Origin: an uncultured SAR116 cluster alpha proteobacterium
GTDB taxonomy: Bacteria; Pseudomonadota; Alphaproteobacteria; Puniceispirillales; Marisalimonadaceae
NCBI GenBank assembly: GCA_902615325.1
Contig: CACMOJ010000001.1
Location: 186,001-250,000, forward strand
DNA: 64,000 nucleotides
Direction: 5' to 3'
In this document: positions 1 to 64,000 of the stretch, piece by piece
Layout: every line of letters begins with the position of its first letter
Numbering within the stretch: position 1 is the first letter of the stretch
Position numbers and translations under genes: made by a program
The notes under the pieces: generated by a model
Seen by the model: only the letters and a program-made list of their open reading frames with translations
Databases searched by the model: none
Told to the model about the DNA's origin: nothing

Positions 1-217
1 CATTGGAAATTTCATTATCTATTGCTAATCTCCAAATACGTGGATCACCAGATTCTAAAATACTTTGATATGTTTTTAATTGTTCAAATGTTAAATCGTA
101 TATATAAGCATCAACAAAATTTGATAAAAGAATATCAGTTTCTTTTGTGCCAGTATATTTTGATCTATAAATTAGCTTTTTTATAATTAAATCTTTATTG
201 TTTAAATTTTCTTTCAT
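1..217 (-). CDS. sdhE: Succinate dehydrogenase assembly factor SdhE (partial, runs off the left edge)
   Basis: The reading frame from the ATG at 217 gives 72 residues before the window ends. The N-terminal segment LIYRSKYTGTKETDILLSNF and the later SGDPRIWRL match the SdhE/YgfY (DUF339) family, which helps attach FAD covalently to succinate dehydrogenase and is normally about 85-95 residues, so only the last few residues are missing. The family motif is R-G-x-x-E; here it reads T-G-T-K-E (residues 22-26), so glycine and glutamate are kept but the arginine is not. An AAGG Shine-Dalgarno lies about 7 nt before the start. It is divergent from recG across 38 bp, and sdhE next to recG is a usual alphaproteobacterial arrangement. 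Confidence 0.85.
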   Translation of the reverse strand, partial: MKENLNNKDLIIKKLIYRSKYTGTKETDILLSNFVDAYIYDLTFEQLKTYQSILESGDPRIWRLAIDNEISN

Positions 218-255
218 AAAATTACCTTGGTTTACAAAATATTAGGAACTTATAA

Positions 256-2358
256 TTGTCTACTAGCATTAAAAAAAACAATTTATCAGAAAAAATTTTT
301 AATTCTATTGAAAATATAAAAGGCATTGGTCCTAAAACAGTTAAATTAATTAAAGATAAAATTGGTTTAAGAGTTATAGATCATTTACTAAATTTACCTA
401 CAAAATATATAAATAGATATCAAAAAACCTCGATTAGGAGTTCTGTAAAAGGAGATTATATTACAGTAGATGTTGTAATAGTTGAAATGAATATCAAAAA
501 GGGCTTTTTTAAAAGAAAAATCCCCTCGAGGATAATAACATTTGGATTAAATGATGAATCAAATCAAAGACTTGACATTGTATATTTCAACTTATACTCA
601 AATAGCTTTTCAAAATTATATAAAATTAATAATGAATATACTGTTAGTGGTAAAGTTGAAATATTTAAAGGAATTCCGCAAATCACTCATCCTGATTACT
701 TTATCCCTAAAGGACTAAATCATAAAATACCTAGATATGATCCAATTTACAGGATACCAAATGGTATTAAAAAGAACCAAATTAATAATATTATAAATTA
801 TGGCTTAGAAAACTTAAACGATTTAGAAGAATGGTCTAGAGATGAAACTCTAGAGAAATTTAATTTTTTAAGTTTTTCAAATACTATAAAGACACTTCAC
901 ATGCCAAAAGAACAAGAGTTTTATAATCCAGAAAGTAACTTAATTAAAAGGTTAGCTCATGATGAATTATTATCAAATTTTATTTCGCTTATGATTTTAA
1001 AAAATAAAATGCAAGCCAATAATTCTGGAATTCTAGACAATGATTTAAATACCTTATTACTCAAAAATTTAAATTTTGAACTTACAGAAGATCAGATTAA
1101 AGTCATAAATGAAATTTCAGATGATTTAAAGTCTAGTAAACCAATGCTGAGATTGTTACAAGGTGATGTAGGAAGTGGCAAAACAATTGTTGCAATATTT
1201 GCCATAATACAAGTTGTAGGATCGGGGTCTCAAGCGGCTTTAATGGCTCCAACTGAAGTTTTAGCTCAACAACATTATCAAAATTTAAAACAGCTAATTA
1301 AAAATCTAGATATTGAAATTACCTTAATAGTTGGAAAACAATCCGTAAAACTAAAAAAAGAAAATTATGAAAATGTCAAAAATGGAAAATCTAAAATAAT
1401 AATAGGGACACATGCTCTAACCTCAAAAGGCCTCATATATAAAGATTTAAAACTAGCAGTTATAGATGAACAACATAGATTCGGTGTTAATCAAAGAATT
1501 TCAATAGTTGAAAAAGGAAAAGATATAAATTTACTTGTCATGACTGCAACACCAATCCCAAGGTCACTAGCCTTGACATATTATAATGACATGAGTGTTT
1601 CAAATATAAAAATGAAACCAAAAGGAAGAAAAAATATTGATACGTCTCTTATTTCTATTACAAAATTAGATTCACTTGTAGATGGTTTAAAAAGAAGAAT
1701 TTCTGAAGGATCACAAATTTATTGGATATGCCCTGCAATTGAATTCAATGAAGATATAACAAATTTAATATCTATTGAAGAACGAGAGAAATATTTATCA
1801 AAATATTTTAAGAGTGCAGAATTTAATATAGTTCATGGAAAACAAAAATCAGAAGAAAGAGATATCATAATTAATAATTTTAAAGATGGAAAATCTAAAA
1901 TTCTTCTAGCCACTACCGTTGTAGAAGTTGGAATAGATATTCCAAATGCAGATATAATTATCATAGAGTCTGCAAATAGATATGGGTTAGCACAATTACA
2001 TCAACTTAGAGGTCGTGTTGGTAGAAGTGATAAACAGTCTTATTGTATACTTTTATATGAAAATCTATTATCCGAGATTGCTGAAAAAAGATTAAATACA
2101 TTAAAGTCTACAAACGATGGGTTTATCATTGCTGAAAAAGACTTAATTTTAAGAGGTCCGGGTGAAGTTTTGGGTGTCAGACAATCTGGGGGTGCTAATT
2201 TTAGATTTGTAAATCTAATTCTTCATAAAGATTTAATTGAAAACGCTAAGAGCGAAGCAGAATATCTATATAATAATTATGAAACAAATTCAAAAAAATT
2301 AAAAAAACTAAATGAAATTTTTCAGAACAAAAAGACACTTATTTCATTGGGTGGTTAA
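256..2358 (+). CDS. recG: ATP-dependent DNA helicase RecG
   Basis: RecG remodels stalled replication forks and branch-migrates Holliday junctions. The 700-residue length is usual for the family. The N-terminal third is the wedge/OB region. Helicase motifs follow in order: Walker A GDVGSGKT (about residues 303-310), the DEQH box in VIDEQHRFGV (about 403), MTATPIPRSLAL (about 428) and the motif VI arginine segment QLRGRVGR (about 584). The start is a TTG at 256; it is chosen because AGGA at 244-247 sits 8 nt upstream and no ATG lies near the conserved N-terminus. The 3' end overlaps the convergent DUF502 gene by 15 bp. Confidence 0.97.
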   Translation: MSTSIKKNNLSEKIFNSIENIKGIGPKTVKLIKDKIGLRVIDHLLNLPTKYINRYQKTSIRSSVKGDYITVDVVIVEMNIKKGFFKRKIPSRIITFGLNDESNQRLDIVYFNLYSNSFSKLYKINNEYTVSGKVEIFKGIPQITHPDYFIPKGLNHKIPRYDPIYRIPNGIKKNQINNIINYGLENLNDLEEWSRDETLEKFNFLSFSNTIKTLHMPKEQEFYNPESNLIKRLAHDELLSNFISLMILKNKMQANNSGILDNDLNTLLLKNLNFELTEDQIKVINEISDDLKSSKPMLRLLQGDVGSGKTIVAIFAIIQVVGSGSQAALMAPTEVLAQQHYQNLKQLIKNLDIEITLIVGKQSVKLKKENYENVKNGKSKIIIGTHALTSKGLIYKDLKLAVIDEQHRFGVNQRISIVEKGKDINLLVMTATPIPRSLALTYYNDMSVSNIKMKPKGRKNIDTSLISITKLDSLVDGLKRRISEGSQIYWICPAIEFNEDITNLISIEEREKYLSKYFKSAEFNIVHGKQKSEERDIIINNFKDGKSKILLATTVVEVGIDIPNADIIIIESANRYGLAQLHQLRGRVGRSDKQSYCILLYENLLSEIAEKRLNTLKSTNDGFIIAEKDLILRGPGEVLGVRQSGGANFRFVNLILHKDLIENAKSEAEYLYNNYETNSKKLKKLNEIFQNKKTLISLGG

Positions 2359-3009
2359 TTTTTTTTGTTTTGGAGAAACAATTCCACCAGAAATAACTAA
2401 TTTAACTGCTTGTTCAACTGGCATGTCTAGATATATCAAATCCTTTTGAGCAACAAAAAGTAAAAAACCACTGGTGGGATTGGGAGTTGTAGGAACAAAA
2501 ATACTTACTAATTTAGATTTTTTAATTTTATTATCTATTTCACCTTTTACAGAACTTGTAACAAACGCTATGACCCATATGTCTTTTCTTGGATATTCAA
2601 CTAAAACCACTTCTTTAAAACTTTTAGAATTTGTGGACATAACAGTTTCCATAATTTGCTTTATTGATGAATAAACAGTTCTAATAACGGGTGTTTTAAA
2701 TAAAATCATTTCACCAAGTTTTAATAAATTTCTTCCTATCAACCCTGGAGTAATTGCACCAATTAAAGTTATTACAAAAATTACAATTAGCAAACCTAGT
2801 CCAGGGATCTGAAATGGTAATGCTTTTCTAAAATCTAAATATTCAGGCAAAAGATTGGCAACCTTAACATCAATAAAAGTAATTACTAGCCAAGTAACAT
2901 AAATTGTAATTATTATTGGAGCAGTAACTAATAGACCTGTTAGAAAGAAACGTCTGAACTTAGCTAAAATTGATATATTTGTATTCGGTTGATTATTTAA
3001 ATTAGTCAT
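2344..3009 (-). CDS. DUF502 family inner-membrane protein
   Basis: This 221-residue protein matches the DUF502 family, a conserved membrane protein of unknown function that often sits beside recG in alphaproteobacteria. Two hydrophobic helices are visible: one at about residues 17-45 (following FRRFFLTGLLVTAPI) and one at about 72-95 (GLLIVIFVITLIGAITPG). The rest is a soluble domain containing the family-typical VFVPTTPNPTSGFLLFV stretch. It overlaps recG tail to tail by 15 bp and is divergent from mazG, with 33 bp between start codons. Its molecular role is not known. Confidence 0.88.
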   Translation of the reverse strand: MTNLNNQPNTNISILAKFRRFFLTGLLVTAPIIITIYVTWLVITFIDVKVANLLPEYLDFRKALPFQIPGLGLLIVIFVITLIGAITPGLIGRNLLKLGEMILFKTPVIRTVYSSIKQIMETVMSTNSKSFKEVVLVEYPRKDIWVIAFVTSSVKGEIDNKIKKSKLVSIFVPTTPNPTSGFLLFVAQKDLIYLDMPVEQAVKLVISGGIVSPKQKKLTTQ

Positions 3010-3042
3010 ACTATTTTACTATTTAATATATATACAATAAGT

Positions 3043-3873
3043 ATGAAAAAGTTAACATTAAAAGAATTAAACGAACTAAATAAACTTAATTCACTTAATA
3101 AGTTATTAAAAGTAATTGAACTTTTAAGACATCCTAAAAATGGCTGTCCATGGGATATTGCGCAAACTTTTGAAACATTAAGTAATTTTCCAATTGAAGA
3201 AGCTTATGAACTTCAAAATGCAGTAAATAATAAAGATATTAATAATATAAAAGAAGAATTAGGAGATCTATTACTACAAGTAGTACTTTTCAGCCAAGTT
3301 AGTAAAGATAATAATATGTTTACGTTTGATGAGGTTTGTAATGAAATTACAAAAAAAATTATTAAAAGACATCCACAAATATTTGATATCAATTATAATC
3401 AAGATAATACTCCAAAAGATACCTGGGAAAAAATTAAATTAAGAGAAAAAGAAAATAAAAGAAGTGAATTTAATAGCATCTTAGATGACATCCCCAATAA
3501 TTTACCTCCTCTTTTAAAAAGCTTTAAAGTTCAACAGAAAGTGAGTTCAATCAATTTTGATTGGAAAGATTATTTAGGCCCCTTAAAAAAAATTGAAGAA
3601 GAGTTGATTGAAGTCAAAAAATCTTTACAAATTAAAAATAATTTAAACAAGATTGAAGAAGAGATTGGAGATTTATTGTTCTCAGTTGTAAATCTTATAA
3701 GGCATTTAAATTTAAATCCAGATATAGTTGTAGAAAAATCAATAAAAAAATTTAAAAATAGATTTTTAAATATTGAAAAGACACTTCAAAAAAATAATAT
3801 TAAGATTAATTCAAAAAATATATACCAATTATGGAATGATGCAAAAAATAAAGAGGAACTGAAGAATGAATAA
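3043..3873 (+). CDS. mazG: Nucleoside triphosphate pyrophosphohydrolase MazG
   Basis: MazG hydrolyses (d)NTPs to the monophosphate and pyrophosphate as a housecleaning enzyme. The 276 residues hold two MazG-fold repeats: the first contains NGCPWD (33-38), EEAYE (52-56) and EELGD (71-75), the second contains EEEIGDLLFSVVNL near residues 205-220. Paired glutamates and an aspartate are the magnesium ligands in this family. The first 20 residues are a Leu/Asn-rich extension (repeated LN) not typical of the family, so the true start could be slightly downstream. Only 33 bp separate it from the divergent DUF502 gene, with TATATA/TACAAT -10-like sequence at 3027-3038, so the mRNA may be nearly leaderless. 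It overlaps ydfG by 8 bp. Confidence 0.95.
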   Translation: MKKLTLKELNELNKLNSLNKLLKVIELLRHPKNGCPWDIAQTFETLSNFPIEEAYELQNAVNNKDINNIKEELGDLLLQVVLFSQVSKDNNMFTFDEVCNEITKKIIKRHPQIFDINYNQDNTPKDTWEKIKLREKENKRSEFNSILDDIPNNLPPLLKSFKVQQKVSSINFDWKDYLGPLKKIEEELIEVKKSLQIKNNLNKIEEEIGDLLFSVVNLIRHLNLNPDIVVEKSIKKFKNRFLNIEKTLQKNNIKINSKNIYQLWNDAKNKEELKNE

Positions 3874-4630
3874 TTTACCAAAAACTATTCTAATAACTGG
3901 AGCCACTTCAGGATTTGGAAAAGAAACAGCTAAAATTTTTATTAAAAACGGATGGAAAGTTATAATCACTGGAAGAAGAGGTAATAGATTAGAAGATCTT
4001 ACAAAAGAATTAGGCGAAAATTGCCTTCCTCTTTGTTTTGATATAACAGATAGAGTTGCTGTAAAAAAAGAAATAGAGAATATTCCTCCAGATTTTTCAA
4101 ATGTAAATGTATTATGTAATAATGCTGGACTAGCTCTTGGGTTGGAAGGCGCAGATGAAGCAAATTTAGATGACTGGGATAAAATGGTTGATACAAATAT
4201 AAAAGGTTTAATCTATTGTACGAGGCAAGTTTTGCCAAAAATGGTTGAAAATAAGACTGGTCATATCATTAATATTGGCTCGGTTGCTGGCTCATATCCA
4301 TATCCGGGAGGTAATGTATATGGTGGTACTAAAGCTTTTGTAAGTCAATTTTCTCTTAATCTTAGAGCAGATCTTGTTAGTAAAGGCATCCATGTCACGT
4401 CATTAGAGCCTGGGTTAGCTGAAACAGAATTTTCCTTAGTAAGGTTCAAAGGTGATAATGAAAAAGCAAGTAAGGTTTATAAAAATACAAATTTCATTAA
4501 GCCTGAGGACATAGGTGAAACAATTTACTGGATTGCAACTAGACCAAAAAATATTAATATAAATAAAATTGAAATAATGGCAGGTTTACAAGCGTTCAAT
4601 CCATTTAATATTGTAAAAAATAATAATTAG
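3866..4630 (+). CDS. ydfG: SDR-family NADP-dependent 3-hydroxy acid (serine) dehydrogenase, YdfG-like
   Basis: This is a classical short-chain dehydrogenase of 254 residues. It shows the cofactor motif TGATSGFG (11-18), NNAG (85-88), catalytic Ser139 in NIGSVAGS, and the Y152-GGT-K156 pair. Similarity to YdfG runs the full length, including LALG after NNAG, GGNVYG around the tyrosine, EPGL and VRFKGD. YdfG oxidises L-serine and related 3-hydroxy acids with NADP+, although the physiological substrate varies in the family. It is translationally coupled to mazG by an 8-bp overlap and ends 4 bp into the convergent phosphatase gene. Confidence 0.93.
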   Translation: MNNLPKTILITGATSGFGKETAKIFIKNGWKVIITGRRGNRLEDLTKELGENCLPLCFDITDRVAVKKEIENIPPDFSNVNVLCNNAGLALGLEGADEANLDDWDKMVDTNIKGLIYCTRQVLPKMVENKTGHIINIGSVAGSYPYPGGNVYGGTKAFVSQFSLNLRADLVSKGIHVTSLEPGLAETEFSLVRFKGDNEKASKVYKNTNFIKPEDIGETIYWIATRPKNININKIEIMAGLQAFNPFNIVKNNN

Positions 4631-5460
4631 CTTTTTAATTTGTTTTTCACATATTTCCAATGATTTAAGTTTCTAGAAGCTAAAATTGGGCCTTTTGCAA
4701 AAATATTAAATGGTGTTTGATCTTCAAACATTAACACTTCACCGCCTGCCTCTTTTATAATTAAACTCATGGGTGAATGATCCCAAGGTGTTACTCTTCC
4801 ATGAAAAATAAAATCAACTTTGTTACTTGCTAGCATTAGAGTTTCAACTCCTGCACTACCAATAAAACATCTTTTAAATTTTGAATTAAAATTTTTTAAT
4901 ATAATTTTTCTTTTTGTCTCGACGATCCCCTTTGTTCCTCCTGTAGCAAGATTAATTAAATCTTTATTAATGTTAACAAAAATATTTTTATTCGTTTTTA
5001 AATCCAGTAATTTAGTTTCAAAATTTTCAAATGAACTCAAATATTTTTTAATTAATGGATAATATATAAAACATGCAATTGGTTTTTTTTTAAAAATTAA
5101 TGAAACCATAGTACAAAAATTTTCATTTTTTTTAATATAATTTTTTGTTCCATCAATTGGATCTATAGCAAAGTAATAATCATCATTGAAGCTCATCAAA
5201 TCAATATTTTCAATGAATGTTGTTTCTTCTCCAATAACTTTTATAGAAGTAAATTTTTTATTAATTTCTTTAATAATATATTTCTCTGCACTTTTGTCAT
5301 AAGTAGTTACATAGTCATTTTCATTAGATTTAGTAAATATTTCCTCAGAATTTAGATTTTGAAAATGTTTTAAAATTATTTTGTTATTGACTTTTCTCAA
5401 TAAATTAAAAAAAAAATCATTTATATCTTTTCTATCTTCTTTTTTTTCAATATTTATCAT
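4627..5460 (-). CDS. Inositol-monophosphatase-family phosphatase (SuhB/HisN/CysQ-like)
   Basis: The 277 residues carry the magnesium-dependent phosphatase signature of the IMPase family: YVTTYDKSAE (50-59), the GEET metal site (77-80), DPIDGT (100-105) and WDHSP (226-230) followed by an EAGG turn. Together these metal ligands predict hydrolysis of a small phosphomonoester such as inositol phosphate, histidinol phosphate or PAP. The sequence does not let me choose between SuhB, HisN and CysQ. It overlaps hflX by 14 bp, so it is probably the last gene of the ntr-trkA-dat-hflX transcript, and it overlaps the convergent ydfG by 4 bp. Confidence 0.85.
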   Translation of the reverse strand: MINIEKKEDRKDINDFFFNLLRKVNNKIILKHFQNLNSEEIFTKSNENDYVTTYDKSAEKYIIKEINKKFTSIKVIGEETTFIENIDLMSFNDDYYFAIDPIDGTKNYIKKNENFCTMVSLIFKKKPIACFIYYPLIKKYLSSFENFETKLLDLKTNKNIFVNINKDLINLATGGTKGIVETKRKIILKNFNSKFKRCFIGSAGVETLMLASNKVDFIFHGRVTPWDHSPMSLIIKEAGGEVLMFEDQTPFNIFAKGPILASRNLNHWKYVKNKLKS

Positions 5461-6619
5461 TATTTACTAAACTATAATTTAAAGTTAAAGAAAATTGATA
5501 AATTTTCTTTTTTAATTTCTTTATGTCATCGGTATTAAATGAAGATGTACATATACTATTTTTAAACTTTGTTAACTGTAAATTTTCTTTTACATTTTTA
5601 GCTAAATCTATTTTATTAAAGACATTAACAACTTTTTCATTTAAAAAACTCTGCTTTATGCCTATACTTTCTAATGTTTTTAAAATTATCTTATATTTAA
5701 CTTTCATGTTTTTATCAGAAATATCACTAACGATTAATAAAAAATCTGAGTCCTTAATAAATTCCAAAGTTGATTTAAAAGATTCTATCAATTCCGTTGG
5801 AAGAGAAGAAATAAAACCAACAGTATCAGATAAAATTATTTTTTTTTTATAAGACATCTCATGTTTCATTAATCTCAGTGTTGGATCTAATGTTGCAAAT
5901 AGCATATTTTTAGAAATTACTGAAGAGTTTGTTAGATTGTTGAATAATGAAGATTTGCCCGTATTAGTATAACCAACTAAAGAGACTATTATAGATGATG
6001 AGTTCTTTCTTTTTGAATTTTGTATTGCTCTAGTTTTAACTACTTTTTGAAGATCTTTTTTTAAATTTTTAATGTTTTTGTTGATAATTCTTCTATCTAA
6101 TTCTAATTGCCTTTCTCCAGGGCCTCCTAAAAAACCTGCTCCACCTCGTTGTCTTTCTAAATGAGTCCATGATCTAACAAGTCTTGTTTTTTGAAAATTT
6201 AATGAAGCTAATTCTACTTGTATCTTACCTTCCCTTGAAATTGCCCTAGAAGAAAATATTTCTAAAATTACTTGAGTCCTATCTATTACTTTAACTTTAA
6301 ATAATACTTCTAAGTTTCTTTGCTGTATTGGATTTAATTGAAAATCTATAATTAGTAAGCTTATTTTAAATTGTTTAATTAAGCTAGAAATATTGTCTAA
6401 TACATTTTTATTAAATAAATTTGCTGATGAAAAATTATTTATTTTTATTGTAAAAACATCTAACACTTTTACACTTAATGCATCAACTAATGAAATTATT
6501 TCAGATTTTCTGTTATCAATATTATCTTTATAATAAAAAGGATCTTTAAATATCTTATAGCTATTTATTACAGGAATAACGATCAAAACTCTATCATTTA
6601 AATTACTTAAATTATTCAA
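5447..6619 (-). CDS. hflX: Ribosome-associated GTPase HflX
   Basis: HflX binds the large ribosomal subunit and splits or rescues stalled ribosomes. The N-terminal HflX domain is followed by the glycine-rich segment GGAGFLGGPGERQLE (about 159-173) and a GTPase domain with G1 VGYTNTGKSS (215-224), G3 DTVG (265-268) and G4 NKID (335-338). In G1 the usual NAGKST reads NTGKSS, which keeps the lysine and a hydroxyl residue. At 390 residues it is a short family member, mainly through a trimmed N-terminus. It lies 12 bp downstream of dat. In many alphaproteobacteria hfq directly precedes hflX; it is absent here. Confidence 0.96.
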   Translation of the reverse strand: MNNLSNLNDRVLIVIPVINSYKIFKDPFYYKDNIDNRKSEIISLVDALSVKVLDVFTIKINNFSSANLFNKNVLDNISSLIKQFKISLLIIDFQLNPIQQRNLEVLFKVKVIDRTQVILEIFSSRAISREGKIQVELASLNFQKTRLVRSWTHLERQRGGAGFLGGPGERQLELDRRIINKNIKNLKKDLQKVVKTRAIQNSKRKNSSSIIVSLVGYTNTGKSSLFNNLTNSSVISKNMLFATLDPTLRLMKHEMSYKKKIILSDTVGFISSLPTELIESFKSTLEFIKDSDFLLIVSDISDKNMKVKYKIILKTLESIGIKQSFLNEKVVNVFNKIDLAKNVKENLQLTKFKNSICTSSFNTDDIKKLKKKIYQFSLTLNYSLVNNDKY

Positions 6620-6631
6620 TTTACTAATAAT

Positions 6632-7471
6632 TTATTCATTCAGTTCTAAATAAGTTTTTCTAAGTAGTTTGGAAAAACTTCCTACTTTTCCATTATTAAT
6701 AATCATTCCATCAACCTGTACAACTGGGGTAACAAAAGATGATGCACTTGTAATAAAAGCTTCATTACAACTCTGAATATCCCTCAAGGAAATATTTTTT
6801 TCTATTACTTTAATGTTTTTTTCTTTGGCACAATTTAAAATAGATTCTCTAGTTATTCCAGCTAATATTTTTCCATCTAGTGACCTGGTAATTAGAACGT
6901 TATCTTTATTTAAGATCCAAAAGTTTGAACTTGATCCCTCCGTTACATAAGATTTATCGTCTAAAAATAAAGCTTCACCATAACCATTTTTCATACCTTT
7001 AGTTTTAGCTAGTACATTGGGTAAAAGTTGAGTTGTTTTTATATCAGGATTTTTCCATCTCATATCGGAAGTTGTGAAAACTTTTATGCCAGGAACACTA
7101 GTTTTAAAATTTTCTTTAATTTTTTTTGTTAGTATTACTAAGATAGGTTTTAAAGGCATATTAAAATAACTGTGATCTCTAGAATATTCTCCTCTTGATA
7201 CTTGAATATAAATTGAGCCAAACTGTAAATCGTTTTCATAAACTAATCTTTTCATAATAGTTTTAATAGCAGAATCAGATATATTTAATTCAAAATCAAT
7301 TCTAGACATTGATTTTCTTAGTCGATTTAAATGGCCTTCTAAATCTAGAAATTTACCATTTTTATATAAAATTACTTCGTATACTGCATCTCCAAATTGA
7401 TAACCTCTATCATTAACTGAGATATACGCTTTATCCAAAGGACAAAATTTATTATTTATATATGATAACAC
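6632..7471 (-). CDS. dat: D-amino-acid aminotransferase (PLP class IV)
   Basis: This is a fold-type IV PLP enzyme of 279 residues. Seen features are DRGYQFGDAVYE (21-32), the Schiff-base lysine K145 in DIKTTQLLPN, and TEGSSSNFW (177-185), which carries the cofactor-contacting glutamate. The spacing matches Bacillus D-alanine transaminase, where the lysine is also residue 145. The likely reaction is interconversion of D-alanine and 2-oxoglutarate with pyruvate and D-glutamate, feeding peptidoglycan. A branched-chain or aminodeoxychorismate-lyase-like specificity cannot be excluded from sequence alone. Its start codon overlaps the trkA stop by one base, so it belongs to the ntr-trkA operon. Confidence 0.85.
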   Translation of the reverse strand: MLSYINNKFCPLDKAYISVNDRGYQFGDAVYEVILYKNGKFLDLEGHLNRLRKSMSRIDFELNISDSAIKTIMKRLVYENDLQFGSIYIQVSRGEYSRDHSYFNMPLKPILVILTKKIKENFKTSVPGIKVFTTSDMRWKNPDIKTTQLLPNVLAKTKGMKNGYGEALFLDDKSYVTEGSSSNFWILNKDNVLITRSLDGKILAGITRESILNCAKEKNIKVIEKNISLRDIQSCNEAFITSASSFVTPVVQVDGMIINNGKVGSFSKLLRKTYLELNE

Positions 7472-8853
7472 TAAAAATAATCCAATCTTACAGATAAAAG
7501 CTCTTGAACTTTTTTTATTGATTTAACAGGTACAAACATAACTAATTTATCTCCTGGGTCAATCACTGAACTACCTCTAGCTGGAATTATTTCATTATTT
7601 TTCTTCATAATTGATCCTATGGATACATTTTTTGGTAATTTTATCTCTTTTAATGGCATCCCAATAATTGAAGAAGTTTCCAGAGCTTCAACTGATATCA
7701 CCTCTCCAAACTCTTCAATTATTGAGTGGACTGCTTCAATTTGACCTTTTCTAATATATTTTAAAATTGATGATACAGTTATAACAGGCGGACTTATTAC
7801 TGCTTCTAAATCTAATGTGTTAACTAGAGGAATAAATGCTGGCTGATTTAATAAAACAATACAATGTTTTGTTCCTGATCTCTTTGCTAACAGAGATGAT
7901 AAAATATTAACCTCGTCATGATTTGTAGCAGATATAAATGATGTTTCATTACTTACTCTAGCTTCTTTAATTATTTCTGGGTCTAATGTATCTCCAGAGA
8001 TTATAGAAGCAAATTCTAACTGCTCTGCTGCATGTCTCGCAACATTTTTTTCTAATTCTATAAAAGTGAGATTTGTATCAGGTGAAATTTTATTTATCAT
8101 GTTTCCAATCATGACACCTAAATTTCCTGCTCCTGAAATTATTACATTATGAGAGGTTATTTCTGAATGCCCAAATGCAGCTAAAGTTCTTTCAATTTGA
8201 TCAGTTTGACAAGATAAATAGATTCTATCATTAATATTTAGTACATCATCTCCAGATCTTGGTATAATTAAATTATTATCTCTTATAATAGCCATAATAG
8301 TAGCATTTAAACCAGGAAATAAATCTACTAGTTCTCTTAATGGAGTATCCAATATTGGACAATTTGCATTGCATAAAATTCCTAGCATTGTTATGCGTGA
8401 GTTACAGAATTCAGCCACATCAAATGCGCCAGGAGTTCTCCATTGTTTTACTATTGCTGAAGCAACTTCTTCTTCAGGAGAGATAATATGATCTATTGGA
8501 ATTTTACCTTCTTGAAATAAATCTATTAAATCTTCATTGAGATATTCTCTTGATCTAATTCTAGCAATTTTTGTAGGTATGCTATATAACAAATTAGATA
8601 AATGACAAGCCATAATATTTATCTCATCAGATTCTGTAACGGCAATTAACATTTCAGCGTCTTCAATTCCAGCATTTTTCAAAACTGCTGGATGAGAAGC
8701 TAACCCCAACACCCCTTGAACATCATATAGCTCTGTAATTTTTTTAAGAGCCTCAGAATTTGAATCAATAACAGTTATATCATTATTTTCAGTAGAAAGA
8801 TGTTCTGATATTGACATTCCTACTCTTCCAGCTCCACAAATTATAATTTTCAA
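7471..8853 (-). CDS. trkA: Trk potassium uptake system NAD-binding regulatory protein TrkA
   Basis: TrkA is the cytoplasmic gating subunit of Trk K+ transporters. The 460 residues form two RCK repeats: a Rossmann fold starting IICGAGRVG at the N-terminus, a TrkA_C domain around 140-220, a second Rossmann fold starting VIISGAGNLG near residue 232, and a second TrkA_C domain at the C-terminus. This is the normal full-length arrangement. No TrkH/TrkG channel gene is present in the window. It lies 15 bp after ntrX, the conserved alphaproteobacterial position, and is presumably co-transcribed with ntrYX. Confidence 0.95.
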   Translation of the reverse strand: MKIIICGAGRVGMSISEHLSTENNDITVIDSNSEALKKITELYDVQGVLGLASHPAVLKNAGIEDAEMLIAVTESDEINIMACHLSNLLYSIPTKIARIRSREYLNEDLIDLFQEGKIPIDHIISPEEEVASAIVKQWRTPGAFDVAEFCNSRITMLGILCNANCPILDTPLRELVDLFPGLNATIMAIIRDNNLIIPRSGDDVLNINDRIYLSCQTDQIERTLAAFGHSEITSHNVIISGAGNLGVMIGNMINKISPDTNLTFIELEKNVARHAAEQLEFASIISGDTLDPEIIKEARVSNETSFISATNHDEVNILSSLLAKRSGTKHCIVLLNQPAFIPLVNTLDLEAVISPPVITVSSILKYIRKGQIEAVHSIIEEFGEVISVEALETSSIIGMPLKEIKLPKNVSIGSIMKKNNEIIPARGSSVIDPGDKLVMFVPVKSIKKVQELLSVRLDYF

Positions 8854-8868
8854 TATATTACCATAAAT

Positions 8869-10254
8869 TTATTTGTTAGATTTTATATTTAACTCTTTTA
8901 TTTTTCTATGTAAAGCTGAACGGTCCATACCAACAAAAGTTGAAGTTTTAGCTATATTACCTTTAAATCTATTTAATTGAGTTTCTAAATATTTTTTTTC
9001 AAATATTTTTCTTGCATCCTTAATTGGCAAATTAAAGTCAAAGTTATACTTGTTTTCATTATTATTATCACTTTTAAATTCAGGTGGCAAATGAGATATA
9101 TCAACTTGGAAATTTTTTTCATTTCCGTACATGATTAATAGCCATTCAATTAAATTTTTTAATTGTCTAACATTACCTTTCCAATCAAAACTTTGCAGCA
9201 AAATATATGTTTCATCAGTAAGAATCAATTTATTTTTATTAAATATCTTTGAAGCCAATTCCATAAATGAATGAATTAAAAAATTAATATCTTCAATTCG
9301 AGAATTCAAAGAGGGGATACTTATAGGCACAACAGATAATCTATAATACAAATCCTCCCTCAAAATACCATTTTTTACTGCTTTGATTGGGTCATAAGTT
9401 GTACCTGCAATTACTCTAATATCAATTTTAATTTTTTTATTCGAACCATATTTATAAAAGCTTTGATCTTGTATTACATTAATTAATTTAGCTTGAGTAT
9501 CGTTGGGAAGATCACAAATTTCATTAAAATAAATTGTACCATTATTTGCTTGTTCAAATAAACTTTTGGTATCCCGTTTATTTTTACTATCATTGAATCC
9601 AAAAAGCAATTGATCAACCATTTGATTGGATAAGCTTGCACAAGCTGCAACTACAAATGGATGATTTGATCTATTTGAAATTGAGTGAATGAAACGAGCA
9701 CAAGTTTCTTTACCTGATCCAGATGGACCAGTTATAAGTATTCTACTGTTACTTTTTGATACTTTTAAACATATATTTTTTATATTTTTTATCTTGGAAG
9801 ATTTTCCTATTAGGTGATTACTTTTAAGCCATTCATTATTTGAATCCATTAATTTAATTTTTAGGTCTCTTTCTTGAAGAGCTTTTTTTACTAAAAATAG
9901 TAATCTGTCAGAGTTAAATGGTTTTTCTAAAAAATCATAAGCACCATTCTTAGCAGCATTCATAGCATATTCGATAGTGCCATGGCCTGACATAATCAGA
10001 ACAGGAGTTAGAGCATTGAAAGCCTTACACCATTCCAACAATTCAAAGCCTTCTTTTTCATTATCATTCATCCATATGTCAGTTATAACGAGTGACATGC
10101 CTGAATTTTCCATAATTTTTATTGCTTCTTGTTTTGAAAATGCACTCTTAACTATGTAACCATTATCACTTAAAACGTCTGATACTAAGTTACAAATATC
10201 AGGTTCATCATCTACAATTAAAATTTTGTTATTTACCATATGTTGATTTATCAA
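8869..10254 (-). CDS. ntrX: Response regulator NtrX, AAA+ type lacking the GAFTGA loop
   Basis: Domains in order are a receiver domain with phospho-acceptor D59 (VITDIWMND), an NtrC-type AAA+ domain with Walker A GPSGSGKE (175-182) and REDLYYRL arginine-finger region, and a Fis-type helix-turn-helix (IAKTSTFVGMDRSALHRKI). The sigma-54 contact loop GAFTGA should lie between LLFGF (215-219) and LFEQA (231-235); the sequence there is NDSKNKRDTKS, with no GAFTGA. Walker B reads YFNEI (241-245), with Asn replacing the first acidic residue. The fold is kept, so this is inferred to be a functional DNA-binding regulator that does not act through sigma-54. It overlaps ntrY by 4 bp; Met6 is an alternative start. 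Confidence 0.93.
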   Translation of the reverse strand: MINQHMVNNKILIVDDEPDICNLVSDVLSDNGYIVKSAFSKQEAIKIMENSGMSLVITDIWMNDNEKEGFELLEWCKAFNALTPVLIMSGHGTIEYAMNAAKNGAYDFLEKPFNSDRLLFLVKKALQERDLKIKLMDSNNEWLKSNHLIGKSSKIKNIKNICLKVSKSNSRILITGPSGSGKETCARFIHSISNRSNHPFVVAACASLSNQMVDQLLFGFNDSKNKRDTKSLFEQANNGTIYFNEICDLPNDTQAKLINVIQDQSFYKYGSNKKIKIDIRVIAGTTYDPIKAVKNGILREDLYYRLSVVPISIPSLNSRIEDINFLIHSFMELASKIFNKNKLILTDETYILLQSFDWKGNVRQLKNLIEWLLIMYGNEKNFQVDISHLPPEFKSDNNNENKYNFDFNLPIKDARKIFEKKYLETQLNRFKGNIAKTSTFVGMDRSALHRKIKELNIKSNK

Positions 10255-12407
10255 TAATTATTAATAGGAAATTTTATTATTACCTTGGTTCCCATATCTG
10301 AAGATTCAATACTAATCTCACCTTTATGATCTTCAATGATTTTTCTGGAAATAGCCAAACCTAAACCAGTACCATTTTTCTTTGTCGTAAAATATGGTTC
10401 TAATACCCTAATTTTATTAACTTCTTTTATACCAAAACCATTATCTTGAATGCTTAATAAAATATGACTTTGATTTTTAATCAATGAAAAAGATATAGTT
10501 TTATTAAGTATGTTATTTTCTTGAAAATTTTCAGATGAATTTTTTATTAAATTACCTATAACTTGTCTTAATTGTTTTTCGTCAGCCTTAATATAAATAA
10601 TTTCTTTATAATTATTTAAATTTTTTTTATCAAACTTAATATCAGGGTAAGATATTTTAAAAAATTTGAAGGTATCTTCTATAAATTTGATATAGTTAAC
10701 TTTTTCTAAAATTGGACTAGGTAAACGAGAAAAAGAAGAAAACTCATCAATTAAATACCTAATGTCATCTACATTTTTTAATATCATTTTGGATGTATTA
10801 ACTAATTTATTATCTGATTTAATTAATGACGAATTAGCTATTCTTTCAGCACCTAACCTAATTGGTGTAAGAGGGTTTTTAATTTCATGTGCTATTTTTC
10901 TAGCTACATCAGACCAGGCAGCTAATTTCTGTGCTTGAATAAGATCAGTAATATCTTCAAATGTAAGTACATATCCTATTATCTGATTTTCGTTAACTTG
11001 TTTAACAATTCTGGAAATCAGAATATGTACCTTATCATTTTTTAAAAATTCAATTTTTTTTTCAACAAAATTATTTTTTTTAAATTTAATTTCATCAATT
11101 AAAATTTGAAATTCAGGAAAAAGTTTTTCAAATTTTTTATTATAATGTTTTGAAATATTAATATCTAAGAGATTTTCAGCAGTTTTGTTTGGTAAATTAA
11201 TCTTAAAACTATTATCTAACCCTATAACTCCAGAGTAGACACCAGACAAAACAGCTTCTGAAAATTGTCTTCTTTGATCTAATTGATCATTAGCTTCAAT
11301 CAATTCAGATCTATTATTCTTAATATCAAGGATCATCTTATTAAAAGCATTACCAAGTTTTTTCAATTCAGTGATTTTATTTTGCAAAAGAGTTTTATTT
11401 TTTATTTTGTAGTTTAAGTTTCCTCTTCCAACCTCTTGCGATGCGTAAATTAACTCAGCAATAGGTGAAATTAATCTGTTAGATAAACTTAAACCTACAT
11501 ACAAGGATATTAGCAATAAAAATAATGATATTAAAAGAAACAAAGCCAAAATTGAAATTTTTGTGTCAAATAAATTTAATTCTATAGACTTATAATCATC
11601 AGAAGCTATATTAGATTTTTTAATAGCCTCTAGAACTTTTTGATCAACAAATCTAGATGTCAACAAATATGCGTCAACAAATTGATCTAACTTTATAAAC
11701 GCATTTACTTTATTTGAATCTTTATCATTTGAAATAATTATTTTTCCATTATTTGCTAAATCATAATATCTATTTGGCAAATCTAGGTAATTAATTTCAA
11801 ATGCATATTGTGATCTTGCTAAGACATTTCTTGAAGTATCAATTAATACAGCATCAGTAAGATTATTTTTGCTAATATAAAAATTTAGAAATTTAGATAT
11901 TTTTTCTTGATTTGATGAAAATGAAATAGCATTAACGTTTAATTGTTTTGCAAACTCTAAAACCTCTCCTTTCATGGCATTTTGATGTTCAATAAGATAT
12001 TTATTAGCTACTTCAACAGATTGAGAAACAGCTGTTGATATTTTTTCACTAAACCATCCTTCTAATGCAGTATTGATAGTAAAAATTGAAAAAGCTGAAA
12101 TAATTATTGATGGCATTAAACAAACAATTGAAAATAATACAGCTAATTTTTTATGTAACTCATAACCTGCGATCTTTAATTTTGCCTGAAAAAAAAGTCT
12201 GTTAATTTGTTTAACAACTTTATAAATAAGAAATATTATTGGAAAAAATATAATAGCAAAAATTATGTAAAAATAAGTTTCTGATAGATTCTTAATATTT
12301 AAATTAATGTTATTTGTAGACAAAACTCCTAAAATCAAAAAAAACAGTGGGATTAAAAATATGTTATTTAGTTTTAAAAAGTTTTTTAAAGGTAAAAGCT
12401 TTTTCAT
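10251..12407 (-). CDS. ntrY: Membrane sensor histidine kinase NtrY
   Basis: NtrY is the kinase partner of NtrX, linked to nitrogen and redox sensing in alphaproteobacteria. The 718 residues show hydrophobic helices at about 13-30, 42-66, 85-108 and 282-310, with a periplasmic segment of roughly 170 residues between the last two. A HAMP linker (about 308-365), a PAS domain (about 380-480), the HisKA H-box with phospho-acceptor H507 in IAHEIKNPLTPI, and a HATPase domain with DNGFGI and GTGLGLAI follow. The architecture and length are typical of NtrY. It starts 28 bp after ntrC and is coupled to ntrX by an ATGA overlap. Confidence 0.95.
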   Translation of the reverse strand: MKKLLPLKNFLKLNNIFLIPLFFLILGVLSTNNINLNIKNLSETYFYIIFAIIFFPIIFLIYKVVKQINRLFFQAKLKIAGYELHKKLAVLFSIVCLMPSIIISAFSIFTINTALEGWFSEKISTAVSQSVEVANKYLIEHQNAMKGEVLEFAKQLNVNAISFSSNQEKISKFLNFYISKNNLTDAVLIDTSRNVLARSQYAFEINYLDLPNRYYDLANNGKIIISNDKDSNKVNAFIKLDQFVDAYLLTSRFVDQKVLEAIKKSNIASDDYKSIELNLFDTKISILALFLLISLFLLLISLYVGLSLSNRLISPIAELIYASQEVGRGNLNYKIKNKTLLQNKITELKKLGNAFNKMILDIKNNRSELIEANDQLDQRRQFSEAVLSGVYSGVIGLDNSFKINLPNKTAENLLDINISKHYNKKFEKLFPEFQILIDEIKFKKNNFVEKKIEFLKNDKVHILISRIVKQVNENQIIGYVLTFEDITDLIQAQKLAAWSDVARKIAHEIKNPLTPIRLGAERIANSSLIKSDNKLVNTSKMILKNVDDIRYLIDEFSSFSRLPSPILEKVNYIKFIEDTFKFFKISYPDIKFDKKNLNNYKEIIYIKADEKQLRQVIGNLIKNSSENFQENNILNKTISFSLIKNQSHILLSIQDNGFGIKEVNKIRVLEPYFTTKKNGTGLGLAISRKIIEDHKGEISIESSDMGTKVIIKFPINNY

Positions 12408-12435
12408 TGTTTTGTAAATAATTTTAATAAGATAA

Positions 12436-13884
12436 TTATAAACTATTTTTTCGAACTTTTCTAACAGTTACACCTAATTCAGATATTTTTTTTCTTAAAG
12501 TATTTCTATTTAATCCTAGTATAGAAGAAGCTTTAATTTGATTGCCTCTAGTGTAAGTTAATACATTTTCGATTAAGGGTTTTTCAATTGTCTTGATAAA
12601 TTCATCATATACATTCATTTCTAATGCATCCTCACTAATGGATGAAATTACTTTATTTATACGTTTATCTAATAAATTTTCTAATGTTATACTTTCTTCA
12701 TTGTCTATCACGTCAAAAGAATTATTCAATTGATCCTTAACATCAGATATAGTTATTTTATTGTTAGTTAATGAAAGTGATAATCTTTCAATTAAATTTT
12801 TTAATTCCTGTATATTTCCTGGCCAGTGATAAGATTTGAGATAATTTAGTGCTAAATCGTCAATAGATAATTCATTCATATTTTTATTATTATAATTATT
12901 AATAAAATGATTAATTAAATTCGGTATATCTTCCAGTCTTTTTCTTAAAGGAGGCAAAAAAATTGGCATTACATTTAACTTATAATATAAGTCTTCTCTA
13001 AAATCTCCCTTTTCGACAAGTTTCATTAAGTCTCTTTTTGAAGTTACAATGATTCTAGTTTGAATAATTTCCTGAGATAATAATCTTTTATTTGAATCAA
13101 AGTTTTCTATGAAATTCAATAATTCATTTTGTTCAATTAATGATCCTTCACACACCTGATCAATGAATATTGTGCCACTTTCTAAGTTTTTAAGGTCATT
13201 AATGTAAAGAGAATTATAATTTTTATTATTCTTAAAATTAGATAGTTCTTCATTTATAATTCTAAAATTTTTGATATTTAGTTTTACAAATTTACTTTTA
13301 CCAGAAAAAGTTAAATCGTGAATAGACTTAGCTAATAATTTTTTTCCAGTTCCAATTTCACCATTTATTAAAACTGTAATGTTGGATTTTATTAATCGTG
13401 CAATTATTTTATATGTATCTTGCATAATTTTAGACTTACCAATTATTGGGCCTGAATCATACAGACTTGGTTTATCTGATATTATATTTTCACCTTCAAC
13501 CAGTTTATTTTTTGTTAACAATTCAGAAGTTTCAAATATTTTATTTACTAAGGCTATTAATTCATCCAAATCAAAAGGTTTAGGAAAATAGTAAAAAGCA
13601 CCCTTTTTTTCAGCTCTTACTGCTGTAAGTAAAGTTGATTTAGCTGAAATTACAATTATTTTCATTTTTGGATTTAAGTTTTGAATTTTTGGTAAAATAT
13701 CTAACGTATCACCGTCAGGAAGGCCAACATCTGTTATCATAACATCAAACTTATCTGAATTTAACAATCCCCAAAAACCAGCGGTTGTAGCACTAGTTTT
13801 AACTAAAAAACCACTTCTAGTGAGTGCAGTTGATAAAACTAATCTAATACTATTATCATCATCTACTACTAAGATTTTTTTCAT
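12436..13884 (-). CDS. ntrC: Response regulator NtrC, AAA+ type lacking the GAFTGA loop
   Basis: The protein has an N-terminal receiver domain with phospho-acceptor D52 (MITDVGLPDG), a degenerate NtrC-type AAA+ domain and a C-terminal Fis-type helix-turn-helix (IKASSILGLNRNTLRKKI). Walker A is preserved as GEIGTGKK (175-182). The stretch where ELFG and GAFTGA should be (about 211-235) has no resemblance to either, and Walker B reads FIDQV (240-244), with Gln in place of the catalytic Glu. The arginine-finger segment REDLYYKL and GNIQELKN are retained. Identity as NtrC rests on its position directly after ntrB (4-bp overlap). It presumably regulates transcription without sigma-54. Confidence 0.9.
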   Translation of the reverse strand: MKKILVVDDDNSIRLVLSTALTRSGFLVKTSATTAGFWGLLNSDKFDVMITDVGLPDGDTLDILPKIQNLNPKMKIIVISAKSTLLTAVRAEKKGAFYYFPKPFDLDELIALVNKIFETSELLTKNKLVEGENIISDKPSLYDSGPIIGKSKIMQDTYKIIARLIKSNITVLINGEIGTGKKLLAKSIHDLTFSGKSKFVKLNIKNFRIINEELSNFKNNKNYNSLYINDLKNLESGTIFIDQVCEGSLIEQNELLNFIENFDSNKRLLSQEIIQTRIIVTSKRDLMKLVEKGDFREDLYYKLNVMPIFLPPLRKRLEDIPNLINHFINNYNNKNMNELSIDDLALNYLKSYHWPGNIQELKNLIERLSLSLTNNKITISDVKDQLNNSFDVIDNEESITLENLLDKRINKVISSISEDALEMNVYDEFIKTIEKPLIENVLTYTRGNQIKASSILGLNRNTLRKKISELGVTVRKVRKNSL

Positions 13885-14951
13885 AATGCTTCCTTAGTTT
13901 TTTTTAATGGAAAATTCAAACAAAAATTGGTAGAACCATTTTCTGAAATAACTTCAATAGAACCACCTAAAGATCTGATAGAATTTGATACAATAGACAA
14001 TCCCAATCCTTTTCCATTTTGTTTTTTAGTTATAAATGGGTCAAATATATTTTGCATGTCAATATTTGAAATCCCTACTCCGAAATCGATGATTTCAACT
14101 TGTAAAGGTTTACTTTCCGGTAAATCATTTTCGTTTAATAAGAACTTTTTGTCAGCATTGTATGAAGTTTTTAAGAGTATTTTTCCTTTATCACTTTGTG
14201 CTTCACATCCGTTTTTAATTAGATTGCTAAAAATTTGTATTAATAATTCTTCATTTGCAAAGAAGTCTGGTAATGATGGGTCATAAATTTCTTCAAAGAA
14301 TATATGACTCCCGTAGCTATTTTTTGCAGAATTTTTACAGTAATTTAATACTTTATGTATATTAAGTGGCTCTAAAATTACATTACCCTCACCTGCAGAT
14401 AAATTTTCCATATTTGATAGCAAATTTTTGATTCTATCAGCTTCAAGTTTTATTAAATTCAACATTTCAACATAATTTGAAGATTGTAAATCTTTTTGTA
14501 ATAGTTGAGTTGCACCAACAATTCCTGAAAGTGGATTCTTCAGTTCATGCATTAACATTTCAACTAAAGAGCTAAAAGATTGGGAAATTTTTGAATTAAT
14601 TTTATGATAAATAAAAGATTGATTTTTTAAATTCTGTTCAAAATGAATTACTATTAAATCCTTTTTTTCAAAAGTATTAAAAATACTCACTTTTAATTGT
14701 TTTTTATTCTGATTTCTTAATGAAAAAACTAATTTATCTTCTTTTAAATTTATGCCGTTTTTGATACTTTTATTTATTAATAAGATAAGTGGTGAGTCTT
14801 CATCTAATATAAAATTTAAATTTTCATTTAAAATAATGTTAGAATTTACATAAAAAATTTCTTCGAATGATGCATTTACATATTTTATTATTTTTTCTTT
14901 GGTGATTACAAGAATTGGATCTATAAAACTATTAAGTATATCATTGAACAT
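13881..14951 (-). CDS. ntrB: Nitrogen-regulation histidine kinase NtrB (GlnL-like)
   Basis: This is a soluble histidine kinase of 356 residues with no membrane helix. It has an N-terminal PAS domain (about 5-110), HisKA with phospho-acceptor H135 in MLMHELKNPLSG, and a HATPase domain with an N-box near IFSNLIKNGCEAQ, DFGVGI and GKGLGLSIV. NtrB normally reads nitrogen status through PII and phosphorylates or dephosphorylates NtrC; no PII gene is visible here. It is the first gene of the minus-strand ntr block, divergent from ispDF across 91 bp. In many alphaproteobacteria dusB lies directly upstream in the same operon; here it is absent. Confidence 0.92.
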   Translation of the reverse strand: MFNDILNSFIDPILVITKEKIIKYVNASFEEIFYVNSNIILNENLNFILDEDSPLILLINKSIKNGINLKEDKLVFSLRNQNKKQLKVSIFNTFEKKDLIVIHFEQNLKNQSFIYHKINSKISQSFSSLVEMLMHELKNPLSGIVGATQLLQKDLQSSNYVEMLNLIKLEADRIKNLLSNMENLSAGEGNVILEPLNIHKVLNYCKNSAKNSYGSHIFFEEIYDPSLPDFFANEELLIQIFSNLIKNGCEAQSDKGKILLKTSYNADKKFLLNENDLPESKPLQVEIIDFGVGISNIDMQNIFDPFITKKQNGKGLGLSIVSNSIRSLGGSIEVISENGSTNFCLNFPLKKTKEAL

Positions 14952-15042
14952 ATAGATATATTACAATGATTGTGCTTAAAAAATGAACATAATTTAATTA
15001 ATTTTTATTAGTTAAGAAAAATAGTATAAATTATAGGCAAGA

Positions 15043-16239
15043 ATGACTTTAGTATCTATAATATTAGCCGCTGGCTCAAGCAAAAGATTTAAATCAAATG
15101 ATAATATAATCCAAAAACAATTTTATTTAATTAATAAAAAAACAATATTAGAAATATGTATAGAGAATTTTATTAAATTAAATTTAGATACTAAATTGTA
15201 TATTGTTGTATCAAAAAATCATTACAATAAAGTAACTAAAATTTGCAACAAGTATAAACTACCATTTCCAATTATTGGTGGTCGAACAAGACAAGAAAGT
15301 GTTTTTAAAGCGCTTAAAAAAATAAAAAGTGATAAACCCAAAAATGTAATAATTCATGATGTAGCTAGACCATATCTTAATAAAGATATAATAATAAACT
15401 TAATCTCAAATATGCAAAAAGACATATCATGTGTGGTTCCAACTTTAAGATTATCTGATGCGATTATCAAATGTAAATTAAAGACCAGAATTAAATATTT
15501 AAACAAAAATAATTATCTTTTAATTCAAACACCACAAATATGTAATTATGAAAAAATACTGAAAGCACATAAAAATGTTTTTAAAAAACAAAATTATGAT
15601 GACGATTCATCTTTATTAAAGGAAAACGGGTTCAAAGTTAAATATATAGAGGGTGATCCAAAATCATTAAAAATTACCTATAAAGAAGATTTATATTTAA
15701 TTAAATCAATTTTAGAAGATCAACTTATGAAGAATTATATAACTAAAACTGGAATAGGATACGATATTCATAAACTTATAAAGATTAATTCACAAACAAA
15801 AGACAAGAAATTTATTTTAGGTGGATTAGAAATTAATAATGGCTATTTCTTGAAAGGACATTCTGATGCAGATGTTTTACTTCATGCTATAACTGACAGT
15901 ATATATGGAGCACTAAATGAAAATGATATTGGGTACCATTTTCCTCCTACTGACAATAAATGGAAAAATTGCAATAGCTTTGTATTTTTAAAACATGCGT
16001 TAAGTAAATTAAAAGAAAAAGATGCTGAACTAGTACATATTGACTCTGTTATAATAACTGAAAGTCCAAAAATTTTAGATTACGTAGATGAAATAAAAAA
16101 TAAAATTTCAAATACTACAGGTATTAATAAAAATATTTTATCTATTAAAGGTAAATCAAATGAGGGGATAGGGTTTATTGGAAGAAAAGAAGGTATTGCT
16201 GTTTTTTCTAATGCAACGATTAAAATTACTGATGATTAA
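15043..16239 (+). CDS. ispDF: Bifunctional IspD/IspF (MEP cytidylyltransferase / MEcPP synthase)
   Basis: The 398 residues are a fusion of two steps of the non-mevalonate isoprenoid pathway, a form common in alphaproteobacteria. Residues 1 to about 228 are IspD, with ILAAGSSKRF (7-16) and the nucleotide-binding VIHDVARPY. From Met229 the IspF domain begins, with metal ligands D241 and H243 in GYDIHKL and the GHSDADVLLHA segment. IspE, the intermediate enzyme, is not in the window. An AGG lies 5 nt before the start, and a TATAAA at 15025-15030 could be the -10 box. It leads a plus-strand operon with pgpA and cinA. Confidence 0.97.
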   Translation: MTLVSIILAAGSSKRFKSNDNIIQKQFYLINKKTILEICIENFIKLNLDTKLYIVVSKNHYNKVTKICNKYKLPFPIIGGRTRQESVFKALKKIKSDKPKNVIIHDVARPYLNKDIIINLISNMQKDISCVVPTLRLSDAIIKCKLKTRIKYLNKNNYLLIQTPQICNYEKILKAHKNVFKKQNYDDDSSLLKENGFKVKYIEGDPKSLKITYKEDLYLIKSILEDQLMKNYITKTGIGYDIHKLIKINSQTKDKKFILGGLEINNGYFLKGHSDADVLLHAITDSIYGALNENDIGYHFPPTDNKWKNCNSFVFLKHALSKLKEKDAELVHIDSVIITESPKILDYVDEIKNKISNTTGINKNILSIKGKSNEGIGFIGRKEGIAVFSNATIKITDD

Positions 16240-16708
16240 AAATGTATTTCTTATAAAATTTTCAGAAATTTACCCTATTGGTAGATTTAAATATGCTCCT
16301 GGTACAATAGCTTCCTTATTTACATGCATTACATTTTTTTATTTAAATACATATTTCCAAATAGAAATTATAATTTTAATATTTTTTATTATTTTTTTTA
16401 TAAGCCTTTTATCAATACACAGTTATTTAAAATTATATGGAAATAAAGATCATCAAAGTATTGTAATTGATGAATTTTTAGGTCAATATATTGCTTTATT
16501 ATCAATTCCATTATTTGAGTTAGATAGTAACTTTATAAATATAAGTATTATATTTTTATTATTCAGATTTTTTGATATTTCTAAAGTTGGATTAAAAAGT
16601 GTTGAGAAATTACCAGGTGCATTTGGTGTTCTATTTGATGATATTATTGGTGGCATTTATACAATACCTGTAATATATTTATTATTTTTATGGTTTGGAA
16701 AGATATAA
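16232..16708 (+). CDS. pgpA: Phosphatidylglycerophosphatase A
   Basis: PgpA dephosphorylates phosphatidylglycerol phosphate to phosphatidylglycerol at the inner membrane. The 158 residues show YPIGRFKYAPGT near the N-terminus, the DHQSIVIDEFLGQ acidic motif and FRFFDISKVG followed by GVLFDDIIGG, all family landmarks, with several hydrophobic helices between them. The frame is open further upstream to 16178, but those 18 codons only overlay the end of ispF in another frame. The ATG at 16232, which overlaps the ispDF stop by 8 bp, fits the family N-terminus. Gene order ispDF-pgpA-cinA is conserved in alphaproteobacteria. Confidence 0.92.
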   Translation: MIKNVFLIKFSEIYPIGRFKYAPGTIASLFTCITFFYLNTYFQIEIIILIFFIIFFISLLSIHSYLKLYGNKDHQSIVIDEFLGQYIALLSIPLFELDSNFINISIIFLLFRFFDISKVGLKSVEKLPGAFGVLFDDIIGGIYTIPVIYLLFLWFGKI

Positions 16709-17184
16709 ATAAAGAAAGTAAAGTGTTAATAGACAAATTAAAACTATTATCCTTTAAAATAAGCACTGCAGAAAGTTGTACCGGTGGATTATTATCATCT
16801 GCTATTGTAAATAATTCAGGTGCAAGTGAAGTGTTTGAAAGAAGTTTTATTACATATTCAAATGAATCAAAAATAAATATTTTAAAAATAAATTATAGTA
16901 TAATTGAAGAGTTTGGTGCTGTCAGTAAACAAACTGCATATCATATGGCCTCAAGTTTAGTAAATTACTTTAGTGCAGATATTGGAATAGGTATTACAGG
17001 AATAGCTGGGCCTAATGGGGGATCAAAAAATAAACCAGTCGGTTTAGTTTGGATAGGTTTTGGAACTAGAGAAAAATTAACCACAAAAAAATTTTTATTT
17101 GATGGAAATAGGCTTGATATTAGATTAAAAGCTTCACTCCAAAGCTTTAGAGAATTAAATGCTTTTTTAAAAAATTATCCATAA
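16690..17184 (+). CDS. pncC: Nicotinamide-nucleotide amidase (CinA C-terminal domain, PncC-like)
   Basis: The 164 residues correspond to the stand-alone CinA C-terminal domain, which deamidates nicotinamide mononucleotide to nicotinate mononucleotide in NAD recycling. Landmarks are STAESCTGGLLSSAI (about 24-38), YSNESK, the FGAVS segment and GITGIAGPNGGSKNKPVG. No N-terminal competence-damage domain is present. The start codon lies 19 bp inside pgpA, indicating translational coupling, and the 3' end overlaps the convergent COQ10-like gene by 10 bp. Confidence 0.93.
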   Translation: MVWKDINKESKVLIDKLKLLSFKISTAESCTGGLLSSAIVNNSGASEVFERSFITYSNESKINILKINYSIIEEFGAVSKQTAYHMASSLVNYFSADIGIGITGIAGPNGGSKNKPVGLVWIGFGTREKLTTKKFLFDGNRLDIRLKASLQSFRELNAFLKNYP

Positions 17185-17603
17185 AGTTTACCTGCTCTAT
17201 TTTCAAATGCTGTAATCATTTTAACTACCGCTTCTTCAAAAAAAGCTTTGATAACACCATTAAGTAATCTAGAATTTAATTCAAATTCTACGTAAAAGTC
17301 TACTTCACATCCACTATCAACTTTATTAAAAATCCATTTGTTTTTTAATTGTTTAAATGGCCCCTTGAGATACTCTACCTCGATAGTAGATAAATCCTTA
17401 TTTAAGTGAACACTAGATTTGAATATCTCTCTATAAATTCTCATTCCAACAATGAGATCTGCATTTACTTGTTTATGTGAAATTTTTTTAACTCTTGAAC
17501 CTAAACACCAAGGTAGAAATTCAGGATACTTTTTTATATCACTAACTAAGTCAAAAAGCTGTTCAGGCTTATATTTTAAAACTTTTTTTTCTCTATATTT
17601 CAT
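17175..17603 (-). CDS. COQ10/RatA-like START-domain ubiquinone-binding protein
   Basis: The 142 residues form a polyketide cyclase/START domain of the COQ10 type. Typical segments are YKPEQLFDLVSDIKKYPEFLP and the C-terminal NGVIKAFFEEAVVKMITAFENRA. Members bind ubiquinone and support its delivery to the respiratory chain; the E. coli homologue RatA has also been described as a ribosome-association toxin, but the context here favours the respiratory role. It sits 6 bp downstream of lipA, its standard alphaproteobacterial place, and overlaps cinA tail to tail by 10 bp. Confidence 0.9.
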   Translation of the reverse strand: MKYREKKVLKYKPEQLFDLVSDIKKYPEFLPWCLGSRVKKISHKQVNADLIVGMRIYREIFKSSVHLNKDLSTIEVEYLKGPFKQLKNKWIFNKVDSGCEVDFYVEFELNSRLLNGVIKAFFEEAVVKMITAFENRAGKLYG

Positions 17604-17609
17604 TTAAAT

Positions 17610-18524
17610 CTATAAATTTCTTTTCATTTTTAATTTTTGAAAATCATCATCAGCATGATAACTACTTCTTGTAAAAGGAGATGACGAAACAAGAAAAAAG
17701 CCTTTTGATAAAGCAATATTTTTATAAAGTTCAAATTTTTCCGGTCTTACATAATCTATAACAGCATGATGTTTTTTTGTTGGCTGCAAATATTGACCAA
17801 TGGTTAAAAAATCTACGTCAGCAGCTCTTAAATCATCCATAACTTGAATAACCTCATCTTTACTTTCACCTAATCCGACCATTAATCCAGATTTAGTAAA
17901 AATTTTGGTATTATTTAACTTAATATCATTAAGTAACTTTAATGATGTAAAATATCTGGCACCTGGTCTTACTTCATTATACAATCTTGGTACTGTCTCT
18001 AGATTGTGATTAAAAACGTCTGGTGCATATTTACCTATGAGAGTGGCCGCAAAACTATTTTTCATAAAATCAGGTGTTAAAATCTCAATTGTTGTTTGAG
18101 GAGATTGATGCCTTATAGCTTTTATAGTATTTAAGAAATGTGAGAGACCGTTATCTTTTAAATCATCTCTATTAACAGAAGTTATAACAACATGCGTCAA
18201 ACCTAATTCACTAACTGAAGCTGCAACTCTCTCAGGTTCAAAAGGATCTAAATAATTTGGCTTTCCAGTTTTAACATTACAAAAGGTACACGCTCTAGTA
18301 CATATATCCCCCATAATCATAAATGTTGCATGTTTTTTAGACCAACACTCACTTAAATTTGGACAATTAGCTTCTTCACAAACAGTATGAACTTTGTTTT
18401 TTTTAACAATTTCTTTAACTGAATTAATATTATCACCTGATTTAAATCTAACTTTCAACCAATTAGGTTTCAAAGGAGATAATTTATCAGAAGTATTAAT
18501 TTTTTCAGGATGTCTAACTTTCAT
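17610..18524 (-). CDS. lipA: Lipoyl synthase (radical SAM)
   Basis: LipA inserts two sulfurs into octanoyl groups on lipoyl domains, here presumably those of the neighbouring PdhB and PdhC. Both iron-sulfur sites are visible: the auxiliary cluster C49-x4-C54-x5-C60 and the radical SAM cluster C75-x3-C79-x2-C82 in CTRACTFC. The C-terminal RSSYHADD, whose serine ligates the auxiliary cluster, is also present. The 304 residues are close to the usual family length. It starts 10 bp after lpd in the pyruvate dehydrogenase operon, so the cofactor enzyme is co-expressed with its substrates. Confidence 0.98.
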
Positions 18525-18534
18525 TTATCTAAAT

Positions 18535-19950
18535 CTAAAAATGTAAAACTCTATCATAGGCATCTAAAACAGATTCATGCATAGCTTCTGATAAAGTAGG
18601 ATGCGGAAAAATTGTTTCCATTAAGTCTTCCTCTGTTGTTTCTAATTTTTTTGCAATAGCAAATCCCTGAATTAATTCTGTTACTTCAGGACCAACTAGA
18701 TGAGCGCCTAAAAACTCACCGGTATTTTTATCAAATATAGTTTTAATAAATCCTTCTGACTCTCCTAAAGCTATTGCTTTACCATTTCCTATAAATGGAA
18801 ATCTTCCAACTTTTATTTCATGATTTAATTCCAAAGCTCTTTTTTCAGTTAATCCAATAGAAGCTATTTGAGGTCTTGAATATGTACAACCAGGTATATT
18901 TTCTTTTTGAATTTTATGTGTTTTCAATCCCTTAATACCATCAACACATAAAATTCCTTCATGACTAGCTTTATGTGCTAGCCATGGACCATCAGTCACA
19001 TCTCCAATAGCATATATACCATTTTCAGAGGTTTTCATAAATTCATTTGTTTTGATAAATCCCTTTTCCATCTCTATATTAAGTGCTTCTAAACCTAAAT
19101 CTTCAACATTAGGCTTAATCCCAACAGATAATAAAAGTTTATCAGCATTCAATTTAAGTTTTTTATTGCCATTTTTTATTTCACATTCAACAGACGAAAC
19201 TTTAGTTTTAACACTTTGTAATTCAGAATTGATGTGAACATCTATACCTCTATTTTTAAAACTTTTTAAAACAAATTCTGATATTTCATGATCTTCATTT
19301 GGTAAAATTTTATTTTGTACTTCAATTATAGTAACCTTACATCCCAAATCATTATAAAAAGAAGCAAATTCTGATCCTATCGCACCTGAACCAACAATAA
19401 TTAATGATTTAGGAAGTTCTTTAGGGGTCATAGCTGTCCTATAATCTAAAACATTTTTTCCATCTGAAGATACAAAAGGAAGATTTTTAGAGGTAGCCCC
19501 AGTAGCAATAATTAAAAATTTAGATATAATTTTTAATTCATTTTTTTCTTTATCTATAACCTTTACCACTTTTTGATCTCTGCTTGATTCTATTATTTTG
19601 GCTAATCCTTTATGAACATTAATTTTATTTTTTTTCATTAAATGTTCTACACCTGAGGACAAAGATTTAGCAACTGTTCGTGATCTTTTAATTATATCTT
19701 CAAAATTAACTTGATAATTGGGTATTGAAAAGCCATATGACTTAGAATTATCTAACAGATGTTTAACTTCTGAACTTCTTAACAAAGCTTTTGTTGGAAT
19801 ACATCCCCAATTTAAGCAAACACCGCCTAAATTTTCTCTTTCTACCAGCCCAACATTAAATCCAAGTTGTGAAGCTCTTATTGCAGCAACATAACCACCT
19901 GGCCCACCACCAATTATTAAAAGGTCATATTTTATATTATTCTCTAACAT
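18535..19950 (-). CDS. lpdA: Dihydrolipoamide dehydrogenase (E3)
   Basis: E3 reoxidises dihydrolipoamide and passes electrons to NAD+. The 471 residues show an FAD-binding GGGPGGY (14-20), the redox-active disulfide C45/C50 in GGVCLNWGCIPTK, the NAD-binding GSGAIGSEFASF, a second FAD segment YAIGDV and the C-terminal HPTLSE with the active-site His-Glu pair. It shares one base with the pdhC stop codon. Position in the pdhA-pdhB-pdhC-lpd order says it is the pyruvate dehydrogenase E3, though it may serve other 2-oxoacid dehydrogenases too. Confidence 0.97.
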   Translation of the reverse strand: MLENNIKYDLLIIGGGPGGYVAAIRASQLGFNVGLVERENLGGVCLNWGCIPTKALLRSSEVKHLLDNSKSYGFSIPNYQVNFEDIIKRSRTVAKSLSSGVEHLMKKNKINVHKGLAKIIESSRDQKVVKVIDKEKNELKIISKFLIIATGATSKNLPFVSSDGKNVLDYRTAMTPKELPKSLIIVGSGAIGSEFASFYNDLGCKVTIIEVQNKILPNEDHEISEFVLKSFKNRGIDVHINSELQSVKTKVSSVECEIKNGNKKLKLNADKLLLSVGIKPNVEDLGLEALNIEMEKGFIKTNEFMKTSENGIYAIGDVTDGPWLAHKASHEGILCVDGIKGLKTHKIQKENIPGCTYSRPQIASIGLTEKRALELNHEIKVGRFPFIGNGKAIALGESEGFIKTIFDKNTGEFLGAHLVGPEVTELIQGFAIAKKLETTEEDLMETIFPHPTLSEAMHESVLDAYDRVLHF

Positions 19951-21233
19951 TACAATGACATCAACATTGGATTTTCAATTATTTTTTTAAAAACTTGGAG
20001 GAATTTTGCTCCAACTGCTCCATCTATAGCTCGATGGTCACATGAAAGAGTTACATTCATAACGTTGCAAATAACAACTTTATCATCTTTCACAATTGGT
20101 AATTTTTGTCCAGCACCTACAGCCAAAATTGCACTTTGAGGTGGATTTATAATAGCTGTAAAATTTTTAATACCATACATCCCTAAGTTTGATATTGAAA
20201 AAGTTCCACCTTTATATTCATTCGGTGAAAGAGCACCATTCTTAGCTTTTTCAACAAGCTCTTTTATCTCACTTGAAATTTTATGTATCCCTTTTTCTTC
20301 AACATTTCTTACTATTGGTGTTATTAATCCTCCATCTATAGCGACAGCTACAGAAATATCTGAGGATTTAAAAAGTTTTGTACTCTCATTTGTCCAACTG
20401 ACATTACATTCAGGGACTTTATTTAATGTTAAGCCAGCAACCTTTACGATTATGTCATTAACAGATATTTTGCCTTGCTCAGGAAATTCATCATTAACTT
20501 TTTTTCTAAATGATAATAAATCATCAATATTACAATCTATAGATAGATAGAAATGTGGTGCGTTAGTTTTAGACTCAACTAACCTTTTTGCAATTGTTTG
20601 TCTCATTGAGGAGTTTTTAACTAATTCAAAATCACTTACATCCGAAATTGATTTTTTTAAATCTTTTGGTGAGGAATTTACATTATGATTCTCAACATCT
20701 TTTTTAACAATTCTTCCATGTGGACCAGAACCTTTAATCAAATTAAGATCTATGGATTTTTCTCTAGCAATCCTTTTAGCAAGTGGGCTTGCAAAAATAC
20801 GGTTTTTTTCACTATCATAAACTGCAATTTCACTATCAGATGTATTAAATTTTTGTTCAACAAGCTGCTCAATTTTTGCAATTTGATCAAGAGGCTTATC
20901 ACCAGAATCTTGTTTAATTAATTCTTTATCATCTTTCTCATTAGAGCCAGATTTTACATTAGGGCCATGTACTTTTTCATCATATTTTTCTCCAGGGTCT
21001 AATATGATACCGATCGGTGTATTGACCTTAATACCCTCAGATCCTTCATTAAAAAAAAGTTTTCCGATAGTCCCATCAAAAATCGATTCAACTTCCATTG
21101 TAGCTTTGTCGGTTTCAATTTCAGCAATCAAATCACCAGATGAAATTGTATCCCCTTCTGAAATAAGCCATTTGGCAAGAGTTCCCTCCTCCATTGTTGG
21201 ACTTAAAGCTGGCATTAAAATTTCATTACTCAT
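19950..21233 (-). CDS. pdhC: Pyruvate dehydrogenase E2, dihydrolipoamide acetyltransferase
   Basis: E2 is the structural core that transfers acetyl groups to CoA. A single N-terminal lipoyl domain carries the lipoylated lysine K43 in [12 protein letters not shown]. After a charged linker comes a peripheral-subunit-binding domain (about 150-190, SPLAKRIAREKSIDL and GPHGRIVKKDV) and the acetyltransferase domain ending with catalytic H400 and D404 in DHRAIDGAVGAKF. Length 427 is typical of single-lipoyl alphaproteobacterial E2. The lipoyl domain closely resembles that at the start of PdhB, also at DNA level. Confidence 0.97.
   Translation of the reverse strand: MSNEILMPALSPTMEEGTLAKWLISEGDTISSGDLIAEIETDKATMEVESIFDGTIGKLFFNEGSEGIKVNTPIGIILDPGEKYDEKVHGPNVKSGSNEKDDKELIKQDSGDKPLDQIAKIEQLVEQKFNTSDSEIAVYDSEKNRIFASPLAKRIAREKSIDLNLIKGSGPHGRIVKKDVENHNVNSSPKDLKKSISDVSDFELVKNSSMRQTIAKRLVESKTNAPHFYLSIDCNIDDLLSFRKKVNDEFPEQGKISVNDIIVKVAGLTLNKVPECNVSWTNESTKLFKSSDISVAVAIDGGLITPIVRNVEEKGIHKISSEIKELVEKAKNGALSPNEYKGGTFSISNLGMYGIKNFTAIINPPQSAILAVGAGQKLPIVKDDKVVICNVMNVTLSCDHRAIDGAVGAKFLQVFKKIIENPMLMSL
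21090..21230 (-). repeat. Lipoyl-domain coding repeat, copy in pdhC
   Basis: This stretch of pdhC is a diverged copy of 22458-22598 in pdhB. In the best part (21175-21230 against 22543-22598) I count 50 matching bases of 56. It encodes the lipoyl domain around the modified lysine. It is a homologous domain repeat inside coding sequence, not a mobile element. Confidence 0.8.
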
Positions 21234-21245
21234 ACTAGATCCACT

Positions 21246-22604
21246 CTAGGAACAAATTTGTTTAGCTTTATTAATAATATCACTTGTTTGTGGCAAAGCC
21301 AATTTTTCTAAATTTTCTGCATATGGCATAGGCACATCTTTACCATGAACTCTTAAAACAGGAGCATCAAGCCAATCAAATGCTTGTTCCTGTATTAATG
21401 ATGAAATTTCAGCTCCAATTCCTGAATATCCAAAACCCTCTTCACAAGTAATTAATCTATTTGTTTTTTTAACAGAATTTATAATTGTTTCTAAATCCAA
21501 AGGTCTTAATGAGCGAAGGTTAATAACTTCAGCGTTTATTCCATTTTTTTCGAGCTCTTTAGCTGCTTCTAATGCTTTACCAACCATGATAGAGAAAGCT
21601 ACAATTGTTATATCAGAACCAATTTTTTCAACTTTAGCTTTTCCTATTGGTATTGTAAACTCATTAGATATTGGACATTCGAAAGATTGACCATACATGA
21701 CTTCATTTTCAAGAAATACAATAGGATTTGGATCTCTAATTGCAGATTTCAGTAACCCTTTTGCATCTTCGCTTGACCATGGAGATACAACTTTTAATCC
21801 GGGCACATGTGAATACCAACTTGCGAAACATTGACTATGTTGCGCAGCAACTCTACTAGCAGCACCATTTGGACCTCTAAATACAATTGGACAACCCATT
21901 TGGCCGCCAGACATATATAATGTTTTAGCAGCTGAATTTATAATTTGATCAATTGCTTGCATTGAAAAATTAAATGTCATGAACTCTACTATTGGTTTTA
22001 AATTACCAAATGCTGCTCCAATACCAATACCAGTAAAACCATGTTCTGTTATAGGAGTATCTATAACTCTATTATCTCCAAACTGTTCTAGAAGACCTTG
22101 TGTAACTTTATAGGCACCTTCATATTCAGCAACTTCCTCTCCCATAATAAAAACATCATCATCTGCTTTCATTTCTTCTAAAATTGCATCTCTTAGAGCT
22201 TCTCGTACTGTAATTTTCTTTGTGGTATCATCAGCAGAAAAAGTTACAACTTTATCATATTCTCGAACATTAGATAATTTTTCTACATCGTCTACCTCAT
22301 TGTTTGAAATACTAATAACATTTTTATTGCTTTCATCTATATTGGTTTCATAAATTTCTTCATTTTCACTGAATTCAGCAATAGGAGTATTGATTTTAAT
22401 ACCTTGCGTACCTTCATCAACAATAAGTTTTGAAATAAAACCGTCTTCAACAGCTTCAATTTCCATAGTAGCTTTATCTGTTTCAATTTCAGCTATTAAA
22501 TCTCCAGAACTAATTTTATCACCAACTTTAACTAACCATTTTGCTAGAGTTCCTTCCTCCATAGTTGGACTCAAAGCTGGCATTAATATCTCATTACTTT
22601 TCAT
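21246..22604 (-). CDS. pdhB: Pyruvate dehydrogenase E1 beta with N-terminal lipoyl domain
   Basis: The beta subunit of the ThDP-dependent E1. Unusually compared with enterobacterial or Gram-positive E1 beta, but typically for alphaproteobacteria, it starts with its own lipoyl domain (about residues 1-80, lipoyl lysine K44 in [12 protein letters not shown]). A linker follows, then the transketolase-like domain from about 128 ([48 protein letters not shown]) and the C-terminal transketolase domain ([24 protein letters not shown]). It starts at the pdhA stop (one shared base) and ends 12 bp before pdhC. Confidence 0.97.
22458..22598 (-). repeat. Lipoyl-domain coding repeat, copy in pdhB
   Basis: This is the partner of 21090-21230. 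The two copies are direct repeats about 1.37 kb apart in the same operon and encode near-identical N-terminal lipoyl domains. Confidence 0.8.
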
Positions 22605-23620
22605 TATTCTATAATTATGTCTCTTAAAAGTTCTTTCTCATCTGGTAATTCAGATTCGATTGCAAAGTCAGCGGCTTTGTTTACATCGATTTTTATTTGA
22701 TTGTCAATCTCTTTGAGTTGATTTTCATTAAATCCAGTTTCTAATATTAATTTCTGCAAAGCTTTCAAAGGACCATTTTTTCTCATTTCAGCAACTTCGT
22801 CTCTAGTTCTATACTTACCAGGATCAGACATAGAATGGCCTCTAAATCGATATGTTTTGACTTCTAAAATAAATGGTTTTTGTTTTGATCTACAGTAGTT
22901 TATAGCCTCTATAGCAGCCTCTCTAACATCCAATACATCCATGCCATTAACAGTTTTATTTTTAATACCAAAAGCTTCACCTCTAATTGCAAAATTATCA
23001 GTTGAGGAAGACCTTTGAACCGAAGTGCCCATTCCATATAAATTATTTTCGATTACGAAAAGTACTGGTAAATTCCATAAAGCAGCAATATTGAAAGTTT
23101 CATAAACCTGACCTTGATTTGCAGCTCCGTCTCCAAAAAAAGTTACACATATAGATTTTTCTTTTTTGTATTTATGAGAAAAAGCCAATCCAGCACCAAT
23201 TGGGACTTGAGCACCAACAATTCCATGTCCTCCAAAAAAACCTTTTTCTCTGCTAAACATATGCATAGATCCACCTTTACCTTTAGAGTAACCTGTTATA
23301 CGACCAGTTAATTCGGCCATAACACCTTTAGGATCCATCCCACAAACTAACATGTGCCCATGATCTCTATAAGAAGTGACCATAGTGTCATGTTCTTCAA
23401 GTGCTGAATTAATTCCAACTACAACAGCTTCCTGCCCTATATAAAGATGACAAAAACCACCAATTTTTCCCATTCCGTAAAGTTGGCCAGCTTTTTCTTC
23501 AAACCTTCTTATGAGTAACATTTGTTTATTGAGCTTTAGCAAAAGATCCAAATCGTAATTGCTTTTCTTTTTTGGACTTGATTTATCAGTTTGTTTGTTA
23601 TTCATATTCATAGTATTCAT
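22604..23620 (-). CDS. pdhA: Pyruvate dehydrogenase E1 alpha
   Basis: E1 alpha binds thiamine diphosphate and decarboxylates pyruvate. The ThDP motif is complete, from GDG (163-165) to NN (192-193). The [16 protein letters not shown] and [17 protein letters not shown] segments are classic E1 alpha landmarks. The first 20 residues are polar and Met/Asn/Lys-rich, with Met at positions 1, 4 and 6, so the precise start is uncertain; no Shine-Dalgarno is seen before any of them. It lies 39 bp after the ftsB-like gene and begins the pdhA-pdhB-pdhC-lpd-lipA-COQ10 run. Confidence 0.97.
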
Positions 23621-23659
23621 ATATACATTTTGTGTATAAAATACAATAAATTCATAATT

Positions 23660-23968
23660 TTATTCTTCTAAAAGGACTAGAACATTATCTTCTTTAATTA
23701 AACCTAAGTTTTCTTGAGCTAATTCACTCACATAATCTTCATTCAATGTCTCAAGAGAGAGAAATTCAATTTTATTCATTAAATTTTTTTCTTTCTCCTT
23801 CAAATTAGATAATTCTTTATTTAAAAGTAGAATAGAGTCATTCATTTGAAAAATCTTATTAACGGATTTTTCACTAAAAAACGTTAAGTTTACAGAATAA
23901 TAAATGCAAACTCCGATTATTACGGATAAAAGTAAATTAACAAATTCTTTTCTTAAATAATTTATCAT
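23660..23968 (-). CDS. ftsB: FtsB/DivIC-like septum formation protein
   Basis: A 102-residue bitopic protein with one membrane helix (about residues 10-30) followed by a coiled-coil-like stretch rich in Asn, Lys, Glu and Leu (about 40-75). That topology, its size and its place between eno and pdhA match the alphaproteobacterial FtsB/DivIC family, a divisome component that links FtsL and FtsQ. Sequence conservation in this family is low, so the name rests on topology and synteny. Its start overlaps the eno stop by 4 bp. Confidence 0.8.
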   Translation of the reverse strand: MINYLRKEFVNLLLSVIIGVCIYYSVNLTFFSEKSVNKIFQMNDSILLLNKELSNLKEKEKNLMNKIEFLSLETLNEDYVSELAQENLGLIKEDNVLVLLEE

Positions 23969-25251
23969 GTTTTATTTATTATATCCAAAATCTCATTACC
24001 TAGAAACTTTGCTTCTTCTCCTAATTGTTCTTCAATTCTAAGCAATTGGTTGTACTTAGAGGTTCTATCTGATCTTGATAAAGAACCTGTTTTAATTTGA
24101 CCAGCATTTATACCTACACTTAAATCAGAAATAAAACTGTCTTCTGTTTCACCAGATCGATGTGATATAATTGTATTATAATTATTTTCTTTTGCTTTGG
24201 ATACGGTGTTGAGTGTCTCTGTTAAAGTTCCAACTTGATTTAATTTAATCAAAATTGAGTTTCCAGCCTCTTTTTTAATTCCTTCACTTAATTTTCTTTC
24301 TGAAGTCACAAATAAATCATCTCCCACTATTTGAAGTTTATTACCATATAAATTTGTAAATTTTGTGAATCCATCAATATCATCTTCGTCAAATGGATCC
24401 TCGATTGAAATAATTGGATAATTATTTACGAGTTCACCCCAATATTCAATCAATTCATCGGTACTTAACGGACTTCGATTATTTAAAAAGTATTTATTTT
24501 TTTTAGAAAATTCACTCGCCGCTGCATCTAATGCAATAAAAATGTCTTCTCCAACTTTGTAACCACTAGCTTGTATGGATTTTGAAATTAAATCTAAAGC
24601 AACTTTTGGATCATGTATTTTAGGAGCAAACCCACCTTCATCACCAACACTTGTAGAATATTTTTTTTCATCCAATATTTCTTTTAAATTATGAAAAATT
24701 TCTGCTCCAGCTCTTAATGCATCACTAAATTTTTCAAAATTAACTGGCATTATCATAAACTCTTGAATATCTAATAAATTATTTGCGTGTGCTCCTCCAT
24801 TTATAATGTTCATTAAAGGCACAGGCATCACTTTTGAGCTTAAACCGCCTATATATTTATATAATGGTTGATTTAATAAAATTGCGCCTGCTCTTGCAAC
24901 CGCCATTGAAACCCCGAGGATAGCGTTTGCTCCTAATTTTTTTTTATTTGATGTTCCATCAAGACTAATTAAATCGTTATCAATTTTAGTTTGTTCTAAA
25001 GGTGATCTACCTAAAATGATATTTTGGATATCATTATTAATATTATCAATGGCTTTTGTAACACTTTTTCCATGATACATTTTATATTCATCTCTAAGTT
25101 CTACCGCCTCATACTTGCCAGTAGATGCTCCAGAAGGAACACTTGCACTTCCAACTAAACCATTTGACAAGATAACATCAACTTCAACTGTTGGATATCC
25201 TCGGCTATCAAGAATTTGTCTACCTTTCACTTTTTGAATTTTAATCATCAT
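23965..25251 (-). CDS. eno: Enolase
   Basis: Enolase converts 2-phosphoglycerate to phosphoenolpyruvate. The protein shows GRQILDSRGYPTVEVD at the N-terminus, SGASTGKYEAVELRD, VGDEGGFAP, magnesium-ligand regions around ALDAAASEF and SIEDPFDEDD, the catalytic-lysine segment LIKLNQVGT and SHRSGETEDS. Length 428 is standard. The frame opens with two consecutive Met codons overlapping the kdsA stop; AGGA is 4 nt from the first and 7 nt from the second, so the true start may be 25248. Grouping with pyrG, kdsA and pdhA is typical of alphaproteobacteria. Confidence 0.98.
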   Translation of the reverse strand: MMIKIQKVKGRQILDSRGYPTVEVDVILSNGLVGSASVPSGASTGKYEAVELRDEYKMYHGKSVTKAIDNINNDIQNIILGRSPLEQTKIDNDLISLDGTSNKKKLGANAILGVSMAVARAGAILLNQPLYKYIGGLSSKVMPVPLMNIINGGAHANNLLDIQEFMIMPVNFEKFSDALRAGAEIFHNLKEILDEKKYSTSVGDEGGFAPKIHDPKVALDLISKSIQASGYKVGEDIFIALDAAASEFSKKNKYFLNNRSPLSTDELIEYWGELVNNYPIISIEDPFDEDDIDGFTKFTNLYGNKLQIVGDDLFVTSERKLSEGIKKEAGNSILIKLNQVGTLTETLNTVSKAKENNYNTIISHRSGETEDSFISDLSVGINAGQIKTGSLSRSDRTSKYNQLLRIEEQLGEEAKFLGNEILDIINKT

Positions 25252-26086
25252 AATTTCCTATAGAATGCTCTTTAATTAATTGATCTATTTTCACAATATT
25301 TTTAAGTATATATTTTAATTTATCTAGTCTAATCATATTTGGACCATCGCTGGGTGCTTTATCTGGGTTTTCATGAACCTCCATAAAAATTCCAGAAATA
25401 CCTGTAGTTACGGCAGCATTACAATAATATGGAATGTACTCTCTATTTCCACCAGAAACTTTTCCCAAGCCACCGGGACTTTGAACTGAATGTGTAGCAT
25501 CAAATACAACGGGGTAACCTGTTTTTTTCATTTCAATTAATGACCTTAAATCAAAAATTAAATTATTATATCCAAAGGATGTACCCCTTTCAGTTAAAAT
25601 TATATTTTCATTTCCAGTAGATTTTATTTTTTCTATAACGTTTGTTATATCCCAAGGAGCTAAAAATTGACCCTTTTTTACATTGATTATTTTACCTGTA
25701 TTTGAAGCATTCAATAATAAGTCTGTTTGTCTGCATAAAAAAGCAGGTATTTGTATAATATCAACCACCTCACTCAGAGCTTCACATTGATAACTTTCAT
25801 GAACATCAGTTAAAACTGGAACATTCAAACTATTTTTGATTTCATTTAAAATACTGAGGCCTTTTTCAAGTCCTACTCCTCTGTTAGAGTTAATATTAGT
25901 TCTGTTAGCTTTATCAAAAGACGATTTAAATACAAAATTCAGTGAAATCTCATCACATATTTTTTTAATCATTTGTGCGTGATAGATTGCGTGATCTCTA
26001 CTTTCTATGGCACATGGACCAGCAATTAAAAATAAATTATTGTCATTTTTAATATCAAATCTGCCTATTTTAATTTTTTTATTCAT
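25241..26086 (-). CDS. kdsA: 3-deoxy-8-phosphooctulonate synthase (KDO-8-phosphate synthase)
   Basis: KdsA condenses phosphoenolpyruvate with arabinose 5-phosphate for the KDO sugar of lipopolysaccharide, so this cell makes an LPS-type outer membrane. The 281 residues include LIAGPCAIESRDHA, FKSSFDKANRTN, VLTDVHE, IPAFLCRQTDLL and the FDATHSVQSPGG segment. The gene overlaps eno by 11 bp and begins 4 bp after pyrG, so the substrate-producing and substrate-using enzymes for phosphoenolpyruvate are coupled. Confidence 0.97.
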   Translation of the reverse strand: MNKKIKIGRFDIKNDNNLFLIAGPCAIESRDHAIYHAQMIKKICDEISLNFVFKSSFDKANRTNINSNRGVGLEKGLSILNEIKNSLNVPVLTDVHESYQCEALSEVVDIIQIPAFLCRQTDLLLNASNTGKIINVKKGQFLAPWDITNVIEKIKSTGNENIILTERGTSFGYNNLIFDLRSLIEMKKTGYPVVFDATHSVQSPGGLGKVSGGNREYIPYYCNAAVTTGISGIFMEVHENPDKAPSDGPNMIRLDKLKYILKNIVKIDQLIKEHSIGNYDD

Positions 26087-26090
26087 AAAT

Positions 26091-27725
26091 TTATAACAAT
26101 CTTGATTGGTTTAGGGACGCATTTATAAATGAAATAAAAAGGGGATGCGGTTGAAAAGGCTTTGATTTTAGCTCAGGATGAAATTGAACAGCAATAAACC
26201 ATGGATGATCGTTTAATTCTAGAGTTTCTGGTAGTATATTATCTGGTGACATTCCAGCGAAATTCATACCCTTTTCAAAAAAATTTTCACATAAATCTAA
26301 ATTAACCTCATATCTATGTCTATGTCTTTCATATATTATTTTATTTTTGTAAATATTGTATATTTTTGAGTTTTTGTCTAAGCGACATTCGTAAGACCCA
26401 AGTCTCATTGTACCTCCATATTCACTAAGAATATCTCTTTTTTCTTTACCTTTTTTTGTTTGCCATTCTGTTAATAAAGAAATGACAGGAAATGTAGTTT
26501 TACCAAACTCAGTAGAAGAAGCATCTTTAATTTCCATAACATTTCTCGCAAATTCAATAACTGCCAGCTGCATTCCTAGACATATTCCTAAAAAAGGTAT
26601 TTTATTCAACCTAGCATAATTAATAGCTAAAATTTTTCCATTGGACCCTCTTTCACCAAAACCGCCTGGTACAATTATACCATTAACATCTTTGAAACAA
26701 TCAAAGTTTATATCAATATTTTCAGAGTCAATCCAAACCAAATTAACCTTTGTCTTATTAGCTATACCACCATGAGTTATTGCTTCAATTAAAGATTTAT
26801 ATGAATCAATAATAGATGTATATTTTCCTACAACACCAATATTAACTTCACCGTCTGAAGATGATTGTATAGAAATAATTTTTTTCCATACACTTAAATC
26901 TGGAGATTTGTCATAACTTAAATTGAAATATTTTAGGATCTGTTTATCAAACCCAGATTCATGGTAAGCAATTGGAACTTTGTAAATTGAATTAACATCA
27001 ATTGCTTCAATTACTGCTTCTTCTATGACATTACAAAATTGAGCTATTTTCTTTTTTTGATCATTTGGAATTTTTAACTCAGTCCTACATAATAAAATAT
27101 CAGGCTGAATTCCCATGCCTTGTAATTCTTTTACAGAATGTTGAGTAGGTTTGGTTTTCAATTCTTTTGCTGCATTAATAAAAGGCAGTAGTGTGACATG
27201 AACAAAGCAAGTATTTTCTTTTCCAAGATCATTTCTTAATTGTCTAATTGCTTCAATAAATGGCAAAGATTCAATGTCTCCTACAGTTCCTCCAATTTCA
27301 CAAAACATAAAATCTTCATCATTAATATCTGATAAGATAAATTTTTTTATAGCATCGGTTACATGCGGTATAACTTGAATTGTAGCTCCAAGATAATCTC
27401 CTCTTCTTTCCTTTTTCAAAACTTGAGAGTAAATTTTACCGGTAGTGACATTATCTGATTTTCTTGAATCAACGCCAGTAAATCTTTCATAATGACCTAA
27501 ATCTAAATCTGTTTCTGCGCCATCATCTGTAACAAAACATTCCCCATGTTGATACGGACTCATTGTTCCTGGATCTACATTCAAATATGGATCTAATTTC
27601 CTAAGCCTAACTTTAAAACCTCTGGAAATAAAAATAGAAGCTAAGCTAGCTGAGGCTAATCCTTTTCCAAGTGAAGATACAACACCACCTGTAATAAAAA
27701 TAAATTTAGGGGTGCGACTGTTCAT
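26091..27725 (-). CDS. pyrG: CTP synthase
   Basis: PyrG aminates UTP to CTP with glutamine. The N-terminal amidoligase domain has [13 protein letters not shown] (about 10-22) and [10 protein letters not shown]. The C-terminal class I glutamine amidotransferase domain has PGGFGERG, nucleophile C382 in LGICLGMQ and the catalytic H516 in FHPEL. Length 544 is standard for the family. It lies 31 bp after secG and 4 bp before kdsA in a continuous minus-strand run. Confidence 0.98.
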
Positions 27726-27756
27726 ATTTGTAAGATTATATCAAATAAAAATAATT

Positions 27757-28062
27757 TCAATTATCTGTGGGAACTTTTGGTTTATCATTTTCATTATTTA
27801 TATCGGTTTTAATTTCTTGTGAGATTGAAGGTTTATAATCATTACCAGATAATATGGCAAGTAGGATGGATGTAACAAAAAATAATGCACCCACCAAAGT
27901 TGTTATTTTTGTAAGAGTATTAGCAGTACCTCTAGATGTCATAAAACCACCACTTTGAGCCCCACCAATACCTAAGCCACCGCCTTCACTTTTTTGAAGT
28001 AATACTAACACTATTATGAATAATGCTAAAACAACATGAATAATTAGAACTGTGTTTTCCAT
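27757..28062 (-). CDS. secG: Preprotein translocase subunit SecG
   Basis: SecG is the small auxiliary subunit of the SecYEG channel. The 101 residues show two membrane helices (about 3-22 and 53-72) separated by the family signature VLLQKSEGGGLGIGGAQSGG, followed by FMTSRGTANTLTK. The C-terminal tail is short and charged. The tpiA-secG-pyrG order is the usual alphaproteobacterial one. Confidence 0.96.
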   Translation of the reverse strand: MENTVLIIHVVLALFIIVLVLLQKSEGGGLGIGGAQSGGFMTSRGTANTLTKITTLVGALFFVTSILLAILSGNDYKPSISQEIKTDINNENDKPKVPTDN

Positions 28063-28084
28063 AATTTAAGTATATATAATCAGT

Positions 28085-28813
28085 TTATATTATCTGTTTA
28101 ACCGCACTTTCATAAATTGCAAGAAAATCTTTAAATTTTAAGCTTGCTCCTCCAATTAACGCTCCATGAACTTCATTTAACTCAAATATTTTAGAACAAT
28201 TTTCTTTATTTACAGACCCTCCATAAATTACCTTTAAATTTTTAATATGAGATAATTCATTCATTATAATTTTATGTACACTAGATATTTCTTCATATTC
28301 TGGGATTTTCCCTGTTCCAATAGCCCAAATTGGTTCATAAGCCACAACTATATTTGAAGTTATATTTTCAGGTATACATTCACGAATTTGACTCTTAATG
28401 AATTGATTTGTTTCCCTTTTATTTTTTACTTCTAGAGACTCACCGACACAAACTATAGGAATAATATTTTTAGATAAGAGTAAATTTGATGCGTTTTTGA
28501 CAAATTGATTTGTTTCATGATGATATTCTCTTCTTTCTGAGTGCCCTACTATACAATATTTACACCCAATATCAGAAATAATTTCAACTGAAACATCTCC
28601 AGTAAAAGCCCCTTTTAATACTGATGAACAAGCCTGAGCCCCAACTTCAATTTTGTAGTCAGAAAGCTTCTCTATTGCAGAATATAATAATGGAAATTGT
28701 GGAAAAATAGCTATTTCAACCCGCCTATCTACTTCTAAATCAGAAATAATATTTTTTAACTTTATAATATCTTCATATTTTAAATTCATTTTCCAGTTTC
28801 CAGCTATTAACAT
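28085..28813 (-). CDS. tpiA: Triosephosphate isomerase
   Basis: TpiA interconverts glyceraldehyde 3-phosphate and dihydroxyacetone phosphate. The catalytic segments are all present: AGNWKMN near the N-terminus, the histidine in IVGHSERR, the glutamate in VAYEPIWAIGTGK with the mobile loop, and YGGSVN near the C-terminus. Length 242 is slightly short but within the family. An AAGG lies about 10 nt before the start. It heads the long minus-strand run and is divergent from the ppiD-like gene across 68 bp. Confidence 0.98.
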   Translation of the reverse strand: MLIAGNWKMNLKYEDIIKLKNIISDLEVDRRVEIAIFPQFPLLYSAIEKLSDYKIEVGAQACSSVLKGAFTGDVSVEIISDIGCKYCIVGHSERREYHHETNQFVKNASNLLLSKNIIPIVCVGESLEVKNKRETNQFIKSQIRECIPENITSNIVVAYEPIWAIGTGKIPEYEEISSVHKIIMNELSHIKNLKVIYGGSVNKENCSKIFELNEVHGALIGGASLKFKDFLAIYESAVKQII

Positions 28814-28844
28814 ATTTTAATCACCTTATTTTATTTATTCAAAA

Positions 28845-28873
28845 TCTTGTAATTCATTAAGTTTTAATATAAT
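28845..28873 (+). promoter_or_regulatory. Predicted sigma-70 type promoter for the ppiD-like gene
   Basis: A consensus -10 box TATAAT sits at 28868-28873, with TCTTGT at 28845-28850 as a -35 candidate at 17-bp spacing. The transcription start would fall at about 28879-28881, at or just before the ATG at 28882, so the mRNA would be leaderless or nearly so. This is a prediction from consensus only. Confidence 0.5.
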
Positions 28874-28881
28874 GAATAACT

Positions 28882-30735
28882 ATGTTAAGAGCATTAAGAA
28901 ATAAATCTCAATCTTTTTTATTTAAAATTTTTCTAGTCTTAATTGTGATTGGATTTGCTGCCTGGGGGGTTGGAGACCTAACAGGTAATAAGCTTCCACC
29001 TATTTTTAAATCTAATGACTTTGAAACTAGTTATGAGCAAATTATAAATGATTTTAATAAATCTAGAGCCACAAATACTGGCTTGATTGATACTAAACTT
29101 GCAATACAAAATGGATTGTTAAATAATGTTCTAATTCAAAGCAAAGCTAAATTAATTCTCAATCAGGAATCTAAATATTTAAATCTTACTGTTCCTAGAT
29201 CAATTTTAAAAAAACAAATCTCAGAAAATGATCAATTTAAAGATAAAACAAACAATAAAAATACATTTTCGGAAAAGAAATTTAAAACTATTTTAAGAAA
29301 TAATAATATTACAGAAAATGAATATATTGAAAATCTAAAGTTGCAGATTTTAAATAATAAAGTTTTTGATCATATCAACAACATAAATGTTTACAATACC
29401 TCCTTTTCAAAAGATTTTTACAAATGGCAAAGTAGACAATTAAATTTAGATTATGTTTTTACGCCCTATATTAAATCAATAGATTATACGTTAGATGAAA
29501 AATTAAAAAAAACATACTTTAATGATAATAAAGACAAATTTAAAATTCCAAAGTTGAGAAACTTTTCATTCATAACATTTAAACCAAACCTTTTTTATGA
29601 AGATTTCACCATAACTAAAGAGCAAATTAAAGATACATATTATGAAAGAATAAATGAATTTAAAACACCTGAAACTAGAAATTATTTTCAAATAATTTTT
29701 AAAACTGAAAAAGAAGCTTACGAATTTTATAAAATTGTTCTTGATAAAGGTAATTTTATTAGTCAAGCAAAAAAATTAAAATTCAATGAAAACGATATTA
29801 AATTTAATGGCGTATCAAGAGATGATTTAACAAAAAATATTAGGGATGTAATATTTAAAACACAATTAAAAGGTTTGCTTCAACCATTTAAAACTGCTTT
29901 TGGTTATCATGTTGTTCAAATAAATCAAATTAAAAATGAACAAATTAAATTAATTAGCGAAGTAAAAAATATTCTTAAAAGAGATTTAATTCATAATTTA
30001 GCGATAGAAAAACTTTATGAAAAAATAGAATTTATTAATGATTTAGCTTTTTCAGGGAATAATTTAAAAGAAATTATTGATTTTTCAAAAATTAAAAATT
30101 TAAAAATAGATAAGAAATTTAATGTTGCTAGAGATGGGTCAATTTTTATTAATTTCAAACAAAAAAAATCTAATTTTAATAAAAAGTTTTTAGATGAAAT
30201 ATGGAAACTTGAAGTTAACGAAGTATCTGAATTATTAGAAATTAATGAAAATGAATTTGTTTTGTTAAATATTGATAGTGAAATTAATGAAAAATTACTA
30301 ACATACGAGGATGCTGAACAACTTGTTTCAGAAAAATTGTTCAAAAAATTACAATTAAAAGATACGATCTCTAAATCAGAAAAAATATTTAAAAATTCAA
30401 ACCCTAAAAGTCTAAAAAAAATATATGGCTTGAAAAGAATTGAAAATGAAAATCTAAGTAAAATTTTTAATAGTTTCATAATCAATTCAATTTTTAAATC
30501 AAATGTTGATGAGTTAAAATCTATAGAGACAACGTCTGGCATTCTCACTTTCAAAATATTTAATGAAAATTTTGGATCAAAAATTGACAAAAAAGTTTTA
30601 GAGCAAATTGATAAAAATTTTAAAGAAAATTTGCTTATGGACATTCAATCTAAGTATTACCAAAATTTTGAAAATTTTCATAAAGTTAAGTCAAATTTTA
30701 AACCATTTGATGATTTGATAAAACTTAATCAATAA
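28882..30735 (+). CDS. ppiD: PpiD/SurA-like membrane-anchored periplasmic peptidyl-prolyl isomerase
   Basis: The protein begins with the PpiD-type start MLRALRNKSQSFLFK and one membrane helix (about residues 14-34), followed by a large exported region. The N-terminal part matches the SurA_N_3 chaperone domain (PRSILKKQISENDQF). A parvulin-like domain lies at about 260-355 and ends in the family-typical GLLQPFKTAFGYHVVQI. The remaining 260 residues are poorly conserved and Lys/Asn/Phe-rich. PpiD acts on proteins emerging from SecYEG. Position divergent from tpiA is typical of alphaproteobacteria, although there trpE usually follows; here ilvA follows convergently with a 2-bp gap. Confidence 0.88.
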   Translation: MLRALRNKSQSFLFKIFLVLIVIGFAAWGVGDLTGNKLPPIFKSNDFETSYEQIINDFNKSRATNTGLIDTKLAIQNGLLNNVLIQSKAKLILNQESKYLNLTVPRSILKKQISENDQFKDKTNNKNTFSEKKFKTILRNNNITENEYIENLKLQILNNKVFDHINNINVYNTSFSKDFYKWQSRQLNLDYVFTPYIKSIDYTLDEKLKKTYFNDNKDKFKIPKLRNFSFITFKPNLFYEDFTITKEQIKDTYYERINEFKTPETRNYFQIIFKTEKEAYEFYKIVLDKGNFISQAKKLKFNENDIKFNGVSRDDLTKNIRDVIFKTQLKGLLQPFKTAFGYHVVQINQIKNEQIKLISEVKNILKRDLIHNLAIEKLYEKIEFINDLAFSGNNLKEIIDFSKIKNLKIDKKFNVARDGSIFINFKQKKSNFNKKFLDEIWKLEVNEVSELLEINENEFVLLNIDSEINEKLLTYEDAEQLVSEKLFKKLQLKDTISKSEKIFKNSNPKSLKKIYGLKRIENENLSKIFNSFIINSIFKSNVDELKSIETTSGILTFKIFNENFGSKIDKKVLEQIDKNFKENLLMDIQSKYYQNFENFHKVKSNFKPFDDLIKLNQ

Positions 30736-30737
30736 TG

Positions 30738-31949
30738 TTAATAATTATCATCTAATACAACAGGGAGACCTTCTTTCTCTATCAAATTAATAATGTTTTT
30801 TAGATGATCTTCATTTTGTGTTTCTATTGTAATATCTAACTTAGCTAAACTTGCAGATAAATCCATAGTAAATCTATTATGTTCAACTTGAAGTACATTA
30901 GCCCCAGAATTAGCACAGATATTTGCAATTATATTCAATTGCCCAGGTTTGTCTGGCATAGTTATGGTCATAGTTGTAATCTGTCTAGCCCTTACTAAAT
31001 CTCTCATTAAAATAGAAGAAATTATCTTCGAGTCTATATTTCCTCCACATAAAATAATACCTACATTACTATTTTTAAATGTTTTTGGATTTTCAATTAT
31101 CGCAGCCAAACCTGCAGCACCTGCTCCTTCAACAACTACCTTTTCATTTAATGCTAACATTGCTATAGCTCGTTCAATTGAAGTGTCTGAAACATAAATA
31201 ACGCTATCTACTTCATCCTTAATATAATCATAAGGAATTGTTCCAATTTCTTTAACAGCAATTCCTTCAGCAATTGTAGAACCACCGCATTTTAATTTTT
31301 TTTTATAGAAAACATTATGAAGAGATGGATAAAATTTTGATTCAACACCGATTATTTTAGTTTTTTTTGATAAGGCACTATTTATTATTGAACATCCTGC
31401 CAATAACCCACCACCACCAACTGGAACTAGTAAATAATCTAATTCTGATATTTGATTTAACATTTCTAAATATATAGTTCCTTGACCTTTGATTACCTCA
31501 GTATCATTGTAAGGGTGCACCTCAATATATCCAAACTTGTCAATAAGTTCATTCACATAATTTTTACTTTCAATAAGGTCACCTCCCTTTAAAAATACAT
31601 TTCCACCAAAATTTTTTGTTCTCCTAATTTTTGTAAAAGGGGTACCTAAAGGCATTACAATATTTGTATCTAGACCTAACTTATTTCCGGAGTATGCTAA
31701 TCCTTGAGCATGATTTCCTGCTGACATTCCAATAACACCCCTTAATTTATCTTTATTAGATAAGGAAAGTAATTTAGAAAGAGCGCCTCTTATTTTGAAT
31801 GAGCCAGTATTTTGTCTGTTTTCGAATTTTATATATATATTACAATTAAAATTTTTAGAAATTAATTCTGAATAAGAAGTCTCAGTAATTCTTAAAAATG
31901 GCTTAATTTTATTATAGGTTGAAAAGATATCTTCAGGTAAAATTTTCAT
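30738..31949 (-). CDS. ilvA: Threonine dehydratase with C-terminal ACT domain
   Basis: This fold-type II PLP enzyme deaminates threonine to 2-oxobutyrate, the first step towards isoleucine. Seen features are the Schiff-base lysine K52 in TGSFKIRGA, GMSAGNHAQGLA, the phosphate-binding PVGGGGLLAGC and a C-terminal ACT-like domain (about 325-400, TITMPDKPGQLNIIANICANSG). The 403-residue length fits the shorter form with one ACT domain, found in both biosynthetic and catabolic enzymes, so its regulation by isoleucine is not certain. It stands alone on the minus strand, with a 221-bp upstream spacer containing a 16-bp palindrome. Confidence 0.93.
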   Translation of the reverse strand: MKILPEDIFSTYNKIKPFLRITETSYSELISKNFNCNIYIKFENRQNTGSFKIRGALSKLLSLSNKDKLRGVIGMSAGNHAQGLAYSGNKLGLDTNIVMPLGTPFTKIRRTKNFGGNVFLKGGDLIESKNYVNELIDKFGYIEVHPYNDTEVIKGQGTIYLEMLNQISELDYLLVPVGGGGLLAGCSIINSALSKKTKIIGVESKFYPSLHNVFYKKKLKCGGSTIAEGIAVKEIGTIPYDYIKDEVDSVIYVSDTSIERAIAMLALNEKVVVEGAGAAGLAAIIENPKTFKNSNVGIILCGGNIDSKIISSILMRDLVRARQITTMTITMPDKPGQLNIIANICANSGANVLQVEHNRFTMDLSASLAKLDITIETQNEDHLKNIINLIEKEGLPVVLDDNY

Positions 31950-32170
31950 ATATTGCTCAAATAAAAGAGTTATAAATCACATTTATATAAAATTTAATAA
32001 TTTACTAGTAAATTGTTAAATATTTTTCTATATAGGTTAGTATATTGATTTTATATTTAAAAGTTTAAAGTATTCATTTACAGTAGTTATAAAATTCAAC
32101 ATTTATAATTAAAATCAAGTTTTATGAATAGATTTTATGAAATATTTAATAAATATTAAATAATTCTATC
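31950..32170. other. Longest gene-free stretch (221 bp), upstream of ilvA and downstream of tRNA-Pro
   Basis: No open frame longer than a dozen codons and no RNA-like G+C-rich segment is visible. It is almost pure A/T and holds the ilvA promoter region on the minus strand (several TATA-like hexamers within 40 bp of the start), a perfect palindrome at 31999-32014 and short AT-only inverted repeats at 32141-32160. I see no clear rho-independent terminator for the tRNA transcript. Confidence 0.6.
31999..32014. promoter_or_regulatory. 16-bp perfect palindrome upstream of ilvA
   Basis: AATTTACTAGTAAATT reads identically on both strands and lies 50-65 bp before the ilvA start codon. Its position suits an operator for a dimeric regulator. 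It is very AT-rich, so chance occurrence is possible, and no regulator can be assigned. Confidence 0.35.
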
Positions 32171-32247
32171 TGGTCGGGTTAGCAGGATTTGAACCTGCGA
32201 CCTTCCGTCCCCCAGACGGATGCGCTACCAAACTGCGCTATAACCCG
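32171..32247 (-). tRNA. tRNA-Pro (anticodon GGG)
   Basis: The minus strand folds into a complete 77-nt tRNA with an encoded CCA end. The acceptor stem CGGGTTA/TAACCCG pairs over all 7 bp, the D arm contains AGCGCAG and TGGTAGCGC, the anticodon stem TCCGT/ACGGA encloses the loop CTGGGGG (anticodon GGG), and the T arm is GCAGG-TTCAAAT-CCTGC. The C at position 1 is typical of proline tRNAs. It starts only 8 bp after the merR stop codon, so it is probably cut from the plsX-fabH-ihfA-merR transcript by RNase P. This neighbourhood is conserved in alphaproteobacteria. Confidence 0.97.
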
Positions 32248-32255
32248 ATACATAT

Positions 32256-32609
32256 TTAATATTTATTAAGAATATTCTTAGCTGACAAAATTAAATTAGA
32301 AGTTTCATAGATTTTTTTTACTAGAATTTCATTATTGTTTTTAAGTTCAGATAATTTATTATCTTTAATGTCTTTATTATCCTTAATGTATTTAATTGCG
32401 CCAGAGATGGTAAAACCTTTATTATGCAATAAATCTTTTATAATTTCTAAATTAACAATATCTTGATTTGAATAATACCTTCTTCCAGTTTGACTTTTTT
32501 TAGGTTTTACAAAATCAAATTTTTTTTCCCAAAATCTAAGTACGTGAGGAGGTATTTTTAATTTCTCTGATACGTTTGAAATTGTGTGATAAGAACTAGT
32601 ATCAGTCAT
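32256..32609 (-). CDS. MerR-family transcriptional regulator
   Basis: The 117 residues consist of a MerR-type winged helix-turn-helix (about residues 5-72: YHTISNVSEKLKIPPHVLRFWEKKF then GRRYYSNQDIVNLEIIKDLL) and a short C-terminal helix. No cysteine metal site is present, so this is not a metal sensor. An orphan MerR gene directly after ihfA and before tRNA-Pro is a standing feature of alphaproteobacterial genomes, but its target is unknown. It lies 2 bp after ihfA. Confidence 0.92.
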   Translation of the reverse strand: MTDTSSYHTISNVSEKLKIPPHVLRFWEKKFDFVKPKKSQTGRRYYSNQDIVNLEIIKDLLHNKGFTISGAIKYIKDNKDIKDNKLSELKNNNEILVKKIYETSNLILSAKNILNKY

Positions 32610-32611
32610 AT

Positions 32612-32896
32612 TTATAAGATTTTATTTTTCATTGATTTTGATGGATAAAATGAAATTACATTTCTTGCTGTTATTTCCTTCTCATCCCCAGTTTTTGGAT
32701 TTCTGCCAAGCCGTGAATTTTTCTTTTTAACAGAAAAAGTCCCAAAATTAGAAATCTTAACATCATTACCGTTTTCAAGAGATAATAATATTTCTTCTAT
32801 AATTTCTTCAAATATTTTAGATGAATCTGAAAGTGAAATTCCAATTTCTAATTGTATTTTTTCTATAAGATCATTTTTAGTCCATGTTTTAGTCAT
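32612..32896 (-). CDS. ihfA: Integration host factor subunit alpha
   Basis: A 94-residue DNA-bending protein of the HU/IHF family. The alpha assignment rests on WTKNDLIEKIQ at the N-terminus, VKISNFGTFSVKKKNSRLGRNPKTG across the DNA-binding arm (with the proline-bearing NPKTG tip) and its place between fabH and merR. No ihfB is seen in the window. It starts 42 bp after fabH. Confidence 0.94.
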   Translation of the reverse strand: MTKTWTKNDLIEKIQLEIGISLSDSSKIFEEIIEEILLSLENGNDVKISNFGTFSVKKKNSRLGRNPKTGDEKEITARNVISFYPSKSMKNKIL

Positions 32897-32938
32897 ATCC
32901 CTATATTAATAAAAATCATTAGGCTTACAAGAAATTTC

Positions 32939-33934
32939 TTAAATTGGTTTACCTACTTTTAAAATCAAAGACCCCCAAGATAGACCTCCACCAATAGCTT
33001 GCAAGGCTAACACATTTCCATTTTTCACTTTTCCTCTTTTAGTTGCAACATCTAAAGCTAATGGAATAGAAGCAGCTGAAGTGTTACCATGATCAGCAAT
33101 AGTACTAATTACTTTATTTGGATTTAATTTGACTTTATTTGATACTGCGTCAAGGATTCTTTGATTGGCTTGATGTGGAATAAGCCAGTCAACTTGACTT
33201 ATATCCTTATTACATTCTTCTAAACAGATTAAAAGAGAAGAAGATAATTTTTCAACAGCATGTCTAAAAACTTCTTTTCCATTCATTCTTAAAAAGCCAA
33301 TGCTTTTACTTTTTGAAACACCTCCATCAGTATTCAAAATATCATAAAAATTACCATTAGTATAAATTTTCGATGCTAAAATACCCCAATCGTCATTTTC
33401 ACAAAATTTAGTTTTTACTTTTTCTTTTTCTAAGATAATGGCTCCAGCACCATCACCAAATAGAACTGCAGTTGATCTATCATTCCAGTCTAATATTTTC
33501 GACATGCTATCAGCACCTATAACCAAGCACTTTTTTCCATGACCATCTTTTAACATTGAAATTCCAACTGTCATTCCATAAATGAAGCCTGCGCAAACTG
33601 CTTGTACATCAAAAGATATAGCACTACATCCTAAGTTTTTTTGAATTTTAGAAGCTGTGGAAGGAAAAGTATTGTCTGGAGTAGTAGTTGCAACGATTAT
33701 TATATCTATATCAATAGGTTTTAATCCAGCATTTAAAATTGCTAATTTAGCAGCGTTAGTTCCTAAATCTGAAGTATATTCATTATTAGCAACAAAATGC
33801 CTAAATTTTATGCCAGTCCTCTTTGTAATCCATTCATCCGAAGTATCTATATATTTAGCTAAGTCATGGTTAGAAGTCTTATTTTTTGGTAAATATGAGC
33901 CAACACCAGTCAATAAAATTTTATCTTTAGACAT
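32939..33934 (-). CDS. fabH: 3-oxoacyl-[ACP] synthase III (KAS III)
   Basis: FabH condenses acetyl-CoA with malonyl-ACP to start fatty acid synthesis. The catalytic triad is present: C114 in QAVCAGFIYG, His in LIPHQANQRI (about 256) and Asn in DHGNTSAAS (about 286). The GGGLSWGSLILK C-terminus is the usual one, and 331 residues is full length. It shares one base with the plsX stop, so it is translationally coupled to phospholipid synthesis. Confidence 0.98.
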   Translation of the reverse strand: MSKDKILLTGVGSYLPKNKTSNHDLAKYIDTSDEWITKRTGIKFRHFVANNEYTSDLGTNAAKLAILNAGLKPIDIDIIIVATTTPDNTFPSTASKIQKNLGCSAISFDVQAVCAGFIYGMTVGISMLKDGHGKKCLVIGADSMSKILDWNDRSTAVLFGDGAGAIILEKEKVKTKFCENDDWGILASKIYTNGNFYDILNTDGGVSKSKSIGFLRMNGKEVFRHAVEKLSSSLLICLEECNKDISQVDWLIPHQANQRILDAVSNKVKLNPNKVISTIADHGNTSAASIPLALDVATKRGKVKNGNVLALQAIGGGLSWGSLILKVGKPI

Positions 33935-34956
33935 TATAAAACCAAATGCTTAGTTGTGATTGACAATTTTTTTTTTAAATCTTCAATAAAATTATATTTT
34001 GCCATATCATAAGCTACTCCAATCGCATTTGCAAAACCAAAAGCGTCAGTTCCTCCATGACTTTTAACAGCAATACCATTTAGACCTAAAAAAACAGCTC
34101 CATTATACTTTCTTGGGTCCATGTGTGCTCTAAACCCCTCAAGAGATTTTTTTGCTAAAAAATAACCAAGCTTAGAAAAAATTGACTTTTTTAGTGATTC
34201 TCTCAATGAATTTGTAAAGAAACTAGCTGTACCTTCTGCTGTTTTTAGGGCTATATTACCTGTAAAACCATCAGTGACAATTACATCGACCAGTCCATCA
34301 GTTATTCTGTCACCCTCTAAGTAGCCACAATAATTTATAATTTTACCTAAACTCTTCAATGAATCTGAAGCATCTCTTAAATAATCAAATCCTTTGATTT
34401 CTTCTTCTCCAACATTAAGCAGCCCGACCCTAGGATTTTTTATACCTATGACTATTTTAGCAAATGCTTGTCCCATTAGAGCAAACTGTATTAAATTATT
34501 TTTATCACATTCAATATTTGCTCCTAAATCAAGCATACAAACTTCGCCCTCTTTCGTTGGAAAACACGCAACAATTGCAGGTCTATTTATACCTGAAATA
34601 GTTTTCAAAAAAAGTTTAGAAAATGCCATTAAAGCGCCTGTATTTCCAGCTGAAACCATTGCATCAGATTTTTTAATTTTTACAGACTTAATAGCAAGTG
34701 CCATGGAAGTATTGGCACCTCTTCTTATTACATTGCTAGGTTTATCGTTGGGTTTAATGAATTCATCTGTATGTATAGTCTCCATATCAAATAAATTTTT
34801 TTTACTTTTAATTAAAGGATCTAAAATTTTTTCATTTCCAAAAAAAATAAATTCTATATCTGGATAGCGGACCTTAGCCTCAGCTGCGCCTTCAACAACA
34901 ATTTCAGGTGCATTATCTCCACCCATAGCATCTAATGATATTTTAATTTTATTCAA
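33934..34956 (-). CDS. plsX: Phosphate acyltransferase PlsX
   Basis: PlsX converts acyl-ACP to acyl-phosphate for glycerophospholipid synthesis. The 340 residues start with SLDAMGGDNAPEIVVEGA and contain RRGANTSMALAI, VSAGNTGALMAFSKL, DLGANIECD and the VDVIVTDGFTGNIALKT segment, all family landmarks. In most alphaproteobacteria rpmF and a DUF177 gene lie nearby upstream; neither is in the 67-bp gap here. A dyad at 34976-34998 lies just upstream of the start codon. Confidence 0.97.
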   Translation of the reverse strand: MNKIKISLDAMGGDNAPEIVVEGAAEAKVRYPDIEFIFFGNEKILDPLIKSKKNLFDMETIHTDEFIKPNDKPSNVIRRGANTSMALAIKSVKIKKSDAMVSAGNTGALMAFSKLFLKTISGINRPAIVACFPTKEGEVCMLDLGANIECDKNNLIQFALMGQAFAKIVIGIKNPRVGLLNVGEEEIKGFDYLRDASDSLKSLGKIINYCGYLEGDRITDGLVDVIVTDGFTGNIALKTAEGTASFFTNSLRESLKKSIFSKLGYFLAKKSLEGFRAHMDPRKYNGAVFLGLNGIAVKSHGGTDAFGFANAIGVAYDMAKYNFIEDLKKKLSITTKHLVL

Positions 34957-34975
34957 AAAAACTCCGAAACTATAT

Positions 34976-34998
34976 TAACTGATGAGTTTTATCAGTTA
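34976..34998. promoter_or_regulatory. Inverted repeat upstream of plsX
   Basis: Arms TAACTGAT (34976-34983) and ATCAGTTA (34991-34998) pair perfectly over 8 bp around a 7-nt loop. It lies 19-42 bp before the plsX start and 25 bp after the chaperone gene's stop. It could be an RNA hairpin in the plsX leader, a weak terminator of the chaperone gene, or an operator; no T-run follows the hairpin on the minus strand. Confidence 0.45.
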
Positions 34999-35023
34999 GA
35001 ATGAAACATTGCAACATAGTATT

Positions 35024-35551
35024 TTACAAATGATCAACTGAAAAATCAAAGTCACCTCTTAGTAATTTTTGGTCCTCAATTAATTCAAGTTTTCTTATTA
35101 CAAAAAAAATGTTTTTTGATAATAATAAAATTAAACTTTTATTTTGGTTATAATTTCTGTAAATGTTATTTTTGAAAGCGGATGCTAAAAAAAATTCATC
35201 CCGTTTTCTAAAAGCTTTAATATAGATTTTTTGCCTACCCATATATGACGAAATTAATTTTTTCATATTGTTAGCCACAGACACATCCCCAGCGCCTAAC
35301 TCTCTTAATGAAAAATCTAGATCTCTAAAGATAGTATCAAATATTTTTTGAGATAACTCTGTTCCATCTTTATCAATTTTTGACAGTCTAAATACAATTA
35401 TAATAGTTATTAAAACAAGCATATCGAACCTACCATCTATTGTGTCAGGAACATCATATTTGGTATAAAAAATTTTATTTCTAGAAAAACTTACAATTTT
35501 CTGATAAAAAACATCTGAGATTTTTTCATATTCTTTTTTTTTAAAAAACAT
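35024..35551 (-). CDS. Ubiquinol-cytochrome c chaperone family protein (CBP3/UQCC1-like)
   Basis: The 175 residues match the Ubiq_cyt_C_chap family, which assists assembly of cytochrome b into the bc1 complex. The diagnostic core is LVLITIIIVFRL (about 45-56), IFRDLDFSLRELGAGDVSV (about 73-91) and KKLISSYMGRQKIYIKA. The gene pairs divergently with bamE, as in many alphaproteobacteria, but here just 3 bp separate the two ATG codons. Its 3' side is 67 bp from plsX. No bc1 genes occur in the window. Confidence 0.87.
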   Translation of the reverse strand: MFFKKKEYEKISDVFYQKIVSFSRNKIFYTKYDVPDTIDGRFDMLVLITIIIVFRLSKIDKDGTELSQKIFDTIFRDLDFSLRELGAGDVSVANNMKKLISSYMGRQKIYIKAFRKRDEFFLASAFKNNIYRNYNQNKSLILLLSKNIFFVIRKLELIEDQKLLRGDFDFSVDHL

Positions 35552-35554
35552 AAA

Positions 35555-36001
35555 ATGACTTTAAAATTTTTAAAACTTAATTTTATATTACTTTTAGTAT
35601 CATGTAGTGTATCTTTTGACAAAGAAATTATAAATTACGGTGCAAATTTAAAATCCTTTGACGAAATTACCATAAATAAAGGTAAAACTTCAAAATCTTT
35701 TATAATCAAGAAACTTGGTCCACCTTCTTTTATAAATCCTTACAATGATAAAAATGTTTTCTATATATCACAGGAAATGGAAAAGGAAATTGGTAAGGTT
35801 AATCAGTTTCAAGAGGCTCATTTTCTCGAAATTTTGTACAATAACAATAATAAAGTAATTGAATTTGAATTCAAAAAACAAAACTTACCAAATAATTTTA
35901 GCTTAAGTGAATTAGATGAGCAATCTATAGCAAATAACAGAACTACATTTAATGTTTTTAAAAATATATTAAGTAACTTAAGAAGGCGTAATGAAAATTA
36001 A
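35555..36001 (+). CDS. bamE: Outer membrane assembly lipoprotein BamE (SmpA/OmlA)
   Basis: BamE is a small lipoprotein of the BAM complex that inserts outer-membrane beta-barrels. The 148 residues begin with a signal peptide (hydrophobic 7-16) and a lipobox LVSC with the lipidated cysteine at C17. The domain contains GKTSKSFIIKKLGPPSF, corresponding to the BamE G-x-T-x2-x3-hydrophobic-G-P-P turn, and YISQEMEKE. The gene is divergent from the chaperone gene by 3 bp and overlaps thiL tail to tail by 4 bp. Confidence 0.88.
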   Translation: MTLKFLKLNFILLLVSCSVSFDKEIINYGANLKSFDEITINKGKTSKSFIIKKLGPPSFINPYNDKNVFYISQEMEKEIGKVNQFQEAHFLEILYNNNNKVIEFEFKKQNLPNNFSLSELDEQSIANNRTTFNVFKNILSNLRRRNEN

Positions 36002-36930
36002 AAATGTTTGTAAGCATCAGTATTTAAAGGTTTATCCTTTGAGATAACTTCACCATTTCTACCTTTTTTTACAAAACCAATATTAGTCACTTTTAAACTA
36101 TGGCTTTTAGCTATCTTAGCTATTTTGTCTTTATGTGATGGTGGTGAAGTAAATAGAAGTTCATAATCGTCTCCACCAATCAGTGCCGCATTTAGTCTAT
36201 CTTCATATGACAACAAATCAATATCACAAATAGGTAAATTATTTAGATTTATTACAAATTCTAAATTAGATGATTTTGCTAAATGCCTACAATCTTGTAA
36301 AAATCCGTCAGATATATCTATCATTGATGAAACTAAATCTCTTATCTTAGAAGAGAACTTAATTCTAGGTTGGGGTAAATAGTATTTTAATTTAGCTTTA
36401 GAAAATTTTTTATCATTGTTATTTAAATTTAATAACCCAATATTTGATAAACCTAAAACACCTGTAACATATATAAGATCATTAATCTTTGATTTTGATC
36501 TGCTATACGATTTTCCATTTGGAACTGTACCTATTATATTTATTGTTATTGTAATTAAATTAAGTGCAGCTGTTAAATCTCCACCAAGTAATTTAATTTT
36601 AAATTCTTCTTGATCTTCTTTAAGTCCTTTTACAAAATTTTTAATGAAGTTTTTCGCTTTAACTTTTGGCAAACTTATTGACAAACTATAAAACTCAGGA
36701 TCGGCACCCATCGCAGCCAAATCTGATAAATTTGTTCTTAGTGCTTTTTTTGCTATGAGCTCTGGTGCTTCATCACCATTAAAATGAACATTTTCAACAA
36801 TTGTGTCTGTAGATACAACATAATCTAAATTTATTTTCGGTTTAAAAACAGCACCATCATTCATTAAAAATTGACTTTCAACTGATGAAATTGGTGCTAA
36901 ATACTTTTTGATTAAATCAAACTCATCCAT
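35998..36930 (-). CDS. thiL: Thiamine-monophosphate kinase
   Basis: ThiL phosphorylates thiamine monophosphate to the diphosphate cofactor that PdhA in this window needs. The 310 residues include STDTIVENVHF near the N-terminus, the LSDLAAMGADPEFYSLSISLP segment, GGDLTAA, SMIDISDGFLQDCRHLA and GGDDYELLFTS, the metal- and ATP-binding landmarks of the PurM/ThiL superfamily. It closes the nusB-linked riboflavin block as in other alphaproteobacteria, 7 bp after nusB. Confidence 0.95.
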   Translation of the reverse strand: MDEFDLIKKYLAPISSVESQFLMNDGAVFKPKINLDYVVSTDTIVENVHFNGDEAPELIAKKALRTNLSDLAAMGADPEFYSLSISLPKVKAKNFIKNFVKGLKEDQEEFKIKLLGGDLTAALNLITITINIIGTVPNGKSYSRSKSKINDLIYVTGVLGLSNIGLLNLNNNDKKFSKAKLKYYLPQPRIKFSSKIRDLVSSMIDISDGFLQDCRHLAKSSNLEFVINLNNLPICDIDLLSYEDRLNAALIGGDDYELLFTSPPSHKDKIAKIAKSHSLKVTNIGFVKKGRNGEVISKDKPLNTDAYKHF

Positions 36931-36937
36931 TAGTTAA

Positions 36938-37387
36938 TCAATCACTATTCAAAACTTTATTTAAAAAACCATTAGCAAAATCTGGCTCTCCACAAAAGTT
37001 ATTAAATAAACTTACATACTCATTAATTATTGTTTTTTTATCAAATTTTTTTAAAAACTTAAGTTCAAAAATAGACAATCTTAAAATATTAAGCTCATTT
37101 GCTCCTAATCTTCCAATTTTCCAATCTTTTGATAAGTGTTTTTCTATAATAGAGTCGTAAGCACATTTATTTTTATCAAAATTAATTAACAAATTATGTA
37201 ATAATTTAGCATCTAGTTCTTTAATTTCTAAATTTTCAAGTAAAAAATTTTTAAAATATTTATCAAATATTGATATTGATTCAACAAGTAGTTGATCACT
37301 AAATTGGTGTAAGTATAAAATTTGAATGGCAGCAATTCTAGAGGCTGTTTTCTTCCTAATAGATTTATGTCTAATATTTTCAATCAA
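36938..37387 (-). CDS. nusB: Transcription antitermination factor NusB
   Basis: NusB binds boxA RNA with S10 in rRNA antitermination. The 149 residues are an all-helical protein starting with RKKTASRIAAIQILYLHQFS and ending with FDKKTIINEYVSLFNNFCGEPDFANGFLNKVL, matching the family's N- and C-terminal signatures. It lies 2 bp after ribH and 7 bp before thiL. The ribH-nusB pairing is widely conserved in bacteria. Confidence 0.94.
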   Translation of the reverse strand: MIENIRHKSIRKKTASRIAAIQILYLHQFSDQLLVESISIFDKYFKNFLLENLEIKELDAKLLHNLLINFDKNKCAYDSIIEKHLSKDWKIGRLGANELNILRLSIFELKFLKKFDKKTIINEYVSLFNNFCGEPDFANGFLNKVLNSD

Positions 37388-37389
37388 AC

Positions 37390-37827
37390 TTAATCAACAT
37401 AATTATAATTTTTAATTTTCATTAACTTATAACAAGCTTTGGCAGCTTCGCCACCCTTTTCAAAAGATCTTTTTAATGCTTGATTATAATTATACGCTGT
37501 TATTATACCATTTCCTATTGGAAATGAATATTTAAGAGCCACATCCATTAAACCTCTATTAGTTTCATTACTAACAATTTCAAAATGATAAGTTTCCCCT
37601 TTAATAACACAACCCAAAGCAATATAACCTTCATATAGCGAACTTTTATTATTAGAGGTATTTGATTGTAAATTCAGTGCTTGTGGAATTTCTAAAGCAC
37701 CAGGCACCTCAAGTACATCAAAAGTAATAGATTTGTTTTTTAAAAAAACTATTGCTGATTTTAGCAAATTTTCAGATATCTCTTCATAATATTTTGATAT
37801 AATTATTAATACTTTTCCATTAGTCAA
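37390..37827 (-). CDS. ribH: 6,7-dimethyl-8-ribityllumazine synthase
   Basis: RibH joins the four-carbon 3,4-dihydroxy-2-butanone phosphate to the pyrimidine intermediate in the penultimate riboflavin step. The 145 residues contain VPGALEIPQAL, ALGCVIKGETYHFEIVSNET and GIITAYNYNQAL, including the catalytic histidine of the YHFE segment. A 4-bp overlap couples it to ribBA upstream, and nusB follows after 2 bp. Confidence 0.97.
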   Translation of the reverse strand: MTNGKVLIIISKYYEEISENLLKSAIVFLKNKSITFDVLEVPGALEIPQALNLQSNTSNNKSSLYEGYIALGCVIKGETYHFEIVSNETNRGLMDVALKYSFPIGNGIITAYNYNQALKRSFEKGGEAAKACYKLMKIKNYNYVD

Positions 37828-38921
37828 TCTAATCTCTCCCAGTCAACAATAGACAAATCAAAGCCCTTTAAACCAATTGCCTTTTTTACAGAATTTGATA
37901 AAAGAATCATTTTTTTTACCCCTAAATCAGAAAGAATTTGTGCTCCAACGCCATATTGACGTAAATTTACCCTATCTTTTGAGTCAATTTCTTCATTTAT
38001 CTTTAACTTCTTACTTAAAAAGTCTTTGTAAGAATCATTTATTATGATAATTACACCACTTTTTTTCATATCAATTTTCTTCATTGCCTTAAAAATCAAA
38101 TTATTTTGACCGTCTGAATTTAAATCTTCTAAGACGTCTACAATAGGATTAAATGAGTGAACCCTTACCAAGGTTTTATCTTCAGAAGCAACTATGCCTT
38201 TAATTAGGGCTAAGTGTTCAACTTCATCTATTAGACTTTTATAAACAATTATTCTCCATGAGCCAGTTGTAGAACTATTAAATGGCTTTTCATATGTTCT
38301 TATTAATAAATTTTCATTTTTTCTTCTATACGATATTAAATCAGCAATTGTTCCAATTTTAATATCATGTTTTTTGGCAAATATTTTTAAATCAGGTAGT
38401 CTTGCCATTTCTCCATTATCTTTCATTATCTCACAAATAACTCCAGATGGATTTAATCCACATATTTTCGCAATATCAACAATAGCTTCGGTATGCCCAG
38501 CTCTAATAAGTGTTCCTCCATTTTTTGCGATAATTGGAAAAACATGTCCAGGCGTTGTTATATGACTTTCATCATTTTGTTCATTAATAGCAGTTTTAAT
38601 TGTGATAGATCTATCTGATGCTGAGATTCCAGTCGTTACCCCGTGAGTTGCTTCAATTGATTGAGTGAAAGCTGTATCATATCTAGATTCATTTCTTCTT
38701 TCCATCAAAGATAATCCAAGTTTATCAGATTGTTGTTTAGTGATTGCTAAACAAATTAAGCCTCTTCCGTGTGTAGCCATAAAATTTATAACATTTGGAT
38801 TTACAAAATCACCCAGAATGCAGAGATCACCTTCATTTTCTCTATTTTCATCGTCTATTAATATAAATATTTTACCTTGAGAAGCTTCTTTAATCACATC
38901 TTCAATTTTAGATACTTCCAT
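37824..38921 (-). CDS. ribBA: DHBP synthase with degenerate GTP cyclohydrolase II-like domain (RibBA)
   Basis: Residues 1-200 are an intact 3,4-dihydroxy-2-butanone 4-phosphate synthase, with the metal site DDENRENEGD (23-32), HGRGLICLA (51-59), TPGHVFP and RAGHTEAIVD (140-149). The C-terminal 155 residues align in place with GTP cyclohydrolase II but lack its zinc cysteines: the segment after VRVHS (253-257) reads FNPIVDVLEDLNSD, with no C-x-C. The GTP-binding HRQEGR-type motif is also absent. Only the RibB activity can therefore be supported. The gene starts 1 bp after ribE stops and overlaps ribH by 4 bp. Confidence 0.93.
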   Translation of the reverse strand: MEVSKIEDVIKEASQGKIFILIDDENRENEGDLCILGDFVNPNVINFMATHGRGLICLAITKQQSDKLGLSLMERRNESRYDTAFTQSIEATHGVTTGISASDRSITIKTAINEQNDESHITTPGHVFPIIAKNGGTLIRAGHTEAIVDIAKICGLNPSGVICEIMKDNGEMARLPDLKIFAKKHDIKIGTIADLISYRRKNENLLIRTYEKPFNSSTTGSWRIIVYKSLIDEVEHLALIKGIVASEDKTLVRVHSFNPIVDVLEDLNSDGQNNLIFKAMKKIDMKKSGVIIIINDSYKDFLSKKLKINEEIDSKDRVNLRQYGVGAQILSDLGVKKMILLSNSVKKAIGLKGFDLSIVDWERLD

Positions 38922-38922
38922 T

Positions 38923-39540
38923 TCAATTCGCTTTTTGCTTTTGATAATTAATTAGATATCTAGAGAGTAAATCAATTTCGACATTTAAAGTGTCTTTAAC
39001 TTTTACATTTTTTAGGTTTGTATTGTCCCACGTAAAAGGCACGATGTTTACATTAAAATAATTATCTTTAACATCATTTACAGTTAGTGAAATTCCTTCA
39101 ATTGTTACTGAACCTTTTGATGCAATGTATGGTGATATTTCATCAGTTAATTTAATAAATAAAATTCTAGAACCTTCTTCTTCAATTATTTCTTGCACTT
39201 CAAGAATAGTGTCAACATGACCCGTAACGAAATGTCCTCCAATCTCATCTCCAACCCTTAATGCTCTCTCTAAATTAACAACATCTCCAATTTTCCAATT
39301 AGAAAGATTTGTTTTTTTCAAAGTTTCTTTACTTACATCAAAAGTTAGAGTTTCATTCTTTTTTTTTGTTAAAGTTAAACAAACTCCTGAACAGGCAATT
39401 GAACAACCAATTTTAATTGCATTTTGTAAATTTTCAAAATCCTCTAAATTTACTTTTTTGATTTCAATATCAAATGAATATATGTCATCATAAGTTATAT
39501 TTTTAACAACTCCTAAAGCTGAGATTATTCCGGAAAACAT
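38923..39540 (-). CDS. ribE: Riboflavin synthase alpha subunit
   Basis: Riboflavin synthase dismutates two lumazines into riboflavin. The 205 residues are two lumazine-binding repeats: MFSGII at the very N-terminus with IACSGVCLTLT, and the second starting GHFVTGHVDTI with TIEGISLTVND. That internal duplication and the length are typical. It sits 7 bp after ribD and 1 bp before ribBA. Confidence 0.96.
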   Translation of the reverse strand: MFSGIISALGVVKNITYDDIYSFDIEIKKVNLEDFENLQNAIKIGCSIACSGVCLTLTKKKNETLTFDVSKETLKKTNLSNWKIGDVVNLERALRVGDEIGGHFVTGHVDTILEVQEIIEEEGSRILFIKLTDEISPYIASKGSVTIEGISLTVNDVKDNYFNVNIVPFTWDNTNLKNVKVKDTLNVEIDLLSRYLINYQKQKAN

Positions 39541-39547
39541 AAGTAAA

Positions 39548-40657
39548 CTAAAACCTCCTTAATTCATAGATATCTTTATCAAAAATTTTAAAGTCAATAA
39601 GTTTCATATTTAAACTATTCGACATTGTTTTTAAATTTAAATTTTTAACAAAAGGCAATCCATCATTCCCAATAATTTTATCAGATCTAAAAAATGCAAT
39701 TTGATCAATTAAATTAGCTTTTATCATTTCACTACCGAATGTTGCACCACTTTCAATCAATAAATTCTTTATTTTCCTGTTTGATAAATCTTTTAAGATA
39801 AACAAAAGAAAATTTTTTTTATTTTTAATATAGACTAAATCAGCATTTTGTGGATAGTTTTTTATTTTGCTTTTATTATTTGAATTATGATATACGATTA
39901 ATTTTGTACTGTTTGAGTTTTTAAAAATTGAAAAACTGTCATTTAATTGTAACTCTCTATCAACTATAATTTTTAATGGACTGTATTTTTCTAGCCCATT
40001 TAATCTACAAGTTAGCTTTGGATTGTCATCTTTAACAGTAGTACTTGTGGTCATAATTCCGTCTGATTGAGCTCTTAACATATGTCCAAAATTTCTTGAT
40101 AACTTTGAACTAATCCATTTAGATTTTTTGTTTTTAAGTGCAATTTTTCCATCTAAGCTTATTGCAAATTTTAGTGTAACTAAGGGTCTATTAGATGAAA
40201 AGTTTTTAAAATAACCAATATTATAATTAAATCCTTCATTAATTAAAAAATTAGGATATACATTTATTCGAGATTTTCTTAATACTTCGAAACCCTTACC
40301 GGATGTTCTTAAATCCGGATCTAGGTTACTAACATATATTTCCTTTATGCCTGATTTTGAAATTAAGTCTGCGCATGAAATTCCGTTAACTCCTTTATGA
40401 GCACATGGTTCTAATGTAACGAATAAAGATGAACCTTTAAGCTCCTTCTTTGACATTTGAGAGATCAAGTTTTCTTCGGCATGTGGCCTGCCTCCTGGAG
40501 AAGTTCTAGCTCTTCCAATAACAAAATTATTTTTTACAAGAACACAACCAACATTTGGATTTTTACCGGTTGTACCCAAAGCACGATAAGCTTCAAGAAA
40601 AGCTTGATGCATAAAATATTTTTTTAATGAATTATCCACACTTACTTTAACTATCAA
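39548..40657 (-). CDS. ribD: Bifunctional riboflavin biosynthesis deaminase/reductase RibD
   Basis: The N-terminal deaminase domain holds the zinc site H59-A-E61, P84-C85 and C95, with NPNVGCVLV just before. The C-terminal reductase domain (about 150-369) shows [14 protein letters not shown] and [11 protein letters not shown]. Together they carry out the deamination and side-chain reduction after GTP opening. The frame opens with an ATG overlapping nrdR by 4 bp; the family's usual N-terminus would fit better with Met16 ([12 protein letters not shown]), so the first 15 residues are uncertain. Confidence 0.95.
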
Positions 40658-41109
40658 TTTTCTTCAATTTGATCTTTTACAAATTTTCCAAAATCGCTAG
40701 CTTCTCTAAAGTTTCTATAAACAGAAGCATATCTTATATATGCCACATGATCAATTTGTCCAAGGGCATTCATAACTAACTCTCCAATTATATCAGATTG
40801 AATTTCAACTTCTCCAGATGACTCTAACTGTCTAACAATACCATTTTGAGCTCTTTCAACAACTTCGCTATCTACTTTTCTTTTTCTTAATGCAATTTCC
40901 ATAGACTTAACAATTTTTTCTCTATCAAAAACACTTTTTTTCCCATTTCTTTTTACTACTATGAGTTCTCTTAATTGTATTCTTTCAAAAGTTGTGAACC
41001 TTGATCCACAGCTAGAACAGAGTCTCCTTCTTCGAATAGAAGCACCATCTTCGCTACCTCTTGAGTCTTTCACCTGTGTATCATCAGTTCCACAAAATGG
41101 ACAACGCAT
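40654..41109 (-). CDS. nrdR: Transcriptional repressor NrdR
   Basis: NrdR senses ATP/dATP and represses ribonucleotide reductase genes. The 151 residues begin with the zinc ribbon [17 protein letters not shown] and LCSSCGSRF (CxxC twice), followed by an ATP-cone domain (about 45-140, [19 protein letters not shown]). This is full length for the family. It lies between glyA (20 bp upstream) and ribD (4-bp overlap), the normal alphaproteobacterial place. No nrd operon is in this window. Confidence 0.98.
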
Positions 41110-41129
41110 AAATAATCTCCAATTTTGAT

Positions 41130-42422
41130 TTAATAAATAGGATATTTTTTACATATATCAATTATCTTACTTTTCACAACAGTCTGGATATTAGGGTCGC
41201 AAATATTATTTTTAAATCCGCAAATCACATCTGAGATAAGATTACCTATTATTATAAAGTCATTTTCTTTCAGTCCTCTAGTAGTGGCAGCAGATGTCCC
41301 TAATCTTATACCAGATGTAACTGAAGGAGGTGTTTCATCAAAAGGTACACCATTTTTATTACAGGTCACACCTGATTCTTCCAGAGCTTTTTCACAAGTA
41401 TTTCCTGTAATACATTTATTTCTGAGATCTACTAAAACAATATGATTATCAGTACCTCCAGATACAATATCAATACCTCTTTCCATTAGCGTATTTGACA
41501 AAGCTTTAGCATTACTAACTACATTTTGCGAGTAAACTTTAAATTCATCTTTCAATGCTTCACCAAACCCAGCGGCTTTTCCAGCAATAACATGCATTAA
41601 AGGGCCACCTTGAAGGCCTGGAAAAACTGCTGAATTAATCTTTTTAAATAAGTTTTCATTATTTGTTAATATCATACCTCCACGACCAGATCGAAGTGTT
41701 TTATGTGTTGTTGTTGTAACAATATCTGCATAAGGAATAGGATTTGGATGTACACCACCTGCTACTAATCCTGAAAAATGAGCCATATCAACCAAAAGCA
41801 AAGTATCATATTTATCCGCAATTTTTCTAAATTTCTTAAAATCTATAAACCTTGAATAAGCAGATCCTCCAGCAATAATAATTTTTGGTTTATAGGTTCT
41901 ACATAAATCTTCTATTTGTTCAAAATTAATTAATGAATCATTTTTATTCAAACCATATTGAATTGAATTGAACCACTTTCCAGACAAATTGGGTTTTGCA
42001 CCATGTGTCAAATGCCCACCTGCGTCTAAACTCATACCTAAAATAGTGTCCCCAGGGTTAAGTAGTGCCAGAAACACAGCCTGATTTGCTTGAGCACCAG
42101 AATGAGGTTGAACATTTACAAATTTCGCATTAAATAATTTTTGTGCCCTATTAATTGCTAAATCTTCAACCTTATCTACAACTTCACATCCCCCATAATA
42201 TCTTTTACCAGGATAACCCTCTGCATATTTGTTCGTTAACACGGAACCTTGTGCCTCCAAAACAGATCTTGAAACAAAATTTTCTGATGCAATCATTTCA
42301 ATCTGATTTTGTTGTCTTCTCTTTTCTTCCTCTAAAAATGAACTCAATATGGGGTCATATTCCTTAACACTTTTTTCAAAAAAACCTTCTTCATAAAATA
42401 ATATTTTTTTTTGTTCATTCAT
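41130..42422 (-). CDS. glyA: Serine hydroxymethyltransferase
   Basis: GlyA interconverts serine and glycine with tetrahydrofolate, feeding one-carbon metabolism. Visible landmarks are [53 protein letters not shown] and the PLP-lysine segment [14 protein letters not shown]. Length 430 is standard. A GAGAG Shine-Dalgarno lies about 6 nt before the start. The rpiB-glyA-nrdR-rib order is conserved in alphaproteobacteria. Confidence 0.98.
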
Positions 42423-42431
42423 TTTTCTCTC

Positions 42432-42863
42432 TCAACTAATTTTTTTTAATCTTTTTGTATGTCTACCTTTTTCAAACTCTGTTGAAAGAAATATATCTAT
42501 AATCTTTTTTGCTGAGTTTAAAGAAGTTGTTCTACCACCTATCACTAATACATTAGCATCATTATGTTGTCTACTTAGTTTAGCCAAATCTTGATCAGAA
42601 CACAGAGCAGCTCTAATATGAGGATGTCTGTTAGCTGCTATAGACATTCCAATACCAGTACCACAAAGTAAAATTCCTATGAAATTTGAATTATTCTTCA
42701 TTTTATCAACCAAGATATCACAATAATCAGGATAATCTACTGATGAAGAATTTTTAGTTCCAAGATCGATTATTTTATGTGATTGTTTTAAAAGATACTC
42801 TACAATTTGCTCTTTTAAGTAAAAACCAGCATGGTCACATGAAATTAATATATTTTTTGTCAT
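42432..42863 (-). CDS. rpiB: Ribose 5-phosphate isomerase B
   Basis: RpiB interconverts ribose 5-phosphate and ribulose 5-phosphate; the latter is the RibB substrate used a few genes downstream. The 143 residues show ISCDHAGFYLKEQI, the SVDYPDYCD segment and LLCGTGIGMSIAANRHPHIRA (split by me into family signature and loop), followed by HNDANVLVIGGR. It is the first gene of the glyA-rib run and is separated from the DUF1467 gene upstream by 49 bp of AT-rich sequence. Confidence 0.96.
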   Translation of the reverse strand: MTKNILISCDHAGFYLKEQIVEYLLKQSHKIIDLGTKNSSSVDYPDYCDILVDKMKNNSNFIGILLCGTGIGMSIAANRHPHIRAALCSDQDLAKLSRQHNDANVLVIGGRTTSLNSAKKIIDIFLSTEFEKGRHTKRLKKIS

Positions 42864-42912
42864 AGATTTAAGCTTATTAATTATTTAACATAATTTAATA
42901 ACTTAAACATTA

Positions 42913-43131
42913 TTAAAATGAAATTTTAATTAAATAATAAAAAATTAAAGAAATGACTAATGATGTTATCAAAGATAAAAATAACTTAAGTAATAGATAG
43001 GTTTTTTTTGGTGAAGAATTAGCATGACCAAATTCATGATTTTCTGGTATTTCTAGACCTATCGGTAAGAAAATAAAAAAGAAAATTAACCAAAGTATGA
43101 AGACAACTACAAAAAAAGAAACTATGCTCAT
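42913..43131 (-). CDS. DUF1467 family small membrane protein
   Basis: This 72-residue protein has two membrane helices (about 4-24 and 47-68) joined by a short polar loop. The FILWLIFFFIFLPIGLEIPE start, with a helix ending in LPIG and a polar loop ending in KKTYLLLK, matches DUF1467, a small alphaproteobacterial family normally found just after rnj. Function unknown. Its start overlaps the rnj stop by 4 bp. Confidence 0.85.
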   Translation of the reverse strand: MSIVSFFVVVFILWLIFFFIFLPIGLEIPENHEFGHANSSPKKTYLLLKLFLSLITSLVISLIFYYLIKISF

Positions 43132-44789
43132 TGAACTCTATTGATATGAATATCTACTAAAGGTCTAATTGAAAATGATATTCTAATTTCTTTTAAAATC
43201 ATTTTTTTTAAAATTTCTTTTAAATTATCATCATCTAAAGTATCAGTTTCATTTAAGCCTTCAATGTAATCTTCAATTTTTAAACTTATTTCAAGTAATG
43301 CATTTTTCATTTTTTCAGTCTTTGATATTCCTAATTCTGTTAAAATTGGAACTGAAATTAAATTACCCCTATTATCTATGACTACAGAAGCCATCAAGAC
43401 ACCATTCCAAAGAGCTTGTTTTCTTATAGAAAATTTTTCATCTTTTAATGAAACAACTTTTTCTCCATCGAAAACTTTTGTATCCATTTCAATTCTGTCA
43501 ACACAGGTTGGAGTATCATCAACAAATTGAAAAATATCACCATTTTTAGGAATTAAAATTTTTTTTATTTTACAAGATTTTGCAATTTCAGCATTCGCTT
43601 TTAATTGCTCAAAATTTCCATGAACAGGTATTACTGTTTTTGGCTTGAGCATTGTGTACATATCTAAAATTTCATCCTTACATGGATGTCCTGAAACATG
43701 AATTGACTGATCATTGTTTTCATTAAAAATATTTACATTTTTTTCCAAAAACATATGTTCTACTTTTGAAATTTTTCTTTCATTTCCAGGAATTTTTTTG
43801 CTTGAAAATATAATTGAATCTTGATCATTTAGTTTTATTTTCTCAATCTTACCAGATGCAATTCTTGTTAGAGATGAATTGGGCTCTCCTTGCGAGCCAG
43901 AGCATATAACTAATAAATTTTTCTTAGGAAACTTTTCAATTTCGTTAATACCATAAAAAGTATAGTTTTTTTCAATAAGTCCAACATCGATAGCTGCTTC
44001 AATTGACCTCTTTATAGCTCTCCCTAAAATACATACTTTTTTTTCATTATTTTTTGCAATTTCTAGAATAGATTTAATTCTACTAATGTTTGACGAAAAA
44101 CATGTAACAATTATCAAACCTTTACTTTTAGAAATTATTTTTTTTAGACCATTATAAGCATCATTTTCTGAGGGGGTATAACCATCAATTAATGAATTAG
44201 TAGAATCACTAACTATAGTTGAAATTTTTAAATCTTTTAGAGCTTTTAATTCATTTATAAATGGTTTTTCTTTTAAATTTTTAGCTCCTTTAAATTTCCA
44301 ATCGCCTGTATGTAAAATAACATTGTTTTTTGTTTTTATTAATAAACTTACTGATTGAGGGACAGAATGAGAATTTTGAATAGTATCTATTTCAAATTCA
44401 TTTAAACGTATACTAGATTTCCTAGGGTAATGCTTTAAAGTTAATTTGTTTTTACTGCCATTATCTAACAATTTCTTTTTCAACATTGCTAAAGTGAATT
44501 CCGAACCCCAAATTGGGCAATTAATTTCATCAACAAAATACTGTATAGCTCCATAATGATCTTCATGAGCATGAGTTAAAAAAATCCCTAAAAGTTTATT
44601 TTTAATTTTTTTAATAAAATTAAAATCAGGTAAAAGTATATCAACTCCAATTTGAGTTTCATCAGGAAAAGCTATACCAAGATCCACTAAAATCCATTGA
44701 TCATTAAATTGATAAAGGTTTGCATTCATTCCAATTTGTTCAGAACCACCTACAGGAATAAAGCCTAGATTATTTTTTTTAAATTTCAT
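43128..44789 (-). CDS. rnj: Ribonuclease J
   Basis: RNase J is a metallo-beta-lactamase/beta-CASP nuclease with 5'-3' exo and endo activity in RNA processing. The active site motif H73-x-H75-x-D77-H78 is in LTHAHEDHYG; further ligands lie in LHTGDWKF and SDSTNS. The beta-CASP segment (CSGSQGEPNSSL and HVSGHPC) and a C-terminal domain follow. Length 553 is usual. It overlaps coaX and DUF1467 by 4 bp on each side, a translation-coupled string. Confidence 0.97.
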   Translation of the reverse strand: MKFKKNNLGFIPVGGSEQIGMNANLYQFNDQWILVDLGIAFPDETQIGVDILLPDFNFIKKIKNKLLGIFLTHAHEDHYGAIQYFVDEINCPIWGSEFTLAMLKKKLLDNGSKNKLTLKHYPRKSSIRLNEFEIDTIQNSHSVPQSVSLLIKTKNNVILHTGDWKFKGAKNLKEKPFINELKALKDLKISTIVSDSTNSLIDGYTPSENDAYNGLKKIISKSKGLIIVTCFSSNISRIKSILEIAKNNEKKVCILGRAIKRSIEAAIDVGLIEKNYTFYGINEIEKFPKKNLLVICSGSQGEPNSSLTRIASGKIEKIKLNDQDSIIFSSKKIPGNERKISKVEHMFLEKNVNIFNENNDQSIHVSGHPCKDEILDMYTMLKPKTVIPVHGNFEQLKANAEIAKSCKIKKILIPKNGDIFQFVDDTPTCVDRIEMDTKVFDGEKVVSLKDEKFSIRKQALWNGVLMASVVIDNRGNLISVPILTELGISKTEKMKNALLEISLKIEDYIEGLNETDTLDDDNLKEILKKMILKEIRISFSIRPLVDIHINRVQ

Positions 44790-45577
44790 ATATCTTTCTC
44801 TTGTGACAAATAAAAATATGCTAGACCATTTATTGTTAAATTTTGTTCAATTAGGTCAATTGATTTAATATTATTTTTAAAAACTTGACTTAAACCACCT
44901 GTTGCAATCACTTTAGAGGGTGAATGATATTTTTTTAGTTTGTTAATTAAACCTTCAATCATACACACATATCCCCAAAAAATACCAGACTCAATAGCTG
45001 ATATAGTACTTTTTCCTAATAAAGTATTTTTTTCATTATCAAGTGATTTAAGAGAAATTTTAGGTAACCTAGATGTTGATTTGTAAAGAGATTCAATTGA
45101 TAAATTAACTCCTGGTGAAATAATTCCTCCTAAGTATGTTCCTCCATTTCCAATAACATCAAAAGTCGTTGCAGTTCCAAAATCAATAATAATTGCTGGA
45201 TCAAATTTCATTTTTTTAACCGCGAATGCATTAATAAGTCTATCTTGTCCAGCTTCATTTGGATTTTGTATATTAATTTCAATATTTAATTTATCTGCTT
45301 CTACTCTTAATATAGGTAGTTCTAAATTATTTCTAAAATAAATTTCTATATTATTTAATATTTCAGGAACAACTGAGGCAATTGCAACACCGTCTATATT
45401 CTTTATATTATAATTATTAAATTTAAAACTTTGATTTATTATTAAAGAATATTCATCAGGGGTTCTTTTTATATCAGAATATATTCTGAATGATTTAAGT
45501 AGTTGAAATCCAGATTTCAACCGTTCATAAATAGCAAAAACTGTATTTGTATTACCGATATCAATAACTAAGAACAT
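44786..45577 (-). CDS. coaX: Type III pantothenate kinase
   Basis: CoaX phosphorylates pantothenate in the first committed step of CoA synthesis. Landmarks of the ASKHA-fold type III family are VIDIGNTNTVFAI at the N-terminus, the GQDRLINAFAVK segment, IIDFGTATTFDV and GGIISPGVNLS. Length 263 is typical. It sits between birA (10-bp overlap) and rnj (4-bp overlap); this birA-coaX-rnj group downstream of nuoN is an alphaproteobacterial standard. Confidence 0.97.
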   Translation of the reverse strand: MFLVIDIGNTNTVFAIYERLKSGFQLLKSFRIYSDIKRTPDEYSLIINQSFKFNNYNIKNIDGVAIASVVPEILNNIEIYFRNNLELPILRVEADKLNIEINIQNPNEAGQDRLINAFAVKKMKFDPAIIIDFGTATTFDVIGNGGTYLGGIISPGVNLSIESLYKSTSRLPKISLKSLDNEKNTLLGKSTISAIESGIFWGYVCMIEGLINKLKKYHSPSKVIATGGLSQVFKNNIKSIDLIEQNLTINGLAYFYLSQEKDI

Positions 45578-46311
45578 ATATCACCTGTGTTGAGGATAGA
45601 TTCACTAGATGTAAGATATAAATGATTATTATTATTTAACAATATTTTTAAATTTCCATCAGAATTAATACCGATTATTTTCCCAGATTTAATAATTTTA
45701 CCATGATTAAATTCTACTTTATTATTTAGAAAAGCTAAGTTTGAATTTATTTGATTCAAAAATGGATTAAGAAAATTTGATAACCAAATATTATAATTTT
45801 TATAAAAGAATTCTAATAATTGTGAAGATAACATTGATAGTTTATAATCACTTGTATTCATATAATTACTAAGGCAAGTGCTTTCAATGCCAGTGTTATT
45901 TTCGCATGGATGTGAATTTATATTTAATCCCACTCCAATTACACAAAAGTTTTCAAATCTTTCCACAAGAATCCCAGAGACTTTTTTTGATTCAATTAAA
46001 ATGTCATTTGGCCATTTTATTTTAATTTGTTTTTTATTTAAACCTAATGATTTAATGAATTGGAATAAACTTAAACCAAAAATAATAGAAATCTGACTCA
46101 ATTTTGTGATTTCTACATTTGGTCTAATTAAAGTTGATAAAAAAAGATTACCAGAAATAGAGATCCATTTTTTTTTTCTAGTTCCCCTTCCACAAGTTTG
46201 GTTAATACTTAATAGAGAATATCCCTCGGGATAACCTTCCTTTGCTAATTTAATTAACGAAGCATTTGTACTTTCACATTCTTCAATTATCTGAAGGTTA
46301 ATGTTTATCAT
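45568..46311 (-). CDS. birA: Biotin-[acetyl-CoA carboxylase] ligase
   Basis: This enzyme activates biotin as biotinyl-AMP and attaches it to the biotin carboxyl carrier protein. The 247 residues comprise the catalytic domain, with NQTCGRGTRKKKWIS (the G-R-G-x-R adenylate loop, about 38-52), FLSTLIRP and KWPNDILI (about 99-106), and a small C-terminal domain. There is no N-terminal helix-turn-helix, so it is a monofunctional ligase and not a repressor. It starts 4 bp after nuoN. Confidence 0.95.
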   Translation of the reverse strand: MININLQIIEECESTNASLIKLAKEGYPEGYSLLSINQTCGRGTRKKKWISISGNLFLSTLIRPNVEITKLSQISIIFGLSLFQFIKSLGLNKKQIKIKWPNDILIESKKVSGILVERFENFCVIGVGLNINSHPCENNTGIESTCLSNYMNTSDYKLSMLSSQLLEFFYKNYNIWLSNFLNPFLNQINSNLAFLNNKVEFNHGKIIKSGKIIGINSDGNLKILLNNNNHLYLTSSESILNTGDICS

Positions 46312-46315
46312 GATC

Positions 46316-47776
46316 TTAAATTTTAGTATTTAATATCATGTAATCAAATATAGGAAATAAAGCAAAAAACAAAACACTTATAAATAATGACAAATTTATT
46401 AAAAAACGGATTTCTCTATTTCCATCTAAATTAAGCGGTGTATCAGAATTTTCAAAAAACATTACTCTTATAATTTTTAAGTAATAAAATGCTGAAATAA
46501 CTGAAAATAAAACACCTAAAATAGCCAATATATAAAATCCACTATCTATCGCTGAAAAGAAAACTAGCCATTTGCCAAAAAAACCTGATAGTGGTGGAAT
46601 TCCTGCTAAAGAAAACATGAAAATTAATAAACAAATTGATATAAATGGATGGTCATTATAAAGACCTTTTAAGTCTGAAATTAATTCTATGGGTTTATCA
46701 TCTTTTTGAAGACTTAAAATAATTGCAAAAACACCAGTCAAAAGAAATAAGTAAATTATCAAGTAATACATTATTGCATGTAGACCTTTTTCAGAAAATG
46801 CAACCATACCAACTAAAATAAAACCCATATGGGCAATACTTGAATATGCAATTAGCCTTTTTAAATTTTTTTGAACAATCGCTCCAATAGATCCAACTAA
46901 CATTGATGATAAAGATAAAACAATAATCAAATCAGAAAGATTGTCATGGATACCAGAAAAGACTCTATAAATTAAGTAAACTAAAATACCAAGAATTGAA
47001 ATTTTTGGAGCTGTAGCAATAAAAAAAGTAATTGGAGAAGGAGTGCCCTCATAGACATCTGGTGCCCACATATGAAATGGTGCTGATGAAATTTTGAAAG
47101 CCACTCCAGCTAAAATTAAAATTAATCCAAAATTTATTCCCATATTTTCTTTTAAGCTTATATTTGAAACCTGTTCAAATGATATACTTCCAACAAATCC
47201 ATAAATTAATGAAATTCCAAAAAGAATAAATCCACTCGACAAAGCACCTAATAAAAAATATTTAAGTGAAGCTTCAGCAGATTTTATGTCATTTTTTTTA
47301 AGCGCACACATTACATAAATTGGTAATGCTTGTAACTCTAATGCTAAAAAAAATGTTAAAAAGCTATTCGAAGACACTAAAATTAACATGCCACAAGTTG
47401 ATAGCAATAAAAGGAAATTAAATTCTGAAAATTTTATCCCTTCAATATCAGCTTTATCATGAGATAATAAAAAAACAAAAAATATTGAAAGTAAAATAAT
47501 TAATTTAAAAAATGTAGAAAGTTCACTGACAAAATATAATCCATTAAAAGCAACTCCGGTTGATGGAAGTAATAAAGCTAGAAAAAATGCAATTATAATT
47601 ATAAAAATTCCAAACTTATTTGTATTTTTAAAGCTTTTTTCTTTAAAAAAGAAAATGTCTAATATCATTAATATCAAAGTAGAACAAAAAATAAAGATTT
47701 CAGGCATCGCTAAAAGCATTCCATCTATACCAGGGATTTGTAAATAATTATTAATTATATTTTGTATAAACATCAA
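46316..47776 (-). CDS. nuoN: NADH-quinone oxidoreductase subunit N
   Basis: One of three antiporter-like proton-pumping subunits of complex I. The 486 residues are almost entirely hydrophobic (about 14 helices) and contain the conserved FFLALELQALPIYVM, the lysine-bearing FKISSAPFHMWAPDVYEG and KRLIAYSSIAHMGF segments. It is the last nuo gene, followed by birA at 4 bp, and begins 7 bp after nuoM. Confidence 0.97.
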   Translation of the reverse strand: MMFIQNIINNYLQIPGIDGMLLAMPEIFIFCSTLILMILDIFFFKEKSFKNTNKFGIFIIIIAFFLALLLPSTGVAFNGLYFVSELSTFFKLIILLSIFFVFLLSHDKADIEGIKFSEFNFLLLLSTCGMLILVSSNSFLTFFLALELQALPIYVMCALKKNDIKSAEASLKYFLLGALSSGFILFGISLIYGFVGSISFEQVSNISLKENMGINFGLILILAGVAFKISSAPFHMWAPDVYEGTPSPITFFIATAPKISILGILVYLIYRVFSGIHDNLSDLIIVLSLSSMLVGSIGAIVQKNLKRLIAYSSIAHMGFILVGMVAFSEKGLHAIMYYLIIYLFLLTGVFAIILSLQKDDKPIELISDLKGLYNDHPFISICLLIFMFSLAGIPPLSGFFGKWLVFFSAIDSGFYILAILGVLFSVISAFYYLKIIRVMFFENSDTPLNLDGNREIRFLINLSLFISVLFFALFPIFDYMILNTKI

Positions 47777-47783
47777 ATGCCTC

Positions 47784-49280
47784 TTACTTAAAAGTCTCTA
47801 AAATTAAAAAGTGAGGAACTTTTAAAAAATTTAAAACTATATTTGGGAAAATACCAAATAATATAATAAATATTACTAAAGGTATCAAAATCATAAATTC
47901 TCTTATATTTACGTCATGAATTTCATACTTATCTTGGTTTTCAGATATACCAAAAGATATTTTTCTATAAAATCTTAACATATAAATAGCACCAAGTATT
48001 AAGCTAAACCCTGAGATAATTGCAACCAAAGGGTTAACTTTCCAAGAACCTATTAAAACCAAAACTTCACCTATAAAACCACTAGTTCCTGGCAAACCAA
48101 CGGAACCCAATGTAAAAAACATTAGAAACACTGAATACTTTGGCATAGTTGTAGCAAAATCACCTAATTTATTAATATCTCTAGTATGAGTCCTTTCATA
48201 AATAACACCTATTGCTAAAAATAATGCTCCAGAGATAATACCATGAGACACCATTTGAAAAACGGCTCCATCTAGACCTTGAGTATTAAAACAAAATATA
48301 CCTATTGTAACAAACCCCATATGAGCAACTGAAGAGTATGCAATTAACTTTTTAATATCCTGTTGAGCGAATGCAACAAAAGAAGTGTATACAATTGCAA
48401 CACAAGATAGAAAAAATATATATGGTTGATAAAACAAACTTGCATCAGGAAACAACGGTAACGAAAACCTTAAAAAACCATATCCTCCCATTTTAAGAAG
48501 TATTCCAGCAAGAATTATTGAGCCTGCTGTTGGTGCCTGTACATGAGCATCTGGAAGCCAAGTATGAAATGGCCACATTGGAACTTTTACGGCAAAAGAA
48601 AAGAAAAAACCTAGGAATAATAATAATTGTTCTGTTTTTGAAAAATCATAATCTAAAACTTGTATCAAATCAGAAGTTCCAGTTGTACCGATTATGTATA
48701 TGATAGCTATCAACATTAAAACAGAGCCTAGTAATGTATATAAAAAGAACTTAAATGAAGCATAAATTCTCTCAACACCTCCCCATATCCCAATAATCAA
48801 GAACATTGGAATTAAAACAGCTTCAAAAAAAATATAAAAAACAACAATATCCAGAGCAGAAAACATACCTATTATAAAAGCTTCCAAAATTAAAAAAGAT
48901 ATCATAAATTCCTTAATCTTATGCTGAATAGTATTCCAACTACATAAAATACATATAGGCACTAAAAAAGCTGTAAGCACTATAAATGGAAGCGATAATC
49001 CGTCTAATCCTACTCTATAGACAATACCTAATGATGGAACCCACTCATAAAACTCTATAAATTGATATTGTTTTTCAGTATAATTAAACTTTAAAGACAA
49101 AAGTAATGTCATGAGGAAAGTCATTATACTTGTCCATAAAGATACCAATTTAATATTAGTAGTTGAATTTTTTAAAATTTCACCTTCTTGATTTATTTTG
49201 TTAGGTATTAAAAGTATTAAGAAAGCTCCAAATATTGGAAGGAAAATTAAAATACTTAATATTGGCCAACTTTCAATCAT
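47784..49280 (-). CDS. nuoM: NADH-quinone oxidoreductase subunit M
   Basis: The second antiporter-like membrane subunit of complex I, 498 residues. It has FYIFFEAVLIPMFLIIGIWGG with the essential glutamate, FAVKVPMWPFHTWLPDAHV and KKLIAYSSVAHMGFVTIG, all typical of NuoM. It lies 1 bp after nuoL and 7 bp before nuoN. Confidence 0.97.
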   Translation of the reverse strand: MIESWPILSILIFLPIFGAFLILLIPNKINQEGEILKNSTTNIKLVSLWTSIMTFLMTLLLSLKFNYTEKQYQFIEFYEWVPSLGIVYRVGLDGLSLPFIVLTAFLVPICILCSWNTIQHKIKEFMISFLILEAFIIGMFSALDIVVFYIFFEAVLIPMFLIIGIWGGVERIYASFKFFLYTLLGSVLMLIAIIYIIGTTGTSDLIQVLDYDFSKTEQLLLFLGFFFSFAVKVPMWPFHTWLPDAHVQAPTAGSIILAGILLKMGGYGFLRFSLPLFPDASLFYQPYIFFLSCVAIVYTSFVAFAQQDIKKLIAYSSVAHMGFVTIGIFCFNTQGLDGAVFQMVSHGIISGALFLAIGVIYERTHTRDINKLGDFATTMPKYSVFLMFFTLGSVGLPGTSGFIGEVLVLIGSWKVNPLVAIISGFSLILGAIYMLRFYRKISFGISENQDKYEIHDVNIREFMILIPLVIFIILFGIFPNIVLNFLKVPHFLILETFK

Positions 49281-49281
49281 T

Positions 49282-51216
49282 TTAATTTACTTGTAAATTG
49301 TATAAAAGAATTAAGGTTAATAATGCCAATCCAATAAACATACTAAATGAATAGTGATAAACATAACCAGTATGGATTTTTGAACTAATCTTAGAAAGGG
49401 AAAATACTTTTGAGCTTATACCATTAGGGCCAATGCCATCAATAATTTTTTTATCAATTATATTCCAACAAAATACACTAAATATTTTGATTGGCTTTAC
49501 AAACAAATAATTATAAATTTCATCAAAATACCACTTATTATAAAATAAAGTATGTAAAACCCTAAATGCCTTAGATACTCTACTTGGCAAATCTGGAATT
49601 AATACATAAAAAACTGTTGCAATTGAAATTCCAATAATTGCTAAAACTATTGGTAATAATTTTACCCATTTTGGAACATTATGTGCTTTATAAATTGCTT
49701 CATTCCCAGTTAAGATGAATATAGAGTTTGACCAAAAATAATCCCAATTAACACCAATAAACATTTCCTTAAAAAACCAACCTGAAAAAACGGCTCCAAA
49801 AGCAAGAACAAATAAAGGCAATAGCATTGCTAAAGGACTTTCATGTATTTTATCATATGTAGATTTATTTCCTTTAAAATCTCCATGAAAAGTTAAATAG
49901 ATAAGTCTCCATGAGTAAAAAGCTGTTAAAACTGCTGCTAAACATCCACAAATAAACGCGAAATAACCTATTTGAGAATCTGATGCAAAAGCTACTTCTA
50001 GTATCATATCTTTTGAATAATAACCTGCAAAAAAAGGTATCCCAGCTAATGCAAGCGAACCTATCCAAATCAAAATATAAGTTACAGGTAATTTTTTGAA
50101 GCAACCACCCATTTTTCTCATATCTTGTTCATTTGATAACCCATGAATAACTGAACCTGCCCCTAAAAATAAAAGTGCTTTAAAAAATGCATGTGTTGTT
50201 AAATGAAACATTGCTGCTGGGTATGCTGACAAGCCAACAGCGAAGAACATATATCCTAATTGAGAACAAGTTGAATATGCTATAACTCTTTTAATATCAA
50301 ATTGAGTTAAAGCAATTGTAGATGCAAACAAAGCAGTTAAAGCTCCAATTAATGTTATAAAAGTAAGAACATTTGGAGCATATTCAAAAAGAGGTGATAA
50401 TTTACACACCATAAAAACCCCAGCTGTAACCATTGTTGCAGCATGTATTAATGCTGAAACCGGAGTTGGTCCTTCCATAGCATCAGGTAACCATGTATGT
50501 AAAAAAAGTTGAGCAGATTTACCCATTGCCCCAATAAAAAGTAAAAAACATGACAATTCAATGACATTTAATTTATTATTAAAAACAACAATACTTACAT
50601 CCATCATTGAGGGAGCTAACTCAAAAATTCTTTCAAACATTATTGTATCAAAATAGGCATAAACAAAAATCAAGCCCAAAATAAAACCTAGATCTCCTAC
50701 CCTATTTACTAAGAAAGCTTTTACTGCAGCTGAAGTAGCACTTTTTTTATTATACCAAAATCCAATTAGTAAATATGATGCAACACCTACACCCTCCCAA
50801 CCAAAAAATAATTGTAAAAGATTATTTGATGAAACAAGCATTAACATTGCAAATGTAAAAAATGATAAATATGCCATAAACCTAGACTTTGATTTATCAT
50901 GCGACATATAACCTACAGAATATAAATGAACCATTGCAGAAACAGTATTAACGACTAAAAACATAACACAACTTAAAGTATCAAAATTAAACTCCCATAA
51001 AGCTTTAAACTCTCCGGAATTTATCCATGGAAGACTTGCACCTTCAAAATCGTTTTTCAAAATAGCTATGTCATAAAAGGCAATCCAAGATATTATCATT
51101 GATAAAAACAAACAAGAAATTGAAACAATATATGTAGGTATTGAAGAAAATCTATTACCTAAAATCCAGGAAAGGATAGCTCCAATTAAGGGAAGAAATA
51201 TAATTAAATTATACAT
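49282..51216 (-). CDS. nuoL: NADH-quinone oxidoreductase subunit L
   Basis: The distal antiporter-like subunit of complex I, carrying the long lateral helix. The 644 residues include FFGWEGVGVASYLLIGFWY, AMGKSAQLFLHTWLPDAMEG, ALIHAATMVTAGVFM and RVIAYSTCSQLGYMFFA. The final 100 residues (KAFRVLHTLFYNKWYFDEIYN onward, broken by me at the family signature) are the C-terminal helix region. It starts 1 bp after nuoK stops. Confidence 0.97.
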   Translation of the reverse strand: MYNLIIFLPLIGAILSWILGNRFSSIPTYIVSISCLFLSMIISWIAFYDIAILKNDFEGASLPWINSGEFKALWEFNFDTLSCVMFLVVNTVSAMVHLYSVGYMSHDKSKSRFMAYLSFFTFAMLMLVSSNNLLQLFFGWEGVGVASYLLIGFWYNKKSATSAAVKAFLVNRVGDLGFILGLIFVYAYFDTIMFERIFELAPSMMDVSIVVFNNKLNVIELSCFLLFIGAMGKSAQLFLHTWLPDAMEGPTPVSALIHAATMVTAGVFMVCKLSPLFEYAPNVLTFITLIGALTALFASTIALTQFDIKRVIAYSTCSQLGYMFFAVGLSAYPAAMFHLTTHAFFKALLFLGAGSVIHGLSNEQDMRKMGGCFKKLPVTYILIWIGSLALAGIPFFAGYYSKDMILEVAFASDSQIGYFAFICGCLAAVLTAFYSWRLIYLTFHGDFKGNKSTYDKIHESPLAMLLPLFVLAFGAVFSGWFFKEMFIGVNWDYFWSNSIFILTGNEAIYKAHNVPKWVKLLPIVLAIIGISIATVFYVLIPDLPSRVSKAFRVLHTLFYNKWYFDEIYNYLFVKPIKIFSVFCWNIIDKKIIDGIGPNGISSKVFSLSKISSKIHTGYVYHYSFSMFIGLALLTLILLYNLQVN

Positions 51217-51217
51217 A

Positions 51218-51544
51218 TCATCCTTTCAAAACGTTAATATCTTTTACATCAATGGAGCCTTTATTTCTAAAATAAACTACCAAAATTGCAAGGCCAATGG
51301 CAGCTTCTGCTGCAGCTACGGTTAAAATAAACAATGAAAATATTTGACCAGTTAAATCACTAGAGAAGTATGAAAAGGCTATAAAATTTATGTTAACTCC
51401 TAATAAAATCAATTCAATCGACATTAAAATACTAATAACATTTTTTCTATTTAAAAAAATACCGGTAACACCTAAGAAGAAAATCAATGAAGATAATATT
51501 AAGTAGTGATTAATTAATATTGGAAGATTAAAAAATTCAATCAT
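51218..51544 (-). CDS. nuoK: NADH-quinone oxidoreductase subunit K
   Basis: A small membrane subunit with three helices and the conserved glutamates of the proton channel, in [21 protein letters not shown] and [18 protein letters not shown] (about residues 38-58 and 74-92). At 108 residues it has about six more N-terminal residues than usual, but the start codon overlaps the nuoJ stop by one base (TAATG), which supports it. Confidence 0.96.
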
Positions 51545-52143
51545 TACGTACCTTCATTATTTTTTACGCTAACCACTTCAATAACATCCTCTTTTTTTGT
51601 GTCAACTTGGTTCTTTATGATTTGCTTTTTTACACCAGGTCTTTTTCTAAGCGTCAAAACAATTGCTCCAATCATAGCTACAAGAAGAATAACTCCACAC
51701 ATTTGAAATAATAACGCAAAATCAGTATACAAAATATTACCAAGAGAAATTGTATTATTTTTTTGCTCTAAATTCGTTGTATTTGATAACTTTTCAAGTG
51801 TTGAATTGTCTATAGTCAAAAAGTATAAAAATTCTACTAAAATAATAGAGCCTAAAATTATTGAAAGTGGTTTAAATTTTAAAAATTTTGATTTTTTCTC
51901 TTCAATATTAATATTGAGCATCATAACTACAAACAAAAATAAAACAGCTACCGCACCAACATAGACAACTATCAAGAGCATTGCTAAAAACTCAGCATTT
52001 AAAAATAAAAATAAAATAGCAGAGTTAATAAATGCAAGAATTAAATATAGAACACAATATATGGGATTTTTTGATGTAATTACACCAATTGATGACGCTA
52101 TTACAAAAAAAGAAAAAATGTAAAATAGCATTGAATAGTACAT
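51544..52143 (-). CDS. nuoJ: NADH-quinone oxidoreductase subunit J
   Basis: The 199 residues show five membrane helices, including the conserved [21 protein letters not shown] (about 47-67) and [10 protein letters not shown], then a charged cytoplasmic tail after [12 protein letters not shown]. These match NuoJ. It lies 6 bp after nuoI and shares one base with nuoK. Confidence 0.95.
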
Positions 52144-52149
52144 AAAATT

Positions 52150-52644
52150 CTACTTATAAGGTGAATCTATCTTTTGAGCTAATGCAATCTGTTCTTCCCA
52201 TCTATCTCCATTAGCTAACAATTTTTCTTTATCATAAAAAAGTTCTTCTCTAGTTTCCGTAGCAAACTCAAAATTTGGTCCTTCAACAATAGCGTCAACA
52301 GGGCATGCCTCAGCACAAAACCCACAATATATACACTTTGTCATATCTATATCATACCGTGTTGTTCTTCGGCTGCCATCTTCTCTTGGCTCAGCTTCAA
52401 TTTTAATGGCTTGCGCAGGACATATAGCTTCACATAATTTACATGCAATACATCTTTCTTCACCATTTGGGTACCGTCTTAAAGCATGTTCACCTCTAAA
52501 ACGAGGTGAAAGTTTACCTTTTTCATATGGATAATTAATTGTAACTTTCTTCTTAAATAAATATTTGAAAGTAAGAAAAAGACCTTTAAATATTTCTATA
52601 AGAAAATATTTTTTTAAGTCATTTATTATATTTTTAAATTTCAT
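52150..52644 (-). CDS. nuoI: NADH-quinone oxidoreductase subunit I (8-iron ferredoxin)
   Basis: NuoI carries clusters N6a and N6b. The two [4Fe-4S] motifs are complete: C65/C68/C71/C75 in [12 protein letters not shown] and C104/C107/C110/C114 in [12 protein letters not shown]. The frame is open upstream to an ATG at 52677 inside nuoH, but the ATG at 52644 has a GAGG 5 nt before it, gives the family's usual N-terminus and a normal 164 residues, and starts 7 bp after the nuoH stop. I therefore choose 52644. Confidence 0.95.
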
Positions 52645-52651
52645 AACAACC

Positions 52652-53692
52652 TCATATACTTTTTGGCACAATGTCAAAAAAAACTAAGAACCCTGCAGTA
52701 AGTACAACCCAAATAAGAGAAAAAGGAAGAAAAATTTTCCAGCCTAATCTCATCAATTGATCATATCTGTATCTTGGTGTAGAGGCTCTTACCCATAAAA
52801 AGATAAATAAAATAAAAATGATTTTTATAATGAACCAAATAACACCTGGAACTTCATTTAGAGGATATACATCAATTATTGGCAACCAACCACCTAAAAA
52901 CAAAGTAACTGTTAATGCACTCATTAATATCATATTTGCATATTCTCCAAGAAAAAATAAAGCAAATGACATCGAAGAATATTCTACAAAATACCCAGCC
53001 ACTAGTTCAGATTCACCTTCTGGTAGATCAAAAGGTGCTCTATTAGTTTCAGCAAGTACAGATATAAAAAACATAACAAACATTGGAAGAAGAGGTATTG
53101 CAAACCATACATTTTTTTGTGCATTGACAATATCGGTTAAGTTTAAAGATCCAACACATAATAAAACTGTTATAATAATTAAACCAATTGACACCTCATA
53201 CGAAACCATTTGCGCAGCAGATCTTAAAGCACCTAAAAAAGCATATTTAGAATTACTAGCCCAACCAGCAATAATAATTCCATAAACAGCTAATGAAGAT
53301 ACAGCAAATAAATAAAGTATTCCGACATTTATATCCGCTAATACGTTATTTTCATCAAAAGGAATGACAGCCCAGGCTATTAGAGCTAAAATAAAAGTAA
53401 TCATTGGCGCTAATAAAAACAAAAATTTATTAGCCTCTTTTGGGATAATAGTTTCCTTGGACATTAATTTAAGGGCATCAGCAAAAGGTTGAAGCAAACC
53501 AAATGGACCAACTACATTAGGGCCTTTTCTCAATTGCATTAATCCAATAACTCTTCTCTCAGCAAGTGTCAAATAAGCAACACTGATTAACAAAGGCAAA
53601 ACGATAGCGAGTATTTTTAAGATAATAATTATAAAAGAAGAAAAATCACTATGTCCAAAAAGACTGATTCCAAAATCGTTTATAAAATTCAT
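52652..53692 (-). CDS. nuoH: NADH-quinone oxidoreductase subunit H
   Basis: NuoH forms part of the quinone chamber of complex I and connects it to the proton pumps. The 346 residues have about eight helices and the conserved [36 protein letters not shown] and [19 protein letters not shown]-type loop (here [20 protein letters not shown]). It lies 2 bp after nuoG. Confidence 0.97.
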
Positions 53693-53694
53693 AA

Positions 53695-55731
53695 TTAACC
53701 ATTAACCTGACTGCATTCAGCCATAGTGCTTGAGCATCTAGAAATAGGACATGTCATAAAAAAATTTTTATTTTCATAATTTAATTTTGAAGATTTAAAG
53801 TCTGATTTTGTAATTATTTTTGGTTCAGAAGAATAAATATTTTCATCAAATTTTAACATTGTTTTTGAACTAAACATGATTTTACGAAGTTGAAGTAAAT
53901 TATCAAAGTCTAGTTTTTTACCTAGCTTTTCTGATAATGCTCTTAAAATCGTCCAATCTTCTTTTGCATCCCCTGGAGGAAAAATTGCTCTTTGAGAATA
54001 TTGTACCCTTCCTTCTAAATTAGTGTAAGACCCTTCTTTTTCAGTGTAAGCAGCACCAGGCAAAATTACATCAGCTAATTGAGCACCTTTATCACCATGA
54101 TGCCCTTGATAAATTACAAAACAATTACTTATATCAAAATCAAAATCATCAGCATTAAGCAAATAAACAAATTTAATTAAATTTTTATTAATATCATTTT
54201 TGAGGGCTGAATAGTCATAGTCAGAATATTCACTTAATATATCAATTGCACCTACTGTACTTGCATAATTATGTAATATATTAAAACCATTCCAGTTTTT
54301 GTTAAATCCACCAAATTTTTTTAAGATAGAAGTAGAAACTTTTTGAACATCTAAACTACAATCATTTTGCAATACTTCATCTCCAATGATTATCATTGGA
54401 AAATTAGCTTTTTCAAAATCATTTGAAATTTTATGTTTTTTTTCTAGAATTGAAGTTAGTATTTTGACATCACAACCAAGATACTCATAATTGAATTTTA
54501 AGTCAAATGGTTGGGATGCAATAGATGATATTTTCAAATCTCTATGAATATAATTTTTTCTAATTCTTGCGTTCAAGATAGCGCTATCAACTCTAGGATT
54601 TGCTCCAATTAAAAGCAAGTAGTCGCATTTATCAAGTCCCTCGATTTTACTGTTAAATAAATAATTTGCTCTATTTTCTTTTGAAAATGATAATTTTTTC
54701 TGAAATGGTAAAATTTTGTTTAAATTAAGTTTTTTAAATAATTCTCTAAAAGCAAATATTGCTTCATTCTCAACTTGATTACCAACAACACCTACACAGT
54801 TTTCATTTGAAATTTTGCTAATTTTAGAATTTATAACTTCAAAAGCTTCATCCCATGAAACTCTTTGCAATTTATTATTTATTTTAACAAAAGGGGTATC
54901 TAAACGTTGTTTTGACAAACCATCAATTGCATATCTTGATTTATCAGATATCCATTCTTCATTAATGCTTTCGTTATTCTTAGGCAATATTCTTAAAACT
55001 TTTCCATCACGACTATCAATTCTTATATTTGAGCCTATAGCATCCATTACATCAACAGATTCTGTTTTTGTTAGTTCCCAAGGTCTAGCAACAAATTGAT
55101 AAGGTTTAGAAGTTAAAGCACCAACAGGGCATAAATCAACTAAGTTTCCTGATAGTTCTGAAGTCACAGCTTTTTCTAGATATGTTGAAATTTCAACATT
55201 TTCTCCTCTTCCTGTTGCTCCTAGATCTTCTACCCCTGCCACTTCATTTGCAAATCTTACACATCTTGTACAATGAATACATCTTGTCATCGTTGTTTTG
55301 ATTAAAGGACCCATATTTTTATCAGAAACTGCTCTTTTAGAATTTTCAAAACGAGTTTCACCTTTGCCAAAATAAAGTGCTTGATCTTGAAGATCACACT
55401 CACCACCTTGATCACAAATTGGACAGTCTAAAGGATGATTAATTAATAGAAATTCCATAACACCTTTCCTAGCCTTTTCAACCATCTCAGAAGATGTTTT
55501 AATAATCATTCCATCAGAGGCTGGCATAGCACACGAAGCTATAGGTTTTGGAGATCTTTCCATTTCGACCAAACACATTCTACAATTGCCTGCCACGGAT
55601 AATTTTTCATGATAACAAAATCTTGGAATTTCAGCACCTGCAGCTTCACATGCTTGTAAAACTGTAGATCCTTGAGGCACTGATATTTCAATACCATCTA
55701 TTATAATATTAATATTTCTTAATTCGTCCAT
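53695..55731 (-). CDS. nuoG: NADH-quinone oxidoreductase subunit G
   Basis: The largest peripheral subunit of complex I. The N-terminal region binds [2Fe-2S] through C39, C50, C53 and C67, then a [4Fe-4S] cluster with H99, C103, C106 and C112, and a further [4Fe-4S] cluster starting C151-x2-C154-x2-C157. The rest is a molybdopterin-oxidoreductase-like domain that has lost its cofactor role, as usual in the family. Length 678 is close to other alphaproteobacterial NuoG. The C-terminus ([11 protein letters not shown]) matches the family end. It lies 20 bp after nuoF. Confidence 0.96.
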
Positions 55732-55751
55732 ATTATTTCACTTATGTTAAC

Positions 55752-57029
55752 TTATTCTGCTGCTATTTTTTTTAGTTTTAAGCCCATTTCTATTTCATCT
55801 CTAAAATTTTTGAATAATCCTTGAATAGGCCATGCTGCCGCATCACCAAGAGCACATATAGTATGACCTTCAACTTGTTTTGTAAGTTCTAAAAGATTGT
55901 CAATATCTCTGGGGCTTGCATCTTTAGAGGCTATTTTTTTAAGCAATCTCCACATCCAACCAGTACCTTCTCTACAAGGCGTACATTGTCCACAACTTTC
56001 ATGCTTGTAAAAAAAAGCCAATCTAACTATTGCTTCAACAATATCTGTTGTTTTGTCCATTACAATGACACCTGCTGTGCCTAAACCAGTTCCAGCATTT
56101 TTAAGTGAATCAAAGTCCATTGTAATTGTATCACAAATTTGTTTAGGCAACATCGGCGTTGAACTTCCACCAGGAATAATAGCTAGTAAGTTATTCCAAC
56201 CACCAATAACTCCACCAGCATGTTTTTCGATTAATTCTCTTAGAGGTATACCCATTTCTTCTTCTACATTACATGGTTTATTCACATGTCCTGATATACA
56301 AAATAATTTTGTTCCAGTATTATTTTCTTTTCCTAATTTTGAAAACCAATTTTCACCTCTCCTAAGGATAGTGGGGACAACGGCTATTGATTCGACATTA
56401 TTTACAGTTGTAGGACAACCATAAAGTCCAACACCTGCAGGAAAAGGTGGCTTTAATCTTGGTTGACCTTTTTTTCCTTCAAGTGATTCTAACAAAGCTG
56501 TTTCTTCTCCACAAATGTAAGCGCCTGCACCTCTATGAAGATACAAATCAAAATCCCATCCACTTTTGCACGCATTATTTCCAATCAACTTATTTTCATA
56601 TGCTTCATCTATTGCTGATTGTAAAATTTTAGCTTCGTTTGCAAACTCACCTCTAATGTAAATATAACACTTATGTGCCCTCATTGCATAAGATGCAATT
56701 AAACATCCCTCTATCAGTTTATGTGGTTCATGCCTAATAATATCTCTATCTTTACATGTTCCAGGCTCCGATTCATCTGCGTTTACTACTAAGTAATGAG
56801 GGCGCTCTCCAAGGGTTTTTGGCATAAATGACCATTTAAGACCTGTCGAAAACCCAGCACCTCCTCTTCCACGTAGACCAGATTTTTTAATTTTTTCAAT
56901 TATCACATCATGATCCAAAGATAAAATTTTCTTTGTTTTATCCCAATCTCCTCTTTTTAAAGCATGAGATAGTTTATTGCTTTGAAAACCAAAAATATTA
57001 TTAAATATTTTGTCCTTATTTTGTAACAT
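55752..57029 (-). CDS. nuoF: NADH-quinone oxidoreductase subunit F (NADH and FMN binding)
   Basis: NuoF is the NADH entry point. It contains the glycine-rich FMN/NADH region [17 protein letters not shown] (about 54-70), [28 protein letters not shown] and the C-terminal [4Fe-4S] motif [14 protein letters not shown] with a later cysteine in HTICALGD. Length 425 is typical. The start lies 14 bp inside nuoE, and FMN supply links it to the riboflavin block. Confidence 0.97.
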
Positions 57030-57609
57030 TTACATTCCCATTTTTATCATACGGTTCAGATGACTTTCTTCCAATAACTGAACCAGGTTTAATATTTTTC
57101 TTTGTTTTAATTTTATTTAATAACTCTTTTGTAGATTTATAATCTAAATCTTCATAATAATCGTCATTAATTTGAAGTATTGGTGCATTTACACAGGCTC
57201 CAAGACATTCTACTTTCATTAGAGTAAACATGTCATCAGGAGTAGTCTCTCCATCTTTAATTTTAAGTGTGTCGTATATTGATTTTTCAATTTGATCTGA
57301 TCCCCTTAACCAACATGGTGTTGTATGACATAATTGAAGTAGTTTTTTACCAACTGGCTTTAGATTGAACATGGTATAAAAAGAAGCAACTTCATAAACC
57401 TTCATATATGGCATGTCTAATATCTCAGCTACTCTTTCAATTTCTGGCACTGGCAACCAACCATTCGATTTTTTTTGAACATAATGAAGTAAAGGTATTA
57501 CCGCGCTTGCTTTTCTATTTGATGGGTATTTATCTAAAATCTTATCAACTTTAACTCGATCAATATTACAAAGCTTGTAGTTTTCTGCTTTTAATGGTTC
57601 ATTTTTCAT
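57016..57609 (-). CDS. nuoE: NADH-quinone oxidoreductase subunit E
   Basis: A thioredoxin-fold [2Fe-2S] protein of 197 residues with ligands C94, C99, C135 and C139 ([11 protein letters not shown] and [11 protein letters not shown]). The N-terminal helices ([18 protein letters not shown]) match NuoE. It overlaps nuoD by 4 bp and nuoF by 14 bp. Confidence 0.97.
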
Positions 57610-58784
57610 CTGTCTATTTCACCAAAAACAATATCTAATGATCCAATTATTGCCACAGAATCGGCAAGCATATGTCCTTTAGACATATAATCTAATGATG
57701 ATAAAAAATAAAACCCTGGAGCTCTAATTTTGCATCTGTAAGGCTTATTAGAACCATCTGATTCTAATATAACACCAAATTCCCCTTTTGGTGCCTCTAC
57801 ACAGGTATATGTCCTTCCTTTAGGTGGCCTAAAACCTTCAGTATAAAGCTTGAAATGATGAATTAAGGCTTCCATAGAACCTTTCATTTCACTTCTTTTT
57901 GGTGGAGCAATTTTTTTGTCTTCTGTGATGTAATCACCATTAGGAATTTCATTAATAACTTGCTTAATAAGTTTTAGAGACTGTCTCATCTCTTCCATCC
58001 TAACAAGATATCTTGCATAACAATCTCCTGTTTTACCAACAGGAATGTCAAAGTCCAACTTATCATATACTTCATAAGGTTGCGATTTTCTTAAATCCCA
58101 TTTAACTCCTGATGCTCTTAAACATGGACCTGAAAAACCTAAAGAGAGAGCTTCATCTCTAGACACTTTTCCAATACCGACAGTCCTTTGCTTAAATATA
58201 CGATTTTCAGTTAATAATGTTTCAACATCATCAATAAATCCATGAAATTGATCTGCCCATAGACCTATATCTTCAAGTAAGCCATCTGGTAAATCTTGAT
58301 GAACTCCACCAGGCCTTATATATGAAGCATGCAATCTTGCACCTGAAACTCTTTCGTAAAACTCCATGAGTTTTTCCCGTTCTTCAAAACCCCATAACAG
58401 AGGTGTCATAGCACCTACATCAATAGCAAAAGTCGTAATGTTTAAAATATGATTTAAAATTCTTCCAATTTCACAAAATAATACTCGTATATATTGACTT
58501 CTTAATGGCACATTTACGTTTAATAATTTTTCGATTGCTAAAGCATAAGCATGTTCTTGATTCATAGGAGATACATAGTCTAATCTATCAAAATAAGGTA
58601 ATGCCTGAACATATGTTTTATTTTCAATAAGTTTTTCAGTACCTCTATGAAGTAATCCAATATGCGGATCAGCTCTTGTAATTATTTCTCCATCCATTTC
58701 CATAACCAATCTTAATACTCCGTGAGCTGCAGGATGCTGGGGACCGAAATTCATCGTGATTGGCTTGATCTTTGTATCAGTCAT
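57606..58784 (-). CDS. nuoD: NADH-quinone oxidoreductase subunit D
   Basis: The 49-kDa type subunit lining the quinone site. The 392 residues begin with [20 protein letters not shown], including the quinone-contacting histidine loop, and contain [28 protein letters not shown] and the family C-terminus DIVFGEIDR. NuoC is separate, not fused as in E. coli. It overlaps nuoC by 8 bp. Confidence 0.98.
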
Positions 58785-59358
58785 TATTTTTCTTATCCTT
58801 TATTTTATCTACAACGCCCCATGGTGAATTAAAGTCAAAATCTCTATAGTCTTGAGTAAGTTTAACTTTATTATAAACCACTCTTCTACTTTCTGTTTCA
58901 TAAGATACTTCATCAAATCCGGTTAGTGGAAAATCTTTTCTTAATGGATGACCTTGAAAACCATAATCTGTCAATAATCTTCTTAAATCTGGATGACCAT
59001 CTACATAAACACCAAACATATCCCAAAGTTCTCTTTCCGCCCATAGAGCAGAAAAATATAACTTAGATATAGATGGAACTACATCATTTGCATTCATAGG
59101 ACATAATACTCTAACTCTTTGGTTATTGGTAATTGATAAAAATTGATAAATTATTAAAAATCTATCTTTTTTATTTGGATAATCAACTGCTGTTATATCA
59201 GACAATTGATCAAACAAACATGATGGATCATCTTTCAAAAATTGAATTAATTTTAAAAGGTTATCTTTCTCTACTGAGATTTCAACTTGATCAAGAACAA
59301 CTTTAATCGAACTATATTTTACTTTGCAATATTCTTTTATTTGATTTGATAAAGACAT
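58777..59358 (-). CDS. nuoC: NADH-quinone oxidoreductase subunit C
   Basis: The 193-residue 30-kDa type subunit. Its signature is [32 protein letters not shown]-type, seen here as [17 protein letters not shown] with [20 protein letters not shown] following. It lies 8 bp after nuoB and overlaps nuoD by 8 bp. Confidence 0.97.
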
Positions 59359-59366
59359 TAAATCAA

Positions 59367-59921
59367 CTAAATTCTTGAAATTGTTGAAGTGCGTCTAATC
59401 TTCTTTTGTAGTTGGAGCAAACCATAGATTAAAGCTTCTGCAGTTGGAGGACAACCTGGTACATAAATATCAACAGGTACTATTCTATCACAACCTCTCA
59501 CTACGGAATAAGAGTAATGATAATAGCCTCCACCATTCGCACATGAACCCATTGAGATAACCCATCTAGGTTCTGCCATTTGATCATAAACTCTTCTTAA
59601 GGCTGGTGCCATTTTGTTAGTTAGTGTACCTGCAACAATCATAACGTCTGACTGTCTTGGGCTAGGTCTAAATAGCATACCAAATCTATCCATATCATAA
59701 CGAGATGCAGCACTATGCATCATTTCAACTGCACAGCATGCCAAACCAAAAGTCATAGGCCATAAAGATCCAGATTTAGCCCAATTAAATAATTTATCTG
59801 CTTGACCTATAATAAAGCCTCGATTAGAAATTTCATCACTAACAGCATTTAAAATATCGTCTTGACCAGAAAATTTTGGGTCTTCAGTTAGTTGCTTACC
59901 TAAAAAATCATCTACTCCCAT
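59367..59921 (-). CDS. nuoB: NADH-quinone oxidoreductase subunit B
   Basis: NuoB holds the terminal cluster N2. With the start chosen here the ligands are the tandem C62-C63 ([10 protein letters not shown]), C127 (GSCANGGGY) and C157 (VPGCPPT). The frame is open to an ATG at 59942, but that would put 31 bp inside nuoA without a Shine-Dalgarno. The ATG at 59921 has AGG upstream and gives 184 residues with a family-like N-terminus, so I prefer it. The overlap with nuoA is then 10 bp. Confidence 0.95.
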
Positions 59922-60277
59922 TCTAAAGCACCTTTTTTCCATTCATATATAAAACCAAAAGTTAAAACTAATAAAAAGAACATCATTGACCAAAAACCAA
60001 ATAAACCAATATTACCTAATGAGACTGCCCAAGGGAATAAAAATGCGATTTCTAAATCGAATATGATGAATAAAATTGCTACCAAATAAAATCTTACGTC
60101 AAAGTTGACTCTAGTATCTTCAAAAACATCAAATCCACACTCAAAAGGAGTATTTTTTTCAGGATCAGGATTTTGATTACCAACAACAAACGCTGAAGCC
60201 ACAAAGACAATACATATAGTGATTGCAAAAAGGATAAAAATTAGTATGGGCAAGTAATTTAATAAATTTTCGTTCAA
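59912..60277 (-). CDS. nuoA: NADH-quinone oxidoreductase subunit A
   Basis: The first nuo gene encodes a 121-residue protein with three membrane helices and the conserved loop [22 protein letters not shown]-type (visible as [10 protein letters not shown] and [20 protein letters not shown]). The start codon is TTG at 60277, supported by AGGA 6 nt upstream and by the family N-terminus. A promoter with a perfect TTGACA box lies about 30-60 bp upstream. The fourteen nuo genes follow without insertion. Confidence 0.95.
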
Positions 60278-60307
60278 GTTAATTCCTGATAAAGTGTATT
60301 TATAAAT

Positions 60308-60335
60308 GAGATAACATTATATTAAATAATGTCAA
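60308..60335 (-). promoter_or_regulatory. Predicted promoter of the nuo operon
   Basis: On the minus strand a consensus -35 TTGACA (60335-60330) is followed after 16 bp by TATCTC (60313-60308) as a weak -10. The start of transcription would be near 60301, about 24 nt before the TTG start of nuoA. A TATAAT also occurs 8 bp after TTGACA but at the wrong spacing for that -35. This is consensus matching only. Confidence 0.45.
60314..60332. promoter_or_regulatory. Inverted repeat in the nuo promoter
   Basis: Arms ACATTAT (60314-60320) and ATAATGT (60326-60332) are perfectly complementary around a 5-nt centre. The dyad covers the 3' half of the -35 box and most of the spacer, the usual place for a repressor operator. 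No regulator can be named from sequence. Confidence 0.4.
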
Positions 60336-60363
60336 TATCAGCTTGAAAATAATTGAGTTTATA

Positions 60364-61251
60364 TTAATTACTTTTTCTGTCAAAAATGTAAATGCCCAAG
60401 AATATTACAATTAGTGAAATTAAATGATATATATGAAAATTCTCATCTAAGACTATTATTGCTAGCACAGAAGTAAATAGTGGAACCAAATTTGTATAAA
60501 GACCAGATAAAGATGGTCCAACAATTTTAACTCCTTTCATAAATAAAATTTGTGCTAGTAATGAGGGAAATATTATTATAACTGACAAAATAATTAATCC
60601 TTTAAAAGTTGGAAAAAAAAATGAATATTGTGTTATCTCAATGATTAATCCAGGTAAAGAACCTAAAAATGCAACATAAGAAAAAATTGTCATCAACAAA
60701 ATGTCATTTATTTCAGGCCTTTTTCTAAGCCCAACGGCATAAATTGCATAAAATATACATGCAAGAATCAATAATAAATCCCCATCATTTAATTTAAGCC
60801 TAAATAATGATGCAAGATTACCATTAGAAATAACAATTGATACACCTATGAATGTAACTAACAAACCAGTAACTTGTTTTAAATTGATACTAGTTTTTAG
60901 CCAAAACATAGCTATTATGACAATGAAAGCAGGCATTGTTGATTGAACTATACCTAGGTTTATTGCAACAGTATAATGTGCAGAGATATAATATATTGAG
61001 TTAAATGTTGTAAATCCACATAACCCCATCACAATCATCCATTTGTAATTAGATTTAAAAATTTGAAATGCTAAGCTTAGTTGGTGCCTGCATATAATTG
61101 ATAAAATAATCATAACACCTAGCCATCTTCCTGTAACAATTAACATCGGAGAAATCTCGTTAACGGCCAATCTGCCAGCAATAGCGTTAAACCCCCAAAA
61201 TAACGAAGCTAGGGTAAGAAACAAGTGTGGGTTATAAAGTTTTTCTTTCAC
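60364..61251 (-). CDS. DMT-superfamily (EamA) membrane transporter
   Basis: The 295 residues hold about ten hydrophobic helices arranged as two five-helix EamA repeats. The first repeat begins LASLFWGFNAIAGRLAV and the second GDLLLILACIFYAIYAVGLRK, both classic EamA starts. Family members export amino acids or metabolites, but substrate cannot be read from sequence. It is divergent from the aminotransferase gene across 54 bp, which hints at a shared substrate, and it lies 86 bp upstream of nuoA on the same strand. Confidence 0.88.
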   Translation of the reverse strand: MKEKLYNPHLFLTLASLFWGFNAIAGRLAVNEISPMLIVTGRWLGVMIILSIICRHQLSLAFQIFKSNYKWMIVMGLCGFTTFNSIYYISAHYTVAINLGIVQSTMPAFIVIIAMFWLKTSINLKQVTGLLVTFIGVSIVISNGNLASLFRLKLNDGDLLLILACIFYAIYAVGLRKRPEINDILLMTIFSYVAFLGSLPGLIIEITQYSFFFPTFKGLIILSVIIIFPSLLAQILFMKGVKIVGPSLSGLYTNLVPLFTSVLAIIVLDENFHIYHLISLIVIFLGIYIFDRKSN

Positions 61252-61305
61252 AAATTTAAGTTAAAGATATAATCAAAGCATTAAATATTTAAACGTTTTT
61301 TTTAA

Positions 61306-62571
61306 ATGAACAAGCAAAATATGTTGTATGAAAGATTTAGAAATATCGAACCGTCAAGTACACTTAGAATTAATGAAATATCTAACAAACTTCTTAATGA
61401 AGGAAAAAAAGTTTTTAAATTTGGACTTGGTCAGTCACCTTTCCCAGTGCCAGAAATTCTGATTGAAACGTTAAAAAAAAATTCACATCAAAAGGATTAT
61501 TTAAATGTATCAGGCCTATTAAAACTTAGAGAGGTTGTAGCTAAATACCATTCAAAAAAGAATAATAATAGTTATTCAAAAGATAATGTTATAATCGGCC
61601 CAGGTTCTAAAGAACTTATATTTCAGTGCCAGATGGTTACGGAAATGCCATTATTGCTTCCAAAACCAAGCTGGGTTTCTTATGGACCACAAGCAAAGAT
61701 TTTAAAAAAAAATATATTTTGGATTGAAACATCAAAAAAAACAAATTGGCATTTAAGTGCAGATGCACTTAGGGATTATTGCAAAAATTGCAACTATAAA
61801 TATCAACTATTAATACTTAATTCACCTAATAATCCAACTGGAACAAATAATGAAGATTTAGAAGAATTGTCGAAAATTTGTAAAGAAAATAACATTATAG
61901 TTATTTCAGATGAAATTTATGCTGAATTAGATTTTAATGGAAATTATCATTCAATTAGTCATTTTTATCCTGAAGGGACTATCATTTCTTCTGGACTAAG
62001 TAAGTGGTGCGGTGCTGGTGGATGGAGGCTAGGAACCTTAACATTTCCAACAGAATTAAAAAAAATTCATGATAGTGTTAGATCATTAGCTAGTGAGACA
62101 TTTTCATCAGTTAGTGCACCCATTCAATATGCAGCTGTAAAGGCTTACACAGAAGATCATTCAGAATATTTGAACAACTCAAGAATAATTTTAAAAAAAG
62201 TAGCTGATTTTGTTTATGATCAACTATCAGAGATAGGAATAGAATGCATAAGACCTCAAGGAGGATTTTATATATTATGTGATTTTTCAAAAATAATTAA
62301 ACACAATAACATAATTAATAATGCAACAAAACTGTGCGAACAAGTACTTCAGAATACTGGATTTGCAATGCTTCCAGGAAAAAACTTTGGAATTGAAGAT
62401 GAAAAACTTATTACTAGAATGGCATTTGTAGATTTTGATGGAAATAAGGCATTATCTTTTATGAAAGATAATACTTCTATAAAAGATGATTATTTTAATG
62501 AGCTCTTTCCAAAAATAAACGAAGGTATTCTAAATTTAAAATCTTGGTTAAAAAGTGAATTTTTAAGTTAA
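61306..62571 (+). CDS. PLP-dependent aminotransferase, class I/II
   Basis: The 421-residue fold-type I enzyme has GLGQSPFPVPE near the N-terminus (substrate-entry loop), NSPNNPTGT (the Asn contacting PLP), SDEIYAEL and the Schiff-base lysine in SSGLSKWCGAGGWRLG. It therefore belongs to the aspartate aminotransferase superfamily. The donor and acceptor substrates are not clear; the KWCGAGGWR loop has one more residue than the common SK-x4-GWR. Two methionines (1 and 6) are possible starts. It is divergent from a DMT transporter and overlaps the cold-shock gene tail to tail by 9 bp. Confidence 0.9.
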   Translation: MNKQNMLYERFRNIEPSSTLRINEISNKLLNEGKKVFKFGLGQSPFPVPEILIETLKKNSHQKDYLNVSGLLKLREVVAKYHSKKNNNSYSKDNVIIGPGSKELIFQCQMVTEMPLLLPKPSWVSYGPQAKILKKNIFWIETSKKTNWHLSADALRDYCKNCNYKYQLLILNSPNNPTGTNNEDLEELSKICKENNIIVISDEIYAELDFNGNYHSISHFYPEGTIISSGLSKWCGAGGWRLGTLTFPTELKKIHDSVRSLASETFSSVSAPIQYAAVKAYTEDHSEYLNNSRIILKKVADFVYDQLSEIGIECIRPQGGFYILCDFSKIIKHNNIINNATKLCEQVLQNTGFAMLPGKNFGIEDEKLITRMAFVDFDGNKALSFMKDNTSIKDDYFNELFPKINEGILNLKSWLKSEFLS

Positions 62572-62763
62572 TTTAATATTAACAGCACTACTTTTACCTT
62601 TATTTACTGCTACTTCAAAAGTAACTTTTTGTCCTTCAGTTAGAGTTCTTATCCCGTTTTTTTCTAAAGAAGTCTTATGAACAAATACATCCTTTTCATC
62701 ACCTGCAGGAGTTATAAAACCATATCCTTTTTGAAAATTAAACCACTTAACAACACCTTCCAT
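62563..62763 (-). CDS. cspA: Cold-shock domain protein (CspA family)
   Basis: A single cold-shock domain of 66 residues that binds single-stranded RNA/DNA. RNP1 is KGYGFI and RNP2 is DVFVH, with the opening MEGVVKWFNFQKGYGF typical of the family. The frame is open to an ATG at 62844, but the ATG at 62763 has a full AAGGAG 7 nt upstream and gives the standard length. A clear promoter lies about 50-80 bp upstream, leaving a leader of about 45 nt. It overlaps the aminotransferase gene by 9 bp. Whether it is cold-induced cannot be told from sequence. Confidence 0.95.
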   Translation of the reverse strand: MEGVVKWFNFQKGYGFITPAGDEKDVFVHKTSLEKNGIRTLTEGQKVTFEVAVNKGKSSAVNIKLT

Positions 62764-62814
62764 AATCGACTCCTTAACTTTGTTGATCAAATGAATTAAA
62801 GTTAGTTCAATCAA

Positions 62815-62844
62815 ATTATAGAAATACAATAATTCATTTTTCAC
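62815..62844 (-). promoter_or_regulatory. Predicted sigma-70 type promoter of the cold-shock gene
   Basis: On the minus strand a perfect -10 TATAAT (62820-62815) is preceded at 18 bp by GTGAAA (62844-62839), which matches four of six -35 positions. Transcription would begin near 62808, giving a leader of about 45 nt before the AAGGAG/ATG. Together with the strong Shine-Dalgarno this is one of the best expression-signal sets in the window. Confidence 0.6.
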
Positions 62845-62865
62845 AATATCAATAATATCATTTAA

Positions 62866-64000
62866 CTACAATTTATTTTTTTTTAAATCTAACTCTAACC
62901 ATCTTGTTTCTAATTCATCTAATTTCTTTTTTGAAATTTCTAATGTTTTTGAAGATTCTAAAAATTTATCAATATTTTTTGTATATAAAGTTGCATCAGA
63001 TAAGATTAAGTTCATCTGAGAAATAACAGTTTCTAATTTTGAAATTTCTCTTGGTATGATGGATAATTCATGTTCTAATTTATAGGTTAATTTATTATTA
63101 TTTAAAGTTTTACTTTGTTTAATTTTTTTAACTTTATTTGAAACATGTCTCATTAAATTTTTATTTTTAAAATTATTTTTTTTTAATTTTAAATAATCTG
63201 AATAACCTCCTATACAGTCTACAACCTTACCATCACCTTGAAATGCTAAAATTCTAGTAACTGTCTGGTCTAAGAAATCTCTATCATGTGAAACTATAAT
63301 TAATGTACCTTTATAATTAATTAGTATTTCTTCCAACAAATCAAGAGTATCCATATCAAGGTCGTTTGTTGGTTCATCAAGAATTAAACATGATTTTGGG
63401 TTTGCAAGTATCTTTGCAAGCATTAATCTGTTTTTTTGTCCTCCAGACAAAGTAGACACGTAATCATTTAATATCCTTGGATCAAATTGAAATTCTTTCA
63501 AATATCCATATACATGTCTATCTTTTCCCATAACGTTTATGTAGTCACCTCCAGAGGGAGAAATATTTTTTTTTATAGTTTCTTTCAAAAATAAATCTGA
63601 TCTTTTTTGGTCAAAATATGAAAATTCTATATTTTTAAAATTTTTAATTGTTCCTTTATCTGGGATTTCCTGTTTTAGTAAAAGTTTTAAGAAGGTTGTT
63701 TTACCAGATCCATTTTCACCAAGTATACCTATTCTATCTCCTCTATTAATTTTAAAATTAAAGTTTTCTAAAATTTTAATTTCTTCAGAGTTTGTTTTAA
63801 ATGATTTTGAGACATTAAAAAACTCTGAAATTGATTTTGCATGATCTTTAAATTTAATATTAGAATTTACTTTAATTTTTGAAATTGCACGTCTATAAGA
63901 TGTTTCATCTTCTTCTAATTTTTTTTGCATTAGTCTAATTTGCTCAAGCCTTCTAACGTTGCGTTTTACTCTTGCTTTAACGCCTTTTGATGCCCATTCT
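62866..64000 (-). CDS. uup: ABC-F family ATPase, Uup-like (partial, 5' part beyond the right edge)
   Basis: The frame stays open to the window edge and upstream of Met at 63930, where the peptide WASKGVKARVKRNVRRLEQI is the inter-domain linker of Uup-type ABC-F proteins. What is present is therefore the linker, the second nucleotide-binding domain and the C-terminal extension. That domain has Walker A GENGSGKTT, signature LSGGQKNRL, Walker B LDEPTNDLD and the SHDRDFLD switch. The last about 90 residues are Lys/Leu/Glu-rich and probably a coiled coil, as in Uup. ABC-F proteins act on ribosomes or branched DNA, not as transporters. It ends 102 bp before the cspA start. Confidence 0.93.
   Translation of the reverse strand, partial: EWASKGVKARVKRNVRRLEQIRLMQKKLEEDETSYRRAISKIKVNSNIKFKDHAKSISEFFNVSKSFKTNSEEIKILENFNFKINRGDRIGILGENGSGKTTFLKLLLKQEIPDKGTIKNFKNIEFSYFDQKRSDLFLKETIKKNISPSGGDYINVMGKDRHVYGYLKEFQFDPRILNDYVSTLSGGQKNRLMLAKILANPKSCLILDEPTNDLDMDTLDLLEEILINYKGTLIIVSHDRDFLDQTVTRILAFQGDGKVVDCIGGYSDYLKLKKNNFKNKNLMRHVSNKVKKIKQSKTLNNNKLTYKLEHELSIIPREISKLETVISQMNLILSDATLYTKNIDKFLESSKTLEISKKKLDELETRWLELDLKKNKL

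Follow-up and report, generated by a model that had tools for sequence, protein, structure and literature searches.

Sigma-54 activators (bEBPs) are marked by a GAFTGA motif in the L1 loop, through which sigma-54 is contacted, and by a Walker B Asp-Glu pair for ATP hydrolysis. According to the available part of one report, Caulobacter crescentus has four regulators of this type: FlbD and TacA carry GAFTGA and work with sigma-54, whereas NtrC and NtrX have no GAFTGA, and the Caulobacter NtrC requires its own Walker A and Walker B residues (PMC10274813). The same portion of text describes the NtrC of Rhodobacter capsulatus as a GAFTGA-less regulator that acts with sigma-70 and requires ATP binding, not hydrolysis (Bowman and Kranz 1998, cited in PMC10274813). 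For the NtrX of R. sphaeroides, the accessible sections of a further study list six high-confidence sites, of which five belong to cell-envelope genes and the sixth to the operon of NtrX itself, and provide the NtrX motif GCA-N9-TGC (PMC7240162). In beta-proteobacteria, NtrX is reported, in the available portion of the source, to lack the AAA+ domain wholly (PMC13001219).

The ntrX gene and its Ntr cluster

The window (the whole stretch of 64,000 nucleotides analyzed here) comes from a SAR116-type alphaproteobacterium and contains the gene order ntrB-ntrC-ntrY-ntrX, followed by an ORF that we take to be TrkA-like (Table 1). The ntrX start codon, TTG, overlaps the ntrY stop. Pfam matches in the NtrX product are PF00072, PF00158, PF25601 and PF02954, and its top NCBIfam match is NF051870 (NtrX) at 488.6 bits, which is below the 600-bit cut-off of that family. 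The receiver, Walker A and HTH are retained, and the conserved LREDLYYR segment presumably corresponds to the arginine-finger region.

A sequence-only reading of this locus had described an NtrX without GAFTGA, in which LLFGF and LFEQA flank a NDSKNKRDTKS stretch about three residues shorter than in sigma-54 activators, and in which Walker B has Asn for Asp. Both observations were borne out by alignment. LLFGF occupies residues 216-220, NDSKNKRDTKS residues 221-231 (bases 9594-9562) and LFEQA residues 232-236; the region is three residues shorter than its counterparts in the two activators (GSFTGA and GAFTGA) of the same-genus genome G048. Walker B reads IYFNE, an Asn-Glu in place of the Asp-Glu hallmark; the codon of Asn244 (bases 9525-9523) lies just outside the 9559-9615 interval to which that reading referred. 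Neither departure is due to chance, since the loop is absent from 19 of 19 NtrX read in the family (as it is from 18 of 18 NtrC) and all 8 NtrX read in the genus carry the Asn. With its domain set, ntrY neighbor, place after ntrBC, grouping with other NtrX and lack of the loop, we hold with good confidence that the window NtrX is an ordinary alphaproteobacterial NtrX and a member of a known GAFTGA-less kind.

Table 1. Ntr genes of the window and sequence features of NtrX
Feature	Position	Strand	Description	Evidence
ntrX	8869..10254	(-)	461-aa response regulator ORF: receiver, AAA+, Fis-type HTH	
NtrX HTH	8890..9006	(-)	C-terminal Fis-type HTH	Pfam PF02954, E 8.2e-9
NtrX LREDLYYR segment	9340..9363	(-)	conserved	alignment
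NtrX Walker B	9520..9534	(-)	IYFNE: Asn244 for Asp, Glu245 kept	alignments
NtrX L1 region	9562..9594	(-)	NDSKNKRDTKS replacing GAFTGA loop	alignments
NtrX Walker A	9706..9729	(-)	GPSGSGKE, intact	alignments
ntrY	10251..12407	(-)	cognate histidine kinase	Pfam NtrY_N, HAMP, HisKA, HATPase_c
ntrC	12436..13884	(-)	paralogue without GAFTGA; Walker B FIDQV	Pfam, alignment
ntrB	13881..14951	(-)	histidine kinase	Pfam

Distribution of the loop and of Walker B substitutions

The class sample comprised 153 genomes, of which 132 gave an NtrX-like match (E of 1e-60 or lower) and 120 an rpoN match. The best match was read for 129 of 131 class genomes, the window's own being excluded, and by similarity these were 128 NtrX and one NtrC; G063 and G096 were left out of the reading, and L216, which scored higher to NtrC, was counted as such. 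Class NtrC were sought in the ~5 kb upstream of NtrX in 100 genomes, and L205 and L206, whose AAA+ domains aligned poorly, were kept in the NtrC count and dropped from the tree. GAFTGA or a near variant was found in none of the 128 class NtrX, of which 104 sit in genomes with rpoN (a set that includes one fragment match, in G099) and 24 in genomes without it. By comparison, the loop was present in 55 of 63 class NtrC (53 of 57 with rpoN, 2 of 6 without). Lack of the loop is a class-wide trait of NtrX, but among NtrC it is confined to scattered, local cases. Because no class NtrX read has the loop, its absence is no sign of sigma-54 loss, and a tempting inference is thereby corrected: a GAFTGA-less NtrX says nothing on whether sigma-54 was lost. 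The proposed tie between loop loss and sigma-54 loss fails on the 104 loop-less NtrX found alongside rpoN, and on 17 of the 19 NtrX read in the window's family, which are likewise in genomes with rpoN. NtrC loop absence does track rpoN absence across the class, with loop-less NtrC in 4 of 6 rpoN-lacking versus 4 of 57 rpoN-bearing genomes (Fisher p 0.0016, kinship ignored), but it does not do so in the window's family.

A quick maximum-likelihood tree of 83 rows (36 of the 128 class NtrX, 31 of the 63 class NtrC, 7 of 19 NtrX and 7 of 18 NtrC from the family, and a loop-bearing activator pair of G048) placed NtrC and the loop-bearing pair together, apart from NtrX, with an SH-aLRT of 100. The window family's NtrX and NtrC each formed one clade, again with support of 100. 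This split and the loop counts uphold the earlier proposal that the loop was lost separately in the two paralogues; the sequences that flank the missing loop in NtrC and NtrX also differ in the alignment, as had been noted. Two NtrC (L154 and L169), encoded by two genomes of one family that both lack rpoN, are likewise loop-less and fall beside the window family's NtrC with support of 98, a position that possibly reflects long branches and skewed composition. Beyond the class, a search of 199 phylum genomes returned 20 non-alphaproteobacterial NtrX-like matches (L334-L353), of which 2 have GAFTGA, 5 have GAFPGA and 13 have neither motif, a spread resembling snapshots of a gradual loss of the loop.

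Walker B has a narrower pattern. The Asn-Glu of the genus recurs in the single NtrX read from genus 2, and Asp-Glu is kept in all 10 read from genera 3 and 4. In NtrC the pair is Asp-Gln in each of the 8 genus members read, and it differs once more in genera 2 to 4. Class-wide, 22 of 128 NtrX lack Asp-Glu, three of these having Asn-Glu. Departure from Asp-Glu in NtrX is commoner in genomes without rpoN (9 of 24) than in those with it (13 of 104; Fisher p 0.007, kinship ignored), and decay of the NtrX AAA+ domain may follow sigma-54 loss in other lineages. Changes of such kind in the Walker B pair of AAA+ proteins usually block hydrolysis and spare ATP binding. Substitution in both paralogues of the genus (D to N in NtrX, E to Q in NtrC) is a slightly unusual trait.

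Sigma-54 in the source genome and its predicted activators

The sequence-only reading attributed the missing loops to loss of sigma-54 from the genome. A profile search contradicts this, with a PF04552 match at C10:12041-12517 (E 1.9e-62) in a full-length RpoN of 492 aa that has all three Pfam domains (activator-interacting AID, core-binding CBD and DNA-binding DBD). The gene lies inside a flagellar cluster on contig C10, with a MotA/ExbB neighbor by Pfam and further neighbors that, from sequence, we take to be FliM-, FliN-, FliP-, FliR- and FlhB-like. Introduction of rpoN on a foreign, contaminating contig is argued against by synteny (the first 20 kb of C10 are collinear with G048:C1), by G+C content (28.5% in those 20 kb, 28.0% in the window) and by the 82-86% identity of this RpoN to that of the eight same-genus genomes compared. 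Within the family, rpoN was found in 42 of 58 genomes, many of them incomplete, and in 6 of 6 with completeness of 90% or more and contamination of 5% or less. In both genus-3 genomes, a short, stop-interrupted second match to the RpoN C-terminus lies beside rpoN (G004:C9:58392-58532 and G005:C65:12375-12500).

The exact -24/-12 pattern TGGCAC-N5-TTGC gave 32 matches in 13 of 13 genus genomes versus one for the reversed pattern used as control. Twenty of the 32 exact loci were read. Seven sites fall outside long frames, with a start codon 38-39 nt downstream, five of them preceding an ORF without a Pfam match that we assume, by position, to be FliO-like, and two preceding another ORF, presumably flagellar as well. 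Six loci represent one repeated motif inside a frame of 552-554 aa, and in three others, situated outside long frames, no downstream ORF was found. Given this in-frame motif, the ORF-less sites and a control that is blind to codon usage, matches as such were not counted as promoters. The source genome has two exact matches, neither of them in front of a flagellar gene: the first falls within a gene, and no ORF was found downstream of the other. With one mismatch allowed, this genome gave 63 matches versus 7 for the reversed pattern. Among 30 exact or one-mismatch loci read in this genome, seven precede flagellar-type genes, each with one mismatch. By family matches, these sites are 147 nt before a FliS-like gene, 43 nt before flagellin, 42 nt before a rod protein, 97 nt before FlhA and 26 nt before a FlgE/F/G-like gene; another is 60 nt before a FlgL-like flagellin-domain protein, within the end of the upstream frame, and the last is 49 nt before an ORF that we take to be FlgG-like. 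An eighth flagellar site lies 38 nt before the FliO-like ORF on C10, and the remaining loci of the 30 fall within genes, precede other genes or have nothing recognizable downstream. No site with at most one mismatch occurs upstream of ntrB, and the window's sole -24/-12-like match, at 55237, falls within a frame.

The 82%-complete assembly of the source genome yielded no loop-bearing activator; its PF00158 matches below 1e-10 are NtrX and NtrC only, and three weaker ones are shared by two longer frames (contigs C5 and C8). Relatives display extra PF00158 matches above 200 bits, mostly as a divergent pair. All 30 activator loci read in them (L036-L065) contain a loop-bearing frame; a second one is present in 28, as GSFTGA plus GAFTGA in 27 cases and GAFTGA twice in one. 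Members of the G048 pair score 228 and 222 bits to PF00158 and show no Pfam receiver match (e.g. locus L057:934-3432); the top NCBIfam match of one is Caulobacter FlbD, far below cut-off. The pair is located at G048:C1:2295-3929, and the left end of C10 in the source genome corresponds to ~G048:C1:11,590, a layout that puts the expected pair ~8-9 kb beyond that end. A pair-to-rpoN spacing of ~20 kb is also seen in G050 and G053. Absence of the pair from the assembly is therefore best explained by the end of contig C10, and from the relatives we infer its presence in the genome. Judging from these sites and loci, sigma-54 most likely serves flagellar genes via two other, loop-bearing activators.

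Against this background, loss of sigma-54 with retention of NtrX and NtrC for sigma-54-independent control has next to no probability. The two loop-less paralogues, an assembly devoid of a loop-bearing activator and the class-wide association of loop-less NtrC with missing rpoN would all suit it, but the genome has its own full-length rpoN, as do most family genomes, loop-less NtrX is the rule in rpoN-bearing genomes of the class, and -24/-12-like sites stand before flagellar genes. Control independent of sigma-54 survives from this proposal as the likely mode of action; sigma-54 loss as its cause does not, with rpoN present. A different arrangement, in which rpoN was kept although the species is devoid of loop-bearing activators, and sigma-54 is driven by NtrX or NtrC independently of the loop, would agree with NtrX and NtrC being the only strong PF00158 matches of the assembly, but is improbable in view of the pair expected just past the C10 end and the similar rpoN spacing in relatives.

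A decaying, non-functional NtrX is more improbable still. Such a remnant could be expected to miss the loop and the Walker B Asp, but the ratio of mean dN to mean dS over 28 genus pairs is 0.062 for NtrX (0.137 for NtrC), identity within the genus is 87-90%, and none of receiver, Walker A and HTH has been lost. The low ratio shows NtrX to be under purifying selection.

Predicted function and comparison with known systems

As an ordinary GAFTGA-less NtrX, the protein would be a phosphorylation-switched, DNA-binding regulator, and its control is most likely exerted at sigma-70-type promoters. With Walker A intact, the AAA+ domain probably binds ATP yet hydrolyzes it poorly owing to the Walker B Asn, and would serve assembly rather than the remodeling of sigma-54 polymerase. 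It is possible, and we propose it tentatively, that NtrX and NtrC of the genus are naturally ATP-locked and regulate sigma-70 promoters, having taken this second step once the loop was gone, with sigma-54 narrowed to the flagellum. Whether the two proteins require ATP for nothing more than binding is a question to which the fixed Walker B substitutions lend themselves. More generally, the data suggest a division of labor in streamlined marine bacteria, where Ntr regulators operate without the sigma-54-contact loop and sigma-54 is kept apparently for the flagellum.

Several known systems can be set beside this locus. The best PDB match of NtrX is chain 5m7n, full-length with E 2.1e-102. This protein (5m7n/5m7o/5m7p, deposited as nitrogen assimilation regulatory protein and, we assume, the Brucella NtrX) is also without GAFTGA, but keeps the Walker B Asp (YLDE) that is Asn in the window NtrX. 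The NtrYX of R. sphaeroides, as far as the available part of PMC7240162 describes it, is of the same class. Its motif GCA-N9-TGC, a weak one, was searched for in front of mraZ, a gene located in 10 of 13 genus genomes, and none of these 10 loci had it within 300 nt; nor did it occur in the 300 nt upstream of ntrY or in the 92-nt ntrB-ispDF gap. The R. capsulatus NtrC, in the account given by the available portion of PMC10274813, shares the lack of GAFTGA; it is an NtrC, whereas the window case is an NtrX, to which its mechanism may extend. Caulobacter, in the same portion, likewise has NtrC and NtrX without GAFTGA in a sigma-54 genome, the activator pair of the source genome being predicted from relatives. 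Unlike in Caulobacter, the Walker B of both paralogues is altered throughout the window's genus.
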